Shown here one piece after another: positions 1 to 64,000 of a DNA stretch of 64,000 nt. Positions within the stretch are counted from its first letter, which is position 1; every line of letters begins with the position of its first letter. Location: NCBI GenBank assembly GCA_011037195.1, contig JAAEAF010002659.1:94817-158816 (forward strand). Direction: 5' to 3'. The DNA is from Triatoma infestans. Lineage: Eukaryota > Arthropoda > Insecta > Hemiptera > Reduviidae. The notes under the pieces were generated by a model that did no database searches, had not been told where the DNA came from, and saw nothing but the letters and a program-made list of their open reading frames with translations. The translations under genes were made by a program, and so were the position numbers.

Positions 1-299
1 TTTAAAATAGAAACAGTCCAAAATAGAAATAGTAACAGTTTGAAATAGAAACTGTTGCCATGGTTACCATAAATGGTGTTTTCAAATTGTCTAAAACTGA
101 TTTGCAATATTAACTAATAGTCCCCCTTCCGTTATACATAATTTTAAAGATTTCGTCAATAAAAGTAACCCTCCATTGGGGGGGGGGGTCGAGGAAAGCT
201 AAATTGTACATAGTTTTCAAGATATTTGGAAAAATATAAAAAAAATAAAAGATTTAAAGTTTTTTTTTAAAATACATACATAGATATTATGAGGGTTGA
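1..299. other. AT-rich sequence, no gene seen
   Basis: The first 55 bases hold a loose tandem of the word AATAGAAACAG. A run of G follows near 180-189. I see no coding signal or recognisable element here. Confidence 0.5.
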
Positions 300-600
300 C
301 AATTAAGCCTACGCTAGCCCGACCCCTAGGGGATCTATTATAGTGCTCACAAATTATAGGGCTCACTGATAGCCCTATCAGTTTAATTAGCTTAGTTATC
401 TGGAGAGAGACTTCTGGGTGAAGTTTGAAGGCATGATTTCTCCTCCCCCTCCCCACAAAGAGTGCAGTACTATTTCCTCTTCTTTCTGACAAATCTGGCG
501 AGGCTAGATCCGTTATCAATCTATAGTGTGCAGTAAGAAGGCCAACAGCCATCTGCATAGCCGCACGGCCTTGTTGGAGCAATTTTGCAGCTTTCGTCCT
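300..600 (-). mobile_element. Possible LINE 3' remnant (RNase H/Zn-knuckle tail)
   Basis: On the minus strand the frame reads AVGLLTAHYRL and then, after a frameshift, a Cys-pair segment CTLCGEGEE. This resembles the region after the RNase H domain of I/LOA-type LINEs, where the pattern LLTGHxxL is followed by a C-x2-C...H...C knuckle. The fragment has several stops and a shift. It faces away from the better preserved element that begins near 1020. The assignment rests on short motifs only. Confidence 0.3.
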
Positions 601-1019
601 GCCTCTAGTCCGGAGTTTCTACCCAATATTCTTGTGAACATTGCACACACAGCAATGCCACAGAAGGGTTCAGGTCCAATAAGTCCTTAAGCTCAAACCC
701 ACCCACGCTAGACTACGTGCTTCTCCGTTGCTCTATGCCTAGTTCGTCCAGTAGAAAAACCTTATTGACAACGAATTTCCATCAGGATGCCCAAGCAGTT
801 CCACACCAATCTCGAGTTGATCTGGTACGAGCTGATAGCTCTAGAGCAACCTGGTTGTTTGAGAAAATGATCGCTTTGAAGTGGAGGTGGAGCTAGAGTG
901 CAACTATGGTGAAACTTCCAAATTTGACGTAGAGGTAGCGAGTGATGTATACTGTTTAAAGTTTGTGCTGTCTGGCTGATTGTTAAGACCTTCAGATTGT
1001 TTGCTTTTATTCAATTACT

Positions 1020-2062
1020 TCTTACCACTAGAGACGGTTCTGCTGGGTGAGAAATTCGCTATTAATGTTGAAACCTATTCGCTAATCATCGGGTGTGACG
1101 ATGACAGGGGTGTAAAAAGAGTAGTTGATGTTGATGGGGCTTGGAAGCTCAGTAGTGGCACCATGATACGGTTGCTAATGGAACTATTGTTTTCAACGAT
1201 TTTTGTATGGCAAATTTACCCACCTGATTCGATCCATAATAAAGCGGACTTATCCCTGAGAAACTGTTGTACTTTGGATGAGAGGGGGCGTAACACTAAT
1301 TTAAAAGGTGTTTGTATCTGCTCTGACAGCCAGGCGCCGTTGAAGGCCCTTACCTCATGTGTCTTACTTCCAGATTGATGTTGGAATGTTCTAAAAGACT
1401 GGAAAAATCTTTCTTCACTGAAGGATGTGCTTCTGGTCTGGGTTCCAGGTCATATGGGAATCTTTGGAAATGAGGAGGTGGATAGGTTTGCCAAATTAGG
1501 CGCCTCTTACCGTTTCATTGGTTCCGAGTTTGCTGTTAGTGTGTCTTTTGGTGTCAGGCGTCCAGGCGTGGATGACCTCACAGCACTCATCCTTATGGAT
1601 GAGTGCAGTGGGTTGTCGGCAGTCTAAGATGCTCATTGGGGGTCCGGACGGAGCTCTGAGTAGCGGGATCCGCGTGTCTTTCACGGACCTCTCTCAGGCA
1701 TCTGATTGGCTTCCTCTCTATACAATGGGACTCATGTCTGACCCCTCTTGTAGAGTTTGTGAGACGGAGGAGGAAACACCCATGCATCTAATGGCGGACT
1801 GTTTGGGCTGTGAGGAGATTAGGTTTAGGAGATCTTCGGCCGGAATTGGATATCGGTAGAGGATCTTAAGCTTGGGTCCTTTTAGGTTTTTGTCCGATTT
1901 GTTCGGTCTGTGGTGAAACTTAGATGGGTAAAACCCAGGGCCTGGACTTTTGTTCCAGACCTAATAGTTGTTATTCTTTAGGGGCAGCTATATGGGCCCA
2001 GTGAGGCTTCGGATAGCATAGGGTTTTGCCCTCCCCTTCCTTGAATAATCATAATAATAATC
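1020..2062 (+). mobile_element. RNase H-bearing LINE (family A), 3' part, degraded
   Basis: The element encodes the end of a LINE polyprotein. RNase H motif 3 (ICSDSQAPLKAL) lies near 1315-1350, and motif WVPGHMGIFGNEEVDRFAK, with the HxGxxGNE...D active-site pattern, near 1440-1500. The post-RNase H tail MGLMSDPSCRVCETEEETP, with a Cys knuckle, spans about 1725-1830. These pieces lie in three frames, so at least two frameshifts break the gene. A 3' UTR of about 190 bases runs to a (TAA/TCA)n-like tail at about 2040-2062. A second copy of the tail is at 41795-42178 on the other strand and an upstream piece recurs at 6740-7050. RNase H places the family near the I/LOA groups; the exact clade is inference. 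Confidence 0.75.
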
Positions 2063-3209
2063 CCTGAGAAAAATTTAATATCATTTAAATAGATAGGAGA
2101 GTTGTATGATTAAAAAGTTATTTTGCCAAAAAAAAATTATTTTCACTTACTTGACTAAAATTTATTGTTTGTAATTTTCTCTTATTTGAAAATTTAATCA
2201 TACAATACGTCATACAACGACCTAATATATGGTGCTGCCTTTAAGATGAATCCCTTCTACCAGTTAGCTGCTTCCAAATATTCCCTAGTAATAAATATGG
2301 TTTCCAGTTATACCCCGCATTTATGTTCAAATAAAAATATAAAATTTTTGTTTGATGTAAATACATCATTCTCACAAAAAAAAAGAAAAGTTGAAAATAA
2401 AAAATTGGCTGATAAAACAGAAACAAGTGAAAATAAAACTGATTATAATATTGTGGAAAGTTTAGATAAAAAGAATAAGGGTATACTGTTGATATTAATA
2501 AATATATGTGGAACTACTCCTAAACAAAAAAACAAAAAATACAAAAAATACAAAAATTTACAAAAATAAAATAAATATTATAAGCAAAGTGTGAACATTG
2601 ATGCGTGTGAGTAGGGAGCAAGAGAAAAAGTGCTGATGGGACACGAGAGTTTTTTTAGGTTGGAGCCATGAAAGAACTATAGCGCTGTAACTATCCCGCC
2701 ACCACCGTACCGCATACAGATTAAATAGGATCATCGTATATAACAGTAAATCAGGGCTGACAGATTTTTTTTTTTTTTTTTTAAGTGTGAGAATGTAGAG
2801 CAAAATGTACACACACACACACACACACACAAAAGAGGGATGAATGTATGCGCTAACATAAAGGGGCGCATTATAAAATCACCCACTAGCACTCACTCTG
2901 TTGGACTCCACAATTCGCTCATTCAGTGTGTAAGAGAAATGACAGAGATAGTGTGGGTGAGAAAAACTGGAAGTATTTTAAAAACAGAGATCCTCAAAAG
3001 CAAATAAATAACGCCGTGCATTGTCTGACCAGCTAGAGAAAATCATACAAAAAAAAAAACGCACACAAACAATTTATATATATATATATATAAATAAGTC
3101 CTGAATGTATATAAATAAAAAAAAAGGTTTGTAAAAAAAATTCTAACCCCATCTGCCAGTATAACTGACAAAGTAGCAAATCCTGCAAATTCAAATCCTA
3201 TACAGTAAC
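2063..3209. other. AT-rich interval with simple repeats
   Basis: It contains an A/T-rich open frame at 2246-2569 whose product is lysine- and asparagine-rich with no recognisable motif, a T-run near 2766-2782, an (AC)n tract at about 2808-2831 and a (TA)n tract near 3075-3092. I do not support a gene here. Confidence 0.5.
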
Positions 3210-3515
3210 TGTAACGGCAAGAGAGAGGAGCCAAGCCTGACCGAGCGAAAGCAAACTCTCTCTGGTACTCTCTCACTTAAGCAGGCTAGAGTTTGGAACC
3301 TGTATATAAGCCAGTGAGAGATCTAGACATGGATCAATCTATCAGATTCAACCACATACATCGCATCGTGTCATATCTCTACTCTCACCTTTTATTCTAT
3401 AAAATCATTACAAGTCCAATGCAGTTTGTGTAAGCATATAGCGATATTATAACAATGTCTTCATATCTTGTCTAATTATTCAAACCTAATTTCTCTCGTC
3501 ATCAACTCCATTATA
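3210..3515 (+). mobile_element. Solo LTR, family L1 copy A
   Basis: This 306-bp unit begins TGTAACGGCAAG and ends CTCCATTATA and is flanked on both sides by TAAC (3206-3209 and 3516-3519), a 4-bp target-site duplication. A TATA-like TGTATATAAG lies about 95 bases in, as expected for an LTR promoter. It matches the unit at 9558-9870 along its length. There is no internal coding region on either side, so it is a solo LTR left by recombination. Gypsy or BEL elements commonly make 4-5 bp duplications; the superfamily is not shown by the sequence. Confidence 0.8.
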
Positions 3516-4887
3516 TAACCAACCAGAATTATACTCTACAAGTGTAGAAGTCCCAAAGAAGCCGTTAATGATACAGATATAAAATTCAATCAAAATACAA
3601 TAAAGTGTACAGTTAACGGTAACCTATTCTTTAAGATATATTATTACTCCACACCTAGAACTATAATATATATATATATCCATCACTGCCTATGTACAAA
3701 AAAAACCTTTGTTATGAACTTTTAACAATAGGGTACTCAAGTGGAGATCAATATAATGCGCCCAGTTATTCTGATATTAGATGGGGAGGAAATGAAGAAG
3801 CATAAAGAGCGGAGTATATTTGGCCTATATACTGCAAGCCACCCCAGAAATCCGGCAACTATAAGTAACAGCCAATCAAATTAGCTGGAAAAGAATATGG
3901 AAATAACTGAATGGAAATCCGGAACTATTAAGAATGCCTTTCAAAAAAGGCGCCCCTTAGAACCAAGGTCATATCAAAGCATAACACGCACTACTTGTCA
4001 AGCAGCCTAGTTTATTCGTAAGTGCATCTGCTTGACCTCTTTATAATCTCTTTTTTTTTTTTTTTGAGAATACCATTTTAACTTTATTGAATGAAAGAAT
4101 CCTGTCAATTTTTTATGTGCAATGATTATATTTTTATAAATGTAATAAAAACTCCAAGTTCAAAGAAAGTTTGTGAATTAAAATTAATATATTTTTTTTT
4201 TTTTAATTAAGGTGTAACAACATCTACCGAATCCGCCCCCCCTAACAGTCCGATTATTATAGTCGAACTATGTAAAGTGGAAGAAATAATGTACACAATT
4301 TTCTGCACCATTAACTCTGTGTGTATTATCTGTCTGTTGTAACTGGATGTACTTTCGATTAATCATAATTATACTTTAATTATCTATTTAACCTATTTGT
4401 TATTTTAGCCTTTTCTACAACAACTCCCACAATATTCAAATATTTATCTTGCTTTATAAAAATTACGTAACCAAATAGAACATATCACTTTAGAATTTTT
4501 GTGCATATTTAAGTAATCTAGGATAATGGAATCAAAGCAAAGTGTCCTTATACCTCTAAAACCTTACTTTAAAGGGATTACTAGGGAGCACACTACCATT
4601 ATAGATAAACTGAAGGAAAAGTGTAGAAAACGGGCAATGAATGTTGAAAAGAGAAAGCAAAAAAAAAAATTGATCTTTTGAATAATTTATTTAAATTTTT
4701 TAAAGAAAAAAGTAAAAATGTTTTGAAACTCTATTCAACTTTATCTTACTGCAATTCACACAGCTATGGTTGACAAATATTCTTTAAATTTAAAAGGTTT
4801 TTAAACGTTTAATTAAATAAATGGAGGAACCATACTCTAGACTAAATTGACGATTATATATTATATTATTTACGATTTATATATATA
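3516..4887. other. Interval without a recognisable gene
   Basis: Mostly AT-rich. A frame at about 3755-4010 (…GEEMKKHKERSIFGLYTAS…) is open apart from one stop and could be a transposon remnant, but I cannot place it. A short stretch at 4196-4245 looks like a decayed tail of the tRNA-SINE annotated at 4888. Confidence 0.35.
4526..4681 (+). CDS. Small lysine-rich ORF, unrecognised
   Basis: A 51-codon frame starts at ATG 4526 and stops at TGA 4679-4681. It reads MESKQSVLIPLKPYFKG at its N-terminus and ends in a basic tail (EKRKQKKK). The first 35 residues are not low-complexity, which is unusual for a chance frame in such AT-rich DNA, but I recognise no family. It might be a stray exon, a remnant of a transposon gene or chance. 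Confidence 0.2.
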   Translation: MESKQSVLIPLKPYFKGITREHTTIIDKLKEKCRKRAMNVEKRKQKKKLIF

Positions 4888-5123
4888 TTTTTTTTTTAAT
4901 TTAAGGCGCCTCAACATCTATATCATTGGCGCCCGGAGCCTTCTCAGTGCAGTGCCGGCCTCCGGACAGTTTTCTCTCGTTACAGTCAACAGTGTTCATC
5001 ATCGGATAATGAGCTGTAGAGGCATCCTAGGAAGAAAAAAATCTAAGGGTAGCACAGCTGGACTCGAACCCAGGTCCTCCGCGTAGGAGTCCAATACGCT
5101 AACCACTTAGCTATTCCCTTCCC
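4888..5123 (-). mobile_element. tRNA-derived SINE (family S1)
   Basis: Read on the minus strand it starts GGGAAGGGAATAGC and carries a pol III box A-like TAGCTAAGTGG and box B GGTTCGAGTCC. A tRNA-unrelated body follows (CCTCTACAGCTCA, GTAACGAGAGA, GGCCGGCACTGCACTGAG), and it ends in GGCGCCTTAAATT plus an A-run at 4888-4897. The same body occurs at 6003-6653, 26090-26168, 35352-35570 and 60955-61134. The tail sequence suggests mobilisation by a LINE partner, which I cannot identify. Confidence 0.85.
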
Positions 5124-6002
5124 TGAAAATTAATATTGTAATATTACAATAATTGCAGTGAGAGGAAAACAATTTTGTGTGAAATATTTACACAACTTTC
5201 TTTAATATAATTCCCATATACATGACAAATTTCACTCATTAACCACGTGCGTGGTGCTGACAGGTACCAATCTACCAAACCCAAGCAGGTAAGAAAGTGG
5301 AAGGGTGGCTACACCAATAACATAGAATTAAACCCATCTATTACCAAAATAAACGCCACAAATTCGACAAAAATGATAGGTAATGATAGGTTTTATACGT
5401 AAGTATGCAGTAAGCATTCCAAGTTTAAAGGACATCGTTATAGTCGTTTTTCTGACGCGTAAAAAAAAAATTATGAGTAATTTATTCCATAAATATAGAT
5501 TTTTATATTATGTACGTTACATATTTCTCATTTATTTGAAAAGTTTTATTTTAGGAGATTCATTTTAGACTCAACAATTCCTTCCAGTTCCTTGTCCGTA
5601 CATGTCAAACCAAAAATTCTCTTCATAAATTGGTGGATTGAATTGAAAATCGAATATCCAGATTTAGTAAACAAAGCAATGCAAAGCAATCTTACCATTT
5701 GGTTTTCTTTCTACATTCCTATGTGAATTAGCGTTTTCTGCAATGACAACAATAAAAACTAAATACAGCAATAAATTAGAGTTAGAACCATATCTTTGAA
5801 TTGCATTAATACAGGGCATCAAACCAGATTTTTCCAATATTACTAAACAAAATAGAAAATCACATTTGGTCACATTAAATTCTAATTCAAAATATAAATT
5901 TTTAATTTATTTTAAATGTAAATATGAATATTAATATTGTTTAAGTAAATAAATAATATATTAATTTAATTTTTGATTACACATACACATACACACACTT
6001 TA
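5124..6002. other. AT-rich interval, no gene seen
   Basis: Near 5178-5205 a fragment (TGTGTGAAATATTTACACAAC) resembles the terminal hairpin of repeat family Rpt-1 on the minus strand. The remainder shows no coding or repeat signal that I can support. Confidence 0.4.
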
Positions 6003-6653
6003 GGGAAGGGAATAGCGTATGAAAAGTGGTTAGCGTACTGGACTCCGATGCGGAGGACCCGGGTTCGAGTCCAGTTCTGCTACCCTTAGATTTTTTTTTT
6101 CTTCCTAGGAGCCTCTACAGCTCACTGTCCGGTGATGGACATGTTTGTTTGTAACGAGAGAACACTGTCCGAGGCCGGCAGTGCACTGAGAGGCTCCGGG
6201 CGAAAAAAAGGGAGAATTTTAGCTCAGTGGTTGGCGCGCATGGACTCCCACGCGGAGGAACCGCGTTTGAGTCCAGCATTACTGCCCTTAGATTTTTCTT
6301 CTTCCTAGGAGCCTCTACAGCTCACTGTCCGGTGATGGACAGTGTTGTTTGTAACGAGAGAACACTGTCCAGAGGCCGGCAGTGCACTGAGAAGGCTCCG
6401 GGCGAAAAAAAAGGGAAGAGATTTTAGCTCAGTGGTTGGCGCGCACTGGACTCCCACGCGGAGGAACCGCGTTTGAGTCCAGCATTACTGCCCTTAGATT
6501 TTTTTCTTCCTAGGAGCCTCTACAGCTCACTGCCCTGTGATGGAAAGTGTTGTCTGTAACGAGAGAACACTATCCAGAGGCCGGCAGTGCACTGAGAAGG
6601 CTCCAGGCACCAATAACCATAGATGTTGATGCGCCTTAAATTAAAAAAAAAAA
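6003..6653 (+). mobile_element. Head-to-tail SINE trimer (family S1)
   Basis: Three tRNA-like heads with three bodies run in the same direction. Unit 1 is about 6003-6209, unit 2 about 6210-6412 and unit 3 about 6413-6653. Units 1 and 2 end at an A-run (CGAAAAAAA) directly followed by GGGA of the next head; only unit 3 keeps the true SINE tail (GATGTTGATGCGCCTTAAAT plus A-run, then (AC)n). Unit 1 has box B GGTTCGAGTCC; units 2 and 3 share TTTTAGCTCAGTGGTTGGCG as box A and a changed box B, CGTTTGAGTCC, so they are more closely related to each other. The arrangement could come from one trimeric RNA or from local tandem duplication. Confidence 0.85.
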
Positions 6654-6739
6654 CACACACACACACATGTGTAATAATATATAATATAATTAGAATTATT
6701 TTCGTATTAGGGGGACACCACAAAATAGTAAGTTGTACT

Positions 6740-7050
6740 CTGGTTGATGAATTTTGACCGCAACATTCGTCTCAGGGAGATTGTCTATTGAACTTTAAGC
6801 CCATTCGCCAATACATTGCAATGTGTGTGACAGAGGGTGTAAAGATTGTAGTTGATCTGGCCAATCCGCTTGGAAGCTCAGTGTTGGCGCTAATAATTCG
6901 GTTGTTAATGGAACCATTGTTTCCAATTTTTGTATAGCTAATTTGTTGGCAATTAGAGTTCTATTGCTGTGGCGTTTACTATTGAAACTATTGAGTCCAG
7001 CATTTATGTGGCGGAATTTGCCCTCTTGATTCGACCATTATAAAGCGGAC
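6740..7050 (+). mobile_element. RNase H LINE family A, upstream fragment
   Basis: The stretch GTAGTTGAT...GCTTGGAAGCTCAGT...CGGTTGNTAATGGAAC...TTTTTGTAT...GATTCGACCATTATAAAGCGGAC matches 1111-1250 of the element at 1020-2062, with extra sequence in the middle. Frames are broken. It is the part just before RNase H motif 3. Confidence 0.6.
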
Positions 7051-7961
7051 ATTTCACTGGAAATTGGTTAAAGCTGGGAAATTGGAATTTTTCGTTTTAG
7101 GAGATACTTTGTTTGTACACTCACACATATACTGACTATTCACTATAAACACCTTTTTTCTCGCATTCAGATGTTCCTCCAAATTTGTATTTTCCAAAAA
7201 GAAAAAAAAAAAACGCAATTCGCAAATTTGCCAGGATCCCACAATTCTTATTCTTACAGAGTAGAAGAAAATAAAATTTGAATGAAAACAAATAATAATT
7301 CAATTTTAGAATTTAATACGTAATTACTGATAAATTATCACAATGAGAGAACTTCATAAAAATATCATTTAAATGGAATAATTTTATTGTTTTTATTATA
7401 CACTGCTGTTATTTATATAACATAATGAAAAAAGAAGAAGATAAATACCTAATTTCGTTATATATATATAAAATAAATTATATATATATTTATTAAAATA
7501 ACTATACTCTCTTTCTCTCCAAATATTTAATATTTGTTCTGTAATTGTTATTATGTAAGCTAGCAATGGAAATTTGTGTCAAAATGATTTATTATAACAA
7601 GAATAAACCTCTAAATTTCACACGTTGTGAGTTTAGCAGTAAATGTTTTAAATTTATTATTTGATACATTTAGTAGGGTATCTCTTTTTTTTTTTTTAAT
7701 TAACAATATCTGTTTTGTTGAATATGTGAATGGGTCTGCAATGCTGGTTAATATCTGTTATTTTATCCATCGTAGCAAGCATATTTATAGTTTTCCTGAC
7801 CGGTTTTGGATTTTCATCCATAGTCACAATAAATTCATCAAGTTCATGTAGAGAGTTCACTTCAATTTAATGTTTCTGTTCCTTTCTGAAACTGTAATGT
7901 ATGAAATACAACTAAGTATACTTTTTTTTTGTTAAAATACATCTGAAAATTTCATTTTAGT
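7051..7961. other. AT-rich interval, no gene seen
   Basis: It contains (TA)n stretches near 7460-7490 and several T-runs. The open frame at 7627-7851 has no recognisable motif. Confidence 0.45.
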
Positions 7962-9170
7962 ACAACATACACTATTCAACAATCCAGCAATGTCATCGCG
8001 TTGTGGATGCCATCGCTTCCTCCCCTTAAGCGGAGGGAGACCTGTTCGGCTGCTTTCCACGATGTAAGGCAAGCCTTTGATCGAGTATGGCATACCAGGC
8101 TCCTCTGGAAGCTCAAGGGCGTCCTTGCTTTCACTTTTTATCTAATCATCAAATCCTATCTGTCCGACCGCCACTTTCAAGTGTCGATAGGTTCTTACCT
8201 AATCTCCTTTCCAACCTGTCAAACCTGGTGTACCACAAGGCAGCATCCTAGGACCTTTATAGTATACAGCATAAATAGCAGACATTCCAACCCACCATGA
8301 AACAGTTATTTCTTCCTTCGCAGATGATACAGCCCCATTCTTTCTACTCATACTGACCCAGTAATATCTCATAGACAGCTACAAAACCATCTACCATCTC
8401 TTGAAACATGTTTGAAAACTTGACGAAAACAAATGCCAACATGTCACATTTACCCTTCGACACAACATTACCTCTCTACCTATATACTATAACAGTCTTC
8501 CATTACCTGATATTGGCCGCTATCTTGGACTTTACATTGACAAACGACTTATATGGAACCCACACACACACACACACGACTCAAAAGAAAAGTACTGAAC
8601 ATACGATTCAGACTACTCAAAAGACTGGACCACAAATGGAAACTCACACTACAAAATAAAAGACTCATCTATATAGCCATTTTAAAACCTGTTTGGGCTA
8701 CGGGAATTGAACTGTGGGGTTCAACTAAGCATTCTAACCTTAAACGTATCCAGTTCCTGCAATCTAAAATCCTTAGAACCATTGTCAACGCTTCCTAACT
8801 ATGTCTCTAACAAAACAATCCACACAGACTTAGACATATCCTTCTTACAAGACGTTATCAAAACACGATACAATAAATTCCACATGTCCTTTCCACTCAT
8901 CACAATCCTCTTGTCCGTCGTCTTTCGACACGAACCCTCCCTGACAATCCTACCCGTGGCCTGAAACGTCAATGGCCACGAGACTTACTCACAGAAGATA
9001 ATGAACAGCAACAACAACAACAACACAGAACCTAAAGAACATTAACAATATTTATTAGGAGTGCTACCACTGGGTAGTTTTTTAATAATTGCTCACACAT
9101 ATTTACTTATGGCAACTATGCTGTTGTAAATAACAATAAAAAATTTAAAAAACAAAAAAAAAATATATAT
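7962..9170 (+). mobile_element. Jockey-clade LINE, 5'-truncated and broken (copy 1)
   Basis: The piece starts inside the reverse transcriptase. AAFHDVRQAFDRVWH (RT motif with the first catalytic Asp) lies near 8040-8090, GVPQGSILGP near 8228-8255, SFADDT (catalytic DD) near 8315-8332, then the Jockey tail GIELWGSTKHSNLKRIQFLQ near 8700-8760 and NNPYVSNKTIHTDL-like sequence at 8795-8835. Several frameshifts and stops separate them. A 3' UTR runs to an A-rich tail at about 9140-9165. The WGS(T/A)KxSN...IQxFQxKxLRxIxNAP signature is characteristic of Jockey proteins. It cannot be functional. Confidence 0.85.
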
Positions 9171-9492
9171 ATATATACATAATTATCTATATTTTTAAAT
9201 TATATATATAATGTACATAATTTTATTGTATTATAGATTTTTTTTTAATTTTTTTTAAATTTAGTTTAGTTTAATATTTTAGATTTCATTTATTTTAATT
9301 TTACTTGATTTAAAAATTGAAATATACTTTAAACATTATATTCAATATTATAAAATGAGTTATTAATGTATTAATTATAGCATGTAACATTTAAATGGAG
9401 CATGTTGAAATGGAAAGCTATTAAAACACACGCATACAACACGCGCATTTATGAACACACAAACTAATATCTACAAATAATTATTTGTTATC

Positions 9493-9910
9493 CAGGAGGT
9501 CTCAAAACATTTACTTTCGGTGAAAACTCAATTTCAAACACCCCATTCCTATCGCAGTGTAACGGCAAGAGAGAGAACACAAGCCCGACCGAGAGAAAGC
9601 AGGCTCTCTCTGGTACTCTCTGACTTAAGCAGGCTAGAGTGGGGAGAACCTGTATATAAGCCAGTGAGAGATCTAGACATGGATCTATCACATTCAACCA
9701 TACACAGCATCATGTCATATCGTTCATATCTCTACTCCCACCATTTTATCTATAAAATCATTATAAGTCCAGTGCAGTTTGTATAAGCTTATAGCTATAT
9801 ATTATAACAGTGTCTTCATATTTCGTCTAATTAATCAATCCCAATTTCTCTCTTAATCAACTCCATTATAGCAGTACTTCCTCTCACAGCAAACAGTAAA
9901 AATAGGTTAC
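9493..9910 (-). repeat. Rpt-1 terminal fragment split by a solo LTR
   Basis: Bases 9493-9557 (GAGGTCTCAAAACAT, TTCGGTGAAAACTCAAT) and 9871-9910 (TACTTCCTCTCAC) are the minus-strand 5' end of Rpt-1. They would be contiguous if the LTR at 9558-9870 were removed. Confidence 0.65.
9558..9870 (+). mobile_element. Solo LTR, family L1 copy B
   Basis: 313 bp, TGTAACGGCAAG to CTCCATTATA, flanked by GCAG at 9554-9557 and 9871-9874. It has the same TGTATATAAG TATA-like site as copy A. The Rpt-1 sequence on both sides joins cleanly across it, which confirms the boundaries. Confidence 0.85.
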
Positions 9911-10949
9911 CATATACCATACCCTGTATAATATAAACTAATATTATAATATAAAATTAGAGATATATTTAACATACACTAGATATATAATTTAGATTAT
10001 CATTTTAATAGGGATCATTGAAAATCAAATCAAGCGTGATCCCAACATATACGGAAAATCTTATGGAAATTGATAAGATGTTTATATTTTTTGTCTACGT
10101 GTGAGAATATATTTGAAAAGTGAATAGAGAAATTACTGGTAAACAAAGCTTTAGAAACTGGCCAAGAGCATGTCGTCACAATGCTAGCGTGCTACCGCGC
10201 AATTTGCACTATCACCATCCCAAAGATAACATTGAAAATAAGTATAGTAACAAACTGAACCATAAAGTAACTTATATCAAGAAAATATCTTTTATAAAAC
10301 ATATCTATAAAGTGACTAAAGAATTCCTTTAACACTATAACTATAAAAAACTATAAACTTTCTCACGCACAAGCAAACTAACAACAAAAAAATAAATAAA
10401 TAAAATCTGTAGAATTATAAAACTGGCTGTAAAAAATAAAACATGCAATAAGTTTACAAAACTAGTAATCACAATTTTAAAACAATGTATTCTTTTGAAT
10501 AATAAATGAGAAAAATATCTCCACAACTGAAACTGCTCAGAAAAATCCACAATTTTGATTAACGAATTATGAACGTAACATTGATGTCAAGGTCTCCAAA
10601 TGATCATAGAAGTATAATATCATCTCTGATCTTCCTGCAGTATTTCATTTTTGAGATATTTCGTTACAATATAATGTCTACATAAATATATGTATAGCTC
10701 TATGGACCTAACCACAATAAAGATATGATGAACGGGATATGTACATTAATAGATAAACATATATTTATTACCTACAAGAGATCTCATTTGAGATCATTTT
10801 TTTCACAGAGATCTTTTCTTTCCAATTGGAAACTCCAATTCAGAAATTTGACATGATCGCGAGCTATCCCACTATTGGCAAAAAGAGAAAAACAAAAACC
10901 TTTAATGATCTGATAAATACTTGATACCTAATAAATTATCATACTTTTT
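9911..10949. other. AT-rich interval, no gene seen
   Basis: The frame at 10120-10332 and others are short and featureless. No repeat that I can link to other parts of the window. Confidence 0.45.
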
Positions 10950-11695
10950 ACTTTCTCCTACTCTTAGTAAGAGGAAGTATTGTCAACGTGTCAAATTTTC
11001 AATATTGAATTTACACAGGAAATATCCATTTTGAGGTCCTAAAAAACTGGTTTTTAGAAAATGGTCTGTGTCTGTGTGTGCATGTATGTGAAAAGCATAG
11101 CTAAAAAATGAAAAAACGTAGAAAACTTGATATTCCATTTAGGTATCACCATGGGATCTGACAGAGTAGGTTATCTGTCAAAATTCCTCAACCGAAATAC
11201 CACTTTACTGAATTTTTATTTATTTTACTTATTTGCAATTTTCTCAAAAATGGCTCCAACGATTTTCTTGAAACTTAGTATATCAACTACACATACAAAG
11301 AGCTAAAATTTTTACCCTAAACATTTCTCTGAGAAAGGGCAGTTTTTGGAGAGGGGTAGGGTTAGAAGTTTTCCTCTAAAGTGCTATTTCAGTTTATTAC
11401 ACAATTCTATTCATCATCTAAATCATGTTAATTATAATTAAATGTGTTGTTGACACACCAAGTTTGAATAATGACCGGATGACCGGAAGTGCGTTTTTAC
11501 AGAAAAGTATTTTTCAGTTTTCTGCTATTTTTACTAAAACGTCTCCAACCATTTTTCTTTAAACTTGGAATGTGTACTATATATATAATAAGCTACACCT
11601 TTTATTTGAAACATTTCTTCGGGTAAAGTCATTTTTAAGGGGCTTTTGGGAGGAGGGATAGGGTTATGTTTGCTACTAAGATCGCCGGAAGCAGG
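10950..11695 (+). repeat. Rpt-1 copy, truncated at 3' end
   Basis: Starts ACTTTCTCCTACTC with the terminal hairpin (TAGTAAGAGGAAGTATTG) and contains module 1 (CAACCG..., near 11188) and module 2 (GACCGGAAGTGCG, near 11475). It ends in the GGGAGGAGGGATAGGGTTA stretch of module 2 and lacks the distal hairpin. See the full copy at 14638-15657. Confidence 0.8.
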
Positions 11696-11706
11696 ATTTA
11701 CTGGAT

Positions 11707-12350
11707 TTGATAAGGTATTACGCATTGCATTTAATGAATGGTATGTTCAACAACGTGTCATGGATATCCAAGCAAATAATATGGACGGATGAGGCATTAT
11801 TTAATCGGAATAGACTTTTCAATTCACAAAACGCAAATCAATGGGCCCATTACTATGATCGCATTATCGAAAATCGCACTTTAGGTATCAGTTTACTGAT
11901 AATGTATAATTAGGACTAATAGATCTTCTTCTCGAGCTTTATATTAGGCCAGAAACTCTGAATTCGAATTCATATTCGTTCGCTTCTTGTAGAATGAGGT
12001 TAAACCTTGACTACAAAATGTCTCCCTCCTTATTAGGCAACGAGCCCGGGTCCAGATGGTTGGCACTGAGGCAGGACTACGGCTGATGGTTGATAAATAA
12101 CTACCCAAGACGATCTGGACCAGTTCGGTGGCCTCCGAAAAGCCCAGATCTTAAGCCTTCGAACTTTAATGTTTGGGAATCACTGAAAAATACGGTATAT
12201 TCATTCCCAGCCCGACAATACAAATATGAATTGGTTTTCAGATCGAACATGCGTGTCGGTCGATGAGCGACAACCAACGAGATTACAGCACGGACTGTGT
12301 TGTAGAAAGTGTATAACGAGAGAGTGAAGGTCATTTCGAGCAACTCAACT
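11707..12350 (+). pseudogene. Degraded IS630/Tc1/mariner-type transposase
   Basis: An upstream piece reads IIWTDEALFNRNRLFNSQNA near 11783-11842, the TDEA motif carrying the first catalytic Asp. A downstream piece in another frame reads PVRWPPKSPDLKPSNFNVWE near 12120-12180, the PPxSPDLxP motif that precedes the last acidic residue. The C-terminal end TARTVL*KVYNERVKVISSN follows to 12350. The second catalytic motif is missing from the intervening 150 bases. Its 3' side is overrun by the RTE-like LINE tail at 12362. Confidence 0.65.
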
Positions 12351-12361
12351 AATCCTCTTTT

Positions 12362-14063
12362 CATTTACATACATACATACATAATCCGTCCTCTTCTACC
12401 GCCTAGACAGTGTAGAGGCCTTGCATATACTTTTTCATTCGTCCCTGTTCCTGGCGAGTTCCTTTCCTTTTTGCCATTCTATTCCTTTTTCCTGTAGGCT
12501 TTCCCGTATTTCTTCTTCCCAAGTTCTTCTACGGCGACCTCGACGTCTTTTCCCTTCTGTTCTTACCTCGTATACTAATTTGGCAACTCTATTGTCCTCC
12601 ATTCTCATAAGATGTCCGTACCAGCGAAGTTGGTTTCTTTTTATTATATCTACGGAAGGTTCTACACCTATATCTTTCCTCACTGTTATATTTCTTATCC
12701 TATCTATTCTCGTCTTCCCTAAAATCTTCCTTAAATATCGCATTACCATCGCTTGGATTTTGCTCTCTAACTTTTTTGATAGGGTCCACGATTCACTTGA
12801 GTAGGATATGATTGGTAAAAATACCGTTTTGTACACGGTGATCTTGGCCCGCATAGAGACTTCCTTCTTCCCTATGAAGCTGTTTCTGATTGCGTGAAAA
12901 AATCTTTCTGCCGCACCTATTCTTTCTTTTATTTCATCTTCCATTCTTCCTTCGGAGCGGAGTTGGTTTCTTTTTATTATATCTATGGAAGGTTCTACAC
13001 TTATATCTTTCTTCACTGTTATATTTCTTATCCTATCTCTTCTCGTCTTCCCTAAAATCTTCCTTAAATATCGCATTTCCATCGCTTGGATTTTGCTCTC
13101 TAACTTTTTTGATAGGGTGCACGATTCACTTGAGTAGGATATGACCTGTGTAAAAATACCGTTTTGTACACAGTGACCTTGGCCCGCATAGAGACTTCCT
13201 TCTTCCCTATGAAGCTGTTTCTGATTGCGTGAAAAAATCTTTCTGCCGCACCTATTCTTTCTTTTATTTCATCTTCCATTCTTCCTTCTTCATTTAGGTG
13301 GGCACCTAGATACTTGATATTTTTCACCTACTCCAGTACAGTTCCTTTAATTTTCATCTGTAGTCTCTTTCCTCTTTCACCAATTACCATAGTTTTAGAT
13401 TTATCTACATTTATTTCCATTTTCTTTTTTGCCAACTCCTCTGTCAGGACTTTCATGTTAAACTAGAGATTATTATCCGAGTCCGCTGCCAACAAAATAT
13501 CATCGGCGTATGCCAGGATGCTGAACCCAATGCGCTGGAGGTTCCTGTACCCAATATGCAGCTTTTTCAATCTTTTTTCGCAGTTCTTAATGATTCCATC
13601 CATTATTAAAATAAAAAGTGATGGACTTAGGATACATCCTTGCTTGACACCTTGGGTTGTGACAAATTCCTCCGATTCTTGGTTAAAGGTTCTAACCATA
13701 ATTCCTGGTTTCTTTATAGATACTTTTAATGGCCTTCTGTAGTCCTGTGCTTATCCCTTTTTCAGTCAATGCTTGCCAAATAATACTTCTTGGGACTGTG
13801 TCGAAGGCTTTAACTAGGTCTACGAAGCACCAATAACTTGGTTTTTCCTTTTTCTAAGAGTTTCTCACTTATCTGTCTGACAGTAAAGATAAGGTCCTGA
13901 GTACTTCTTTCTGCTCTAAATCCATACTGTGCCCTCTCCCAATTTGCTCCTGACTCTTTCTTCAGCCTATCATCTAATATTCTGGAGTATATTTTGCTTG
14001 GAACGCTAGTCAAGGAGAAGCCTCTATGATTGCTGCACTCTCGGTTATCACCTCTTTTCATTT
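12362..14063 (-). mobile_element. RTE-like LINE, 5'-truncated, with internal tandem duplication
   Basis: On the minus strand, RT fingers (SNHRGFSLTSVPSKIYSRIL...AQYGFRAERSTQDLIFTVRQ) lie at 14061-13810. QGVKQGCILSPSLF and AYADDILLAADSD, which carries the catalytic DD, lie at 13660-13470. The C-terminal thumb and tail follow (RWYGHLMRMEDNRVAKLVYE, then the basic GKRRRGRRRRTW) to 12435. A segment of about 332 bp, encoding EGRMEDEIKERIGAAERFFH through to IKRNQLR, is present twice in tandem (about 12625-12956 and 12957-13285). The frame at 13082-12435 stays open across the junction. Short 3' UTR and an (ATGT)n tail at 12362-12382 fit the RTE group; the endonuclease domain is absent. At least three frameshifts or stops elsewhere. 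Confidence 0.8.
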
Positions 14064-14637
14064 AAAAAGTTTAAATAATTTTTTTTATAATTACTCCTTT
14101 TACCAGAAATTTATTAATTTTTGGAAACAAGATTTTTTTTAATTTTATTTTTACAAAAACTTCTATGAATATAATTCCACAAACAAGTGTCATTAGAGAA
14201 TCCACGTTTTTCTTAGACACCACCTTACTTTTTGAACAGTATGAGGCTATACGGGTAGATGGATTTGGACCTAATTAAATGAAGAACTTTTCGTGAAATT
14301 TGTGGATTTGAAGTACTGCTCACAGTAGAGTAATTGAGCGGGAGATAATTTCCGGTAAATAGTTATATCAGCATTTTAACACTAATAAATTATACACTTT
14401 CCTCCTACATACCAATCAATAAATTGACATGACATTTAAGAATTTTTATGCTCTATTTTCCAACGGATTAATAAGATTTATTATTGCACCAGCAGTGTAG
14501 GATTTATGAACGATTTTTTTTTTTTTTTTTTTTGTGGTAAAGTCGAAAAATGTCAACACCAAAAAAAAGTCACAAAATATGTTACATCTCCATACCAAAT
14601 GATAGATAATTGTACCATAGTTTATATGAATTGTTTT
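14064..14637. other. AT-rich interval, no gene seen
   Basis: Contains a T-run at 14516-14533 and no coding or repeat signal that I can support. Confidence 0.45.
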
Positions 14638-15657
14638 ACTTTCTCTTACTCCTAGTAAGAGGAAGTATTGTAATCGTGTCAAATTTTCGATATCGAGTTT
14701 TCACCGGAATATCCGTTTTGAGGTCCCCTGAGTCCAAAAAAGTGGTTTTTAGCAAATGGTCTGTGTGTGTATGTGTTTATATATATATGTATGTGAACAG
14801 CATAGCTCAAAAACAAAAAATCGTAGAAAGTTGAAACTTGATATTCCGTTTAGCTATCACCATGGGATTCGACGGTGGGTCATCTGTCAAAATTCCTCAA
14901 CCGGAAGTACCACTTTATTAGTTATTTTTTTTTTTACGTTTTTGCAATTTTCTCAAAAATGGCACCAACGATTTTCTTCAAACTTTATATATCAACTACA
15001 TATACTAACAACTACAACTTTTATTTGAAACTTTTCTCCGGGAAAATTCATTTAAGGGCACTTCTGTGGGAGGGGTGGGGTTAGGTTTTCATTTAAAGTG
15101 CTATTTCAGTTTATTAGACAATTCCATCATCGAAATAATGTTAATTAGAATTGAATATGTTGTTGAAATTCCGAGTTTGAAAAAAATCGGATAACCGGAA
15201 GTGTGTTTACATTACCACTTTACTAAATGATTTTTTTTTCACTTTTTCGCGATTTTCTCAAAAATGGCTCCGACGATTTTTCTTAAAACTTCGTATATAA
15301 ACTAAACAAAGAATGATCTACATCATTTATTTAAAAAACTATTCTCTGGGAAAATTCACTTAAGGGCACTTTAGGGGAGGGGTAGGGTTAGAGCTTCCTC
15401 TAAAGTACTATCACAGTTGATTATACAATTCTATCATCCAAATAAAATTAATTAGAAATATAAATAGATGGATAAAATTACGAGTTTTAAGCAAATTAGT
15501 AAACCGGATGTGCGCTTTTACTGGAGAGTTTTTTTTTTCAGTTTTCGACGAATTTCATTAAATTTGGTACACAAACTATAACATTTGTCAATTATAATTT
15601 TGAGAACTGGAGTAAGAGAAAGTTGTGTGAGTGTTTCACACCAGATTTTTTTTTTTT
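14638..15657 (+). repeat. Rpt-1, full-length reference copy
   Basis: 1,020 bp with no coding capacity. The 5' end ACTTTCTCTTACTC forms a hairpin with the following AGTAAGAG. It is followed by a GATATCGAGTTTTCACCGG block and a TGTGTG tract. Then come three related modules starting near 14898 (CAACCGGAAGTACC), 15192 (TAACCGGAAGTGTG) and 15498 (TAAACCGGATGTGCG), about 300 bp apart; each repeats ATTTTCTCAAAAATGGCTCC, ACGATTTTCTT and GGGGAGGGGTAGGGTTAG blocks. The 3' end is GGAGTAAGAGAAAGT, the inverse of the 5' end, then a second hairpin (GTGTGA/TCACAC), CCAGA and a T-run. Type unknown: not a clear Helitron, MITE or SINE. Confidence 0.85.
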
Positions 15658-18600
15658 AGTTGTATTTAAGGTGTAAAAATCCCATCCCGGAATAGCGACA
15701 TCAAATTGAAGAACAACCTGTATAAAAAATATATTATTAAGATTTATCAGTTTATTTAATACATTTTCCGTGGAATTTAGATGTAATTATAGAAAAACCT
15801 TTATTATGTAGTAAAATGTAGAAAATGTAATTCAAATAAAACTTTCTTAATTAATAAAAAATTTCTTTCGGGGATTGGGTAGATGCCGTAAAGGAAAACA
15901 ACGATCTAATTGAGGCTCTTTATGAAAAAGTAACTACCACTAATAATGATTATCCATTTTAAAATAACCAAAACAGAAGATGAAAACCTTGTGAAAGGAT
16001 AGTAGTGGTTGCTCCTGCAAATACGTAAGAGAATATCTGATTGACTGGAAGCAAAAAGGGAATGAAAGATTGTAAGATTGGAAGAGAAAGGAGACAAGTT
16101 GATACAGTTTATATAAACATACATTGGCAATGTAGTTTAGCGTGATGTTCAAGGAAGAAAATTGGGGAAAGAGTGATCTTGAAGAATCTATATCCTCCTT
16201 CCTTCAAGTCCTCAAGTATATATATATTTCTCAATGGCCAAAGGAACATTCATGATAAAGATAGTTATATAGAAATAAAGTAAGATAGAAAAGGAAAGAA
16301 AGCGACGTGTTAGAGGCCATAGAGAGGGTAGGCCCCAGGTAGATAGAATGTTGGACCACATCTGCCTGACAGACAATGCCACTCAATTTGAAGGGGAATT
16401 AAAGGAACACAACCTGGGGGTAGACACATATAGAGTATATAGCTTCACTTCCCCTCCTAAAAACTCTCTCCTCCGTTCCGCCCCTCTCCATTCTCTCTGC
16501 ATCCCCCCCCCCCCCCACCGCCAAAAAAAAACCTTTATACAATAGCTTTATCTGGGATCCAACCCCACTGTATTCTAGTAGCACCATTTACTTGTTTGTA
16601 AGCGGTAGGGAGGAAATTCAGTTTCTCTTCCCTCTTTATTTCCAAGTGCTACCTTCAAAAACTATTAAGTCTTTACTCAATTGTACAACACAACCACATT
16701 GAATAGTTAAAAGTTAAAAAGGAGAATAATAGTAAATAGTAAATTATTCATCTCGACCTCCCTTGAACCTCTTCCTCTCATACAAAATTATATTCAATCA
16801 TAAAATAGAATAATTCAACCACAAAATGCGGATGTTTAGAGGGAGAGTCGAAGATTTTTTTTGTAAACAAATTGTCCAAACAAGAAGGGGAAATATCAAA
16901 TTATCTCAAGTATTTATTGAACTTGTTTTTACTTTTGACAGGGAAACAATAGAATGCATTCTTAACATTTGTTAATGATTTATTCACAGAATATTTGATG
17001 TGAATAAATTCAATCGAACAATAAAATGACTGAACGAAATTAAAAAAAAAAAAAAAGCACATTAAGTTCTCAACAAGACGAAGATGGAATCGCAGTTACT
17101 TCGAATCCTACGGGAAATATTGAGCTGCTAAAGTTTATAATCACGTAAATGTTTTTTTATTCAGTTAAGTCCAACAATTCGAACAAATCCTAAGTGGCAT
17201 CAAGTAATGACAAATTTGTCTCGTCCAAGATGCATGTTAGGCATGGATTCGTCGCAGTGCTTGAAAGAAGAGTGAGAGTTGTTTATATTTGAGAACAGCA
17301 AGTAGATTGTAATGTGTTAATCAATCGATACGCTAATAAATCGATCGCTAATAGTAAATTAGATACACTAATAAATCGATTCCATGATTAAAATTTCGAG
17401 ATGGAAGAAACTCTGCAGAGAACCGAATTTCTAATAACAAAAAACAAAATATGATTTATTTATATTATTTCTTCGTCCTTTTGAAAGAATTACTATTTTC
17501 TTAGCCATTTAGATATTTCAAAGAAAAATAACAACAAGCGAAGTAAGATCAGAAATACCATGCACGAACAATCGGTCCGCAGAAGCCAATAACAAAGGAA
17601 ATTCTTAAACTATAATAGAATACTGTCAGGGATAAAACCAGGTGATTAAGAGATGTCGATGAAAGACACAGTATGCAGGTTATTGACACACATGTACATG
17701 GATAACTAATAGAAGATTTGAGATCAATGAAAGAAGATAGAGACGCCCCGATTTAACCAACCTATCTACTTATTTATCAACAGTAATTTCCTATATTACT
17801 TATCATCAAAACTAGGGCATCTTCAAAAGAAGATAAAGGACATCCATAGAAAAAGATAACTTCGCTAATGTTCTAGAATAATCTAGCAAAAATTTAACAG
17901 TGAAAGACATGAAAGCCTTCAAGCAAGCTGCGAATTTAAGCTATCAAAGTATATAAAAACTTCATTAATTTAGAGTTAAAGACCCGCTTACCGGAAATAT
18001 AGAGAGAATTGCATTGCACAATTCTCCGCCTTGAAAATAGTGATCCAATTATCAAAAGGCGGCACCCTGAATCTCCTGACTCAAATAATAGGCAGCACAA
18101 TCCTTTCACCGAATTTAAAAGTCGAAAATCGAGGTAATTTCCAAGTAGCACATTAAACCAATCCAAATTAACCAATCTTTCCTGGCAATTTCTTATTGTT
18201 GTTGTTATGATTAAAAATACATTTTAATGGCTCCATTCAGAGTTATCGATGAAGTGTTTAGAGTACAGAAGGAAGTATGTGGAATCTTAGCGAACTAGTA
18301 GTAATGTGGGAGAGACATATTTAAAAAAAAAATGAGAACATTTGGCAGTCTTCGCTGCTTAATTGAAATTAGTAAGTTCTAATAAATAACGTTAGAAAAG
18401 CGTTTATAAGACTATTAAAACTTAACTTATAGCCAGAGCTCATAGATTACTTCATTTTGGAATGATCATTATCCGTTAACGAATCGCAGAACCACCGAAA
18501 GTATGCATATTCAACAGATGACCCTCAAACAATTACATTAGAGACATACAGCACTAAAGGATATGGGGTTTCTACTTTTGTGTAAAATTTTGAATATGTA

Positions 18601-18984
18601 TGTAAAAAGCATATATGCCTCGATAGGAGTATTATTTATGTATGTAATAAAAATATATTACACATGCCAATATTAACTTCAAACATCTGGCGAAAAGGGT
18701 ACTACAGTTTTCGAATGATTGAAATGTCTTGCTGATGAGAAGGAAATTAACATTCTCGAATTTAGTATGCAATTTTACTTGAATATTTCAGATTGATTAA
18801 TGTAGATAAATTTAGTAATGTTCATGTCGCAGTCTATTATCGGTAATTAAAAGTTAGATAACTGAGTAAACTTCCATGGAACATGAAGTCCCAAATATTG
18901 TAGTCTGTAGATTTTTCTTCGTAGGGCCACAGTGGATCGGCACAGAATTTTTAATTATTTAAGTTGGATTTCAATTAAAAAAGA
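15658..18984. other. Long interval without a recognisable gene
   Basis: AT-rich and free of the window's common repeats. A 35-residue open stretch at about 15850-15957 (FGDWVDAVKENNDLIEALYE, stop TAA) looks protein-like but has no start and no identified family. A short frame at 16348-16545 has no recognisable domain. A 14-C run lies near 16506-16519 and an A-run at 17041-17055. Frames at 17936-18175 are not recognisable. Confidence 0.35.
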
Positions 18985-19560
18985 AAAATAATAATAATTT
19001 GGTGTGAAACACTCCAGGACGTCTTTCACTGGATGCTCTAATCATTTTCATATGGCAAATGTAGTTCAAATTATACTTTTACTCAATTTTAACTGACTTC
19101 TGTCCAGTTTTAACTGTCTGTACAGTTGGAAGAACTTAAACTAAAAACACTTGAGTGGAGCGTGACCACAGTACCCCCTAAATCTACGTATTCCAAAAAA
19201 TGTACACAACAATGATAGATCTAAATACGTGTCCTTAATATATCAAGTTCAAAGAAACTCATATTATCTTTATTGAGAAAATCGCAAAAAACTTAGAAAA
19301 AACCGTTCAGTAAAGTCACATTTCCTGATTAAATGAATTTCTCCGACTCGAAACGTTGACAACATATCCAGTTCTTATTAATATTATTTAGATAAAAATG
19401 ATGATATAAAATACGGAAGTGACACTTCAGAGGAAAGGAGGGGGGCACGTTGTATATCCAACTTAACGAAATATATCAGTCGCCAGCGCAGCCTAAAATT
19501 TGATACAGGCAACGGCGACATATAACGGCTGAATAACAAAGTAATAGCGTTGAAAAAAAA
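18985..19560 (-). repeat. Rpt-1 copy, partial, minus strand
   Basis: Begins with the inverted distal hairpin (TGGTGTGAAACACTCC near 18999-19016) and continues with module sequence in reverse (GAAAATCGCAAAAA, AGTAAAGTCACATTTCC, GAAAGGAGGGGGGCACG). The proximal end is missing; it stops before the Harbinger tail. Confidence 0.65.
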
Positions 19561-19659
19561 AATATCGAGGAAAGTCTCTAGGGGTATGCCCACACTTGTG
19601 TGAAAGATTCAGAAGCGGCATTAGCTATTTGTGCAGATTACCTGTTTTTGAAAAGTGCA

Positions 19660-20063
19660 CGAAAAAGAAAAAAGCAGCAAGCCCTCATCTTATGAAATCA
19701 TTTGCAACTGACCTTAAAAACAGCTCGCCGAAAAGAGTATTTAATTACAGGCTATCGAGAGCAAGGAGAATCGTTGAAAACGCTTTTAGGTTGATGGCGC
19801 CAGCGTTCAGAATTTTTCGTAAGCCTATAGAAATGACAGTTACTGGGACTGTGGTTGGTATAGTGTTAACTTGTCTTCTGCTTCAGAATTTTCTTCGGGC
19901 GCAGCCGGATGCAGCAAGACAGTATTCCCCTCCTGGAAGTTTTGATCACGAGGATGAAAGCATTGGTGAAGGCACAAGCAGAGAAGTTGCTTCCAGTGAT
20001 AATGCATCCACTACCACGAACCAAGCATCATTTCTTGCACTTTTGTTGGCATATAATTTTTAA
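19660..20063 (+). pseudogene. PIF/Harbinger transposase, C-terminal fragment
   Basis: The frame 19596-20063 carries FNYRLSRARRIVENAFRLMA followed by FRIFRKPIEMTV and VLTCLLLQNFLR. This is the end of the DDE_4-type nuclease of PIF/Harbinger elements, in which the Glu of RRIVENAFG is the third catalytic residue. The upstream Asp-containing part of the nuclease is absent, and sequence before about 19660 belongs to Rpt-1. About 60 acidic and serine-rich residues follow, ending at TAA 20061-20063. The piece kept its frame, so loss may be recent, or it may be a domesticated exon; I favour a truncated transposon. Confidence 0.7.
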
Positions 20064-20704
20064 TTTACATCCCACAAAACTGTTTGAAGATGATAATCTT
20101 CTATAAAATCAAGTGTCTCTTGATTACAGACATAATCAGAAATCTGCTGTCGGAGATATTATTAATTAATAATAATAGTTGAATACTACCAATTACTAAT
20201 AAAATTATTATTAAAATAATAATTTAATAATATTTAAAATTAATTACATAATAGATCACCTATAAAAATATCATACAACACGTAGCGAGAGATCAACAAG
20301 ATGCATAGAATGTTGAACGAAAATCCAAGTAGTTGGATTCACGACGCGCGGTGGTTGCGTCATGAAAATAAAGGTCCATTCAACTTCCATGAGGCATGCT
20401 ATAACGCATGCCTCACGTTCATCACACAGTGCGCTATGACGCATGCCTCTCTTGAAAGAAAAGTTGCACCCTTTCATTAACCCACCTTCAATCACCCATG
20501 AATTATCCCTGGAAAATGTATCAAATATAAATTGTAGCACCTTATATGTACAATTGTTAAAACAAAATCGTTGGAGCGTATTTTGAGAAAATCGTGAAAA
20601 AATAAAAATTCATTCTTTGAAGTCGTACTTCCGGTTGACTTGATTTTTTTAAATAAAACATTAGTCAAGTCCAGCAATAGTATATAAAAAGAAATATCAT
20701 CGAA
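20064..20704. other. AT-rich interval with a short GC palindrome
   Basis: At about 20390-20413 GAGGCATGC and GCATGCCTC face each other across a 6-base loop, and GACGCATGCCTC occurs again about 35 bases later. From 20575 to 20704 the sequence is a minus-strand Rpt-1 remnant (TTGAGAAAATCGTGAAAAA, GTACTTCCGGTTGA). Confidence 0.5.
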
Positions 20705-21508
20705 GTTTGAATTTTCTCTGACTTTTTGGGTTATATGATCAGTTACTAAAAACCACATTTTCTGACTCAGGGTTCCTCAAATGTGTATTTCCGGTGAAAA
20801 CTCGATATCTTACATTGGACACCATTTGCAATACTTCCTCTTAACTGCTGTTAAGACAAAGTAAGAAAAATCAATTAAGTTTTACTTAATTTTATTAGCA
20901 AATTTATTGTTTTTTTTAATAAAAATGTTTGAAATACTTAAAATATTATAAGATAAGTAGAGGTACAGATTTTATGAAATTGCTGTTGAATGCAAGTGTA
21001 ATATACATCGCCACATAATCATTTCCATTCGATTGATGAATTTTTACAAACCATTCGTGATTCTGAAATAAATATGAGGAATGAGCATATTGCAATTTTT
21101 CCCACTTTACATCGTCTGAGAATTGTAAATGATCTGCGATGAACCTATATTAATATACTTATGTCTAAACTCTTTATAGAATCTCCAGTAAAAATAAAAG
21201 TATAGTAAATTCTCAGATTTGTTGTGGAGTTAGTGTGAAACTAAGTCTCTGTACGCATAATCATTTCCCGCTATCGCCACATAATCATTTTTATTAAAAA
21301 AAACAATAAATTTGCTAATAAAATTAAGTAAAACTTAATTGATTTTTCTTACTTTGTCTTAACAGCAGTTAAGAGGAAGTATTGCAAATGGTGTCCAATG
21401 TAAGATATCGAGTTTTCACCGGAAATACACATTTGAGGAACCCTGAGTCAGAAAATGTGGTTTTTAGTAACTGATCATATAACCCAAAAAGTCAGAGAAA
21501 ATTCAAAC
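20705..21508. repeat. Near-perfect inverted repeat, arms ~225 bp, made of Rpt-1 ends
   Basis: The left arm is 20705-20938 and the right arm 21286-21508, with 347 bases between them. The arms include the Rpt-1 5' end with a variant terminal hairpin (CTTAACTGCTGTTAAG) and a shared AT-rich flank (AATTTATTGTTTTTTTT). By eye they are almost identical, much closer than either is to any other Rpt-1 copy. The spacer contains ATCGCCACATAATCATTT near 21010 and again near 21275. Confidence 0.85.
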
Positions 21509-21600
21509 TGTCTGAAAAGCGCATCCTGAAGATGGGCGAACGCCCGAAACCGGTCGATGACCACAAAATGAAGCAGACTTCCACGGAAAATGTCTCTGAT
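21509..21600 (+). mobile_element. Hammerhead foldback element, right half only (copy 5)
   Basis: Bases after the inverted repeat match the right arm of the foldback family, from TGTCTGAAAAGCGCATCC to the family end GAAAATGTCTCTGAT. The left arm is missing, so this copy cannot fold as a palindrome. No target-site duplication is visible. Confidence 0.8.
21522..21559 (+). ncRNA. Type I hammerhead ribozyme candidate (copy 5)
   Basis: Order of parts: CATC (helix I), CTGAAGA (core), an unpaired T, GGGC-GAAC-GCCC (helix II), GAA, then ACCGGT plus C (helix III palindrome and GTC cleavage triplet), then GATG pairing back to CATC. All conserved core residues are present. Predicted cleavage follows C at 21555. 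Confidence 0.7.
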
Positions 21601-22164
21601 AAATTGTCAGAATCAGTTTTATTATAGAGGCCAAGTATTTAGACAATTAAATTCGTATTCCTTTTTCTTATTAATAATTCCAGTATATTTCTCTCCCGTT
21701 AATCTTAATTGAGTGATAAATTGTAGAAATGTAAGATTACATTAAATTTGGAGAGCATGATTATCTAAATTATAATTACAAATTACTCTAAATAGTGAAT
21801 TATATTAGGAATTGAGTACTTTATTTATGTCTCTGCTATGTCGGTAATTATTCATTTTATTTATTAAATTATTCAGTTCCTTTTTTTTATAAAGATAGGA
21901 TATTCTGTAAGTCCCATACATTCATAGCTCCTATAGGCTGTAACAAATTTTTAACAGAATCGACCCAATTAAATGGAATATGTTTATTAAATAAAACAGA
22001 GTTCACATAATCTTTTATAAAAAATATGTGGCATTCCTCCATTTCCAAAATTTTTAACCACCAAGAGATGGCCTGCTTAAAGATTTGTGCTTGTAAATAT
22101 ATCCTTCCCATTTCTAATCTAACATAGTGGTCAGGAGTAGAACGTGGAAGCAAGAAAAAAGACC
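21601..22164 (-). pseudogene. Non-LTR retrotransposon RT C-terminal region, degraded
   Basis: The minus frame at 22153-21887 reads LPRSTPDHYVRLEMGR, then WWLKILEMEE and FNWVDSVKNLLQPIGAMNVW. After a frameshift the coding similarity seems to continue through KELNNLINKMNNYRHSRDIN and LTGEKYTGIINKKK to about 21600. This block layout (short Arg-rich helix after the RT thumb, then NWVxxVKxLLxxxGxxxVW) is seen downstream of RT in several animal LINE groups. I do not commit to a clade. It is cut off at its 5' side by the repeat arm that begins at 22165. Confidence 0.5.
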
Positions 22165-22760
22165 CTGAAATGTAATTGGTGTGTATTGTAGTTTAGTAAC
22201 TTGTGGCATGAGCGGTTTTGTAAAGGGCTTGTGTGTATGCTTAAGCTAGAGAGAGAAGTATTAGAAATAAATAAAAGATCACCACTGTTTTTGAAATAAT
22301 TATATTATTCTCTAAAATGAATTTAAGTACTTTACAATATCACAACTATTATGTTTATAAATCAATTATTTATCTAGAATAAATGCTAAACACTATAACT
22401 GGCACTAAATTTAAGATAGCGCTTTCTGGAGCAAGTGTTCTGATAAAATGTCTGTTTCAGACTGTTCTTGTTTGAAGGCAGAATGCAGACTGTCTTAAAA
22501 GAATGCCTTCTAATTGTTAGTTAAATTTTTTTCAAATAATGCTGATATGTCTGGAGGGAGTATATTGTGTTACCCTAACTGTTTCTTGCCCCTTGTCTCT
22601 TGGTTTGCACTGATCTAAATTATAGTACCTGGCTCTTTCACCTTCACTAAAATACACTATTTGAACTAGCTAAAATTAACAAAATTATTTCACTAAACTA
22701 TTTTCAAAATTGTTATTTTCTTTCATTTTTTTTCTTCCTTTACAACCCTCTCAATTATTT
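22165..22760 (+). repeat. Inverted repeat arm, left (pairs with 29420-30738)
   Basis: Starts CTGAAATGTAATTGGTG and contains GTGGCATGAGCGGTTTTGTA, GAAGTATTAGAAATAA, GCAAGTGTTCTG, GCAGAATGCAGACTGT and CACTAAACTATTTTCAAAA, in an order mirrored at 30738-29420. The start interrupts the RT pseudogene at 21601, so it marks an insertion boundary. A shorter relative with inverted ends is at 59421-60654. Confidence 0.7.
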
Positions 22761-23389
22761 CAATATTGTTCGCAAATTTTGTACAGAAAATTAAGGACCT
22801 ATTCGTATACACTAAGGTTTGTTTAAATTTGAAAAATAATGTGTTAAATGTTTAGTGCCTTTAATCAATTGACCTCATTTACCCAAAGTGTTAATAATAG
22901 CGACATTTTTGTAACATTCACGAAGTGTACTCTTTTATCTTTCTACTTTTATTAATTTAATTTATATTAGTTTTTTCTTGTCCAAGAGTTTTTTTTTTTT
23001 TGTTTTTTCATTTCTTCTCTGATTTTGTTGCCACATTTTAGCATAAAAATTAGAAAGATCTATTATATTATTGTAATTCGTAACAGAGATATGTCTTATT
23101 ATTCTGTGTATTCTATGACTTTCATTTCATTATTATCTTGTATACCTTATATTTTCACTTTTGTAGTAGAAATCAGCCGAGCTTCAGTCGAGGACAAACT
23201 CCTTGTCATAAGTTAAGAAAATAAACAACAATTACAATATAGCAATTTTTCATCTTTAAGTAAATTTTTCCACATCAGAGAGAGACAAGAGAGAGAGAGA
23301 GAGAGCGAGAGAGATAGACTTTTCAGAAAAAAATATAGTCAAAGGATCTCAAAACATGTACAGTAGTTAAAAAAAAAACTTCGAAAATT
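22761..23389. other. AT-rich interval with (AG)n microsatellite
   Basis: An (AG)n tract with interruptions runs at about 23276-23312. No coding signal is seen. Confidence 0.5.
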
Positions 23390-24045
23390 TGACAGATTCG
23401 AATTTATTGCAAAGTTTTTGACGAATGGTCGTCTGTTTTGTGTGTATATGAATAAAATATCTCACAAATCAAAATCGCAAGAAGTTCAAACTTGGTTATT
23501 CTGTTTACGTATTACCATCTAAGATTTTGGGCAAAAAGAAAACAGTAGCGTAATGTTTTTCCAATGAAGTATTTCTTCAGTGTAATATAGGGTTTCTATT
23601 ACCTACATAATATATTAATACATATTAAAAGCATTGATAGAGAATTCCAAATTAAAAAAAAAAAAAATCTATTGACCGGAAATTGCGATTTTTTGGGGGA
23701 GGGGATTTTCTCGAAAACGGTTGCCAACTATTTTTTCTTTGAACTTGTTATGATGCTTGCTGCATAAATAGAAACATATTACATTTATATGAAACATTTT
23801 TCTGGCGGTCTGTCAGTTAGTTTAAATTTAAATTTGCACAAACTTGGCGCCCGACATAAGGCCGCTCAGGTTTTAAATGTAAAATCCTCACCATCATTTC
23901 ATAGTAACCAGCCCAACTAAACATGTTACATGCAGTTTTTTTAAAGAAATTTTCTTGATTAAAATTGTATTAATTAGTGTATAAGAGAAAGTTGTGCGGT
24001 GCGAGTGTTTCAAACCGGATTTATTTTTTTTTTTTATTTGTTTAT
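23390..24045 (+). repeat. Rpt-1 copy, diverged
   Basis: Recognisable blocks in order: a TGTGTGTATATGAA tract, GTTCAAACTTGGTTATTCTG, ATTGACCGGAAATTGCG, GGTTGCCAACTATTTTTTC and the distal end GTATAAGAGAAAGTTGTG with hairpin and CCGGATTTATTTTTTTT. Confidence 0.65.
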
Positions 24046-25384
24046 CCGATGTGTAGTGTTGGAGTAAGATAAAACTGACAACATTTTATTACAGAATACA
24101 CATTTATAAAATACAATTGAAACAAAGTTCATCACAATGTTTCACCCTTGACATAAGCCTAATGCAAATTAGTAAAATAAAATTAACATTTTAATTTCAG
24201 TCTTAGTTCATGTTTTCTTTCTTTTCCTCCTAGGTTAAAGTAAATATAAATTAAAAGATAAACAGTATGGCGGAAATGGTTAGCTAAAAATTTCTCCTTA
24301 AATAATTTTTCCTTAGTTATTTTGAAAAATTATTACAAAACTCTTATGTTTTTTGCTTGTTATTGTTATATTAAAGTTGAATGAAACAATGAACCCGGTG
24401 CTCTCTTTCTTAGTTTAGAGAATGTTTTATAGGATGGTGAGAGGCGGGAAGGTTGGCTATTTTGGAGACGAGAGGGGGCCGGGCAGACTACCTCCTCCCA
24501 CAAAACTTGGTATATATACTACTTTTCTAAGCCGAGACCCTAAAAGGTTAAAAAGAGAAAAGGGCCATACTAGGGGCCCTAGTTACTAAATATAGCGGGA
24601 GCGAGGCATTTTAGACATAGGCGAGAAAATTAACGGCTCGTGCAGCAGCAACCCAACACAGGCAGTCAGTTGTATTAGTTGAGGCTAACTGTACTTCCCC
24701 GTCTATGTACTATACAAACACACATACACACACACACACACACATACATACACACAAACACACAGTACAGTGTGATGGTGTAAACAAGACTTTACTACCA
24801 CATAACAACACTACCAGAACTAAAGCCGCCTTTTTGGGGTCGCCAACATCCACGCATACATGTGACCTTCGCTCCTACATTACATTATCATTTTGGCATA
24901 TCAGTAGAGGTAAAAAAATAAAGGCACTAAATAAATAAACAAGATAAATCACATACAGTAAATATAATTTTTTTTTTTTTGCACTTCCATGGTAGATCAA
25001 AATAAAATAACACAAAGCTATCAAAGCAAGCTAAGCAAAGCAAAGCAACCTTTGCAATTTAAAAATTTATTTCAGTTCTTTATAAATTATTTAAAAAAAA
25101 CACAGATTGTTGTCAGCAATTTCCATTTGTTAATTAAACTCGTTCATAAAACAAAAGGCTGTTGTTTATAAATTAAATAATACAATAACATATATTTATA
25201 AATCATTAAATATACTATACTTACTTTCTTTTATTATTCTGATTGTTTAAAATAGATTTTTTTTGATAAAATAAAAATTTAATGAAATAGATTTTTTTTT
25301 TTTTTCAGATTTATTAAAAATCCGAACTACACAATTATGAGATGAAAAACATGGTGAAAACAGTCAATGATTAAAAACTCGAAC
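24046..25384. other. Interval with a GC-richer block, no gene seen
   Basis: Bases 24400-24700 are clearly GC-richer than their surroundings and contain a TATA-like GGTATATATACT near 24510. They could be an old LTR or promoter, but I find no matching copy or boundary. (AC)n tracts lie at 24717-24765 and an A/T-rich tail follows. Confidence 0.35.
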
Positions 25385-25436
25385 ATAAAAAAAGTCTCAG
25401 AGACATTTTCCGTGGTAGCCTGCTTCATTTTGTGGT

Positions 25437-25474
25437 CATCGACCGGTTTCGGGCGTTCGCCCATCTTCAGGATG
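25437..25474 (-). ncRNA. Hammerhead ribozyme candidate, left arm (copy 1)
   Basis: The exact reverse complement of the motif at 25627-25664, so an antisense transcript would also contain an intact core. Helix I CATC/GATG, core CTGAAGA, helix II GGGC/GCCC, GAAACCGGTC. Predicted cleavage lies at the minus-strand GTC next to 25441. Confidence 0.75.
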
Positions 25475-25626
25475 CGTTCTTCAGACAGTGTGTCAACACA
25501 GACTCGTACAGAGACTTAGCTTCACACTAACGGTCTCTGTACTGTTGTACTTAGCTTGACTAACGGTCAGTTAGTGTGAAGCTAAGTCTCTGTACGAGTC
25601 TGTGTTGACACACTGTCTGAAGAACG

Positions 25627-25664
25627 CATCCTGAAGATGGGCGAACGCCCGAAACCGGTCGATG
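25627..25664 (+). ncRNA. Hammerhead ribozyme candidate, right arm (copy 1)
   Basis: CATC 25627-25630, core CTGAAGA 25631-25637, one unpaired T, helix II GGGC-GAAC-GCCC, GAA, self-complementary ACCGGT, cleavage after C 25660, GATG 25661-25664. The helix III palindrome leaves no loop, so catalysis would need two molecules to pair, as proposed for other very short helix III hammerheads. The unpaired T at position 10.1 is the one departure from the textbook motif. Confidence 0.78.
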
Positions 25665-25752
25665 ACCACAAAATGAAGCAGGCTACCACGGAAAATGTCT
25701 CTGATGCTTTCCAGCTCTGCGGAACCAACCACCACAACAAATAAAAAAAGTC

Positions 25753-26089
25753 CGTTTATGCTATGAGGAATTATGGAGATAATATGGTAAATAAGTAACG
25801 CTCAGCTCAATTTTAACGTGCTCACAACATGAGCAAGCAAAGTTCTATTCCCAAGGGATCTTGACATCATAGTTAATAAAATTGGGAATCCCGATAGCAG
25901 AACCTGGTTGCAATTAATTGTCTGATCATTGGGATGTACTTGAATTCATGTTCCTCATCGAGTCATGGCAAGTTTTATCTTAATTTTTTTTTACTCATGG
26001 ATTTTTAGAATAGGGTAAACCCACCTAAAGATATAGAGCCGAGATTTCCAAACCTTATTGATCTTCTGCCTCAACTTCTCAGCATACGG
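25753..26089. other. Interval without a recognisable gene
   Basis: No repeat or coding signal that I can support. Confidence 0.4.
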
Positions 26090-26168
26090 CCAGTGATGGC
26101 CAGTGTTGTATACAACGAGAGAATATCGATCATAGATGTTGACAAGCCTAAAAAAAAAAAAAAAAAAA
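26090..26168 (+). mobile_element. SINE S1 fragment
   Basis: CAGTGATGGCCAGTGTTGTA, AACGAGAGAA and ATAGATGTTGACAAGCCT followed by an A-run at about 26151-26168 match the body and tail of SINE S1 with an internal deletion. Confidence 0.65.
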
Positions 26169-26249
26169 TTCTCTAACATAAGATAGAGATATTGTGGGTT
26201 CAGAAGACAGCACTAATAACACTGAACATACCGAAATAACATTTTAAAT

Positions 26250-26480
26250 TTTAATGTAAATTTTCCCAGAACCCCCTTTAATTAATTAGCTGTAAAGATG
26301 TTTTAAATAAACGCAGTATAGTTAGCATACAAAGTTGAAAGAAAATTGTTAGAGCTGCTTTTCGAGAAAATTCTATAAAACTCTAAACTCTATTAGTAAA
26401 GTCGCACTTCCTGTTTATCAATTTTTCCCAATTTGGAATTTTATCAATGCTGCTCGGCCTCAAAATATTATAAAAGTAAT
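26250..26480 (-). repeat. Rpt-1 fragment, minus strand
   Basis: Module sequence in reverse: GCTTTTCGAGAAAATTCT, AGTAAAGTCGCACTTCC, TTGGAATTTTATCAATGC. Boundaries are approximate. Confidence 0.55.
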
Positions 26481-26499
26481 AAATAAAAGGCATAAATTG

Positions 26500-27545
26500 T
26501 GATGTGTAGGTACTTTAGAACAGGTCAACCTTTTTTCCCGACCATTTTCCCCTTATGACCTCGTTGTTTTCCTGTAGAACTCCTTGTCCTTCAGCAAAGC
26601 CTTCCACGCGAGCGCTTTCACATTTGCCCCCGCTAGCTTCTGCTCTTGCCGAGTCGTTTAAGTTATTTTGTGATGAGCGGAACAGATGAAAATCTGATGG
26701 TGATAAGAACAGGAGAGGGAATAGGGAGGATGAATAAGGACGTCTCAGTTAAGCTATTTGAGTTTCTCCTTAATTTGCCAAGATCTGTGAGGTCTAGAAT
26801 TATCGTGCTAGAAAACAATCCCTTTTCGTTTGGCTAAAGCCGGCATTCTTTTTTGAATGGCCGAACTTCAGGTCATCTAACTATATTTGACCATTTTTAA
26901 TAGAATTAATGCTTATATTGTTGCTAAGCAATTCTTAGAAGATAACACACTGACAATACCATCAATATTGACGGCAAAAAGTTTTTAGGATGCAAGCTAG
27001 GCTTTGACGTCGATTGATCAGGTCAATTTCCTAATAACCAGCTACCTGATCTCAATACACTGTTGTATTGAATCCATTGTTCATTCTCTTAACCAGGCGA
27101 TCCAAAAATGGAGTTTCTCTAGAAGTGTACGACAACCAGCGACCCGGAACACATTGTTTTCTTAACTTAGAAGCTGTGGGAAAATAACAAGTTTGAAAAC
27201 ATATTGCAACTGATTTATGTGACAAAATGCAGTTGATATGTTGACAGCTTAGGTTTCTAGCGATTTCCTAAGTTGTTTCCTAAGTAGGATTTTTTAGTGA
27301 TCAAACTTTGAAAAGACACATCATTAACCACGTGAATACGACCAGAAGGTCTTGGTTGGTCTTCTAAGTCGAAATTTCCTTGCCTTGAAATTTTGCAAAT
27401 CACTGTTAACAATTCGTACATTTATAAATATAGTCGGCATATTTGAATTGTTCCGAAGAAACTCATACAGCAAAACATGTCAAAACTGCAAGTTTTTCGG
27501 GCACTCTAATTTTTTAATTTTAAATCGCCCAGAAAAGATGGTGAA
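26500..27545 (-). pseudogene. Mariner transposase pseudogene, near full length
   Basis: Reading from high to low coordinates on the minus strand, the remnants follow mariner order. The N-terminal helix-turn-helix LLYEFLRNNSN lies near 27455, then KFRLRRPTK (from FDLEDQPRSGRP), IKNPT..EIARNLSC near 27250, and TPFLDRLV near 27120, just before the first catalytic Asp. MPALAKRKGIVF and HDNSRPHRSWQIKEKLK, with the second Asp, lie near 26850-26760. DVLIHPPYS then shifts frame into LSPSDFHLFRSSQNNLND, with the third Asp, near 26710-26650. Many stops and shifts are present, and no terminal inverted repeats were found. It differs from the mariner at 27803. Confidence 0.75.
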
Positions 27546-27802
27546 ATTTAACTATTATTAGTTCCGAATCCCATGTGATAACTATGTTTTTGTTTATATG
27601 AATGGGAATAATTGTGTTTACATTATTAGTAAAAAGTTAAGGGTTTAAAGCCTTTTCAGAACTTTTGCAATGACCCTATAGATAGAGATATTTGATAGAT
27701 AAACAGAGATGTTTATTTGAAAAATAATACAAAATTCTTTTTTGTTATAAACATCTAGAGACATGGACAAGGTCCGTCGGCCGGGTTGGCCTTAACAATA
27801 TA

Positions 27803-28722
27803 CGAGGCATGTCCAGTAAGTAAGTGTACTGAATTTTTGTAGGTTACAAAAATTTTTATTTGAACAAAAAAATTACCTGGTTACATTAGTACAAGTGTAA
27901 GCTATTTTTCGACATGGTCACCATTCCTCTCATGCAGGTGGTGAACCGGGGTATTAATTTTTTGATGCCTTCCTCAAAGTAGTTTCCCGCCAACCCCGTT
28001 TCTTCCACTTCTCCACCTCCCTCTTCACCTCCTCGTCGGTTGAAAACCTTTTTCCACCCATGTGCAGCTTCAGGGAGGTAAAGAGATAGTAATCTGAAGG
28101 TGCTAGGTCAGGGGAATGCGCGGAATGCACGAGGCAAGCAGTTCCTTCGTGGCGTTGGCCGTGTGTGGTCTGGCATTGTCGTGCCGCAGGCAGACTCCCT
28201 TTGTCAGCATGCCTCTCCTTTTGTTCTGAATCGCCCTCCACAATTTTTTTAGGGTCTCACAGTATCTTGCAGAGTTAATGGTCCCCCGTTGAGGCATATA
28301 TTCAATTAAAATCATGCTTTGACAGTTCCAAAACACGGAGCCATGATTTTCTTGGCTGAAATTGTGGTTTTGAACTATTTGGCGGAGGGTGAAGAGGTGT
28401 GACGCCACTGTTGAGACTGCCTTTTGGTTTCAGGTGGTTAGTGTGCAACCCAAGTTTCATCTCCAGTAACGATGGAGCGGAGAAATTCATCTCCATGGAG
28501 TTTGTAGCGTCTCAAAAACTCTTGCTCGACCTTGAATATTTCACACTTGGCGGGAGATTGGATTGACATTTTTCGCGTCGACAGTTCTAAACGTACTGAC
28601 CTCGAACCGATCTCATTGCGGAGGGGAGGAATTAGGCTACACGACAGTGTAGCCAACATGTCGAAAACAAAATCCCTCCGGCCGTGAGAGCCTCAGTACA
28701 CTTACTTTCTGGACATGCCTCG
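27803..28722 (-). mobile_element. Mariner element, internally deleted, with terminal repeats
   Basis: Thirty-base terminal inverted repeats begin CGAGGCATGTCCAG and differ at one position (27803-27832 and 28693-28722). The minus-strand gene shows TGDETWVAH near 28445, HDNARPHTA near 28150 and HSPDLAPSDYYLF near 28095, the three Asp motifs of the DD34D catalytic triad, in three frames. The 920-bp length against about 1.3 kb for the family and the missing helix-turn-helix mean an N-terminal deletion. A TA lies on the left side only; the right flank is AA. Confidence 0.88.
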
Positions 28723-28869
28723 AAGAACAGTTGGTTAACTTTAAACACATATTTTGTGAAACAATAATTACTTTTTATTATATTTTTCCTGATTTTCTAA
28801 TAATTAAATTCTTGAATTATTCAAGCCTGTAATCGTAGGCTAATGCATTTATACAAAGCAATCCAATCT

Positions 28870-29404
28870 TTACCATTTAAATAACGAATTAATTCGTATC
28901 GATCCAGAGTGGTTGGTATTTAGAGCAAGAACGCCTAAATTCGCTTTAAATGGGGCAAATACCCAAAAAATGGAAAAAAAATCCTCCTTCACGCCCATAT
29001 TACACAACAATGCACATTTGTAATGTCCCTCTTCTCGACTGATAGAATAATTTAATTTAATTAACTGTCCTCTAGCTCTGTAAATAGTTTTCATAAAAAA
29101 TAGCTTATTTTTATCCGAAAGGTAAGCATTTTCACCTAAATCCCTAGACAGGTCGATATACAAATTATGAAATACTGATGCTAGATGCACTTTCTATTAA
29201 TTTATTTTTGAATTCGGAGACAATCAGTTCACATAAATGATTTATCGTCCTTTTGAAATTTAGACCATACGGTTTTTCCGGTAATATTATACAATCAAAT
29301 TTTAAACATAACTCTTGCAAGTCTCGAAACCAGTATAATTTTCTGTTTATAATTTTTTTTTTTGCTAAAAACTTTGGCAAACGATTGTCAGGAAGATTTA
29401 ACAC
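28870..29404 (-). pseudogene. Non-LTR retrotransposon post-RT region, degraded
   Basis: Two minus frames, joined by a frameshift near 29170, read LPDNRLPKFLAKKKIINRKL and YWFRDLQELCLKFD, then LSDKNKLFFMKTIYRARGQL and CALLCNMGVKED. The Cys pair with following acidic and aromatic residues looks like the zinc-knuckle tail of a LINE protein. It is the same kind of region as 21601-22164 but from a different element. Confidence 0.45.
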
Positions 29405-29960
29405 TTTAACAATAATGTATTAGTTAATATGTGTTCTGAAGGTATTGTAGTGGGAGAAAGAAATGCAAAAATAATAGTTTTGAAAAATAGTTTAGTGAAT
29501 TTTGACAATATTTAAGTGAAGCAGTTTTGGAAAATAAATAGTGAATTTACCTTCAAAAAGAGTGTATTTAGAGTCAGGTACTAAAATATAAGGTCACTGC
29601 AATTAAAGAAACAAAGGTAAAAGAATCCGTTAGGCCAACTCTTTTGTAAGAGAAAATCCCCCCGCTAGAGCAGGGCATTCTTGGAACAGTCTGCATTCTG
29701 CTTTCAAAGCCAGAACACTTGCTTCAGGAATCGCTCTCTTAAACTCATGCCAATGATAGAGATTTGCCTTTATTCGAGATCATTTATTAAGAGACAGTTT
29801 TGTTGTAGACACCAAAGTAGAACACTTGTTTTACGCTCTCTTAGAATCAGTGGCAGTTTAAGTTATAACATAAGACTTTATTCCAATTAATTTCAGTATA
29901 CTTTGTGACCCGTTCTGGAAGTAAAATTTTTTATTTTATTATATTTTATTTAATTGTTTT

Positions 29961-29971
29961 GTTGGGCGCCA
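29961..29971 (-). promoter_or_regulatory. Primer-binding-site-like sequence
   Basis: On the minus strand TGGCGCCCAAC, the tRNA-Lys-type primer site used by many LTR elements, lies 5 bases after the LTR end ...TCTTACA. The order LTR end, spacer, PBS is as expected for a 5' LTR on this strand. Confidence 0.5.
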
Positions 29972-29976
29972 GGCAG

Positions 29977-30543
29977 TGTAAGACTACCGCGATAAAGATA
30001 TAAATAATCGAATCTACAAAAAGAAATGTGCATTTAATTGCACTACCTTTCGGCTTGCTCAGGGTGAGAGGGCGGGTTCCCTTCTACTATACCTTTCCCT
30101 GTCTCTCTCTCTCTAAGTCCACAAGGGTTGACGCAGAAATGAGGCTGTACTATGTGTCAATAACAAAGTCAAAATATTTATTTATACAGAAGAAAACTAC
30201 TAATTACAAGTGAGACAAACCAAATTGAATAGTAAGCTAAGAAAAGTAATTCTAGACAAATATTAAAGAAAAATCTTAAACTAAAATATCTTACTTCTAA
30301 GTAAACAAAATAGAATACAAATTTAATATAAATATATTTTGTCTTACATAGTACGTACGTACGTAGCGGTAGGCGGTAGGAAAAGCTTGAAAAACTTATG
30401 AATAACTAGATATATGACACTGAATACTGGCCAAACGGTAATGAATTATTTTTTTTCTAAACCACTATAACTAGGGCTAGTAGCAACCAGCACTGTCTAT
30501 CAGCTCATTTTGGAATTAAAACAGAGTCCGGTTACAACTTACA
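29977..30543 (-). mobile_element. LTR-like unit with PBS
   Basis: The minus-strand unit begins TGTAAGTTGTAACC and ends GTAGTCTTACA, so TGTAAG faces CTTACA. The primer-binding-like site follows its end. The upstream boundary could instead be 30732 (TGTGATTGG), giving a 756-bp LTR. No target duplication is found, and no gag or pol follows. Confidence 0.45.
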
Positions 30544-30738
30544 AGCATATTATTAAGATATTTTAAAGTAACTTAATTTCACTTAGAGAATATATCTATT
30601 TTTAAAAAAACAGTGTGATCTCTTGATTATTTCTAATACTTCACTCTTAAACATATATACATACAAGCTCTTTTACAAAACCGCTCACGCCACAAACTAC
30701 CAGCACACAAACATACAACATCACCAATCACATTTCAG

Positions 30739-31777
30739 TATCGATAAACATTAATTTTGTATCAGTCACTAAATAAACTATGAAATTTGGTGTGCGTAAA
30801 GGGTTAAAGACTGTTTTCACAATGACCCTTATATTTCTGGATGAAAACTTAATTTGGAACATTTGACAAGATCGCAATAGATTCTCTTGGAAAGTAGATT
30901 AAAGCCGATTAAACAATGTATTAAAAAATAAAGAGAGACGACTATAATAATAATTATCTATTTTATTTGTAGGAATTTTATTTCTTTAGTAGAAGCACAT
31001 AAAAATAAATAACATTTTTTTTTTTTTTTCTATTGTTGTAGAATAATTTTTGCATAAAAAGAAATAAGTATGTCTTTAGTAGTAGTTATATTGTTAGTAA
31101 TGGAAGTATTTCTTACCTGGGACATTACCCTTTAAACCACCCATCCAGCCTATTTCCTTTAGTAAAAGTACAATTGTAAGTTAAATTTGAGGTAAGAAAT
31201 GTTGTTCTGTGGTGAACACATCTTACCTTCAGTTCAATACTGTAGAGTAAAAGAAAGAAGTTGGGGAAGTTTTCTGTATGTCCCATCCATTTTACTAGTT
31301 TCTCTCCCTTTCTTTACTTCTTAGCAGTCTTTTCGTACAAAACTCATACCCAAGTATAAAACCAGCCCTTCTCTAAACATCAGGAAGAGTCATAGAGAGG
31401 CATTAGATACGGCTCACTGCTCGTTTAGAACGCCAAAGAAAGAAAATGGTATACTACCACAACAAAACAGAAAATTAGGTTAATTCTCCTCTTCCCCCCT
31501 CAAACTATTAAATTAAACAAAGTAATAGATTATTTTAAAAGCTTCTTTCTTTATGCGCTTCTAGTTCTTAATCCCTATTTTTTAAGGATTCTAATTATTT
31601 TATTAAGTTGTGTTATTTGAGTTACTAAAAGCACAAAATTTTTATATCCTTCTAATTAAAATAAATATAGAATTGCACATAATATATAAACTACCTGAAA
31701 TTGCGTTTTTTACCGAAATATAAATATTTACAGAAAGGCTGCAATAATAATAGTAAAAGTCTAAAATGCCAAATTGA
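30739..31777. other. Interval without a recognisable gene
   Basis: A minus-strand Rpt-1 scrap lies at about 30810-30900. A TATA-like AAGTATAAAACC at about 31354-31365, after a pyrimidine-rich stretch, might be an old promoter or LTR; no second copy exists in the window. An (GTAC)n stretch precedes at 30352-30364. Confidence 0.35.
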
Positions 31778-31941
31778 TGTTGTGGTTGATTCCGCAGAGC
31801 TGGAAAGCTTAGATTTGCACAGATCAAATATAACAGTGTTATCACACTGTTTGACAAACGCATATCCTGATGATGGGCGTACGTCCGAAACCGGTCGATC
31901 ACCACAAAAAGAAACAGGCTATCACAGAAAATATCTCTGAG
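31778..31941 (+). mobile_element. Hammerhead foldback retroposon, deleted (copy 6)
   Basis: The long end TGTTGTGGTTGATTCC plus GCAGAGCTGGAAAGC is joined directly to the centre and right arm, so most of the left arm is gone. The ribozyme region is retained. The target duplication is not visible. Confidence 0.8.
31864..31900 (+). ncRNA. Hammerhead ribozyme candidate (copy 6)
   Basis: Core CTGATGA (the commonest natural form), helix II GGGC-GTAC-GTCC with one G·T wobble, GAAACCGGTC intact. Helix I is reduced to ATC/GAT. The different core base and the wobble show that this copy diverged from the others without losing the fold. Confidence 0.65.
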
Positions 31942-32074
31942 TTAAAAGATGGATTAGTTGTGTTGATACACTGCAACTAATGACAATAATTTCATTTAGA
32001 CATTTCACGAAATTTCTTTGCTAATTATTATCATCAGATTGGATCCGTTGAACCAATCAAGGATTTTTCACCAT
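31942..32074. other. Short AT-rich interval
   Basis: No signal seen. Confidence 0.4.
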
Positions 32075-32270
32075 TTCTTATTTCCTGTAAGAGAAAATAT
32101 TATGATTTTGTCAAATTGTCAATATTGTATTTTCCGAAAAATAAATCTTTTATACTTGTCATAGTAACAAGCTCAAGAATATTAAGAAGTTTGGACACTA
32201 TGGAGGCAAACGTTTCATTATTACAATAGTTACACCATTTCAAGTTGTACAGCTATAGTCTGCTTCTCAC
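32075..32270 (+). repeat. Rpt-1 5' fragment, diverged
   Basis: CTGTAAGAGAAAATATTATG, GTCAATATTGTATTTTCCG match the 5' end of Rpt-1; the rest is l degraded. Confidence 0.5.
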
Positions 32271-32479
32271 AGAAATTGAAGATATATTTTTTTTTTTTAA
32301 TAATCACATAATAGAAATTTTTTAATAATAAATTTTTAAATACAACGTCAATTAAAAACAATTACATGAAATTCTATTAAATTTAATAATCATATCTTAA
32401 TTATACAAATTTACAAATATCATTTCATGTTCCACTGTGCCATTAAAGCGGGATTAGCTCGAATTTCGGTACGAATTTA

Positions 32480-33440
32480 ATAACTTTTTTCTTTGTTTTA
32501 AGTTTTTCGCGCCCTATTTCCCTGTGAAAGCTGGAGTACCGCAAGGTAGTATTTTAGGTCCCATTTTGTACACAATACACACTGCTGACCTTCCCCTAAA
32601 TCCTAATACAGTAACATCAAACTTCGCTGATGATACTGCTATTCTTTCCTCCCATACCGAACCTACTATTGCCTCTAGTCATCTTCAAGATCAACCTTCC
32701 TTAATAGAAGAGTGGTGCAAAAAATGGAAGATAAAAGTTAATGAAAAGAAATGTATTCACACCACGTTTACACTTCGTCACTCCTTCTGTCCTGGTGTTA
32801 AATTAAATAACACCTTCCTACCTACTGCTGATAGAGTACGCTATCTTGGGTTATATATGGGCAAAAGACTAACAGGGACACCTTCCCCCCATACCAGACT
32901 GAAAAGGATTGAAACTAATAGACGATTTCTTATCCATTCAAGACTCTTAGACAAACGATCCAAACTTACTTTAAAAAATAAGCTTATACTTTACAAAACT
33001 TTACTACGACCAATATGGACCAGAGGTATGGGGCTCCACCAAACATTCCAACCTTTACCGTATCCAATCTTACAGTCCAAAATCCTACGAAAAATTACCA
33101 ATGCTCCTTAAGTCTCCAATAAAACCTTACATAATGACCTATCCATTCCATTTGTGTCCGATCTAATTAAATGCCGTTATCAAAAATTCCTCCTTGTTCC
33201 ATCATCATAATACTTTGGTTCAACAACTTGCTAGTCAAATCTTAACCCGATAATCCATCCCAACGCATGAAGCGTCAGTGTCCTCGTGACCTTTTAAATT
33301 AACTTAAACGCCATGAAGTAATAATAGCACTGGGTATTTTCTTCTTATGTAAATTATGTCATGTAAACATTCATCAAATTTACTTATTGTATCTATTGTA
33401 CAGTCGCAAATACATTACTGAAGGAGAGAAAAAAGGAAAG
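32480..33440 (+). mobile_element. Jockey-clade LINE, 5'-truncated (copy 2)
   Basis: Starts near the RT palm and runs through the RT C-terminus and the 3' UTR. It contains the best-preserved reading frame of the window (32524-33111). After that frame ends at TAA, the coding similarity continues in shifted form (VSNKTLHNDLSIPFV near 33113-33155). The end near 33440 is not marked by a clear A-tail. Confidence 0.85.
32524..33111 (+). CDS. Jockey reverse transcriptase fragment (195 aa)
   Basis: This frame encodes the second half of a LINE reverse transcriptase, which copies element RNA at the target site. It has GVPQGSILGPILY at residues 4-16 (RT motif 4), SNFADDTAIL at about 52-61 with both catalytic Asp, RYLGLYMGKRLTG at about 107-119, and the Jockey-type SKILRKITNAP at the end. 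The full protein would be about 900 residues, so fingers, endonuclease and gag are missing. The M at the start is internal to the original protein. Some tail residues are altered (GMGLHQTF instead of the usual GIELWGST). Confidence 0.8.
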   Translation: MKAGVPQGSILGPILYTIHTADLPLNPNTVTSNFADDTAILSSHTEPTIASSHLQDQPSLIEEWCKKWKIKVNEKKCIHTTFTLRHSFCPGVKLNNTFLPTADRVRYLGLYMGKRLTGTPSPHTRLKRIETNRRFLIHSRLLDKRSKLTLKNKLILYKTLLRPIWTRGMGLHQTFQPLPYPILQSKILRKITNAP

Positions 33441-34884
33441 TTATCACGCTGCTTCGAAGCTCTATAATGATTTAAATTTTGTTAGACTCCACACATTCAT
33501 TTCTCAAAATTTTCATCGTCTTTGTAAAAATACTTGCAGCTTATTATGTCAACTAAAAGCAAATTTGGGCATAGTGTACAATCTCTTTTATTTTTTCATA
33601 TATCAATCAATCTGTAATCAATTAAAGAACACAATGGAAAACATTTTCATAAACTTGATCCTCTGAAACATAATTCTGTGTTATGCCCAAACCATACGAT
33701 TACAATGATTTCTTTGTAAGCCGAAAGTGGAATCAATCGACGAATATGTAAAGTTGGCTGATAGCTCAAATAAACGAACAAACTTTGTTTTGATATACTT
33801 GGAAAAAAAAGTGTGTAACTATTGAGATAGAAAACAGTTAATATTTATGTGCATTGATTGGTTTAACCTAAAAAAATTAGAGAAAAAAAGATGCAAACAA
33901 GAAAGCTGGTATGCAGCAAGTAAATGCATAAATTACATTTATATCTGTACATTTCATAGAGATAATTTTTTTTGTATAAAATATAAATATCAGAGAGATA
34001 ATATTATTCCTTTAATTATACTCAGATTTCACGCACACGCGTACAAAAAAAAAATAAAACAAAAACAAAAAACAAATCAGCCTTTAGCACAAAATAATGT
34101 AAACACTTCAACTATAAGACTTGGTTAATTTTTTTAGACTATCTGATTACATTCATATTCAAAATGTGTACAGAGAAGATATTTTAGTTAGTGACAATAA
34201 TAGATTAATCTGTTTCATTGTTAATACATCTTAATTTTATATTCACTGTTAGTACATACAAGTAATAGCTTTAAGGTATATTATAATAAGAACAAACAGA
34301 ATGGATTAATGCGCTGTTAAAATGGTAATTTGTGATTAAGAAGGGAATTTCACTTTTCTCTTGGTATTTTAACTCGTAATTTTGGTTTCAATAGTCTATC
34401 ATGGTTGCATGAATGATTAATACCGTTTACTTTCCCCACATCGTTGAACAAGATTTGGATATACATTAGAATTTAAGTAAAGAATTTCCTTAAGTTTCTG
34501 TTTCGTCAATTCTATCTCTTCTGCATCAGAAATAGTGATTCCAATACATTTGTGTATACATCTTTAAATGGGGAAAACTTTATATTGCGAAGTATCAAAA
34601 CAATACGAGGAAATGCTTCATGATATAACATTGATACGGATCTCTCCATGACAGACCATTCAACAAAAATAGACACACCCAAACAAAAAATCCGTATTGA
34701 TGGTAGAAAAGCTTCTTTACTGACATAAGTAGATAAAATTATTTGTAAGCAACCCCGAATGCGCCATACAAATGAAATACAACGAACGAAAACTTCAAGG
34801 AGTGCAAAAACTTAGGCTGTTAATAATGTTTATTAGACAATTCCGTACTGCATCCTATGTATAGTTGCATGTGTGACAGCAGGG
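33441..34884. other. AT-rich interval, no gene seen
   Basis: A frame near 33430-33660 is open for about 75 codons (AASKLYNDLNFVRLHTFI) but has no recognised motif. The frame at 33847-34128 is also featureless. No repeats shared with the window. Confidence 0.4.
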
Positions 34885-35153
34885 TGTAATAGTATCCAAA
34901 GAGAGACAAAATGACAGGACCACTCTCTCGGACTGGAATGGGAGAAACCAAATAAATACAGAGAGATAGAACAGTTCATACTAGTGAGTTCATACAGCCA
35001 CTCTACGTGTCATTACCCATTACCACTCTACCATATTCTATCATTTCAAGTGTAAAGTCCAGGCAGTGTCATTTATCATATTATACAGTGTTAACCATTT
35101 TCTCTTAATTCATTCTAACCAGACTAATTCTCTCCTTCAACAACCCCATTATA
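34885..35153 (+). mobile_element. Solo LTR, family L1 copy C
   Basis: 269 bp, TGTAATAGTATCC to CCCCATTATA, flanked by CAGGG at 34880-34884 and 35154-35158. Shared internal blocks with copies D and E include CTCTCTCGGACTGG, GGGAGAA and AAGTCCAGGCAGT, so C, D and E form a subfamily distinct from A and B with the same ends. Confidence 0.8.
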
Positions 35154-35351
35154 CAGGGGAAATCTAATTGTTTATTTCCCCCCCCCCCCATAGAAGAGAA
35201 ATGAGACCGATGAAATATATACTAATAGCAAGGGCTTCACAAACAATTTCAGATCTCTACGACAGACCACCAGCCACTATACTAAATCGGCATAACTCGC
35301 CAAAGCAAATTGCAGAACAAGTTTGAACTGTAGAAGCAGATTAAATTTGAA

Positions 35352-35570
35352 GTGAGGGACGCGATTAGCTTAGCACACTGGACTTGCAACGCGGGAGTTC
35401 CGGGTTATGCCCAGCAGTGCTGCTCTTAGATTTTTCTGCTCTAGAAGCCTCTACAGCTCATTTTCCGGTGACTGGAAAGTTTGTCTATTGGAAGAGAACA
35501 CTCACCGAAAATCAGTACCCGAGTAAGGCTCCCGGACGCCGACATAATTAAAAAAATAAAAAATTGGAGT
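35352..35570 (+). mobile_element. SINE S1 copy
   Basis: A diverged tRNA-like head (GATTAGCTTAGCACACTGG, box B changed to GGGTTATGCCC), then CTTAGATTTTTCTGCTC, GCCTCTACAGCTCA, GAAGAGAACACT and GGCTCCCGGACGCC, then an A-rich tail at 35547-35570. Confidence 0.75.
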
Positions 35571-36619
35571 ATTTCTATGGAAGCAGTATAGATAACGAAT
35601 ATGGGTTTGTGCATTTGTGGGGTACAGTGGGGTACAAAGGAGGATCGTTACTAGTTATTTTTGACAAAATCCCCCAAAAAAAAACCCAGGAAACTATTAT
35701 ATGAAATTGCACATTCGGTCAACAGATGTTCTTCAATTTTGGAATTCTATCAATGCTACTAAAGTATCAACGCCCCTCCCAGAACACACAAAAAAAATCA
35801 ATTTTTCCAAGAAAATAATTTAAAAAAAAATGATTCAGTAATTGGTAAAGCCTCGATTAATTTAAAGAAATAATCATTTTTAAATTTTAAGTTTAGTGCA
35901 ACATAAACAATCCCCACTACTGCTGTCAAACAAGAGGACTTTGGACGTTTGAAGTAGAACAGAGCTATAGACAGTCTTGGCCAAGCTGTACTAGCAAACG
36001 TATCTGTTTTTTGTCTGGATGCAGTTTGAAAATTTATAGTTAGTTATCATTGCTTGATTCGCTTCGTTCTCTCTGCGGTCTTAACCCCACCAGAGAATAT
36101 TTCAGTCACCAGGACGCCCAGTCGCCCATTCAACGACCAGCCGCTACCAAGCGCCCAGTCGCTTTATACTCTTCCAGCAACTTATTCTACAAGCAAATAT
36201 AATTTCGTATATATCGGCTGGCACAAGCAGCAGGTATCCACCAACATTAAAATATTTAAATAACTAAGAGCGAATTGGATCCGAAAAAAAGTAATGACGT
36301 CATCCGTATAAATTTGTACCGGTAATATAAAATTCATGTCAATCTTTCTTAATTTGTACTCTTCTTATGGTAAAAATTACAATTTATATCACTTTTATAT
36401 TATTTCTATTATGTGTGTTGAGTATTGAAACCTAATAAAATGAATTGTGATTCTGTGATTAATGGTTGTTTTTTTTTTCCTTATTTTCTAATACAGTCCA
36501 TTTTTTTTGACCAAGTAACCAGCTCGTAATTCCTAAGGCTTCACGGTGAATGTTTTTTAACTATTTGTGGGAGCATTAACAGTAATATTGCTATCCTCGG
36601 TTGGTGGATTTTTCTCGAA
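35571..36619. other. Interval without a recognisable gene
   Basis: A minus-strand Rpt-1 scrap lies at about 35660-35830. A GC-richer block at about 36040-36240 (GCGCCCAGTCGC repeated as CGCCCAGTCG) is followed by a polyadenylation-like AATAAA near 36435; it might be an LTR remnant, but no partner is seen. Confidence 0.35.
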
Positions 36620-36805
36620 ATCTTCGTGTTATCTTTGTGATATTTTCTTCAAACATACCACACGCGCATACACACACCTATATATTATATACATTCGCTA
36701 AAAACTTGTATACATATTCTGGGGACCTCAAATCATGTACTTCTGGTGAAAACTCAATTTCGAAAATTTGATTCCCCTTACAATAGGAGTAAAAAAGAAA
36801 GGAAA
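36620..36805 (-). repeat. Rpt-1 5' fragment, minus strand
   Basis: CCTCAAATCATGTACTTCTG, GTGAAAACTCAATTTCG, TTACAATAGGAGTAAAAAAG: the proximal end of Rpt-1 reversed, with CACACGCGCATACACAC in place of the (TG)n tract. Confidence 0.65.
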
Positions 36806-37559
36806 AGTATATATTTTAAACTTTAAAAAAAATACCTGAACATTTTTTGTTTTTTTTTTATTCTAAAAACAATGTTTGTAAGAGGGTTAATTTAAAGATA
36901 AAAAAGGTAGAGAAGTAAAAATAAATATTAGACTACAGACTTGGGTAGATATTAGCTTTTATACATATCTTTGATACGACAGACGTGGCAAGCCCTTCCG
37001 TTCCCCCTCCCACTGCACTGCTATACAAGTGAATTCCACAACAGTACTTGCTGGGCCCAGACCACTTTGAAATTCCTGACTCCACCCTTAACAAGAAAAT
37101 CCTTTAGAGTCACCACTTCTGTAGTGCCTGTCACTCCCTCCGACCATAGAACCCCCCCTAACATCCAACTCCTCTTTTCCTACACCCATCAAATACCTCA
37201 TCCGCCCATCATTCTGTAAAACTCCATTCTGATTTAATTCTATAATGTGGTAGGTACGTCTCCCTTTTGCGAGCAGTCCTTTTCTAACCTCAGTAACAAT
37301 CAAGCATTTGCTGAAAACTAAATAAAATAAAAAAATAATAATAATAAAAAAGATATTTCCAAACAATTTTCCTTAGCGTAAAAAAAAGAAAACGTAGGTA
37401 TAAAGTGATTGAATTTTTATAACAACAATTCAATTACAAAAACACATATTGATCGCCATAATGATTCTCTCTATAAAGAAAAAAAAGAATCTTCTACAAA
37501 CATAATGCTCATACACTTAAGAAGATGAAACAGTGTCACAGGCTGTAGATCATTGAAGA
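36806..37559. other. Interval without a recognisable gene
   Basis: A C-rich block at 36971-37219 has an open frame of 82 codons on the plus strand with many Thr and Pro, no known motif. The remainder is AT-rich. Confidence 0.35.
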
Positions 37560-37970
37560 TCATCCGGCTTCTCCGTGGATTCATTCCAAACGGATGGTTC
37601 AGCACAAAATACAACAAAAAATTTAGGAGCTGGAGGTCTACTCATCTTATTTCCACTTCTTAACAATTGTGGGTAAAATTTTTTCAAACGTTGACGGCGT
37701 CAAGTCGTCAAGAGGGCTACAAATGAATGTCTTGATAGGGACTTCTAAAAAAGGTGGTATTCTTTATAGACTCCCAAGCGGCAATCATCGCTCTGGTAAA
37801 GATGGGAAACAAGTAGGAATCAATAGCCACCGACTGTAGAGAAGCTATTACACAGACTAATACGCCAAGGTACAGAGAGATCGTGTTCCAATTGATTCAG
37901 GGGCTTAGTAGGAATCCCGGGAATGATACGGCTTTGAAAAGTTGGGTATTTTTGAAGTATTTTTTAGTAT
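37560..37970 (+). mobile_element. Degraded RNase H fragment of a LINE
   Basis: In shifting frames the strand reads VVFFIDSQAAIIALVKMG near 37750-37800 (RNase H third motif with its Asp), then REIVFQLIQG and NPGNDTALK near 37880-37945 (from the QWIPGHxGIxGNxxAD motif, whose His is lost). The combination is diagnostic enough for RNase H, but no clade can be given. Confidence 0.5.
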
Positions 37971-38186
37971 GGCGATGAATTAACTACCGTATTTGTATTT
38001 GACTCTGCATTACCGTATATATTTACGGTATTCATAAGCAAATCCTCGTCCAATCGCGCCATATATGATGTGTCACGAAACCTATGTTTCAAAGCCCATT
38101 GTGTACCAAAAAGCTGTGTTTATTTCTAACATCAAAATGACTTGCATAATCTATTTAAAGATGTATTTATCTGGCGTTCATACTTT

Positions 38187-39130
38187 TTTTTTAAACGGGG
38201 GAGAGGCAATGCACTGCCACCTTTCGATCTATTGTGCTATGCCACCTGGGTGCCGCAGGGTTAGAACATCCGTTCTAAAGAACCTCCATCAGTTAAGATC
38301 CCTGAGGAATCCTAGTTACCTGGGGGGGGGAGCTTTAGGGAGGGTGTATCCCCGTCCTCCACCCAGATTCTTGAACCTTCTCTGAATGCAGCCTCGCAGT
38401 CCGTTAGGAGATGTTATGGCGTTTCCTCCAACTCCCTACAAAGTCTGCATGAGCTGTCAGTTTCCACACCCAGCTTCGTCAGGTGTCCTCTGAGTCGGCA
38501 ATGTACCGCGAGGAAACAATGTAAGAATGCCGAGCTTGTTCTTAATCAAGCCGATGCAGGCCTCTGATCTCCGTTTATTATAATTTCCCACGCAGATCTT
38601 GGCCTGCCGCAAACCGGGGAGAGAGTTCCAGAGTTGAGATCTCTTTGCCTCCTCCTCTTTCCTAAGTTCTTCCAAAAGAAACTGGTCGCTGACCCCACAA
38701 TAAGGTTCCGGCCCTAGAAGCGGGGTCGCAATGCCTATCTTCGCCAGGGCGTCAACCATCTCATTCCCATCAATGCCAACATCCTCTGGCACCCACCGAA
38801 GGATAACTTTATTCCTTCTGCCTAGGTTTTTAAGTTTAGCTAGGCATTCCCAGACCATTTTAGAGCTGATAACTGAAGCACTCAATGCTCTAATGGCTGC
38901 TGGGCTATCGGAAAAGATTACAATCTCCTGAGTAATCCTATATCCCCTATCGAGGTTAAATTGAACGCATCTTCCAATAGCGTGTATAACTGCTTGGAAG
39001 ATGCTGAGAAACTTACTCATAGGTTCCGGGTGCTTGGTCCTTGGACAAACCTCCCCTGCCCCAGTCCCCTCGAGGGTCTTAGACCTATCAGTATACAATG
39101 TGATGGCATGTTCTTTAATGCAAAATATAC
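38187..39130 (-). mobile_element. RNase H-bearing LINE (family B), 3' part
   Basis: A 213-residue minus frame (39098-38457) covers the RNase H domain and the connector. It has MYTDRSKTLEGTGAGE (first Asp), IFQAVIHAI where the catalytic Glu should sit (Val instead), IFSDSPAAIRAL (Asp), and WVPEDVGIDGNEMVDALAK (final Asp; the usual His is Asp here). The conserved linker EPYCGVSDQFLLEEL follows. After it, shifted coding for a Cys-knuckle continues to about 38390. The 3' UTR ends in an A-run (T-run 38187-38196). The enzyme would be inactive. A second copy is at 54253-54790. Confidence 0.82.
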
Positions 39131-39184
39131 ATACTTACTATGCTTTATTTATACTGGTTAAAAAAAATAGCCTGCTCTAAATAT

Positions 39185-39414
39185 CAGTTCGGTAGAATGT
39201 ATGTCCTAACACCTCTATAATATTAATATACATTAGAAGCACTGAAATCCGAAATTTGAAGAAAATCGGACAAGAAGAAGTGTTTTTCATACAGAAATAG
39301 GTTTTTGAGTTTATTTTTTTTTTTTTGGAATTTTCTCGAAAAACGAATAAAACGTTTTTCTTTTAACATCAAAGTATTTGTTGACCGACCGTTGGTTGAT
39401 GAATTATATCGTAA
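39185..39414 (+). repeat. Rpt-1-like module fragment
   Basis: TAATATTAATATACATTAGA, TTTGAAGAAAATCGGA, GAATTTTCTCGAAAAACG: part of a module without ends. It runs directly into the hairpin element. Confidence 0.5.
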
Positions 39415-39787
39415 AGAAATTTGATGAGGATCGGTCACACGAAAGAAACATTCAATTATGCCAACGTTTTGACATAGTTTCCCGTCTTTAGCATGGCTTT
39501 AATATATAGATTAGTCTTGAAGATGTGAAGAAAGAATTTTTAAATATACACAGTCTATTAACTTTTAATTCTAGAATTAATTAATTGTAAAGACTATTAA
39601 CTTTTAATTTTCTTTTTTTAATGTTTCTGCGATGTAACAAATGTGTATATTTAAAAATTCTTTCTCCACATCTTCAACTACTATCTATATATTAAAGCCT
39701 TGATAAAGACAGACAGGAAACTCTGTCGAAACATTGGCATAATTGAATGTTTCTTTTCTTGATAGATCCTCACCAAATTTCTTCATA
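39415..39787. mobile_element. Second hairpin element with degenerate hammerhead
   Basis: Arms of about 137 bp at 39415-39551 and 39650-39787 face each other across 98 bases. Both carry GAAACATTCAATTATGCCAA or its complement. The right arm reads AAAGCC, TTGATAA (core with two transitions from CTGATGA), AGACAG...CTGTC (helix II), GAAAC, ATT, GGC (pairing with GCC); the left arm has ACGTT instead of ACATT, restoring a short self-complementary helix III. No target duplication was found. Not homologous in sequence to the main foldback family, but with the same design. Confidence 0.6.
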
Positions 39788-40235
39788 ACATAAAATGAAG
39801 AAATATGTATATATAACATAAACAACATTTTATGTTTTCCTTTTAACATAAAATGATAACAGTAAAGATTTATAAACGTTTTAAATAATTAATTTTTTCA
39901 AAAAAAAATAAAATAATTTTTCAGTCACTGCAGAATATATGGCGTTAAATTTCCTATTATTTAGGTTTATTCATTATAATGTAATCACATGTATTAGCTG
40001 ACAATAATCTAATCACCTCTATATATCAATATACTGTTAGGATTCTGTTAGGACAAATTTAATAGTCACAAAAAAAGTCATCATTTTATATGTAATTCTT
40101 AACAGCAGCAAGAGAAAGGCGTATGAGTGTTTGACACTAGATTTGTGGTAATTGTGGGGAGGGGGGATTTTTCATTGTTCGAAGTTCAACAATTATCTTT
40201 TATATATAAATATTTTCAAAAATAGTTTTATTTTA
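39788..40235. other. AT-rich interval ending in an Rpt-1 distal end
   Basis: A plus-strand Rpt-1 distal end (AGCAAGAGAAAGGCGTATGA, TTTGACACTAGAT) lies at about 40105-40145. No gene is seen. Confidence 0.45.
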
Positions 40236-40590
40236 TCAGAGACATTTTCCGTGGTAGCCTGCTTCATTTTGTGGTCATCGCCTGGTTTCGGGCGTTCGCC
40301 CATTTTCAGGATGCGTTTGTCAGACAATGTGATAACACAGACTTGCACAGAGCAAATTCAGTTTATACACTCACTGTGTATAAACTGAATGTATAAACTG
40401 AAGGAGAACTGAATGGAGTGTATAAATTGAATTTGCTCTGTGCAAGTCTGTGTTTTTCTCACTGTCTGACAAACGCATCCTGAAGGTGGGCGAACGCCCG
40501 AAACCGGTCGAATGACCACAAAATGAAGCAGGCTACCACGGAAAAAATGTCTCTGATGCTTTCCAGCTCTGCGGAACCAACCGCCACAAC
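40236..40590. mobile_element. Hammerhead foldback retroposon, full length (copy 2)
   Basis: 355 bp flanked by AGTTTTATTTTA at 40224-40235 and 40591-40602. The short end TCAGAGACATTTTCC is on the left and the long end with CAGCTCTGCGGAACC and CGCCACAAC on the right, as in copy 1. The centre differs from other copies (GTGTATAAACTGAA in both arms). Both ribozymes have a core change: right arm CTGAAGG, left arm CTGAAAA. Confidence 0.88.
40476..40514 (+). ncRNA. Hammerhead ribozyme, core-mutated (copy 2)
   Basis: Helix II and GAAACCGGTC are intact, but the last core base is G instead of A (CTGAAGG) and helix I has an inserted A (GAATG). A change at this core position normally abolishes cleavage, so I expect it to be inactive. 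Confidence 0.6.
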
Positions 40591-40699
40591 AGTTTTATTT
40601 TATTTTATCAATATTGTCACTATTCCTAATTGTACTTTTTATATGCACTTTATTATACAGCAAGCAGAGATCATAAGCGAAAAAGTATGAACGTATCAC

Positions 40700-41700
40700 A
40701 AAAGATTTTGTTAACTCTGGTGCAACTATTATAAGTGTAAACATAATTTAAACATGTACATAAACATAAAAATACATGAAGTCTTTGTTCATAGTATTGG
40801 ATGATAATATCAAAGTCTTTAGCTAAATATTATNNNNNNNNNNNNNNNNNNNNNNNNNNNNNNNNNNNNNNNNNNNNNNNNNNNNNNNNNNNNNNNNNNN
40901 NNNNNNNNNNNNNNNNNNNNNNNNNNNNNNNNNNNNNNNNNNNNNNNNNNNNNNNNNNNNNNNNNNNNNNNNNNNNNNNNNNNNNNNNNNNNNNNNNNNN
41001 NNNNNNNNNNNNNNNNNNNNNNNNNNNNNNNNNNNNNNNNNNNNNNNNNNNNNNNNNNNNNNNNNNNNNNNNNNNNNNNNNNNNNNNNNNNNNNNNNNNN
41101 NNNNNNNNNNNNNNNNNNNNNNNTATGTCATCTCGCGGCTCAAAAAATTTTTTTTGTCCCTAGCATACATAAAAATACACAAAGTATTGTATATCAAAAA
41201 ATATTAAAGTCTTTAGCTAAATTTTATAACATCTTAGCCGCATGTCCTGTATGTTATCTCACAGCTCAAAAACAATATTAAAGCCCTTAGAATGTGTTTA
41301 TCTAAAATATTATAAGTGTAAACATAATTTAAACATGAACAAAATATCAAAAAATATTAAAGTCTTCACCTAAATTTTATAAAATATTAACCCTAGTCTT
41401 GTATGCCATCTCGCGGCTCAAAAATTTTTTTTTGTCCCTAGCATGTTTTAAGCTAAATTTTACACATGGGTGTCATCTCGCGGCCAAAATTAATTTATTT
41501 TAGACAAATTTTGACCTTATTTCAGGCTAAATTTTATAAAACATAGCCGCAGGTCATGCATGCCCATCTCGCGGCTAACAAATATTTTTTTTACCTTAGA
41601 CTGTTTTCAAGCTAGATTTTTCAAAACGTAGCCGCATCTCCCGGCTCAAAAAAAATTTTTTTCCTAGGTTAAAAATCACTTAGGGGTCTCCTCGTAATTT
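40700..41700. repeat. Tandem repeat array around an assembly gap
   Basis: Units share ATCTCGCGGCTCAAAAA, TTTTTTTGTCCCTAGCAT, AAGTCTTTAGCTAAATTTTA and a TAGCCGCAGGTCATGCATG element. At least five partial units lie between 41124 and 41660, and another unit start (ACATAATTTAAACATG) lies left of the gap at about 40742 and recurs near 41325. Unit spacing is irregular, roughly 100-160 bases. Confidence 0.7.
40834..41123. other. Assembly gap (290 N)
   Basis: All bases are N. The flanks are tandem repeat units, so the true size may differ from 290. The translated frames that cross it are meaningless. Confidence 0.98.
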
Positions 41701-41794
41701 TGTAGCCGCGCGCCAGACCCCTGCCTTCGGGCGTAAATTCGTAAGTGCCTGGGGCTCAGAAAAAATGCCGCCAGAACACAGGAATATCATCTAC

Positions 41795-42178
41795 TATTAT
41801 TATTATTCAAAGAAGAGGAGGGCAAAACCCTACGCTATCCAAAGCCTCCCCTGGCCCATATAGCTACCCCTAAAGAATGACAACTACTGGGACTAGAACA
41901 AAAATCCAGGCCCAGGTTTTAACCATCAAGTTTCACCACAGACCGAACAAATCGGACCAAAACCTTAAAAGGACCTAGCTTAAGATCCTCTACCGATATC
42001 CTACTCCGGCTGAAGGTCCTAAACCTAATCTCCTCACAGCCCAAACAATCCGTCATCAGATGCATGGGTGTTCCTCTCTGATATCCGTCCTCCGACATGA
42101 GTCCCATTTTATAGAGATGTCTCCTTAAACCACAATGCCCAGTGAGAAAGCCAACCAGATGCCTGGTGCAACTAAAAT
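41795..42178 (-). mobile_element. RNase H LINE family A, 3' end (second copy)
   Basis: On the minus strand HLVGFLTGHCGLRRHLYK leads into MGLMSEDGYQRGTPMHLM and DCLGCEEIRFR, then a 3' UTR matching 1860-2040 (CCTTTTAAGGTTTTGGTCC against the same stretch) and a (TAA)n tail at 41795-41809. The first Cys pair of the knuckle is missing (DGYQRG instead of SCRVCETEE). 5' truncation at about 42178. Confidence 0.8.
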
Positions 42179-42684
42179 TTACTTAAATATGATAAAGAAA
42201 GAAATTTAAACATATAATTGATAAATTTAACATCAATTTAACTCTCCTGTTAATTTGTTGAAAATACGAAAGGTAAATTGAAAAATATACCAGAAAATTA
42301 GACAAATAGAAATAATATAAGAGAGTGAAAAGATATGAGGTACAGAAAGCTGTGTAAAAGTGCAAGGGGCTCCCTTCCCCGTTATTCTTACTGTATATAA
42401 ATTATTGGCCACTTTTCCTTAAAGATACCCTACATTCTTCTCGCAACCCCACAGTCCTTCAACCATCATCCGTCTACCAGAGGTTTTAGAACTATATAAC
42501 AAATCTTTGATATACTTTTATTGTACTTTATGTCTTTTTATTAAGATAAGGCATCGTCTTAATAATTTAATACGGTTAAATGTTGTTTACATTTTGTAGA
42601 TTTATAACCCTATTATGCAAAAAACAAAAGTGTAACTAGGTTCGTAAACAGTTATTTTAGCTCAATTTAATAATTCCTTTTGTA
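42179..42684. other. AT-rich interval, no gene seen
   Basis: No element recognised. Confidence 0.45.
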
Positions 42685-42925
42685 CTTTTTTTAACTCCAA
42701 GTAAGAGGAACTATTGTAACCGTGTCAAATTTTTCGACATCCAAGTTTTCACCGGAAATATCCGTTTTGACATCCCCTTAGTCCAAAAAAAATTAGTTTT
42801 TAGCCATTGGTCTGTGTGTCTGTGGGACAGTATATCACAAAAACGAAAAATCGCAGATTGTTGAAACTTAATATTTCGTTGAAGTGCCACCAAGGAACCT
42901 CAAAATAAGCTTTTCGTAAAAAAAT
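42685..42925 (+). repeat. Rpt-1 5' fragment
   Basis: AACTCCAAGTAAGAGGAACT, CCAAGTTTTCACCGGAAA, GTTTTTAGCCATTGGTCTG, ATTTCGTTGAAGTGCCACCA. It is cut off where the Tc1 element begins. Confidence 0.75.
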
Positions 42926-42977
42926 CGTTCAAGGATTTTAGCACGCCATAGGGAGACTGGTAGCTACTGCCGACGGC

Positions 42978-43828
42978 AATTTACGGGCCACCTAGAAGTA
43001 CAACCCGGACAAATGAGAGATTTATTCAGCTGAATGTGTTAAAGGAACAGGTTCGTCACTAGCAATCAATTACGTCACTTGATCGCTGATGTCCGTAATA
43101 TCCATATTTCAAGTAGGACAGTCAGAAAAAGGTTCAATGAAGCAACCTTGGGGCTTCCAGGATACCCGCTACTGGCCTTCTTTTCACCAGAGCATATAGA
43201 GTCGCCAGATTGGAATATTCACGAGAACATGACAACAGAGGATTGGAGACGTGTTTTATTCACAGATGAATCGAGATTCACCCTACATTCTCCAGATGGA
43301 AGGATGAGAGATTGGAGGCGTCAAGGTGAGAGATATGCAGAGGCTAAATTTTATAAGTGGCTTTAGGTGGAGGTGGTGTTATGATTTGGGAAGGCATAAG
43401 TTTTGACGGACGTACAGACTTACATATCGTGGAAAATGGGACGCTAAATGCCTGGAAGTACCTTGAACAGGTTCTTCAGCGATATGTTGTGCCAATTTCT
43501 GGAAGTGTCGGTGATGATTTTCTATTAATGCAGGACAATGCCATATGTCACACTGCTCGAGTTGTCCTTGAGTACCTACAGGATGTTGGGATTCGATGTT
43601 TGGTTTCTCCACCGAGAAGTCCAGAGCTAAATCCAATAGAACATTCTTAGGACACAATTGGAAGACGGCTCAGAATTCACCTCATTGCTCCTAGCGCTCT
43701 CAGGGAGCTACGTACAGCAGTCGTTGAAGAATGGAATGAGATTTCTCAAGAGGTTATCCAAAATCTAATCTCTTCAATGCCAAGGAGGCTTGTTGCAGTT
43801 AACCAGAGCAAGAGGAGGTATCACTAAA
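42978..43828 (+). pseudogene. Tc1-like transposase, three-frame pseudogene
   Basis: Starts with PPRSTTRTNERFIQLNVL, then after a shift RNRFVTSNQL and HISSRTVRKRFNEA (second helix-turn-helix). RRVLFTDESRFTL, with the first Asp, ends a frame near 43363. The next frame carries GGGGVMIWEGISF, LLMQDNAICHTARV (second Asp) and SPPRSPELNPIEHS, with the Glu of the DD34E triad. A TAG in place of the Trp codon at 43648-43650 is followed by DTIGRRLRIHL to SKRRYH and the natural TAA at 43826-43828. So two shifts and one nonsense change are enough to explain the loss. Terminal repeats were not found. Confidence 0.85.
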
Positions 43829-44491
43829 TACTGCTGAAAAAATGAAGAAGTGATAATAAATAAGAACCATTTAAATTTTGAATTTTACAGATTTTTTTTT
43901 TTTTTTTTTGAGCTTTATTTTTTATTCTGTCTGATAAAACCAGGTTTTTCTTAAATTTTTGATAGTTGTTTTTTTTTTCCTTTGGATTAGAGTTCAACAA
44001 CATAAATCCATAAAAAAAAAAAAAAATACGAAAATACTTTTCAACTTCTATTTTAAAATTTTATGTAATACTTTTGTCCAGCAGTTTATTAATGTTGAGT
44101 ATGATAATGAAGAAAATTTACAAAATATATTAATAATTGATAATATTCACAAGTTCAATAATGTATAATTTTACTTTGTAACTGCATTGAAAATTAGAGA
44201 CTTCATTGTAAATATTCAAAATTAAATTGTAGTTAACAGTATTGTTTTATAAGGTCAATTTTTAGTTCTGTACAGTTGTCTCTTAATTTATGTTTTACTA
44301 TTACTTTATTAATTTTTGTAAATAGTTAAATTTGAACAGATACTTTTAATTTTTCACTTTCTGTTACATTTTGCTTCCTTTTAATATTTTAATTTTTTTT
44401 TTTTGTTGCTTAATTTATTTAATGAAATTAATATGCAATTCATTTTAATATTTGTAACAGAAATAGTTATTTGTAGAGAAAGTCGTGCGAT
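43829..44491. other. AT-rich interval, no gene seen
   Basis: T- and A-runs (43892-43910, 44012-44026) and no recognised element. Confidence 0.5.
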
Positions 44492-44885
44492 TTCATTTTT
44501 AAATCGCCACGTAAGGAGCCATTAATGAAGAATTGAGAATAAATTGAAGTAAATCATGATCAAGATTTGGAGAAAGTTCATATTTGTCGAAGCTAGAGAT
44601 GGTGTAATTTGGTTTTGGACGATATCTTCTGTGTATAGAGTAAATAGAAAAGGTTCACAAGTACAGCCTTGGGAACGCCTCTATACGTACATAGCTGAAC
44701 TGGATGCATCGTGCCGAAACAATGCAATCCGCAGATTTAGAATAAAAAAGGAAGTTTAGGAAGATTGAGGTATTTCATGAGAATTGTACCAATTCTGGGT
44801 TAGCACAGCTTTCTCACGAAGTCCATATTATAGAAGTAGTTTTAGAAGCGAGTAGCAGCGGTTAGTGATTAAATTAGAATTGTGC
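44492..44885 (-). mobile_element. Jockey-type RT fragment, duplicate 1
   Basis: The minus strand reads RGVPKA in one frame and CTCEPFLFTLYT, then DIVQ..NYTI, in the next, the RT motif GVPQGxxxxPLLFxLYTDDI with a shift. It matches 45358-45752 at about 95% by eye over 394 bases. Confidence 0.65.
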
Positions 44886-45357
44886 TTCTTTTTTTATTCC
44901 ATACAAAGCAGGGAATGAGAATGTGGCTGGAAACGAGAAGAATACCTGATCAGAAACAAAGGTAGAAGTTTTTCTTTGAAATAGGGCATCCAAATTACCA
45001 AAGATAATGAAGGAGGAAAGATAGATGCTGTCGCTATACAGACACGGAAACAATTTAAAATTAACTGATACGGTCTTGTGGTGTTAGTGTAGTGGTTATG
45101 AGCATGGACTTGTAGCTGGGTGGTACCCAGTTCAAGTCCCGCGTAAAAATGTTAAATTTTATATTTGTTTAAAAAAATGTTAATGGTAAAGTAGTTGCTT
45201 CCACCACAATTCACGACACTTAAATTGGTAGTTGGACGTCAAGCCCGCCTGAAAAAAATACGAATTACTATACTTTACTTGGTTGGAATTGTTAGTTGTA
45301 CTCCCAATTTCCAGGCCAGAAGTTTAAATATTATGGCATTCAATAATTGGTTTATCA
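44886..45357. other. Spacer between duplicated RT fragments
   Basis: It holds the second SINE type at 45073-45260. The rest has no recognised signal. Confidence 0.5.
45073..45260 (+). mobile_element. tRNA-derived SINE-like element (family S2)
   Basis: A tRNA-like head with box A-like TTAGTGTAGTGGTTATGAGC and box B-like AGTTCAAGTCCC about 40 bases apart, followed by an unrelated body (GTTGCTTCCACCACAATTC, TTGGACGTCAAGCCCGCC) and a short A-run. The body differs from SINE S1. Only one copy in the window, so the boundaries are estimates. Confidence 0.6.
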
Positions 45358-45752
45358 TTCATTTTTAAATCGCCACGTAAGGAGCCATTAATGAAGAATT
45401 GAGAATAAATTGAAGTAAATCATGATCAAGATTTGGAGAAAGTTAATATTTGGCGAAGGTAGAGATGGTGTAATTTGATTGCTGGACGATATCATCTGTA
45501 TATAGAGTAAATAGAAAAGGTTCGCAAGTACAGCCTTGGGAACGCCTCTATACGTACATAGTTGAATTGGATGCATCGTGGCGAAACAATGCAATCTGCA
45601 GATTTAGAATAAAAAAGGAAGTTTAGGAAGATTGAGGTATTTCATGAGAATTGTACCAATTTTGGGTTAGCACAGATTTCTCACGAAGGCCATATTATAA
45701 AAATAGTTTTAGAAGGGAGTAGCAGGGGTTAGTGCTTAAATTAGAAGTGTGC
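45358..45752 (-). mobile_element. Jockey-type RT fragment, duplicate 2
   Basis: Minus strand reads CTCEPFLFTLYTDDIVQQ and NYTISTFAK after GVP in another frame, including the Asp-Asp of the YxDD-type motif region. It is the direct repeat of 44492-44885. Its last 62 bases form the outer end of the inverted arm that starts at 45691. Confidence 0.68.
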
Positions 45753-46920
45753 AAAAAATATGAATGATATTCTTTCATTAGAATTAGGAATTAATGATCT
45801 TAAAATGTGAATTAACGAATTTACCACATAACTTAGTCTTTAGAGAATATGATATTGCAATGGTGTAATACAATATAACATGTGGACATATTGTGTACTA
45901 ATGAAAAACAATGTTACATCCTTTTTTTAAAAAAAACCATGAAATTAAACATAATTAGACCTCCTTTATTTTCATGACCTTGTTTGTTATTTTGCTAAAA
46001 TACGTAGTAATATTTTTTTTTTTAATTTTTTTTTTTTACTTATGATTTTAAATAATTAAAAGAGATTATTATGCACAAAAATTACTAATTACAGCATTGC
46101 GCGCTAATGATGTTTAAAACGTTTTTGTGTCCAGCTAAAAAGTTGGTCAGGTCTGAATGATTGCCTAGAATTATGGCCACTTAGACGTGACCACTAACCG
46201 GTCTGGAAAAATGGTCACGTCTTTACCCGGTCATAATATTCTCTTTAAATCTATACAAGTGCCCTATTCATCTTTTTACCAAAGTGATATTCATAATTCT
46301 ACGAATAAGAAGATAAAAATTTCCTACTGTTTCGTCCACATCATTTCTTTATTTTTTGCTCTCTTATTGCAATCCTTTATTTATATAAAAAAAAAAAACC
46401 GGTTGTCATGAATCCTGTTAATCCAAACGGTCCGCTTTTTATCATACAGTTAGTTGCATTTAATCCATTTGATTGTAGACATTCAGGCGCAAGGAAATTC
46501 GTTCGAAAAATTCATATAATTGTCTTAACAAATTGTCTGATACAAAAAAATTAACAAACTGTTTCAAAATAATTACTAGAGTATAAATATCATACCGTGA
46601 TAATCAGATAATTTTATATAGTTTCTGGACTGACTATCGATCAAAAAGATCGACGAAACTTTCAAATGTAAAATATCATTCTAAAAATATGGACATAAAA
46701 AATCTTTAAATAAAATATTTATATACATAACGCAAAGCCAAAAAAAAAAAAAAAAAAAGAGGTTAATTAAACCCAATATTATCTTCCAAAATATTTTATC
46801 TGATTGAGAGATTGCCAGATAGCCTAGTTTTTTGCTCTTCTTACATGCTTCTGTTAATATTCATTTAAGTGAAAAAAATAATTTATTCTAGGTTAAATTT
46901 TCTATAAAAAAAAAAAAATC
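45691..46920 (+). repeat. 1.23-kb inverted arm, left
   Basis: Matches 50433-51665 in reverse along its whole length with only scattered differences, mostly in homopolymers. Landmarks are ATTGCGCGCTAATGATG, CACTAACCGGTCTGG, GCGGACCGTTTGG (as complement) and GAGATTGCCAGATAGCC. The 74-codon frame at 46187 (MTTNRSGKMVTSLPGHNILF) is present in both arms, but conservation there is no higher than around it. Inside, GACGTGACCA and TGGTCACGTC (46183-46223) form a hairpin. Confidence 0.88.
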
Positions 46921-47104
46921 AAATACAAAATTAACTAATATACATAACAATATAAGAGATGGAACCATGGACACTACTGAAATGAAGTGTAGAAATAAGC
47001 CTAGTAAATTACATAATGAATTTTTTCAAAATATATTTCAATGAAAAATAAAAGCCCTTCACATATTTAGCAATAAAGCCTAAAACAAATTTACTGGGGA
47101 ATAG
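46921..47104. other. Short AT-rich interval
   Basis: Ends in the target duplication TTACTGGGGAATAG of the next element. Confidence 0.5.
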
Positions 47105-47445
47105 ATGTTGTGGTTGGTTCCGCAGAGCTGGAAAGCATCAGAGATATTTTCCGTGATAGCCTGCTTCTTTGCTTGGTGGCCATCGACAGGTTTCGGGCGT
47201 TCCCCCATCATTAGAATGCTTTTTGTCAAACACTGTGATAACATAGATTTGCACAGAGGAAATGCAGTTGATACACTAAATGCAAATTTTGTTGAAACAC
47301 TAAAGTTGAGTGAATCAAATGAATTCGCTCTCTGCACGTCTATGTTACCACTCTGTTTGACAAAAGGCATCCTGATGATAGGCGAACGCCTAAATCCGGT
47401 CGATGACCACAAAAAGAAGCAGGCTATCATGGAAAATAACTGTAA
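47105..47445. mobile_element. Hammerhead foldback retroposon, diverged (copy 3)
   Basis: 341 bp flanked by TTACTGGGGAATAG at 47091-47104 and 47446-47459 (14-bp duplication). The long end TGTTGTGGTTGGTTCC is on the left here, so the orientation is opposite to copies 1 and 2. Arms have diverged more than in other copies. The right-arm ribozyme has core CTGATGA and helix II AGGC-GAAC-GCCT, a paired A-T change relative to GGGC/GCCC, but GAAA has become AAAT. Confidence 0.87.
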
Positions 47446-47459
47446 TTACTGGGGAATAG

Positions 47460-47738
47460 TTCTGAATGATGTGAAAAATCATTATCTATTTAAAAAATTA
47501 CATTTCGTTTATTATATTCTTGATTTATTTTTCGAATTTTGAAACGAAGGCTTCGTATAAAAGATTCTTTTATGATTTCCATATCAGAAAATTTTATTTC
47601 CGCACTTTTTCTTTTTTGAGATACCCTATTCAGAGAGAAAGAGAGAAAAAAAAAGGAAAAAAAAACACTATACCTTGTACTGAAGTGATACCTCAAATGA
47701 AAACATAAAGCTACTAATCTCTCAGAAATCTATAAAAA
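47460..47738. other. AT-rich interval, no gene seen
   Basis: An A-rich tract lies at 47641-47665. Frames on both strands here are short mirror images of each other and featureless. Confidence 0.45.
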
Positions 47739-48625
47739 TGTAATAGGATCTAAAGCAGACAGAGAGAGAGACAGGATCACTTTCTAGATTAGGGCAGACT
47801 AGAATGGGAGAAACTGTTTAAATACAGCTGTGTCAGCCATAGGACGGAGTCTGCCGACAGTCTTGCAGCAGAGTTCATACAGCAGTCACAACGCGTCACC
47901 AACCTTTCTCTTTACCTCTCACTACAATTTTATATATTTTAGTGTATATCCTTCACCCTCCAACGCGCTACTCTCCCGCCCATCCTCCTTCATGGCACTG
48001 TAATACCGACAGTCGACAAAGTCCGATACTTAGGACTTTATCTAGACAAAAGACTCACTTGGAATCCGCATACACGATTAAAAAGACTTGAACTAAACAG
48101 ACATTACAAACTTCTCTCGATACTACTTCACCGACGCTCTAAACTTTCCCTTGAAAACAAATGTCTTATCTACAACACTATTACAAAGCCTCACTGGACA
48201 TACGGATGCGAGATCTGGGGTTCGACCAAGCATTCCAACTCCTATCGCATTCAAGCTTTTCAATCCAAAACCCTCAGAAGAATTACCAATGCCCCGTTCT
48301 ATGTTTCCAACCAAACCTTTCACACTGACCTCAAAATCCCTTTTTGTCCCTCAGTTCATAAAATTACGTTACAAAAAAATTCCATGACCTCACATCCAAC
48401 CATTCTAACAACTCTCTTCTCTTTCTATTTCACACAAGCCTTCCAGGAGACTGAAACGCTACTGGCCGCGCGACCATCTAATTTCCTGTTAGCATTTTTT
48501 AGTAATAATTAGGGAGTACCTCCACTGCCAGGCATCTCCTAGTAAGACATTCACGCCGTTTTATATGACTACCATCATATTCACTTATAATACTGTCTGT
48601 ATAGTTGTGAATTTCTTAATAAAAT

Positions 48626-48662
<37 letters not shown>

Positions 48663-48783
48663 TATATTATATTTTAGTGTAAAGTCCAGGCAGTTTGTGC
48701 TATATTTCTATTATAGTGTTCAGCTTTACATCAAGTTTATTTATCTATCTAACCCAACTTCTCTCCTTCTCGAACCCATTATG
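47739..48783 (+). mobile_element. Solo LTR, family L1 copy D, split by a Jockey insertion
   Basis: Left part 47739-47946 begins TGTAATAGGATC; right part 48682-48783 contains AAGTCCAGGCAGTTTGTG and ends CGAACCCATTATG. AAAA flanks both sides (47735-47738, 48784-48787). Without the insertion the LTR is about 310 bp, the family length. The last base is G where the family has A. Confidence 0.85.
47947..48667 (+). mobile_element. Jockey-clade LINE, 5'-truncated (copy 3)
   Basis: Inserted in the LTR with TATATTTTAGTGTA duplicated at 47933-47946 and 48668-48681. A frame without ATG stays open from the 5' junction to about 48390 and reads VRYLGLYLDKRLTWNPHTRL, then KPHWTYGCEIWGSTKHSN and FYVSNQTFHTDLKIPF, the RT C-terminus of Jockey. 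A frameshift in an A-run follows, then a 3' UTR and a (TA)n tail at 48629-48660. One of the better-kept coding stretches here, so the insertion is relatively young. Confidence 0.9.
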
Positions 48784-48879
48784 AAAATACATTTTTCATA
48801 GACAATTTTTAGCAATAATACAGATTTAAGCATTTATATGTTTAGACAACAACATGCAAATTTTAAAAATAAATCGTTT

Positions 48880-49150
48880 ACTAGAAACTTTACGAAAAAC
48901 TGTATTGTATAATTTATTCAATGAAGTCGTACTTCCCCAGTTGATGAAACTTTACGCCGAAACCTTCATGTCAGATGAGGTGGGAGTTATCTAAACGAAA
49001 TATCAAATTTGAGCTCATAGAAATATTTTTCGTTTTTGAAATATTTTGTTCACACACTCCAACAGATTATTTGATAAAAACATGTCTTTTATAAATGAAT
49101 ATTACCAGTAAAATGTATGAGACACGATCGCAATATTTCCTCTGGGAATA
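48880..49150 (-). repeat. Rpt-1 fragment, minus strand
   Basis: GTCGTACTTCCCCAGTTGAT, AACGAAATATCAAATTTGAG, TTTTTCGTTTTTGAAATA, GACACGATCGCAATATTTCC: module 1 and the proximal end reversed. Confidence 0.7.
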
Positions 49151-49642
49151 GTAAAAGAAATTTAAAAAAAAAAAGAAAAAAAAAAGGAAATTATCTCATA
49201 CTTTTTCACTCCACTGTAAGAACATTGATAAAGAAGTAGACTAAATAATTCAAACTAATCACTCACGTACTGATAAAACGACTTGGTCACGGACTGATTT
49301 AGTTTTGTCTGAGTAATCACTTTCCAAAGGACACTCGATGTGTAAACAGTGAGTCTCATTCTTAAAAAATAAAAATCAACCTTCAACAGGCTTTATAAGC
49401 ATGATGTAATTCTTGACTTCACTAGAAAGAACACTTTATCAAAATCAAGTGGGGCTGCTCAATTAAATTGAGGTGCTCCAACACACAACGTACTCATCAA
49501 TCCGTAGACATAGCTAAAAGCGATAATACCTTAATACCTAGCCATAAAAAATTAAAATATAAGGATCTCCTAATGCCCAATGTCATATAAAAATACTAAT
49601 ATGTATAGATGACATAAGTGCAGCTAAGTCTAAATGTATACA
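49151..49642. other. Interval; may include a LINE 3' UTR
   Basis: It lies downstream of the R2-like gene end on the minus strand, so part may be its 3' UTR. I cannot find the element's end. Confidence 0.35.
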
Positions 49643-50430
49643 TTAAGTGGATCTATAAATATGCTGGGAATTAATTCCCAGGGAGTCAACTAAAACATTC
49701 TCCACTAAAGGAGCTATGTCTTTTAGGCTAATATTTACCTTGTCGAAAAAGTCCAAGGTTGTCTTGGGCACCACACCTCTGGCACCAAACCACAAGCCAT
49801 GCACCTTGTACTCCCTGACCCTGAACTGATCCTTAAACTTCTCCTTATAAAAGGGAATACATTTTTCGTAAATGGCCCTTTTGTCCCCATCTATTTTCTC
49901 GCCCTGTTTCGGATCTTTACTCTCAAAACGGATGGTCGGATCCAAAATATACGCTACATTGGTGGCATTGTCAAATGCTATAATATCAGCGTATCTAGTA
50001 GATCCATCTGTATCTACAGCGTATACCTCATCACATAACCTTTTTTTTTTTCCATAATTTCCATCAAGGCGTGCTTTACCCTATGGTGCCGTCTAGTTAC
50101 AAGAAGCATGTTGTCAGGACAATTACCAAGCACATGCGCTGGTGTTTCAGGCTCTATGCCGCATCTGCGACAGAGGGATCCAACAGCTCCTGCCGACTGC
50201 CCGCCAACCCCAGAAACAGCACGAAATGGGGCATAGTTTATGTTCAGCATAACAGCATTACTCATTCTGAATATGATAAGATTTTCTTGTCATATACAAA
50301 CTGATTTAATTTCGGGCTGTCCTTAAAGTGGCATACCCCTACCCCTTGCCATTTACAGTTTGTCCATTCTTCAAAAGATTTTTCTCTCAATTGCTGTCTA
50401 GGAAAATCATATAAATATTTGATATAAGAT
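49643..50430 (-). pseudogene. R2-like LINE, Zn-knuckle and restriction-like endonuclease
   Basis: The minus strand reads, in pieces, QQLREKSFEEWTNCKWQGVG and VCHFKDSPKLNQFVYDKK, then LNINYAPFRAVSGVGG, CRRCGIEPETPAHVLGNCP and RRHHRVKHAL (CCHC knuckle). It then runs STRYADIIAFDNATNVAYIL and LDPTIRFESKDP, and ends QHIYRST at 49643. The (A/P)D...D pattern after the knuckle is the layout of the restriction-like endonuclease that R2-type elements use to nick their target. Two single-base shifts break it: one near 50265 where SEW would be read, one in an A10 run at 50041-50051. The RT is absent; the 5' end meets the inverted arm at 50433. Confidence 0.75.
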
Positions 50431-50432
50431 TC

Positions 50433-51665
50433 GATTTTTTTTTTATAGAAAATTTAACCTAGAATAAATTATTTTTTGCACATAAATGAATATTAACAGA
50501 AGCATGTAAGAAGAGCAAAAAACTAGGCTATCTGGCAATCTCTCAATCAGATAAAATATTTTGGAAGATAATATTGGGTTTAATTAACCTCTTTTTTTTT
50601 TTTTTTTTTTTTTATGCCTCTTGCGTTTTGTATATAAATATTTTATTTAAAGATTTTTTATGTCCATATTTTTAGAATGATATTTTACATTTTTTGAAAG
50701 TTTCATTGATCTTTTTTGATCGATAGTCAGTCCAGAAACTATATAAAATTATCTGATTATCACGGTATGATATTTATATTCTAGTAATTATTTTGAAACA
50801 ATTTGTTAATTTTTTTGTAACAGACAATTTGTTAAGACAATTATATGAATTTTTCGAACGAATTTCCTTGCGCCTGAATGTCTACAATCAAATGGATTAA
50901 ATGCAACTAACTGTAGGATAAAAAGCGGACCGTTTGGATTAACAGGATTCATGACAACCGGTTTTTTTTTTGTTTATATAAATAAAGGATTGCAATAACT
51001 GAGCAAAAAATAAAGAAATGATGTGGAGGAAACAGTAGGAAATTTTTATCCTCTTATTCATAGAATTATGAATATCACTTTGGTAAAAAGATGAATAGGG
51101 CACTTGTATAGATTTAAAGAGAATATTATGACCGGGTAAAGACGTGACCATTTTTCCAGACCGGTTAGTGGTCACGTCTAAGTGGCCATAATTCTAGCAA
51201 TCATTCAGACCTGACCAACTTTTAGCTGGACACAAAAACGTTTTAAACATCATTAGCGCGCAATGATGTAATTAGTAATTTTTGTGCATAATAATCTCTT
51301 TTAATTATTTAAAATCATTAGTAAAAAAAAAAATAAAAAAAAAAAAATATTACTACGTATTTTAGCAAAATAACAAGAGCATGAAAATAAAGGAGGTCTA
51401 ATTATGTTTAATTTCATGTTTTTTTTTAAAAAAAGGATGTAACATTGTTTTTCATTAGTACACAATATGTTCACATGTTATATTGTATTACACCATTGCA
51501 ATATCATATTCTCTAAAGACTAAGTTATGTGGTAAATTCCTTAATTCACATTTTAAGATCATTAATTCCTAATTCTAATGAAAGAATATTATTCATATTT
51601 TTTGCACACTTCTAATTTAATCACTAACCCCTTCTACTCCCTTCTAAAACTATTTTTATAATATG
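50433..51665 (-). repeat. 1.23-kb inverted arm, right
   Basis: The reverse partner of 45691-46920. Differences include a longer A/T-run near 50593-50614 and a few substitutions. The outer end stops within the RT-derived stretch (ATATTATAAAAATAG as complement), 62 bases into what is duplicate 2 on the left. Confidence 0.88.
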
Positions 51666-51839
51666 TTGTGATGTTAGGAAAATCTTTTCCAGTGTCGGAA
51701 CATATGGCCAACCTGGATGTAAATATCTTCGTTTCAACCTCGTAATCAAATATTTGTTGAGAATGGGCATCCCGAACTTTTGCGAGCTTCTGTGCAAGTG
51801 ACCAGTGCTGCAGAGGAAATTTATGTTTGTAAAAACCAA
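51666..51839. other. Short interval, no gene seen
   Basis: No recognised signal. Confidence 0.4.
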
Positions 51840-52300
51840 CAAAAATACGTATGTTTGAGGTGTGCACAGACCGAAAAAGTAATTTTTAGCGAATTGTGTG
51901 TGTGTGTGTGTGTGTGTGCATTTGAACAAAATATTTCAAAAAACTGCAGAAAGCTAAAACTTAGTATTCCGTTTAGGTACACCACACAGTTATCAAACAT
52001 GAAAGTATTGGGGGAGCAAAATGCATCAATTGGAACTGTATAGGTTTATTGAAATGTTGGTTCTCTCAGATTTTGCGTTTTCACGAAAAAGGCTGACTGT
52101 TACATTTTTCCGAGAATTGATATTTTGGGGTAGGTTCTTGGGGGAACAGTAGGGGTTAAGGTTTCCACTAAAGTTCCGCTTCAGTACAAAGTATGGTTCT
52201 ACTACTACATAATACTAATATACTACTCCATAGTATTAATATACATTAAAAACATCGCTAGAATTTCCAATTTGAAGAAAATCAGTTAGCGTGTATTGTA
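51840..52300 (+). repeat. Rpt-1-like copy, diverged
   Basis: AAAGTAATTTTTAGCGAATT, a (TG)n tract at 51898-51917, AAAACTTAGTATTCCGTTTA, GGGGGAACAGTAGGGGTTAA. Lacks both ends. Confidence 0.6.
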
Positions 52301-52919
52301 ATATAGTGATTACGATAAAATATTTCCATTAATTTCTGTGGAAGGTCTAATAAACGACATAAACATCTGTACAAAATAACTATTTATGTTGAATTGTGTA
52401 TCTTTCCAGAAAATTAATCAATATTTTTTATTTCTAGCTTCAAGAAGCGTCAATCCTCTTTCTCTTAGGCGCGGTGCACACTAAGGAGATACGGTATATG
52501 CAACAAGTGAAATGATATGAACGTGACATGAACATGTGACAAGCGTGAAGATCGAGTTGAAGCGACAAAACATAGTGCACACTTATACGATAGCGATTCT
52601 GTGGCGACACCTATCGGTATCGTATCGGTAAGAACAATACGGCGTTCTGGTGTCCGAGGCAATGAAGTATTGCGCGATATCTCGTGATAACATCATGGCT
52701 GTCTCGCAAGAGGAAGCGTCTGCTACGATTTCTTTCGTAAAAATTAGTTGAAAACAATCCATGCTTGTGGAATTACATTTCTTTAAATTTTTCGGCGTGT
52801 TGAGGCAGTTCACGAGAAACAACCTCCGAACTATGTTTTATGTTTGTTGTGGTGGTTGGTTCCGCAGAGCTGGAAAGCATCAGAGACATTTTCCGTGGTA
52901 GCCTGCTTCATTTTGTGGT

Positions 52920-52956
52920 CATCGACCGGTTTCCGGCGTTCGCCCATCTTCAGGAT
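52920..52956 (-). ncRNA. Hammerhead ribozyme candidate, left arm (copy 4)
   Basis: The minus strand has CTGAAGA, GGGC-GAAC-GCCG (one mismatch in helix II), GAAACCGGTC, GAT. The core is intact; a weaker helix II would probably slow it. Confidence 0.6.
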
Positions 52957-53097
52957 GCGTTTTTTTAGACAGTGTGAGGACACAGGCTCGTACAGAGCAA
53001 ACAGTTTCACACTAACTCAGTTAGTTAGAATAACTTGAGTTAGTGTGAAACTATTTGCTCTGTACGAGTCTGTGTCCTCACACTGTCTAAAAAAACG

Positions 53098-53135
53098 CAT
53101 CCTGAAGATGGGCGAACGCCCGAAACCGGTCGATG
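53098..53135 (+). ncRNA. Hammerhead ribozyme candidate, right arm (copy 4)
   Basis: CATC 53098-53101, CTGAAGA 53102-53108, T, GGGC-GAAC-GCCC, GAA, ACCGGT, cleavage after C 53131, GATG 53132-53135. Identical to the copy 1 motif although the flanking arm sequence differs, so the ribozyme part is the most conserved part of the family. Confidence 0.78.
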
Positions 53136-54252
53136 ACCACAAAATGAAGCAGGCTATCACGGAAAATGTCTCTGATATGTTTTATGTTCCTCACATTATA
53201 CGGGTGCACCCAGTACTTTCTCTTCATTCTAGTTCGTTCGTTTTGCTACAACCACCAGTATATACTGCAACAACATTCACTTCGGACAAGCTCATGATTC
53301 GAAATAACCCCAAAAATGTGTCACCCTAATGTCGCTTTTCTTATCGTATCGCGCTGATAGGAACAAGAAATGTTGTATAGATAAAAAAAAAATCACATCG
53401 CTCGATTTATTGTATTATGTTAAATCTCATATCGTATCTCCTTAGTGTGTGCATCGCGCCTTACACCTGTAAGAGAAAACATGTAATATTGTTATATATT
53501 TTTGAAAAATAAGTATTCACCGAAAAAAAAATATGTTCTGAGCCCACTAATTAAGAAAAAAAAAATTTTTTTTATGAATAGTCTGTGTTAGTTTGTGAAC
53601 AAAATATGTCAAGAAAGAAAAGTTGCAGAAAGCTGAACCGGAAGCTTGGTATTCTAGGTATGGGCAATTGATATGAAAATGTCGGGGGCAAATCCATCAA
53701 CCGGAAGTGCATCTTCCCGGGATGTTCTTATTTTTTCCTACTTTTAACGTTTTAGAAAACGGCACCAACGATTTTCTTTTAACTTTTTATATTATCTGCA
53801 ATAATATCTAAACATTTTAATTCGAAACACGTTTCCTTGGATTTTTTTTTTTTTTAAGGTTTCTATGGAAACAGTAGCGTTAAGCTAATAAAGTACTACT
53901 TCGATACTAATGCCTATATAATATTAATGTATATTCGATACATTGGTAGAATTACAAATGTGATGAAAATCGGTTAACCGAAAGTTTCATTGTACAGAAT
54001 ATGTTTTTAAATATTTTAGAATTCTATCGTAAACGACTTTAACGATTTCCTTTATACTTAGAAAACTATCTGCAAGGATTTATAAATTTTTAAAATGTTT
54101 TCTGAAAGAATTTCAGCTGGTTTTGAGACGTTAAAATTGAAATATTATTTTATATATATTTTTGTATTAACTGGAGTAAGAGAAAGTTGGTGTCTGCTTT
54201 CACACCAGTATGTTTTCATGTATGCTTTCATACGCTGTAATAAAATGATTGT

Positions 54253-54790
54253 TTGATGCCAGGGCATGTTGGCACTGAAGGGAATGAGATTGCCGACGCT
54301 CTGGGAAAGATAGATGCTGCATCCCCGCTTCTAGAGCCCGAACCTTATTGCTGTGGGGTCAGCGACCAGTTTCTCTTGGAAGAATTTAGGAAGGAGGAGG
54401 TGAAAAAGAGGTCTCAAAATCTGGAATTCCCTCCCCGGACTGCGGCAGGCACAGATCTGCCTGGGAAATTATAACCAACAAAAAGCGGAGACCTTAGTAA
54501 AAACAAACTCTGCGTTCTTTTGCGGGTTTCCTCACGGGGCATTCTCGACTCAGAGGACATCTGATGAAGATGGGTTTGGAAAGTGATGCACATGCAGATT
54601 CTATGAGGAGACGGAGGAAACTCCACTAAATCTCCTAACGCACTGCGAAGCTCAGAGAAGATTTAAGAACCTGGGGGTAGTTATCAGGAGTAGGAGGAGA
54701 ATATACCTTCCCTAAAGCCGGCCAAATTATTAGGATTCCTTAGCGATCTTAGCCTGACGTTGTTCGCAAAAAAAAAAAAAAAAAAAAAAG
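54253..54790 (+). mobile_element. RNase H-bearing LINE (family B), 3' end
   Basis: Starts at PGHVGTEGNEIADALGK (RNase H last motif with His and Asp intact), then EPYCCGVSDQFLLEEFRKEE and a shifted Cys-knuckle region. The 3' UTR shares ATACCTTCCCTAAAGC and TTAGGATTCCTTAGCGATCT with the copy at 38187-39130. A 22-base A-tail ends it at 54768-54789. 5' truncation at about 54253. Confidence 0.82.
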
Positions 54791-55573
54791 TATATGCACT
54801 CACATAATATAACATAATATATATTTTATAAAGATAAAACGTAATATTATAAAATTTAAAAGCAAAAATTCAACATTAAGATTTCTAAAGAAGTTTACAA
54901 AATAATAACTTCCCATGTAAAGTGTAGTGAAGCCTGGTTTGGCTTTAGTAAATATAAAGCAATAGAGCAAACCATGTTTCCGGAAACAATCGACAATGTT
55001 CGGTTATATCCGTTAAATATTTACATAAGGTCATCCTTTTCCTACCTACACACGTGTAAAACGTGCATTTTAAAAATAGAATTCAGATAATAATTTTATT
55101 ATACTATCTCAGGCATAATGAACTTTTTTATTAAAAAAATATATATATATATTTATAGTACGCATAAATTATTTTATTCCAATGATAGCTATGTATATAT
55201 TTATTTATTTATTTATTTATTTATAATATAACTTACTTACTTTATGTAATGAAAGAGGGATCATTATAAAAAAGTAACGCTTTGAATATGCAAAACTTTA
55301 GATAAAAATATAAGAGAAAGGATAAAACTTAAACTAATTCTTAAGATAACATACTTGGTTAATACTCTTCATTTTAAACTTAAGATAACATTAGCGTGCA
55401 ATGCAATATATATGTGATTACGATAAAATACTTCATTAATTTCTGTAGAAGTTTTCATGAACGCCACAAACATCAGTATAAAGTAACTATTTTTATTTCA
55501 TTTATATTACAGTAACTTAATTAAATACCTTCCAGAAAATTGTTCAATATTTTTCTCTTACGTTTTTTTATTT
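54791..55573. other. AT-rich interval with (TTTA)n
   Basis: (TA)n at 55138-55152 and (TTTA)n at about 55198-55222. No gene seen. Confidence 0.5.
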
Positions 55574-56219
55574 ACTTTCTCTTACTCTTAGTAAGAGGAA
55601 ATACTGTAATCGTGTTAAATTTCGGATATTCAGTTTTCACTGGAAATATCCGTTTTGAGGTCCCTTGAGTCCAAAAAAAGTCACTATGAAATCCAACAAC
55701 ACGGTACCGGTCAAAATTCCTCAACCGGAAGTACCATGTTACCGATTTTTTTTTTTTTTTTTTTCAACTTTTTTACGATTTACTTTAAACTTGGTATATC
55801 AAATACACATACAAAAAAATCTACAATTTTTATATGAAACATTTCTTCGCGCAAAAATGCATTTAAGAGTACTACTCTTGGTGGAAGGGTGTGGTTAGGT
55901 TTTTTCTCTAAAGTACATTTCAGTTTATTACACAAAATTTCTATCATCTAAATAATATTAATTAGAATTAAATATGATCGTTGAAATGCCAAGTTTAAAG
56001 GAAAAATCAGCTGACCGGGAAGTGCGTTTTTTTCTGAAAAGTATTTTTCAGTTTTCTGCTATTTTCTTTAAAAAGGCTACAAGCAATTTTCTTCAAACTA
56101 CGAATGTGAATTATACATATAAAGAGCTACAAGTTTTATTTGAAACATTTCTCCAGGTAAACTCATGTAGGGTTTTATGTTTGCCTCTAAAGTGCTATCT
56201 TAATTATTGATTATACAAT

Positions 56220-56497
56220 TATAATAGATGTGTTAGGTGGAGAAAATTTAGGTCTGGTTGATGATATAAGAAGAAGACTTGGTTAACACTGGTTAACTTA
56301 TATATTAATAAATAGACACAGACTGCCTGGACTATGCAAGAGAGGAATGTTTAAGGTAGAGTGGTATGAGAATGACACGTAGCGATTGGATGTACTGAAC
56401 TGATTTCAACTGTTCTTTTATGGACTGTCCGTCGCTTCTCCCACTCCAGTCCGAGAGAGTGGTTGAGCTCCTCTTGCTCTCTTTGGTTGCTGTTACA
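56220..56497 (-). mobile_element. Solo LTR, family L1 copy E
   Basis: 278 bp; on the minus strand it runs TGTAACAGCAACC to CATCTATTATA. CAAT flanks both sides (56216-56219, 56498-56501). The reference Rpt-1 has ATTATACAATTCTATCATC at this point (near 15420), with a single CAAT: a direct empty site. Confidence 0.9.
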
Positions 56498-56526
56498 CAA
56501 TTCTATCATCCAAACAAAATTAATTT

Positions 56527-57534
56527 AAAAAAAAAAAAATCTGGTGTGAAACACTCACACAACTTTCTCTTACTCCAGTTCTCAAAATGATAATTGACAA
56601 ATTTTATACTTTGTGTACCAAATTTAATGAAATTCGTCGAAAACTGAAAAAACTGTTCAGTAAAAGCGCACTTCCGGTTTACTAATTTTCTTGAAACTCG
56701 GAATTTCAGCCATCTATTTATTTCTAACTAATTATGTTTGGATGATAGAATTGTATAATCAACTAGGATAGCACTTTGATGAAAATCTAACCCCCCCTCC
56801 CCTAAAAGTGCTCTTAAAAGAAATTTCCCAGAGAAATGTTTTAGATAAAAGTTGTAGATCTTTGCATGTTTAGTTTATATAAGAAGTTTCAAAAAAATCG
56901 TCAGAGCCATTTTTGAGAAATTGCGAAAAAGTGAATAAATCATTTAGTAAAGTGGTAAAGTAAACGCACTTCCGGTTATCCGATTTTTTCAAACTCGGAA
57001 TTTCAACAACATATTTAATTCTAATTAACATTATTTAGATGGCAGAATTGTCTAATAAAACTGAAATAGCACTTTAGATGGAAACCTAACCCCACCCCTC
57101 CCCCAAAAGTGCCCTTCAATGCATTTTCCCGGAGAAATGTTTCTAATAAAAGTTGTAGCTCTTTGTATGTGTGGTTGATGTTTGAAGTTTAAAGAAAATC
57201 GTCGGAGCCATTTTTGAGAAAATCGCAAAAAAGTAAAAAATCGAACTAGTAAAGTGGTACTTCCGGTTGAGGAATTTTTACAGATAACGTACAGTCAGAT
57301 CCCATGGTGACCCCTAAATGGAATATCAAATTTCAACTTTCTACGATTTTTCGTTTTTGAGCTTTGCTGTTCACATACATACATACACACACGGACACAC
57401 ACACACACATAGACCATTTGCTAAAAACCACTTTTTTGGACTCAGGGGACCTCAAAACGGATATTTCCGGTGAAAACTCGATCGAAAATTTGACACGATT
57501 ACAATACTTCCTCTTACTAGGAGTAAGAGAAAGT
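56527..57534 (-). repeat. Rpt-1 full-length copy nested in Rpt-1
   Basis: On the plus strand it begins with an A-run and TCTGGTGTGAAACACTCAC (distal hairpin reversed) and ends CTTACTAGGAGTAAGAG, AAAGT. All three modules are present in reverse (CACTTCCGGTTTAC near 56670, CACTTCCGGTTATCC near 56968, TACTTCCGGTTGAGG near 57258), spaced about 300 bp. Confidence 0.88.
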
Positions 57535-57725
57535 AATAAATTAATGGCTAACATTCCGAGTTTCAAGCAAAATTAGTAAACCGGAAGTGCCGTTTTACTG
57601 AGCAGTTTTTTTTTTTCAGTTTTCGAAGAATTTCATTAAATTTGGTACACAAACTATAAAGTTTGTCAATCACAATATTGAAGGCTGGAGTAAGAGAAAG
57701 TTGTGTGATTGTTTCACACCAGATT

Positions 57726-58714
57726 TTTTAAGAAAGAAAATACGGTTAACAAGTAGTATTTATTCTAATAGTTATGCCGTCAAAACTGTCCAATTTTCTT
57801 CCTAACAGAAACGATGAAATTTTGCAATATTAGATATATAAGAAGGGAGAATGCTGGAAATTGTTATAAGATGCTGAAGATTAAAAATGAAACTTTGTAT
57901 AATAGACTGTCAAACCCTAACATATGAGTTCACTATTCAGACGCCCCAAACATAAGGTGATTCATCAAACAAGTATTTACCTCTGGTACAGTGAATACTA
58001 TAATCAATTCAGCAAGGTTATAATTTAAAAAGACAGTGGTTATTAATTCCAATTCATTTTAATTAAAAAGAGTAATAAACAAACAATATAAACAAATTAT
58101 TAATAAATTGCGAATAATAAAAGGAAAAAACATAAAAGGAATAATTGAATATAATCCAAACAAGTACCTTTCCATTAAATTGAACGAATATATAAGTAAA
58201 AAGAATATAAAAAAAAACTATAATTTCAATAGAAAGAAAACAATTGGCTAAATACAATGATTAAATTAAAATGATCAATAATTATTCCAGGTAATTGAAT
58301 CATATTGTTAGAAAAGAAAAATACGTTATTTTTTTTTTTACTAATAGAGTTGAATGTATTCGAGCTAATAAGCAATAGTATTTTTTTCAATTGAAAATAA
58401 TTGATAAAAGAGAATAAATTCAATTACCAATTAGTACAAAAATAATTAATGTAATTACATGATAAGAATAACATATAAGAAATGTTATATGAACAATTGC
58501 AGCATAATCAGAAGAGAACAATACAGAAACACACACACAAGAGTTATTTTTATTACAATAATTACTAATGGGTACATTTTTGCTTTAAACTTAGTCACTC
58601 AAGGTTTACTTAGTCTGTATAATAATAATTATTCATTCGCCCATCATCAGTAAGACACAGCAAGTAGCGTGATAATATGTAGTTGCACTGAACAAAAATC
58701 AGTTTTTAATTTTT
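57726..58714. other. AT-rich interval, no gene seen
   Basis: Near 58636-58665 GCCCATCATCAGTAAG and GTGATAATA weakly recall the left arm of the foldback family. Nothing else recognised. Confidence 0.4.
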
Positions 58715-59396
58715 ACTTTCTCTAACTTAGTGAGAGTATTGCGATCGCGCCAGATTTTCAAAATTGAGTTTTCACCGGAAATATACATTTTGAGGTCCTC
58801 TGAGTTCAAAAAAAGTGGTTTTTAGAAAATGGTCAGAAAGTGTGTGTGGTATGTGAACAGCAGAGCTCAAAAACGAAAAACCGTAGAAAGTTGAAACTTG
58901 ATATTCTGTTTAGGTATCACCATGGCATCTGACAGTGGGTCATCTGTCAAAATTCCTCAACCGGAAGTACCACTTTACTTGTTGGTTTGTTTACTTTTTT
59001 GCGTTTTTCTCAAAAATGACTCCGCGTTTTTCTTTAAACTTGTATGAACTAGACATATAAAGAGCTATAACTTTTATTTGAAATGTTTCTCTGGGAAAAT
59101 TCATTTAAGGGCAGTTATGGGGGAGGGGTGGGGTTGCGGTTTTACTCTAAAGTGCTATTTCAGTTGTAACACAATTCTATCTTTTAAATAATATTAATTA
59201 AAATTAAATATGTTGTCGAAATTCCGAGTGTGAAGAAAATAGGACGACCAAAAGTGCGCTTTATTGAAAGTAATGTTTAGTTTTCTGTTATTTTCTCTAA
59301 AACGGCTCCAACGATTTTCTTTGAACATTAAATATTAACTACAAGTACAAAGAAGTAAGAAAAACCCGTGTGAGTGATTCACACCAGATTTTTTTT
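58715..59396 (+). repeat. Rpt-1 copy with two modules
   Basis: Complete at both ends (ACTTTCTCTAACTTAGTGAG; GTGTGAGTGATTCACACC, AGATTTTTTTT) but only 682 bp: modules near 58958 (CAACCGGAAGTACC) and 59242 (GACCAAAAGTGCG), with most of the second gone. It shows that copy length varies by module number. Confidence 0.8.
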
Positions 59397-59420
59397 CATA
59401 TGGATAGTTGGGTAGGGTGG

Positions 59421-60654
59421 TGTAATTTTGGTAGAGTGTGGTTGATATATGTTTATAATGTGGCACGAGCAGTTTTGAACAAGCGACTTCCATCACAGTA
59501 AGAAGCGAGTGTTTTAAATATTTTAAATATACTTTAAAAATATTAGTTATAGAAAATTTGTACGTTGGCTGACAAAAAGGATACAAGGAATAGTTAGTGA
59601 AAGACAAAGTATTTGGCCAACTCTATTGTAAGACGTCTAATGGAATCGTTTGTTGTGATTCCTGATGTAGTAGATGTCTTGAAGAGAGCGGAAGTTAGTT
59701 GAGAGATTTTGGAAGTTAGTGCATCGAATTATTAATATGGATTTTATAAAAATAAACTGTATTTTAACAATAATTCTAACGTATAAATGGTAACTAGTAA
59801 CTAGCAAAATACTTAGGAATAAATAGAAGATAAATAAGTAATACATTAGAATGATAAAATAAACGAACTAAGATGCACTACTAAAAGATAATAAGTTTAA
59901 ATGAAACTGTAAAAATAATAACGTAACTGTTTAAATAAGTCGCGTAAACTGCTGCTCGTGTATATGGACGTGCTCGTATCGTCGTATAAGATATAATGAT
60001 CCTCTCGTTGTATATGATAGAGTTTATATATCGGTGTTGGCCACACTCACACCAAGACATCTGTCCTAGTGTGCGACCTTCGTAGTTTGCTGACCTTATT
60101 TAGGTCAGTGGACAACCTTATCGGTGCTTGCTTTGATGTAAAGTATTGAAAAGGGCTTTGTTGTTTGTTTGGCCGGCATTGTCTTGAAGACGGCGGCCTG
60201 CTAGGCCGCTGGTTATAAATTGCTCTTTTATTACTGCCATCCTTTGTTAAGATAGCAGCTGGCTGGAACCACTTTGACATTGGTATGACTTTCCATGTCA
60301 TTACAGACGACAGCTTCTGAATGCGGCGATTTAGTATAAATATCACGCCAAAAATGGAACGTTATAAAGTCATATTCACGCAGTTTTACTCAGTCTACAT
60401 TCCATCTCATTCACACAGTTAAAAAGTATTCTACTCTATCAGTCTCTTCTTTTATTTATTTATCCTAATTTTTATATTTAGTTTAGCTCGTTTTGTGTAT
60501 AAATATCTAGTCATTAAATTATTAGTCGCCTTTAAATCATAGCTAAATTTCTAATATCTTACTCACATAAATTCTTCTGCTTTTTAAAATTACGTTCTTT
60601 CAAAACCGCTCAGGCCACACTAAAACTTACATACATCAACCACTACCAGTTACA
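59421..60654. mobile_element. Element with 65-bp inverted ends, interrupted by an LTR
   Basis: Ends start TGTAATTTTGG...GTGTGGTTGATATATG...GTGGCACGAGCAGTTTTGAA on the left and, as complement, TGTAACTGG...GTGGTTGATGTATG...GTGGCCTGAGCGGTTTTGAA on the right. Without the solo LTR it is about 560 bp and non-coding. The right end interrupts a Jockey fragment (60655 on), fixing that boundary. The GTGGCxTGAGCGGTTTTG core also occurs in the arms at 22165 and 30738. No target duplication is visible. Confidence 0.65.
59636..60305 (+). mobile_element. Solo LTR, family L2 copy 1
   Basis: 670 bp, starting TCTAATGGAATCG (TC instead of TG) and ending CCATGTCATTACA, flanked by GACG at 59632-59635 and 60306-60309. 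A TATA-like GAGTTTATATATCGG lies at about 60009-60023. Matches 62698-63336 throughout, apart from a few short indels. Confidence 0.87.
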
Positions 60655-60880
60655 CTATATTAGCAACATAATACGGAGCGTTGCCAATTTTTCTGAACTG
60701 AAATGACTGGGAATTGGGGCATTTGATTGTTTCCCGTATTTCAGTACCAAAAGAACATATAAGTCTCAGAAGTAGTAGATCGAGAAGTCTTTTGTCTATG
60801 TGAGAACCCAAAACTAAGTTATCTACGGGTGAGATTAGAATTCGGTTATGTGGATCAGTGGGAGGAATACAGACAAAATA
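60655..60880 (-). mobile_element. Jockey RT fragment with internal deletion (copy 5)
   Basis: The minus strand reads NLVLGSHIDKRL near 60800-60770, then FGTEIRE, SQSFQFRKIGNAPYYVANI to 60655. This is the RT tail with the WGST region mostly deleted. It is cut by the inverted-end element at the NAPxYVxN point. Confidence 0.65.
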
Positions 60881-60954
60881 CATGATGTGAATTATACATG
60901 TATGACATAATGTAGATTGTTGTAGAGGATTAAACGCACTGCGAACTGAAAGAT

Positions 60955-61134
60955 CTATTGTGCCCCCTGGATCCTTCTCAGTGTACTGCCGGCCTCCAAG
61001 CAATGTTCTCTAGCTACAGACAACAGTGAGTTGTAGAGGCTCCTAGGAAAAGAAATTTTAAAGGCAGCATACTGGTTCGAACCCGGGATCTCTGCGTTGC
61101 TAGTCCAGCGCGCTACCACTGAGGTAATCCCCTC
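60955..61134 (-). mobile_element. SINE S1 copy
   Basis: The most tRNA-like head in the window on the minus strand: GGGGATTACCTCAGTGGTAG (box A) and GGGTTCGAACC (box B), 34 bases apart. The S1 body follows (CTAGGAGCCTCTACAACTCA, GGCCGGCAGTACACTGAG, GGATCCAGGGGGC). It lacks the A-tail. Confidence 0.8.
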
Positions 61135-62494
61135 CTTCTCCTTTGGCTTACGCCAATTAACTAGGGACGGAGACCCTAGGTTGTGTACTGTGTTTGTCCT
61201 TGTCTGTAAAGTGTAGAGTGTATGTAGTTTATGTGTATTGTGTTCTGTTCTGACGAAGTGCATGGAATACTGAGCTGTGGTAACCCGTGGGATTGCTACT
61301 CCCCAAGTAACTGCATGCAACAGTTAGCCCTTGCGGGCTTGTATGACATAATAGTTGTGGATGCGTCTACAGAGGTAGAAAAAATAGGGATTTTTTTCAG
61401 TATAGACGTACATCAATAATTTATTTAGTATTTTTTTAAAGAATTGATAATGTAATACCTTTTTAAAAATGAATGTAATCTTCATCAAGTATAAAGAAAA
61501 GAAAAAAAAAAACATGTTTTATAAACCCAATTAGGTTAAAAATAGTATGTAAACTGATTCTGTTCTGTTCAAGTCTGTGTTATCACTCTCTTTTATCAAG
61601 ACAAACTTGAAAATGGGTAAACGCCCGAAATTTTACTTCAAATATTTTCTCGGAGAAAAATTATTATTTGAGATGTTCTGGGGGAACGTTAACGTTAAGC
61701 TTTCTTCTCAAGTACCACTTCAGTTCAGAGCATGGTTCCCCTCACATCGAAAATATTAATGAGGTAGGTACAAAAGCCAAGATAGTCCCAGAAATAATTT
61801 TTAAATATTTCTCAAAACGTTTCGCCAACCTTATGGCATCATCAATAGAAAACAATCAATTAGGATTGAATATTCATAAAAAATATATGCTGAAACAATA
61901 AAAAAAAACAACGGTTACATTTCTAAAAACAACGTACGGTATCATTGATTATATGAGTATTGATTTGCATGTGATCACAGTAGTGGTGATAGCGTTCAAA
62001 GAAGACTTATCATGAATTTGTTATTTTTGAGAAAAAATATATACTTAAAAAAGAAAAAAGTAGCTGATGGCTGTCACTGATGGATGGAATGGATGACTGG
62101 AGTCGGAAGTATACCAGCCTTCAAGCTATTTCCACTCCATTTTTAATTATTAATTAATTTATTTTTTTACTACCTCATTGCTATCTCATACCTACTTATT
62201 CTCAATTAGTAATCTGAAAATCTATTTGAAAAATATAAATATATATGTATTATTAGAAGCTTGGTAGAATTCAAAATTTAAGAAAAAAAATGGGTTAACC
62301 GGAAGTGCTTTCTTTACCAAATAAGTTGTTGATTTTCTTTCTTCTTTTTTTGTAATTTTCTTAAAAACGACAATAACGATTTCGTTGAAACATGGAATGT
62401 TTAATTGCACAGATATAAAACTGTCTTTTTTTATTTATAAAATTGTTTTCGAAACAAAAAATATTGATTTTTTAATTCTATAGTTACCCCCATC
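61135..62494. other. Interval with small repeat remnants, no gene
   Basis: A degenerate right arm of the foldback family lies at 61566-61630 (CAAGTCTGTGTTATCACTCT, AACGCCCGAAAT). Rpt-1 module scraps are at about 61640-61760 and 62250-62410 (GGTTAACCGGAAGTGC). The rest is AT-rich. Confidence 0.5.
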
Positions 62495-63760
62495 CTTACA
62501 CGACTAAAAAGAAGAAGACCTCAACAGATGTTTTAAATTATTATCATTACTACTTTGGCAGACTATCTAAACTATCCCTACATAACTTAATCAATCAGAA
62601 GACTGATTTACGAAGTGATATTTAAATCTTTGTGGGCAAACATATGCTATTGAATTATGGGGTTCAACCAAACATGCCAATTCCAGCCCAATCCAGTTGT
62701 AATGGAATCGTTTGTTGGTGTGATGCCTGGAGTAGCAGATGTCTTGAAGAGGGCGGAAGTTAGTTTGAGAGATTTTGGGAAGTTAGTGCTCGAATAATTA
62801 AACGGTTTATATAAAAATAACTATAATTGAACAATACTTTGAACGTTGGAAATGGTAACTGATAATTATAATTAAAATACTTAGTAATAAATAGAAGATA
62901 AATTAGAATGATAAAATAACTAACTAAGATGCACTACTAAAGAAAGATAAGTTTGAATATAACTGTAAAGTGCCGCTTGGGTATATAGACGTGCTCGTTT
63001 GGCCGTAGACGATATAATAATCTCGTCGTATATCGTAGAGTTTATATATTGGTGTTGGCCACACTCACACCAAGATATCTGTCCTAGTGTGCGACCATGT
63101 GCGACCTTCGCAGTATGCTGACCTTATTCGGTGCTTGCTTTTTGATGTACAGTATTGATGAAAAGGCTTTGTTAATCGTTTGTTTGGCCGCGGCTGTCTT
63201 GAAGCCGGCGGCCAACTAGGTCGCAGGTTTTATTACTGCCACTCTTGTTAGATAGCAGCTGGCTGGAACCACTAGTTGTAAATTATTATTTCTTTGGTGT
63301 ACTTGCCGATGTCAATGACTTTGTCATGTCATTACACAGTCCTTCCAAACCAAAATCCTCAGAAAAATTGTTAATGCCCTTTTCTATGTGTCCAACCTTA
63401 CTCTACATCAAGACCCCATATATATAGCCGAAGTTGCTATATCCAACACACAAAGTGCCATCTGTCCCTCTCTGTCCCACCCTAATCCTTTACTACGCCA
63501 ACTAGGTTCCTCTACTCTTCCAGATAATCCACCCAGACGGTGGAAGCCGCTGTCCTCGTGGCTGTCTAATGAGTAACTAAGTTATAAAGTACAGAAACAT
63601 ATAAAGTGCCCTATGTATTTCTTATGGACTCCCATCGCTGGGTGAGTTCTCCACGCAAGTGTCTAGGTGATTTGTGTTTCTTTCCCCACATTTGCTATTG
63701 TATTTAATTTATATACAGATATCAATTACTAATAAATGAAATTTTAAAAAAATTCTGCAG
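62495..63760 (+). mobile_element. Jockey-clade LINE split by a solo LTR (copy 4)
   Basis: The left part reads TRLKRRRPQQM and, near 62655, ELWGSTKHANSSPIQ. The right part resumes at 63341 with FQTKILRKIVNALFYVSN and continues LPDNPPRRWKPLSSWLSNE to the stop near 63576, then a 3' UTR and an A-rich end near 63745. The two halves are in register across the LTR, so the pre-insertion gene is evident, although the left part has stops. Confidence 0.85.
62698..63336 (+). mobile_element. Solo LTR, family L2 copy 2
   Basis: 639 bp, TGTAATGGAATCG to TCATGTCATTACA, flanked by CAGT at 62694-62697 and 63337-63340. A TATA-like GAGTTTATATATTGG lies at about 63039-63053. TGTAATG and CATTACA are perfect inverted termini. 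Confidence 0.9.
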
Positions 63761-64000
63761 CTAAATTGGTTGGTTGCTAAATTGATTGATAGTTCTGCGA
63801 AAATTTGTTCTAGTAAATTTAAAATGCTATAAAAGGTTGGTTTAATGCTATTAATGGTCTATTCTGGACTACAATGTAATCCTTAATTCTAGGTAGGTAC
63901 TTGCTAGCAGACCACCTCCATATTTATGTAATGAAAATGAATAAAATTTGCAGCTTAAATCAGCAGTAGGAGAAAGTCGTTTGAGTCTTTCAGACCAGAT
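63761..64000. other. Interval ending in an Rpt-1 distal end
   Basis: AGTAGGAGAAAGTCGTTTGA and TCTTTCAGACCAGAT at 63965-64000 are the distal hairpin of Rpt-1, continuing past the window edge. No gene seen. Confidence 0.5.

Follow-up and report, generated by a model that had tools for sequence, protein, structure and literature searches.

The palindromic unit and its copies in the window

The analysed stretch of Triatoma infestans DNA (64,000 nucleotides, here called the window) had a G + C content of 33.8%. At 25397–25740 it carried a palindromic unit of 344 bp, bordered by a 12-bp target-site duplication (TSD) whose score was matched by none of 1000 random flank pairs (Table 1). The two inverted arms (25391–25531 and 25570–25710) were 141 nt long each and 99% complementary, with 38 nt between them. 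The first 6 nt of the left arm already belonged to the TSD. An extra 35 nt (GCTTTCCAGCTCTGCGGAACCAACCACCACAACAA) followed on the right arm only, past the beginning of the left arm, and the same one-sided tail was present in all four full copies of the window. The preliminary description had reported a palindrome here, which the arms confirm. It had also called the unit an inverted dimer of ~340 bp: the head-to-head arms were found, but the symmetry was not, as the 35-nt tail of just one arm rules out a plain inverted dimer.

Three further full palindromic copies in the window were 76–88% identical to 25397–25740. With four full copies present, a one-off inverted duplication was dropped as a candidate. 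The partial copy at 21223–21599 was interrupted by ~250 bp of other sequence and had a 12-bp TSD with one mismatch, equalled by 3 of 1000 random pairs. Around the partial copy at 31774–31940, no TSD was found.

Table 1 Features of the palindromic unit and positions of its relatives in the window.
Feature	Position	Strand	Remarks
Left TSD, ATAAAAAAAGTC	25385–25396		12 bp
Tailless inverted pLTR arm	25397–25531	-	Outer end at reverse transcription (RT) start site 1, reading TCTCTGA on the minus strand; the inner end coincides with the probable transcription start
Minimal hammerhead-like core, left arm	25441–25470	-	
Centre (spacer)	25532–25568		Reversed version found in insertions L007 and L057
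Direct pLTR arm with tail	25569–25740	+	A25569 is index 0 and the probable transcription start, in Inr-like TCAGTT
Minimal hammerhead-like motif	25627–25664	+	Predicted cut at 25660/25661
ATG within the hammerhead core	25637–25639	+	Likely ORF start of the Penelope-like element, placed by analogy
Tail, 35 nt	25706–25740	+	CCAACCACCACAACAA in its AC-rich 3' part; outer end at RT start site 2
Right TSD, ATAAAAAAAGTC	25741–25752		
Second full palindromic copy	40236–40590	+	Exact 13-bp TSD AGTTTTATTTTAT; 16 bp with one mismatch
Older full palindromic copy	47108–47445	-	Exact 14-bp TSD CTATTCCCCAGTAA
Full palindromic copy	52845–53176	-	Exact 13-bp TSD AACATAAAACATA
Partial copy	21223–21599	-	Tailless arm; on the opposite side ~9 nt of the tail end (by eye)
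Partial copy	31774–31940	-	Tailless arm and tail; tail arm mostly missing
Degraded pLTR remnant	61545–61630	+	

Other repeats were also recognized in the window. A 227-bp inverted repeat with 99.6% identity was located at 20704–20930 and 21283–21509. Its right copy sits within the copy at 21223–21599, and the repeat may be a young element of its own. At 32458–33108, 38460–39134 and 19554–20060 there were remnants of, respectively, a non-LTR reverse transcriptase, an RNase H domain and a DDE transposase. Together with the G + C content, such transposon fragments point to animal, probably arthropod, DNA. The RNase H match was under Pfam's cut-off, and the non-LTR remnant is one that, by eye, we take to be Jockey-like. 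Two tandem arrays, at 6033–6608 and 56667–57259, had units of 205 and 301 bp, respectively. Relatives of the second array were found at 10946–11666, 14629–15657 and 55775–59263, in mixed orientation.

Penelope-like identity and the hammerhead-like motif

Copies were searched for in the genome (941 Mb, 13,959 contigs). The right half of the unit gave 1139 first-look candidates, from which the best 40 were scored, and a second, tail-free query again gave 1139. We examined the stretches around all 40 scored copies, and longer upstream stretches for eight of them. An inverted arm lay upstream, head to head, in 28 of the 40 fetched copies; within the fetched stretch, the remaining 12 had none.

Long copies carried protein-coding frames upstream of the same pLTR. 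In L045 (860–2962, minus strand) we detected a 701-aa frame, cut off at the centre of its own palindrome, with matches to RVT_1 (5.8e-8) and GIY-YIG (5e-4, with a score of 20.7 under Pfam's cut-off of 22.6). L047 had RVT_1 (2.4e-8) and GIY-YIG (6.2e-5, above the cut-off) on two separate frames. Of 7994 candidates, 566 were related to the L045 frame at E <= 0.001, many of these being of Penelope length. The 120 matches listed were 31–53% identical to it, the best being P0001 (53% over 92%), and six of these 120 were labelled GIY-YIG. No counterpart of the first 174 residues of P0001 was found in the genome stretches examined. In the window itself, none of the 83 ORFs of at least 82 aa had a GIY-YIG domain.

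Because RT and GIY-YIG frames precede the pLTR and the L045 frame has so many relatives, we place the family in the Penelope-like elements (PLEs). These matches show, at the level of the family, that the pLTR is the end of a PLE. The unit at 25397–25740 is an ORF-less PLE insertion in which two pLTRs lie head to head, one of them tailed, between the two copies of a TSD. The preliminary description was right to call it a retroposon and right to point to PLEs. Its suggestion of a new class does not hold, since inverted pLTRs, one of them tailed, together with TSDs are already typical of animal Penelope elements, according to the available sections of PMC3846280 and PMC8969392. The PLE reading accounts for short palindromes with two-strand hammerhead-like motifs in this genome without a new class.

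Several other searches were negative. A tRNA-derived SINE was dropped as a candidate, as ARAGORN (bacterial mode) found no tRNA in the window and the PLE link was found. Exact patterns had no match in viral contigs and prokaryote genomes, and the right half had none by blastn against phages and plasmids. In a text search of the literature for the motif, the papers listed were unrelated by title. A phrase search for literature on palindromic retroposons found none, by which their absence is unproven.

The motif on the plus strand consists of CATC (25627–25630), CTGAAGA (25631–25637), a T (25638), GGGC-GAAC-GCCC (25639–25650), GAAA (25651–25654), CCGGTC (25655–25660) and GATG (25661–25664), and its mirror lies on the minus strand. 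It is found in both arms because it is part of the pLTR. The window contained five occurrences of the pattern CTGANGATGG..CGAAACCGGTC, whereas 100 shuffles gave a mean of 0.00. Helix III lacks a loop, and a base is inserted at 10.1. The Rfam hammerhead models, run without a positive control, gave no match in the whole window at gathering score, and none at E up to 10 in 25390–25750, 25600–25690, 31800–31960 and 21500–21610 (three copies). Such an outcome may not be surprising for a variant that lacks the helix III loop.

For the whole-unit transcript, the predicted fold was a rod with -291.9 kcal/mol (z -34.5 relative to shuffles), in which the motif pairs with the opposite arm. Short stretches with only the motif folded with stem II, barely beating shuffles (z -1.27 and -0.30). 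As the rod hides the motif, cleavage on both strands is doubtful, and self-cleavage of the whole-unit transcript is doubtful for either strand. The preliminary description had thus given the hammerhead parts in their correct order and positions on both strands. Its covariance-model check, in contrast, found no hammerhead, its folding check recovered stem II but at near-shuffle stability, and its proposal that sense and antisense transcripts both cleave themselves is doubtful, given the missing Rfam match and the pairing of the motif with the other arm.

Two Rfam microRNA models matched the hairpin 25495–25606 with 33.7–36.6 bits, compared to gathering scores of 97–100. Sub-threshold matches of this kind tend to be the usual outcome for a perfect hairpin. 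Palindromes such as this one could feed small-RNA pathways.

The unpaired T at 10.1, previously listed as a caveat, is indeed present (25638), but we read it differently. It would be the U of an AUG, the second base of a likely ORF start. The ATG at 25637–25639 opens a frame of 35 codons, up to 25741, and by analogy with Anolis PAc (see below) is likely the ORF start of the PLE. An intact core with the T was found in 86 of 103 arms, mostly close relatives, and an intact core without it in none; the remaining 17 arms had no strict core, one of them being cut off at the end of its stretch. Among the copies examined, none had a hammerhead ATG that continues into a full ORF, and protein searches with the ORF-start peptide gave no match. 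A conserved coding peptide as such was dropped, the frame being broken in other copies and representing the probable PLE ORF start.

A few arms ended within the motif. The tailless arm of L022 had its inner end at the equivalent of 25661, the first base past the predicted cut. Five other arms were truncated internally at the equivalents of 25633–25656 (L039 at index 64, L024 at 78, L012 at 82, L047 at 84 and L021 at 87). Such arms are too few, so we make no claim about cleaved RNA as a template. We propose that cleavage is unnecessary for the palindromic structure.

Insertion junctions and formation of the palindrome

The origin of the head-to-head arrangement in Penelope elements is unsettled; in its available sections, the rotifer paper (PMC3846280) suggests self-priming and leaves the matter open. 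Since the genome holds many similar copies with TSDs, the question can be read from their junctions. We collected 35 distinct insertions having two arms that reach an index of at least 120 (counted from A25569) and a TSD score of at least 9. They came from the 40 best copies and from 30 stretches of the tail-free query, about half of the latter being duplicates; seven (L049, L051, L057, L062, L065, L067 and L072) were supplied by the tail-free query alone. L018, L050, L053, L064 and L078 remained outside despite two arms or parts of them, including L018, which had a TSD in the comparison of the 40 fetched copies. The sample thus consists of best-scoring rather than random copies, with a first query that included the tail and a selection for TSDs.

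All 35 insertions had one tailless end at site 1 (index 131–141) and one tailed end at site 2 (index 168–171). These are observed insertion ends, from which the RT start sites are inferred. The TSDs were 11–18 bp long, most often 12–13 bp (26 of 35), and measured at least 12 bp in 27 of the 28 two-armed copies among the 40 fetched. The targets were AT-rich, as judged by eye.

In contrast to these fixed outer ends, the inner ends of the two arms varied independently. They were >20 nt apart in 16 of the 35 insertions (range +145 to -1284), and in L012 a 55-nt arm was joined to a 1.45-kb arm. Many inner ends fell within -3 to +5 of one A (CTCAGTT), namely those of 12 tailless and 14 tail arms out of 35 each; 14 and 15 went past it, and 9 and 6 stopped short. 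In long copies, this A sits in GTATTTAAGAATACACCTC/AGTTAG. A sharp 5' stop shared by both arms, beside TATA-like and initiator-like sequence, suggests the start of the element RNA. The TATA-like stretch begins just 18 nt before the supposed transcription start, and the spacing from TATA to start is usually wider. Both arms of 25397–25740 end at this probable start, and the unit therefore consists of two pLTRs without an ORF.

We propose the following course of events. The element RNP would make a staggered cut of about 12–14 bp in AT-rich DNA, and each 3' end would prime RT within the pLTR/ORF-start part of the element RNA, one strand at site 1 (the pLTR end) and the other at site 2 (the tail end, 35 nt further). 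Both cDNAs would extend toward the 5' end of the RNA, the shortest products both stopping at the transcription start, and would be joined mid-way into a palindrome. Two primings, one per strand, would leave the outer ends fixed and the inner ends free, and would make the arms nearly identical. The partial copies 21223–21599 and 31774–31940 fit as cases of a very short tail-side cDNA. As far as the sequences can tell, the junction data suit two cDNAs, each primed on one of the two target strands, better than a snap-back. We consider it likely that 25397–25740 is an ORF-less PLE insert formed by two target-primed cDNAs joined mid-way. A two-strand model for head-to-head structures was not found in the open-access text available of PMC3846280, PMC11167929, PMC8969392 and PMC12910113.

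In the snap-back reading, a cDNA (or an antisense RNA) would fold onto itself and be extended from there, so that a single priming event yields head-to-head copies. Palindromes at the inverted junction led to this proposal for rotifer Penelope elements (PMC3846280, available sections). The spacers of two window copies do contain short repeats of their own arm, with scores that were reached by 7 and 2 of 2000 shuffles for 25397–25740 and by 0 of 2000 for 40236–40590. The repeats are weak in 47108–47445 (56 and 43 of 2000) and absent in 52845–53176 (761 and 80 of 2000). Under snap-back, the arms should match at the centre and the outer end should vary. We observed the reverse: all 35 insertions had an outer end fixed at site 1, the inner ends were far apart in nearly half of them, and the arms of L012 were very unequal. 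We regard self-priming as unlikely.

Two centres were found in more than one insertion. L007 and L057 contain the centre of 25397–25740 (L005) in reverse orientation, and L049 and L064 likewise contain the reversed centre of L002 and L011. Copies with shared centres have different TSDs where scored, L064 being outside the scored pairs. The comparison of centres needed no TSD; the tail of L064 has diverged, its end being placed at 136 by BLAST and its tail side by eye. The other 27 of 34 centres differ by eye from both recurring ones, and L051 and L062 may share one.

Recurring centres in independent insertions, together with the high copy number, would also be compatible with a palindrome that is itself mobile, as a SINE-like non-autonomous element whose rod-shaped master RNA would be copied in a linear fashion, starting at the tail. 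Linear copying, however, preserves the orientation of the centre relative to the tail, and the orientations were 2:2 and 1:2 (in only seven insertions). The differing centres of the other insertions also speak against it, as does the tree of the eight arms from four window copies. There, the arms of one element were sisters, with bootstraps of 60, 70 and 94 and the fourth pair at the root, and a grouping of arms by side was rejected (p-AU 2.5e-9). Gene conversion between arms could be another source of this likeness. We give a mobile palindromic master marginally less credence than self-priming.

With two target-primed cDNAs, the reversed centres could arise as follows. A palindrome transcribed by read-through would serve again as template, and the cDNAs made from it would hold complementary arms that can anneal, so that the centre would be kept in either orientation. 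As either cDNA can carry the centre, both orientations would be expected. A cDNA that crosses the centre would end complementary to the other cDNA, which would aid their joining. In its general form, the proposal is that PLEs make inverted structures through two target-primed reverse transcriptions at obligatorily different RNA sites, and that the palindromes perpetuate themselves by cDNA annealing, the centre flipping at random. To this we assign slightly better than an even chance.

The wide-centre insertions L006 (1160–1499), L009, L018 and L053 had other sequence between the two pLTR arms, and in L006, L018 and L053 both arms finished near the probable transcription start. In this they resemble rotifer cases, where pLTRs are reported to have captured foreign sequence between them.

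It is very improbable that the unit is a metazoan retrozyme that has active type I hammerheads and moves via a small circular RNA. The hammerhead-like core, the ~340 nt size and the strongly self-paired RNA are shared with retrozymes, and, in the available sections of PMC7229834, retrozymes and PLEs occur together, PLEs being suggested as helpers. According to the same sections, however, retrozymes are direct tandem repeats and have canonical type I hammerheads with a real helix III. The repeats found here are inverted, with a loopless helix III, an inserted base at 10.1 and no Rfam hammerhead match, and their sequence forms the end of an element with RT and GIY-YIG. Long inverted repeats and TSDs would also suit a DNA-transposon MITE or a foldback element. 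Such an origin has next to no probability, as the TSDs vary in length, the tail is one-sided and, in long copies, the arm is continuous with RT/GIY-YIG frames.

Comparison with known systems

Small PLE-associated hammerhead variants, reportedly described by Lunse in 2017, are said to cleave as dimers and to have a core without a proper helix III. The motif found here is alike in its core, and its palindromic ACCGGT would allow a helix III between two molecules. It differs in the U inserted before 10.1, and its activity is putative.

In its features, the family resembles the Penelope/Poseidon elements, such as Pen2a of Adineta vaga and PAc of Anolis. In Adineta vaga, Penelope has pLTRs with an adjacent inverted pLTR, most commonly head to head, TSDs of 8–10 bp and an optional 31-bp tail on one inverted pLTR (PMC3846280, available sections). 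The ORF of PAc starts at stem II of the hammerhead, which cuts 26 bp past the start codon (PMC11167929). RT of PAc starts at two internal sites, the main one 111–118 bp into the ORF, the tail of 30–40 bp is the stretch between them, and cutting and extension take place on both strands of the target (PMC11167929). Cleavage by the PAc hammerhead requires the protein of the element and is dispensable for insertion in vitro (PMC11167929).

Unlike Pen2a and PAc, the window copies have no ORF and the copy number is high. The TSDs are mostly 12–13 bp, compared to 8–10 bp in the rotifer. The RT start is alike on both strands in the Anolis element (PMC11167929), whereas here each insertion has strictly one of each site, a difference that weighs against the proposed two primings. 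The distances are close: the tail has 35 nt, against 31 bp and 30–40 bp in the rotifer and Anolis elements, and, counted from the ATG at 25637, the predicted cut lies 24 nt on (26 bp in PAc) and the tail end 104 nt on (111–118 bp for the main RT start).

The unit at 25397–25740 is ordinary in kind, a PLE end, and its value beyond annotation is its bearing on an unsettled step of Penelope transposition. The model of two cDNAs is concrete and testable in the published in vitro PLE system. With Pen2a and PAc the family shares RT and GIY-YIG frames, a pLTR with an inverted, head-to-head pLTR on the 5' side, a tail on one inverted pLTR, TSDs and AT-rich targets, and it may also share a minimal hammerhead over the probable start codon, with the predicted cut ~25 nt downstream.
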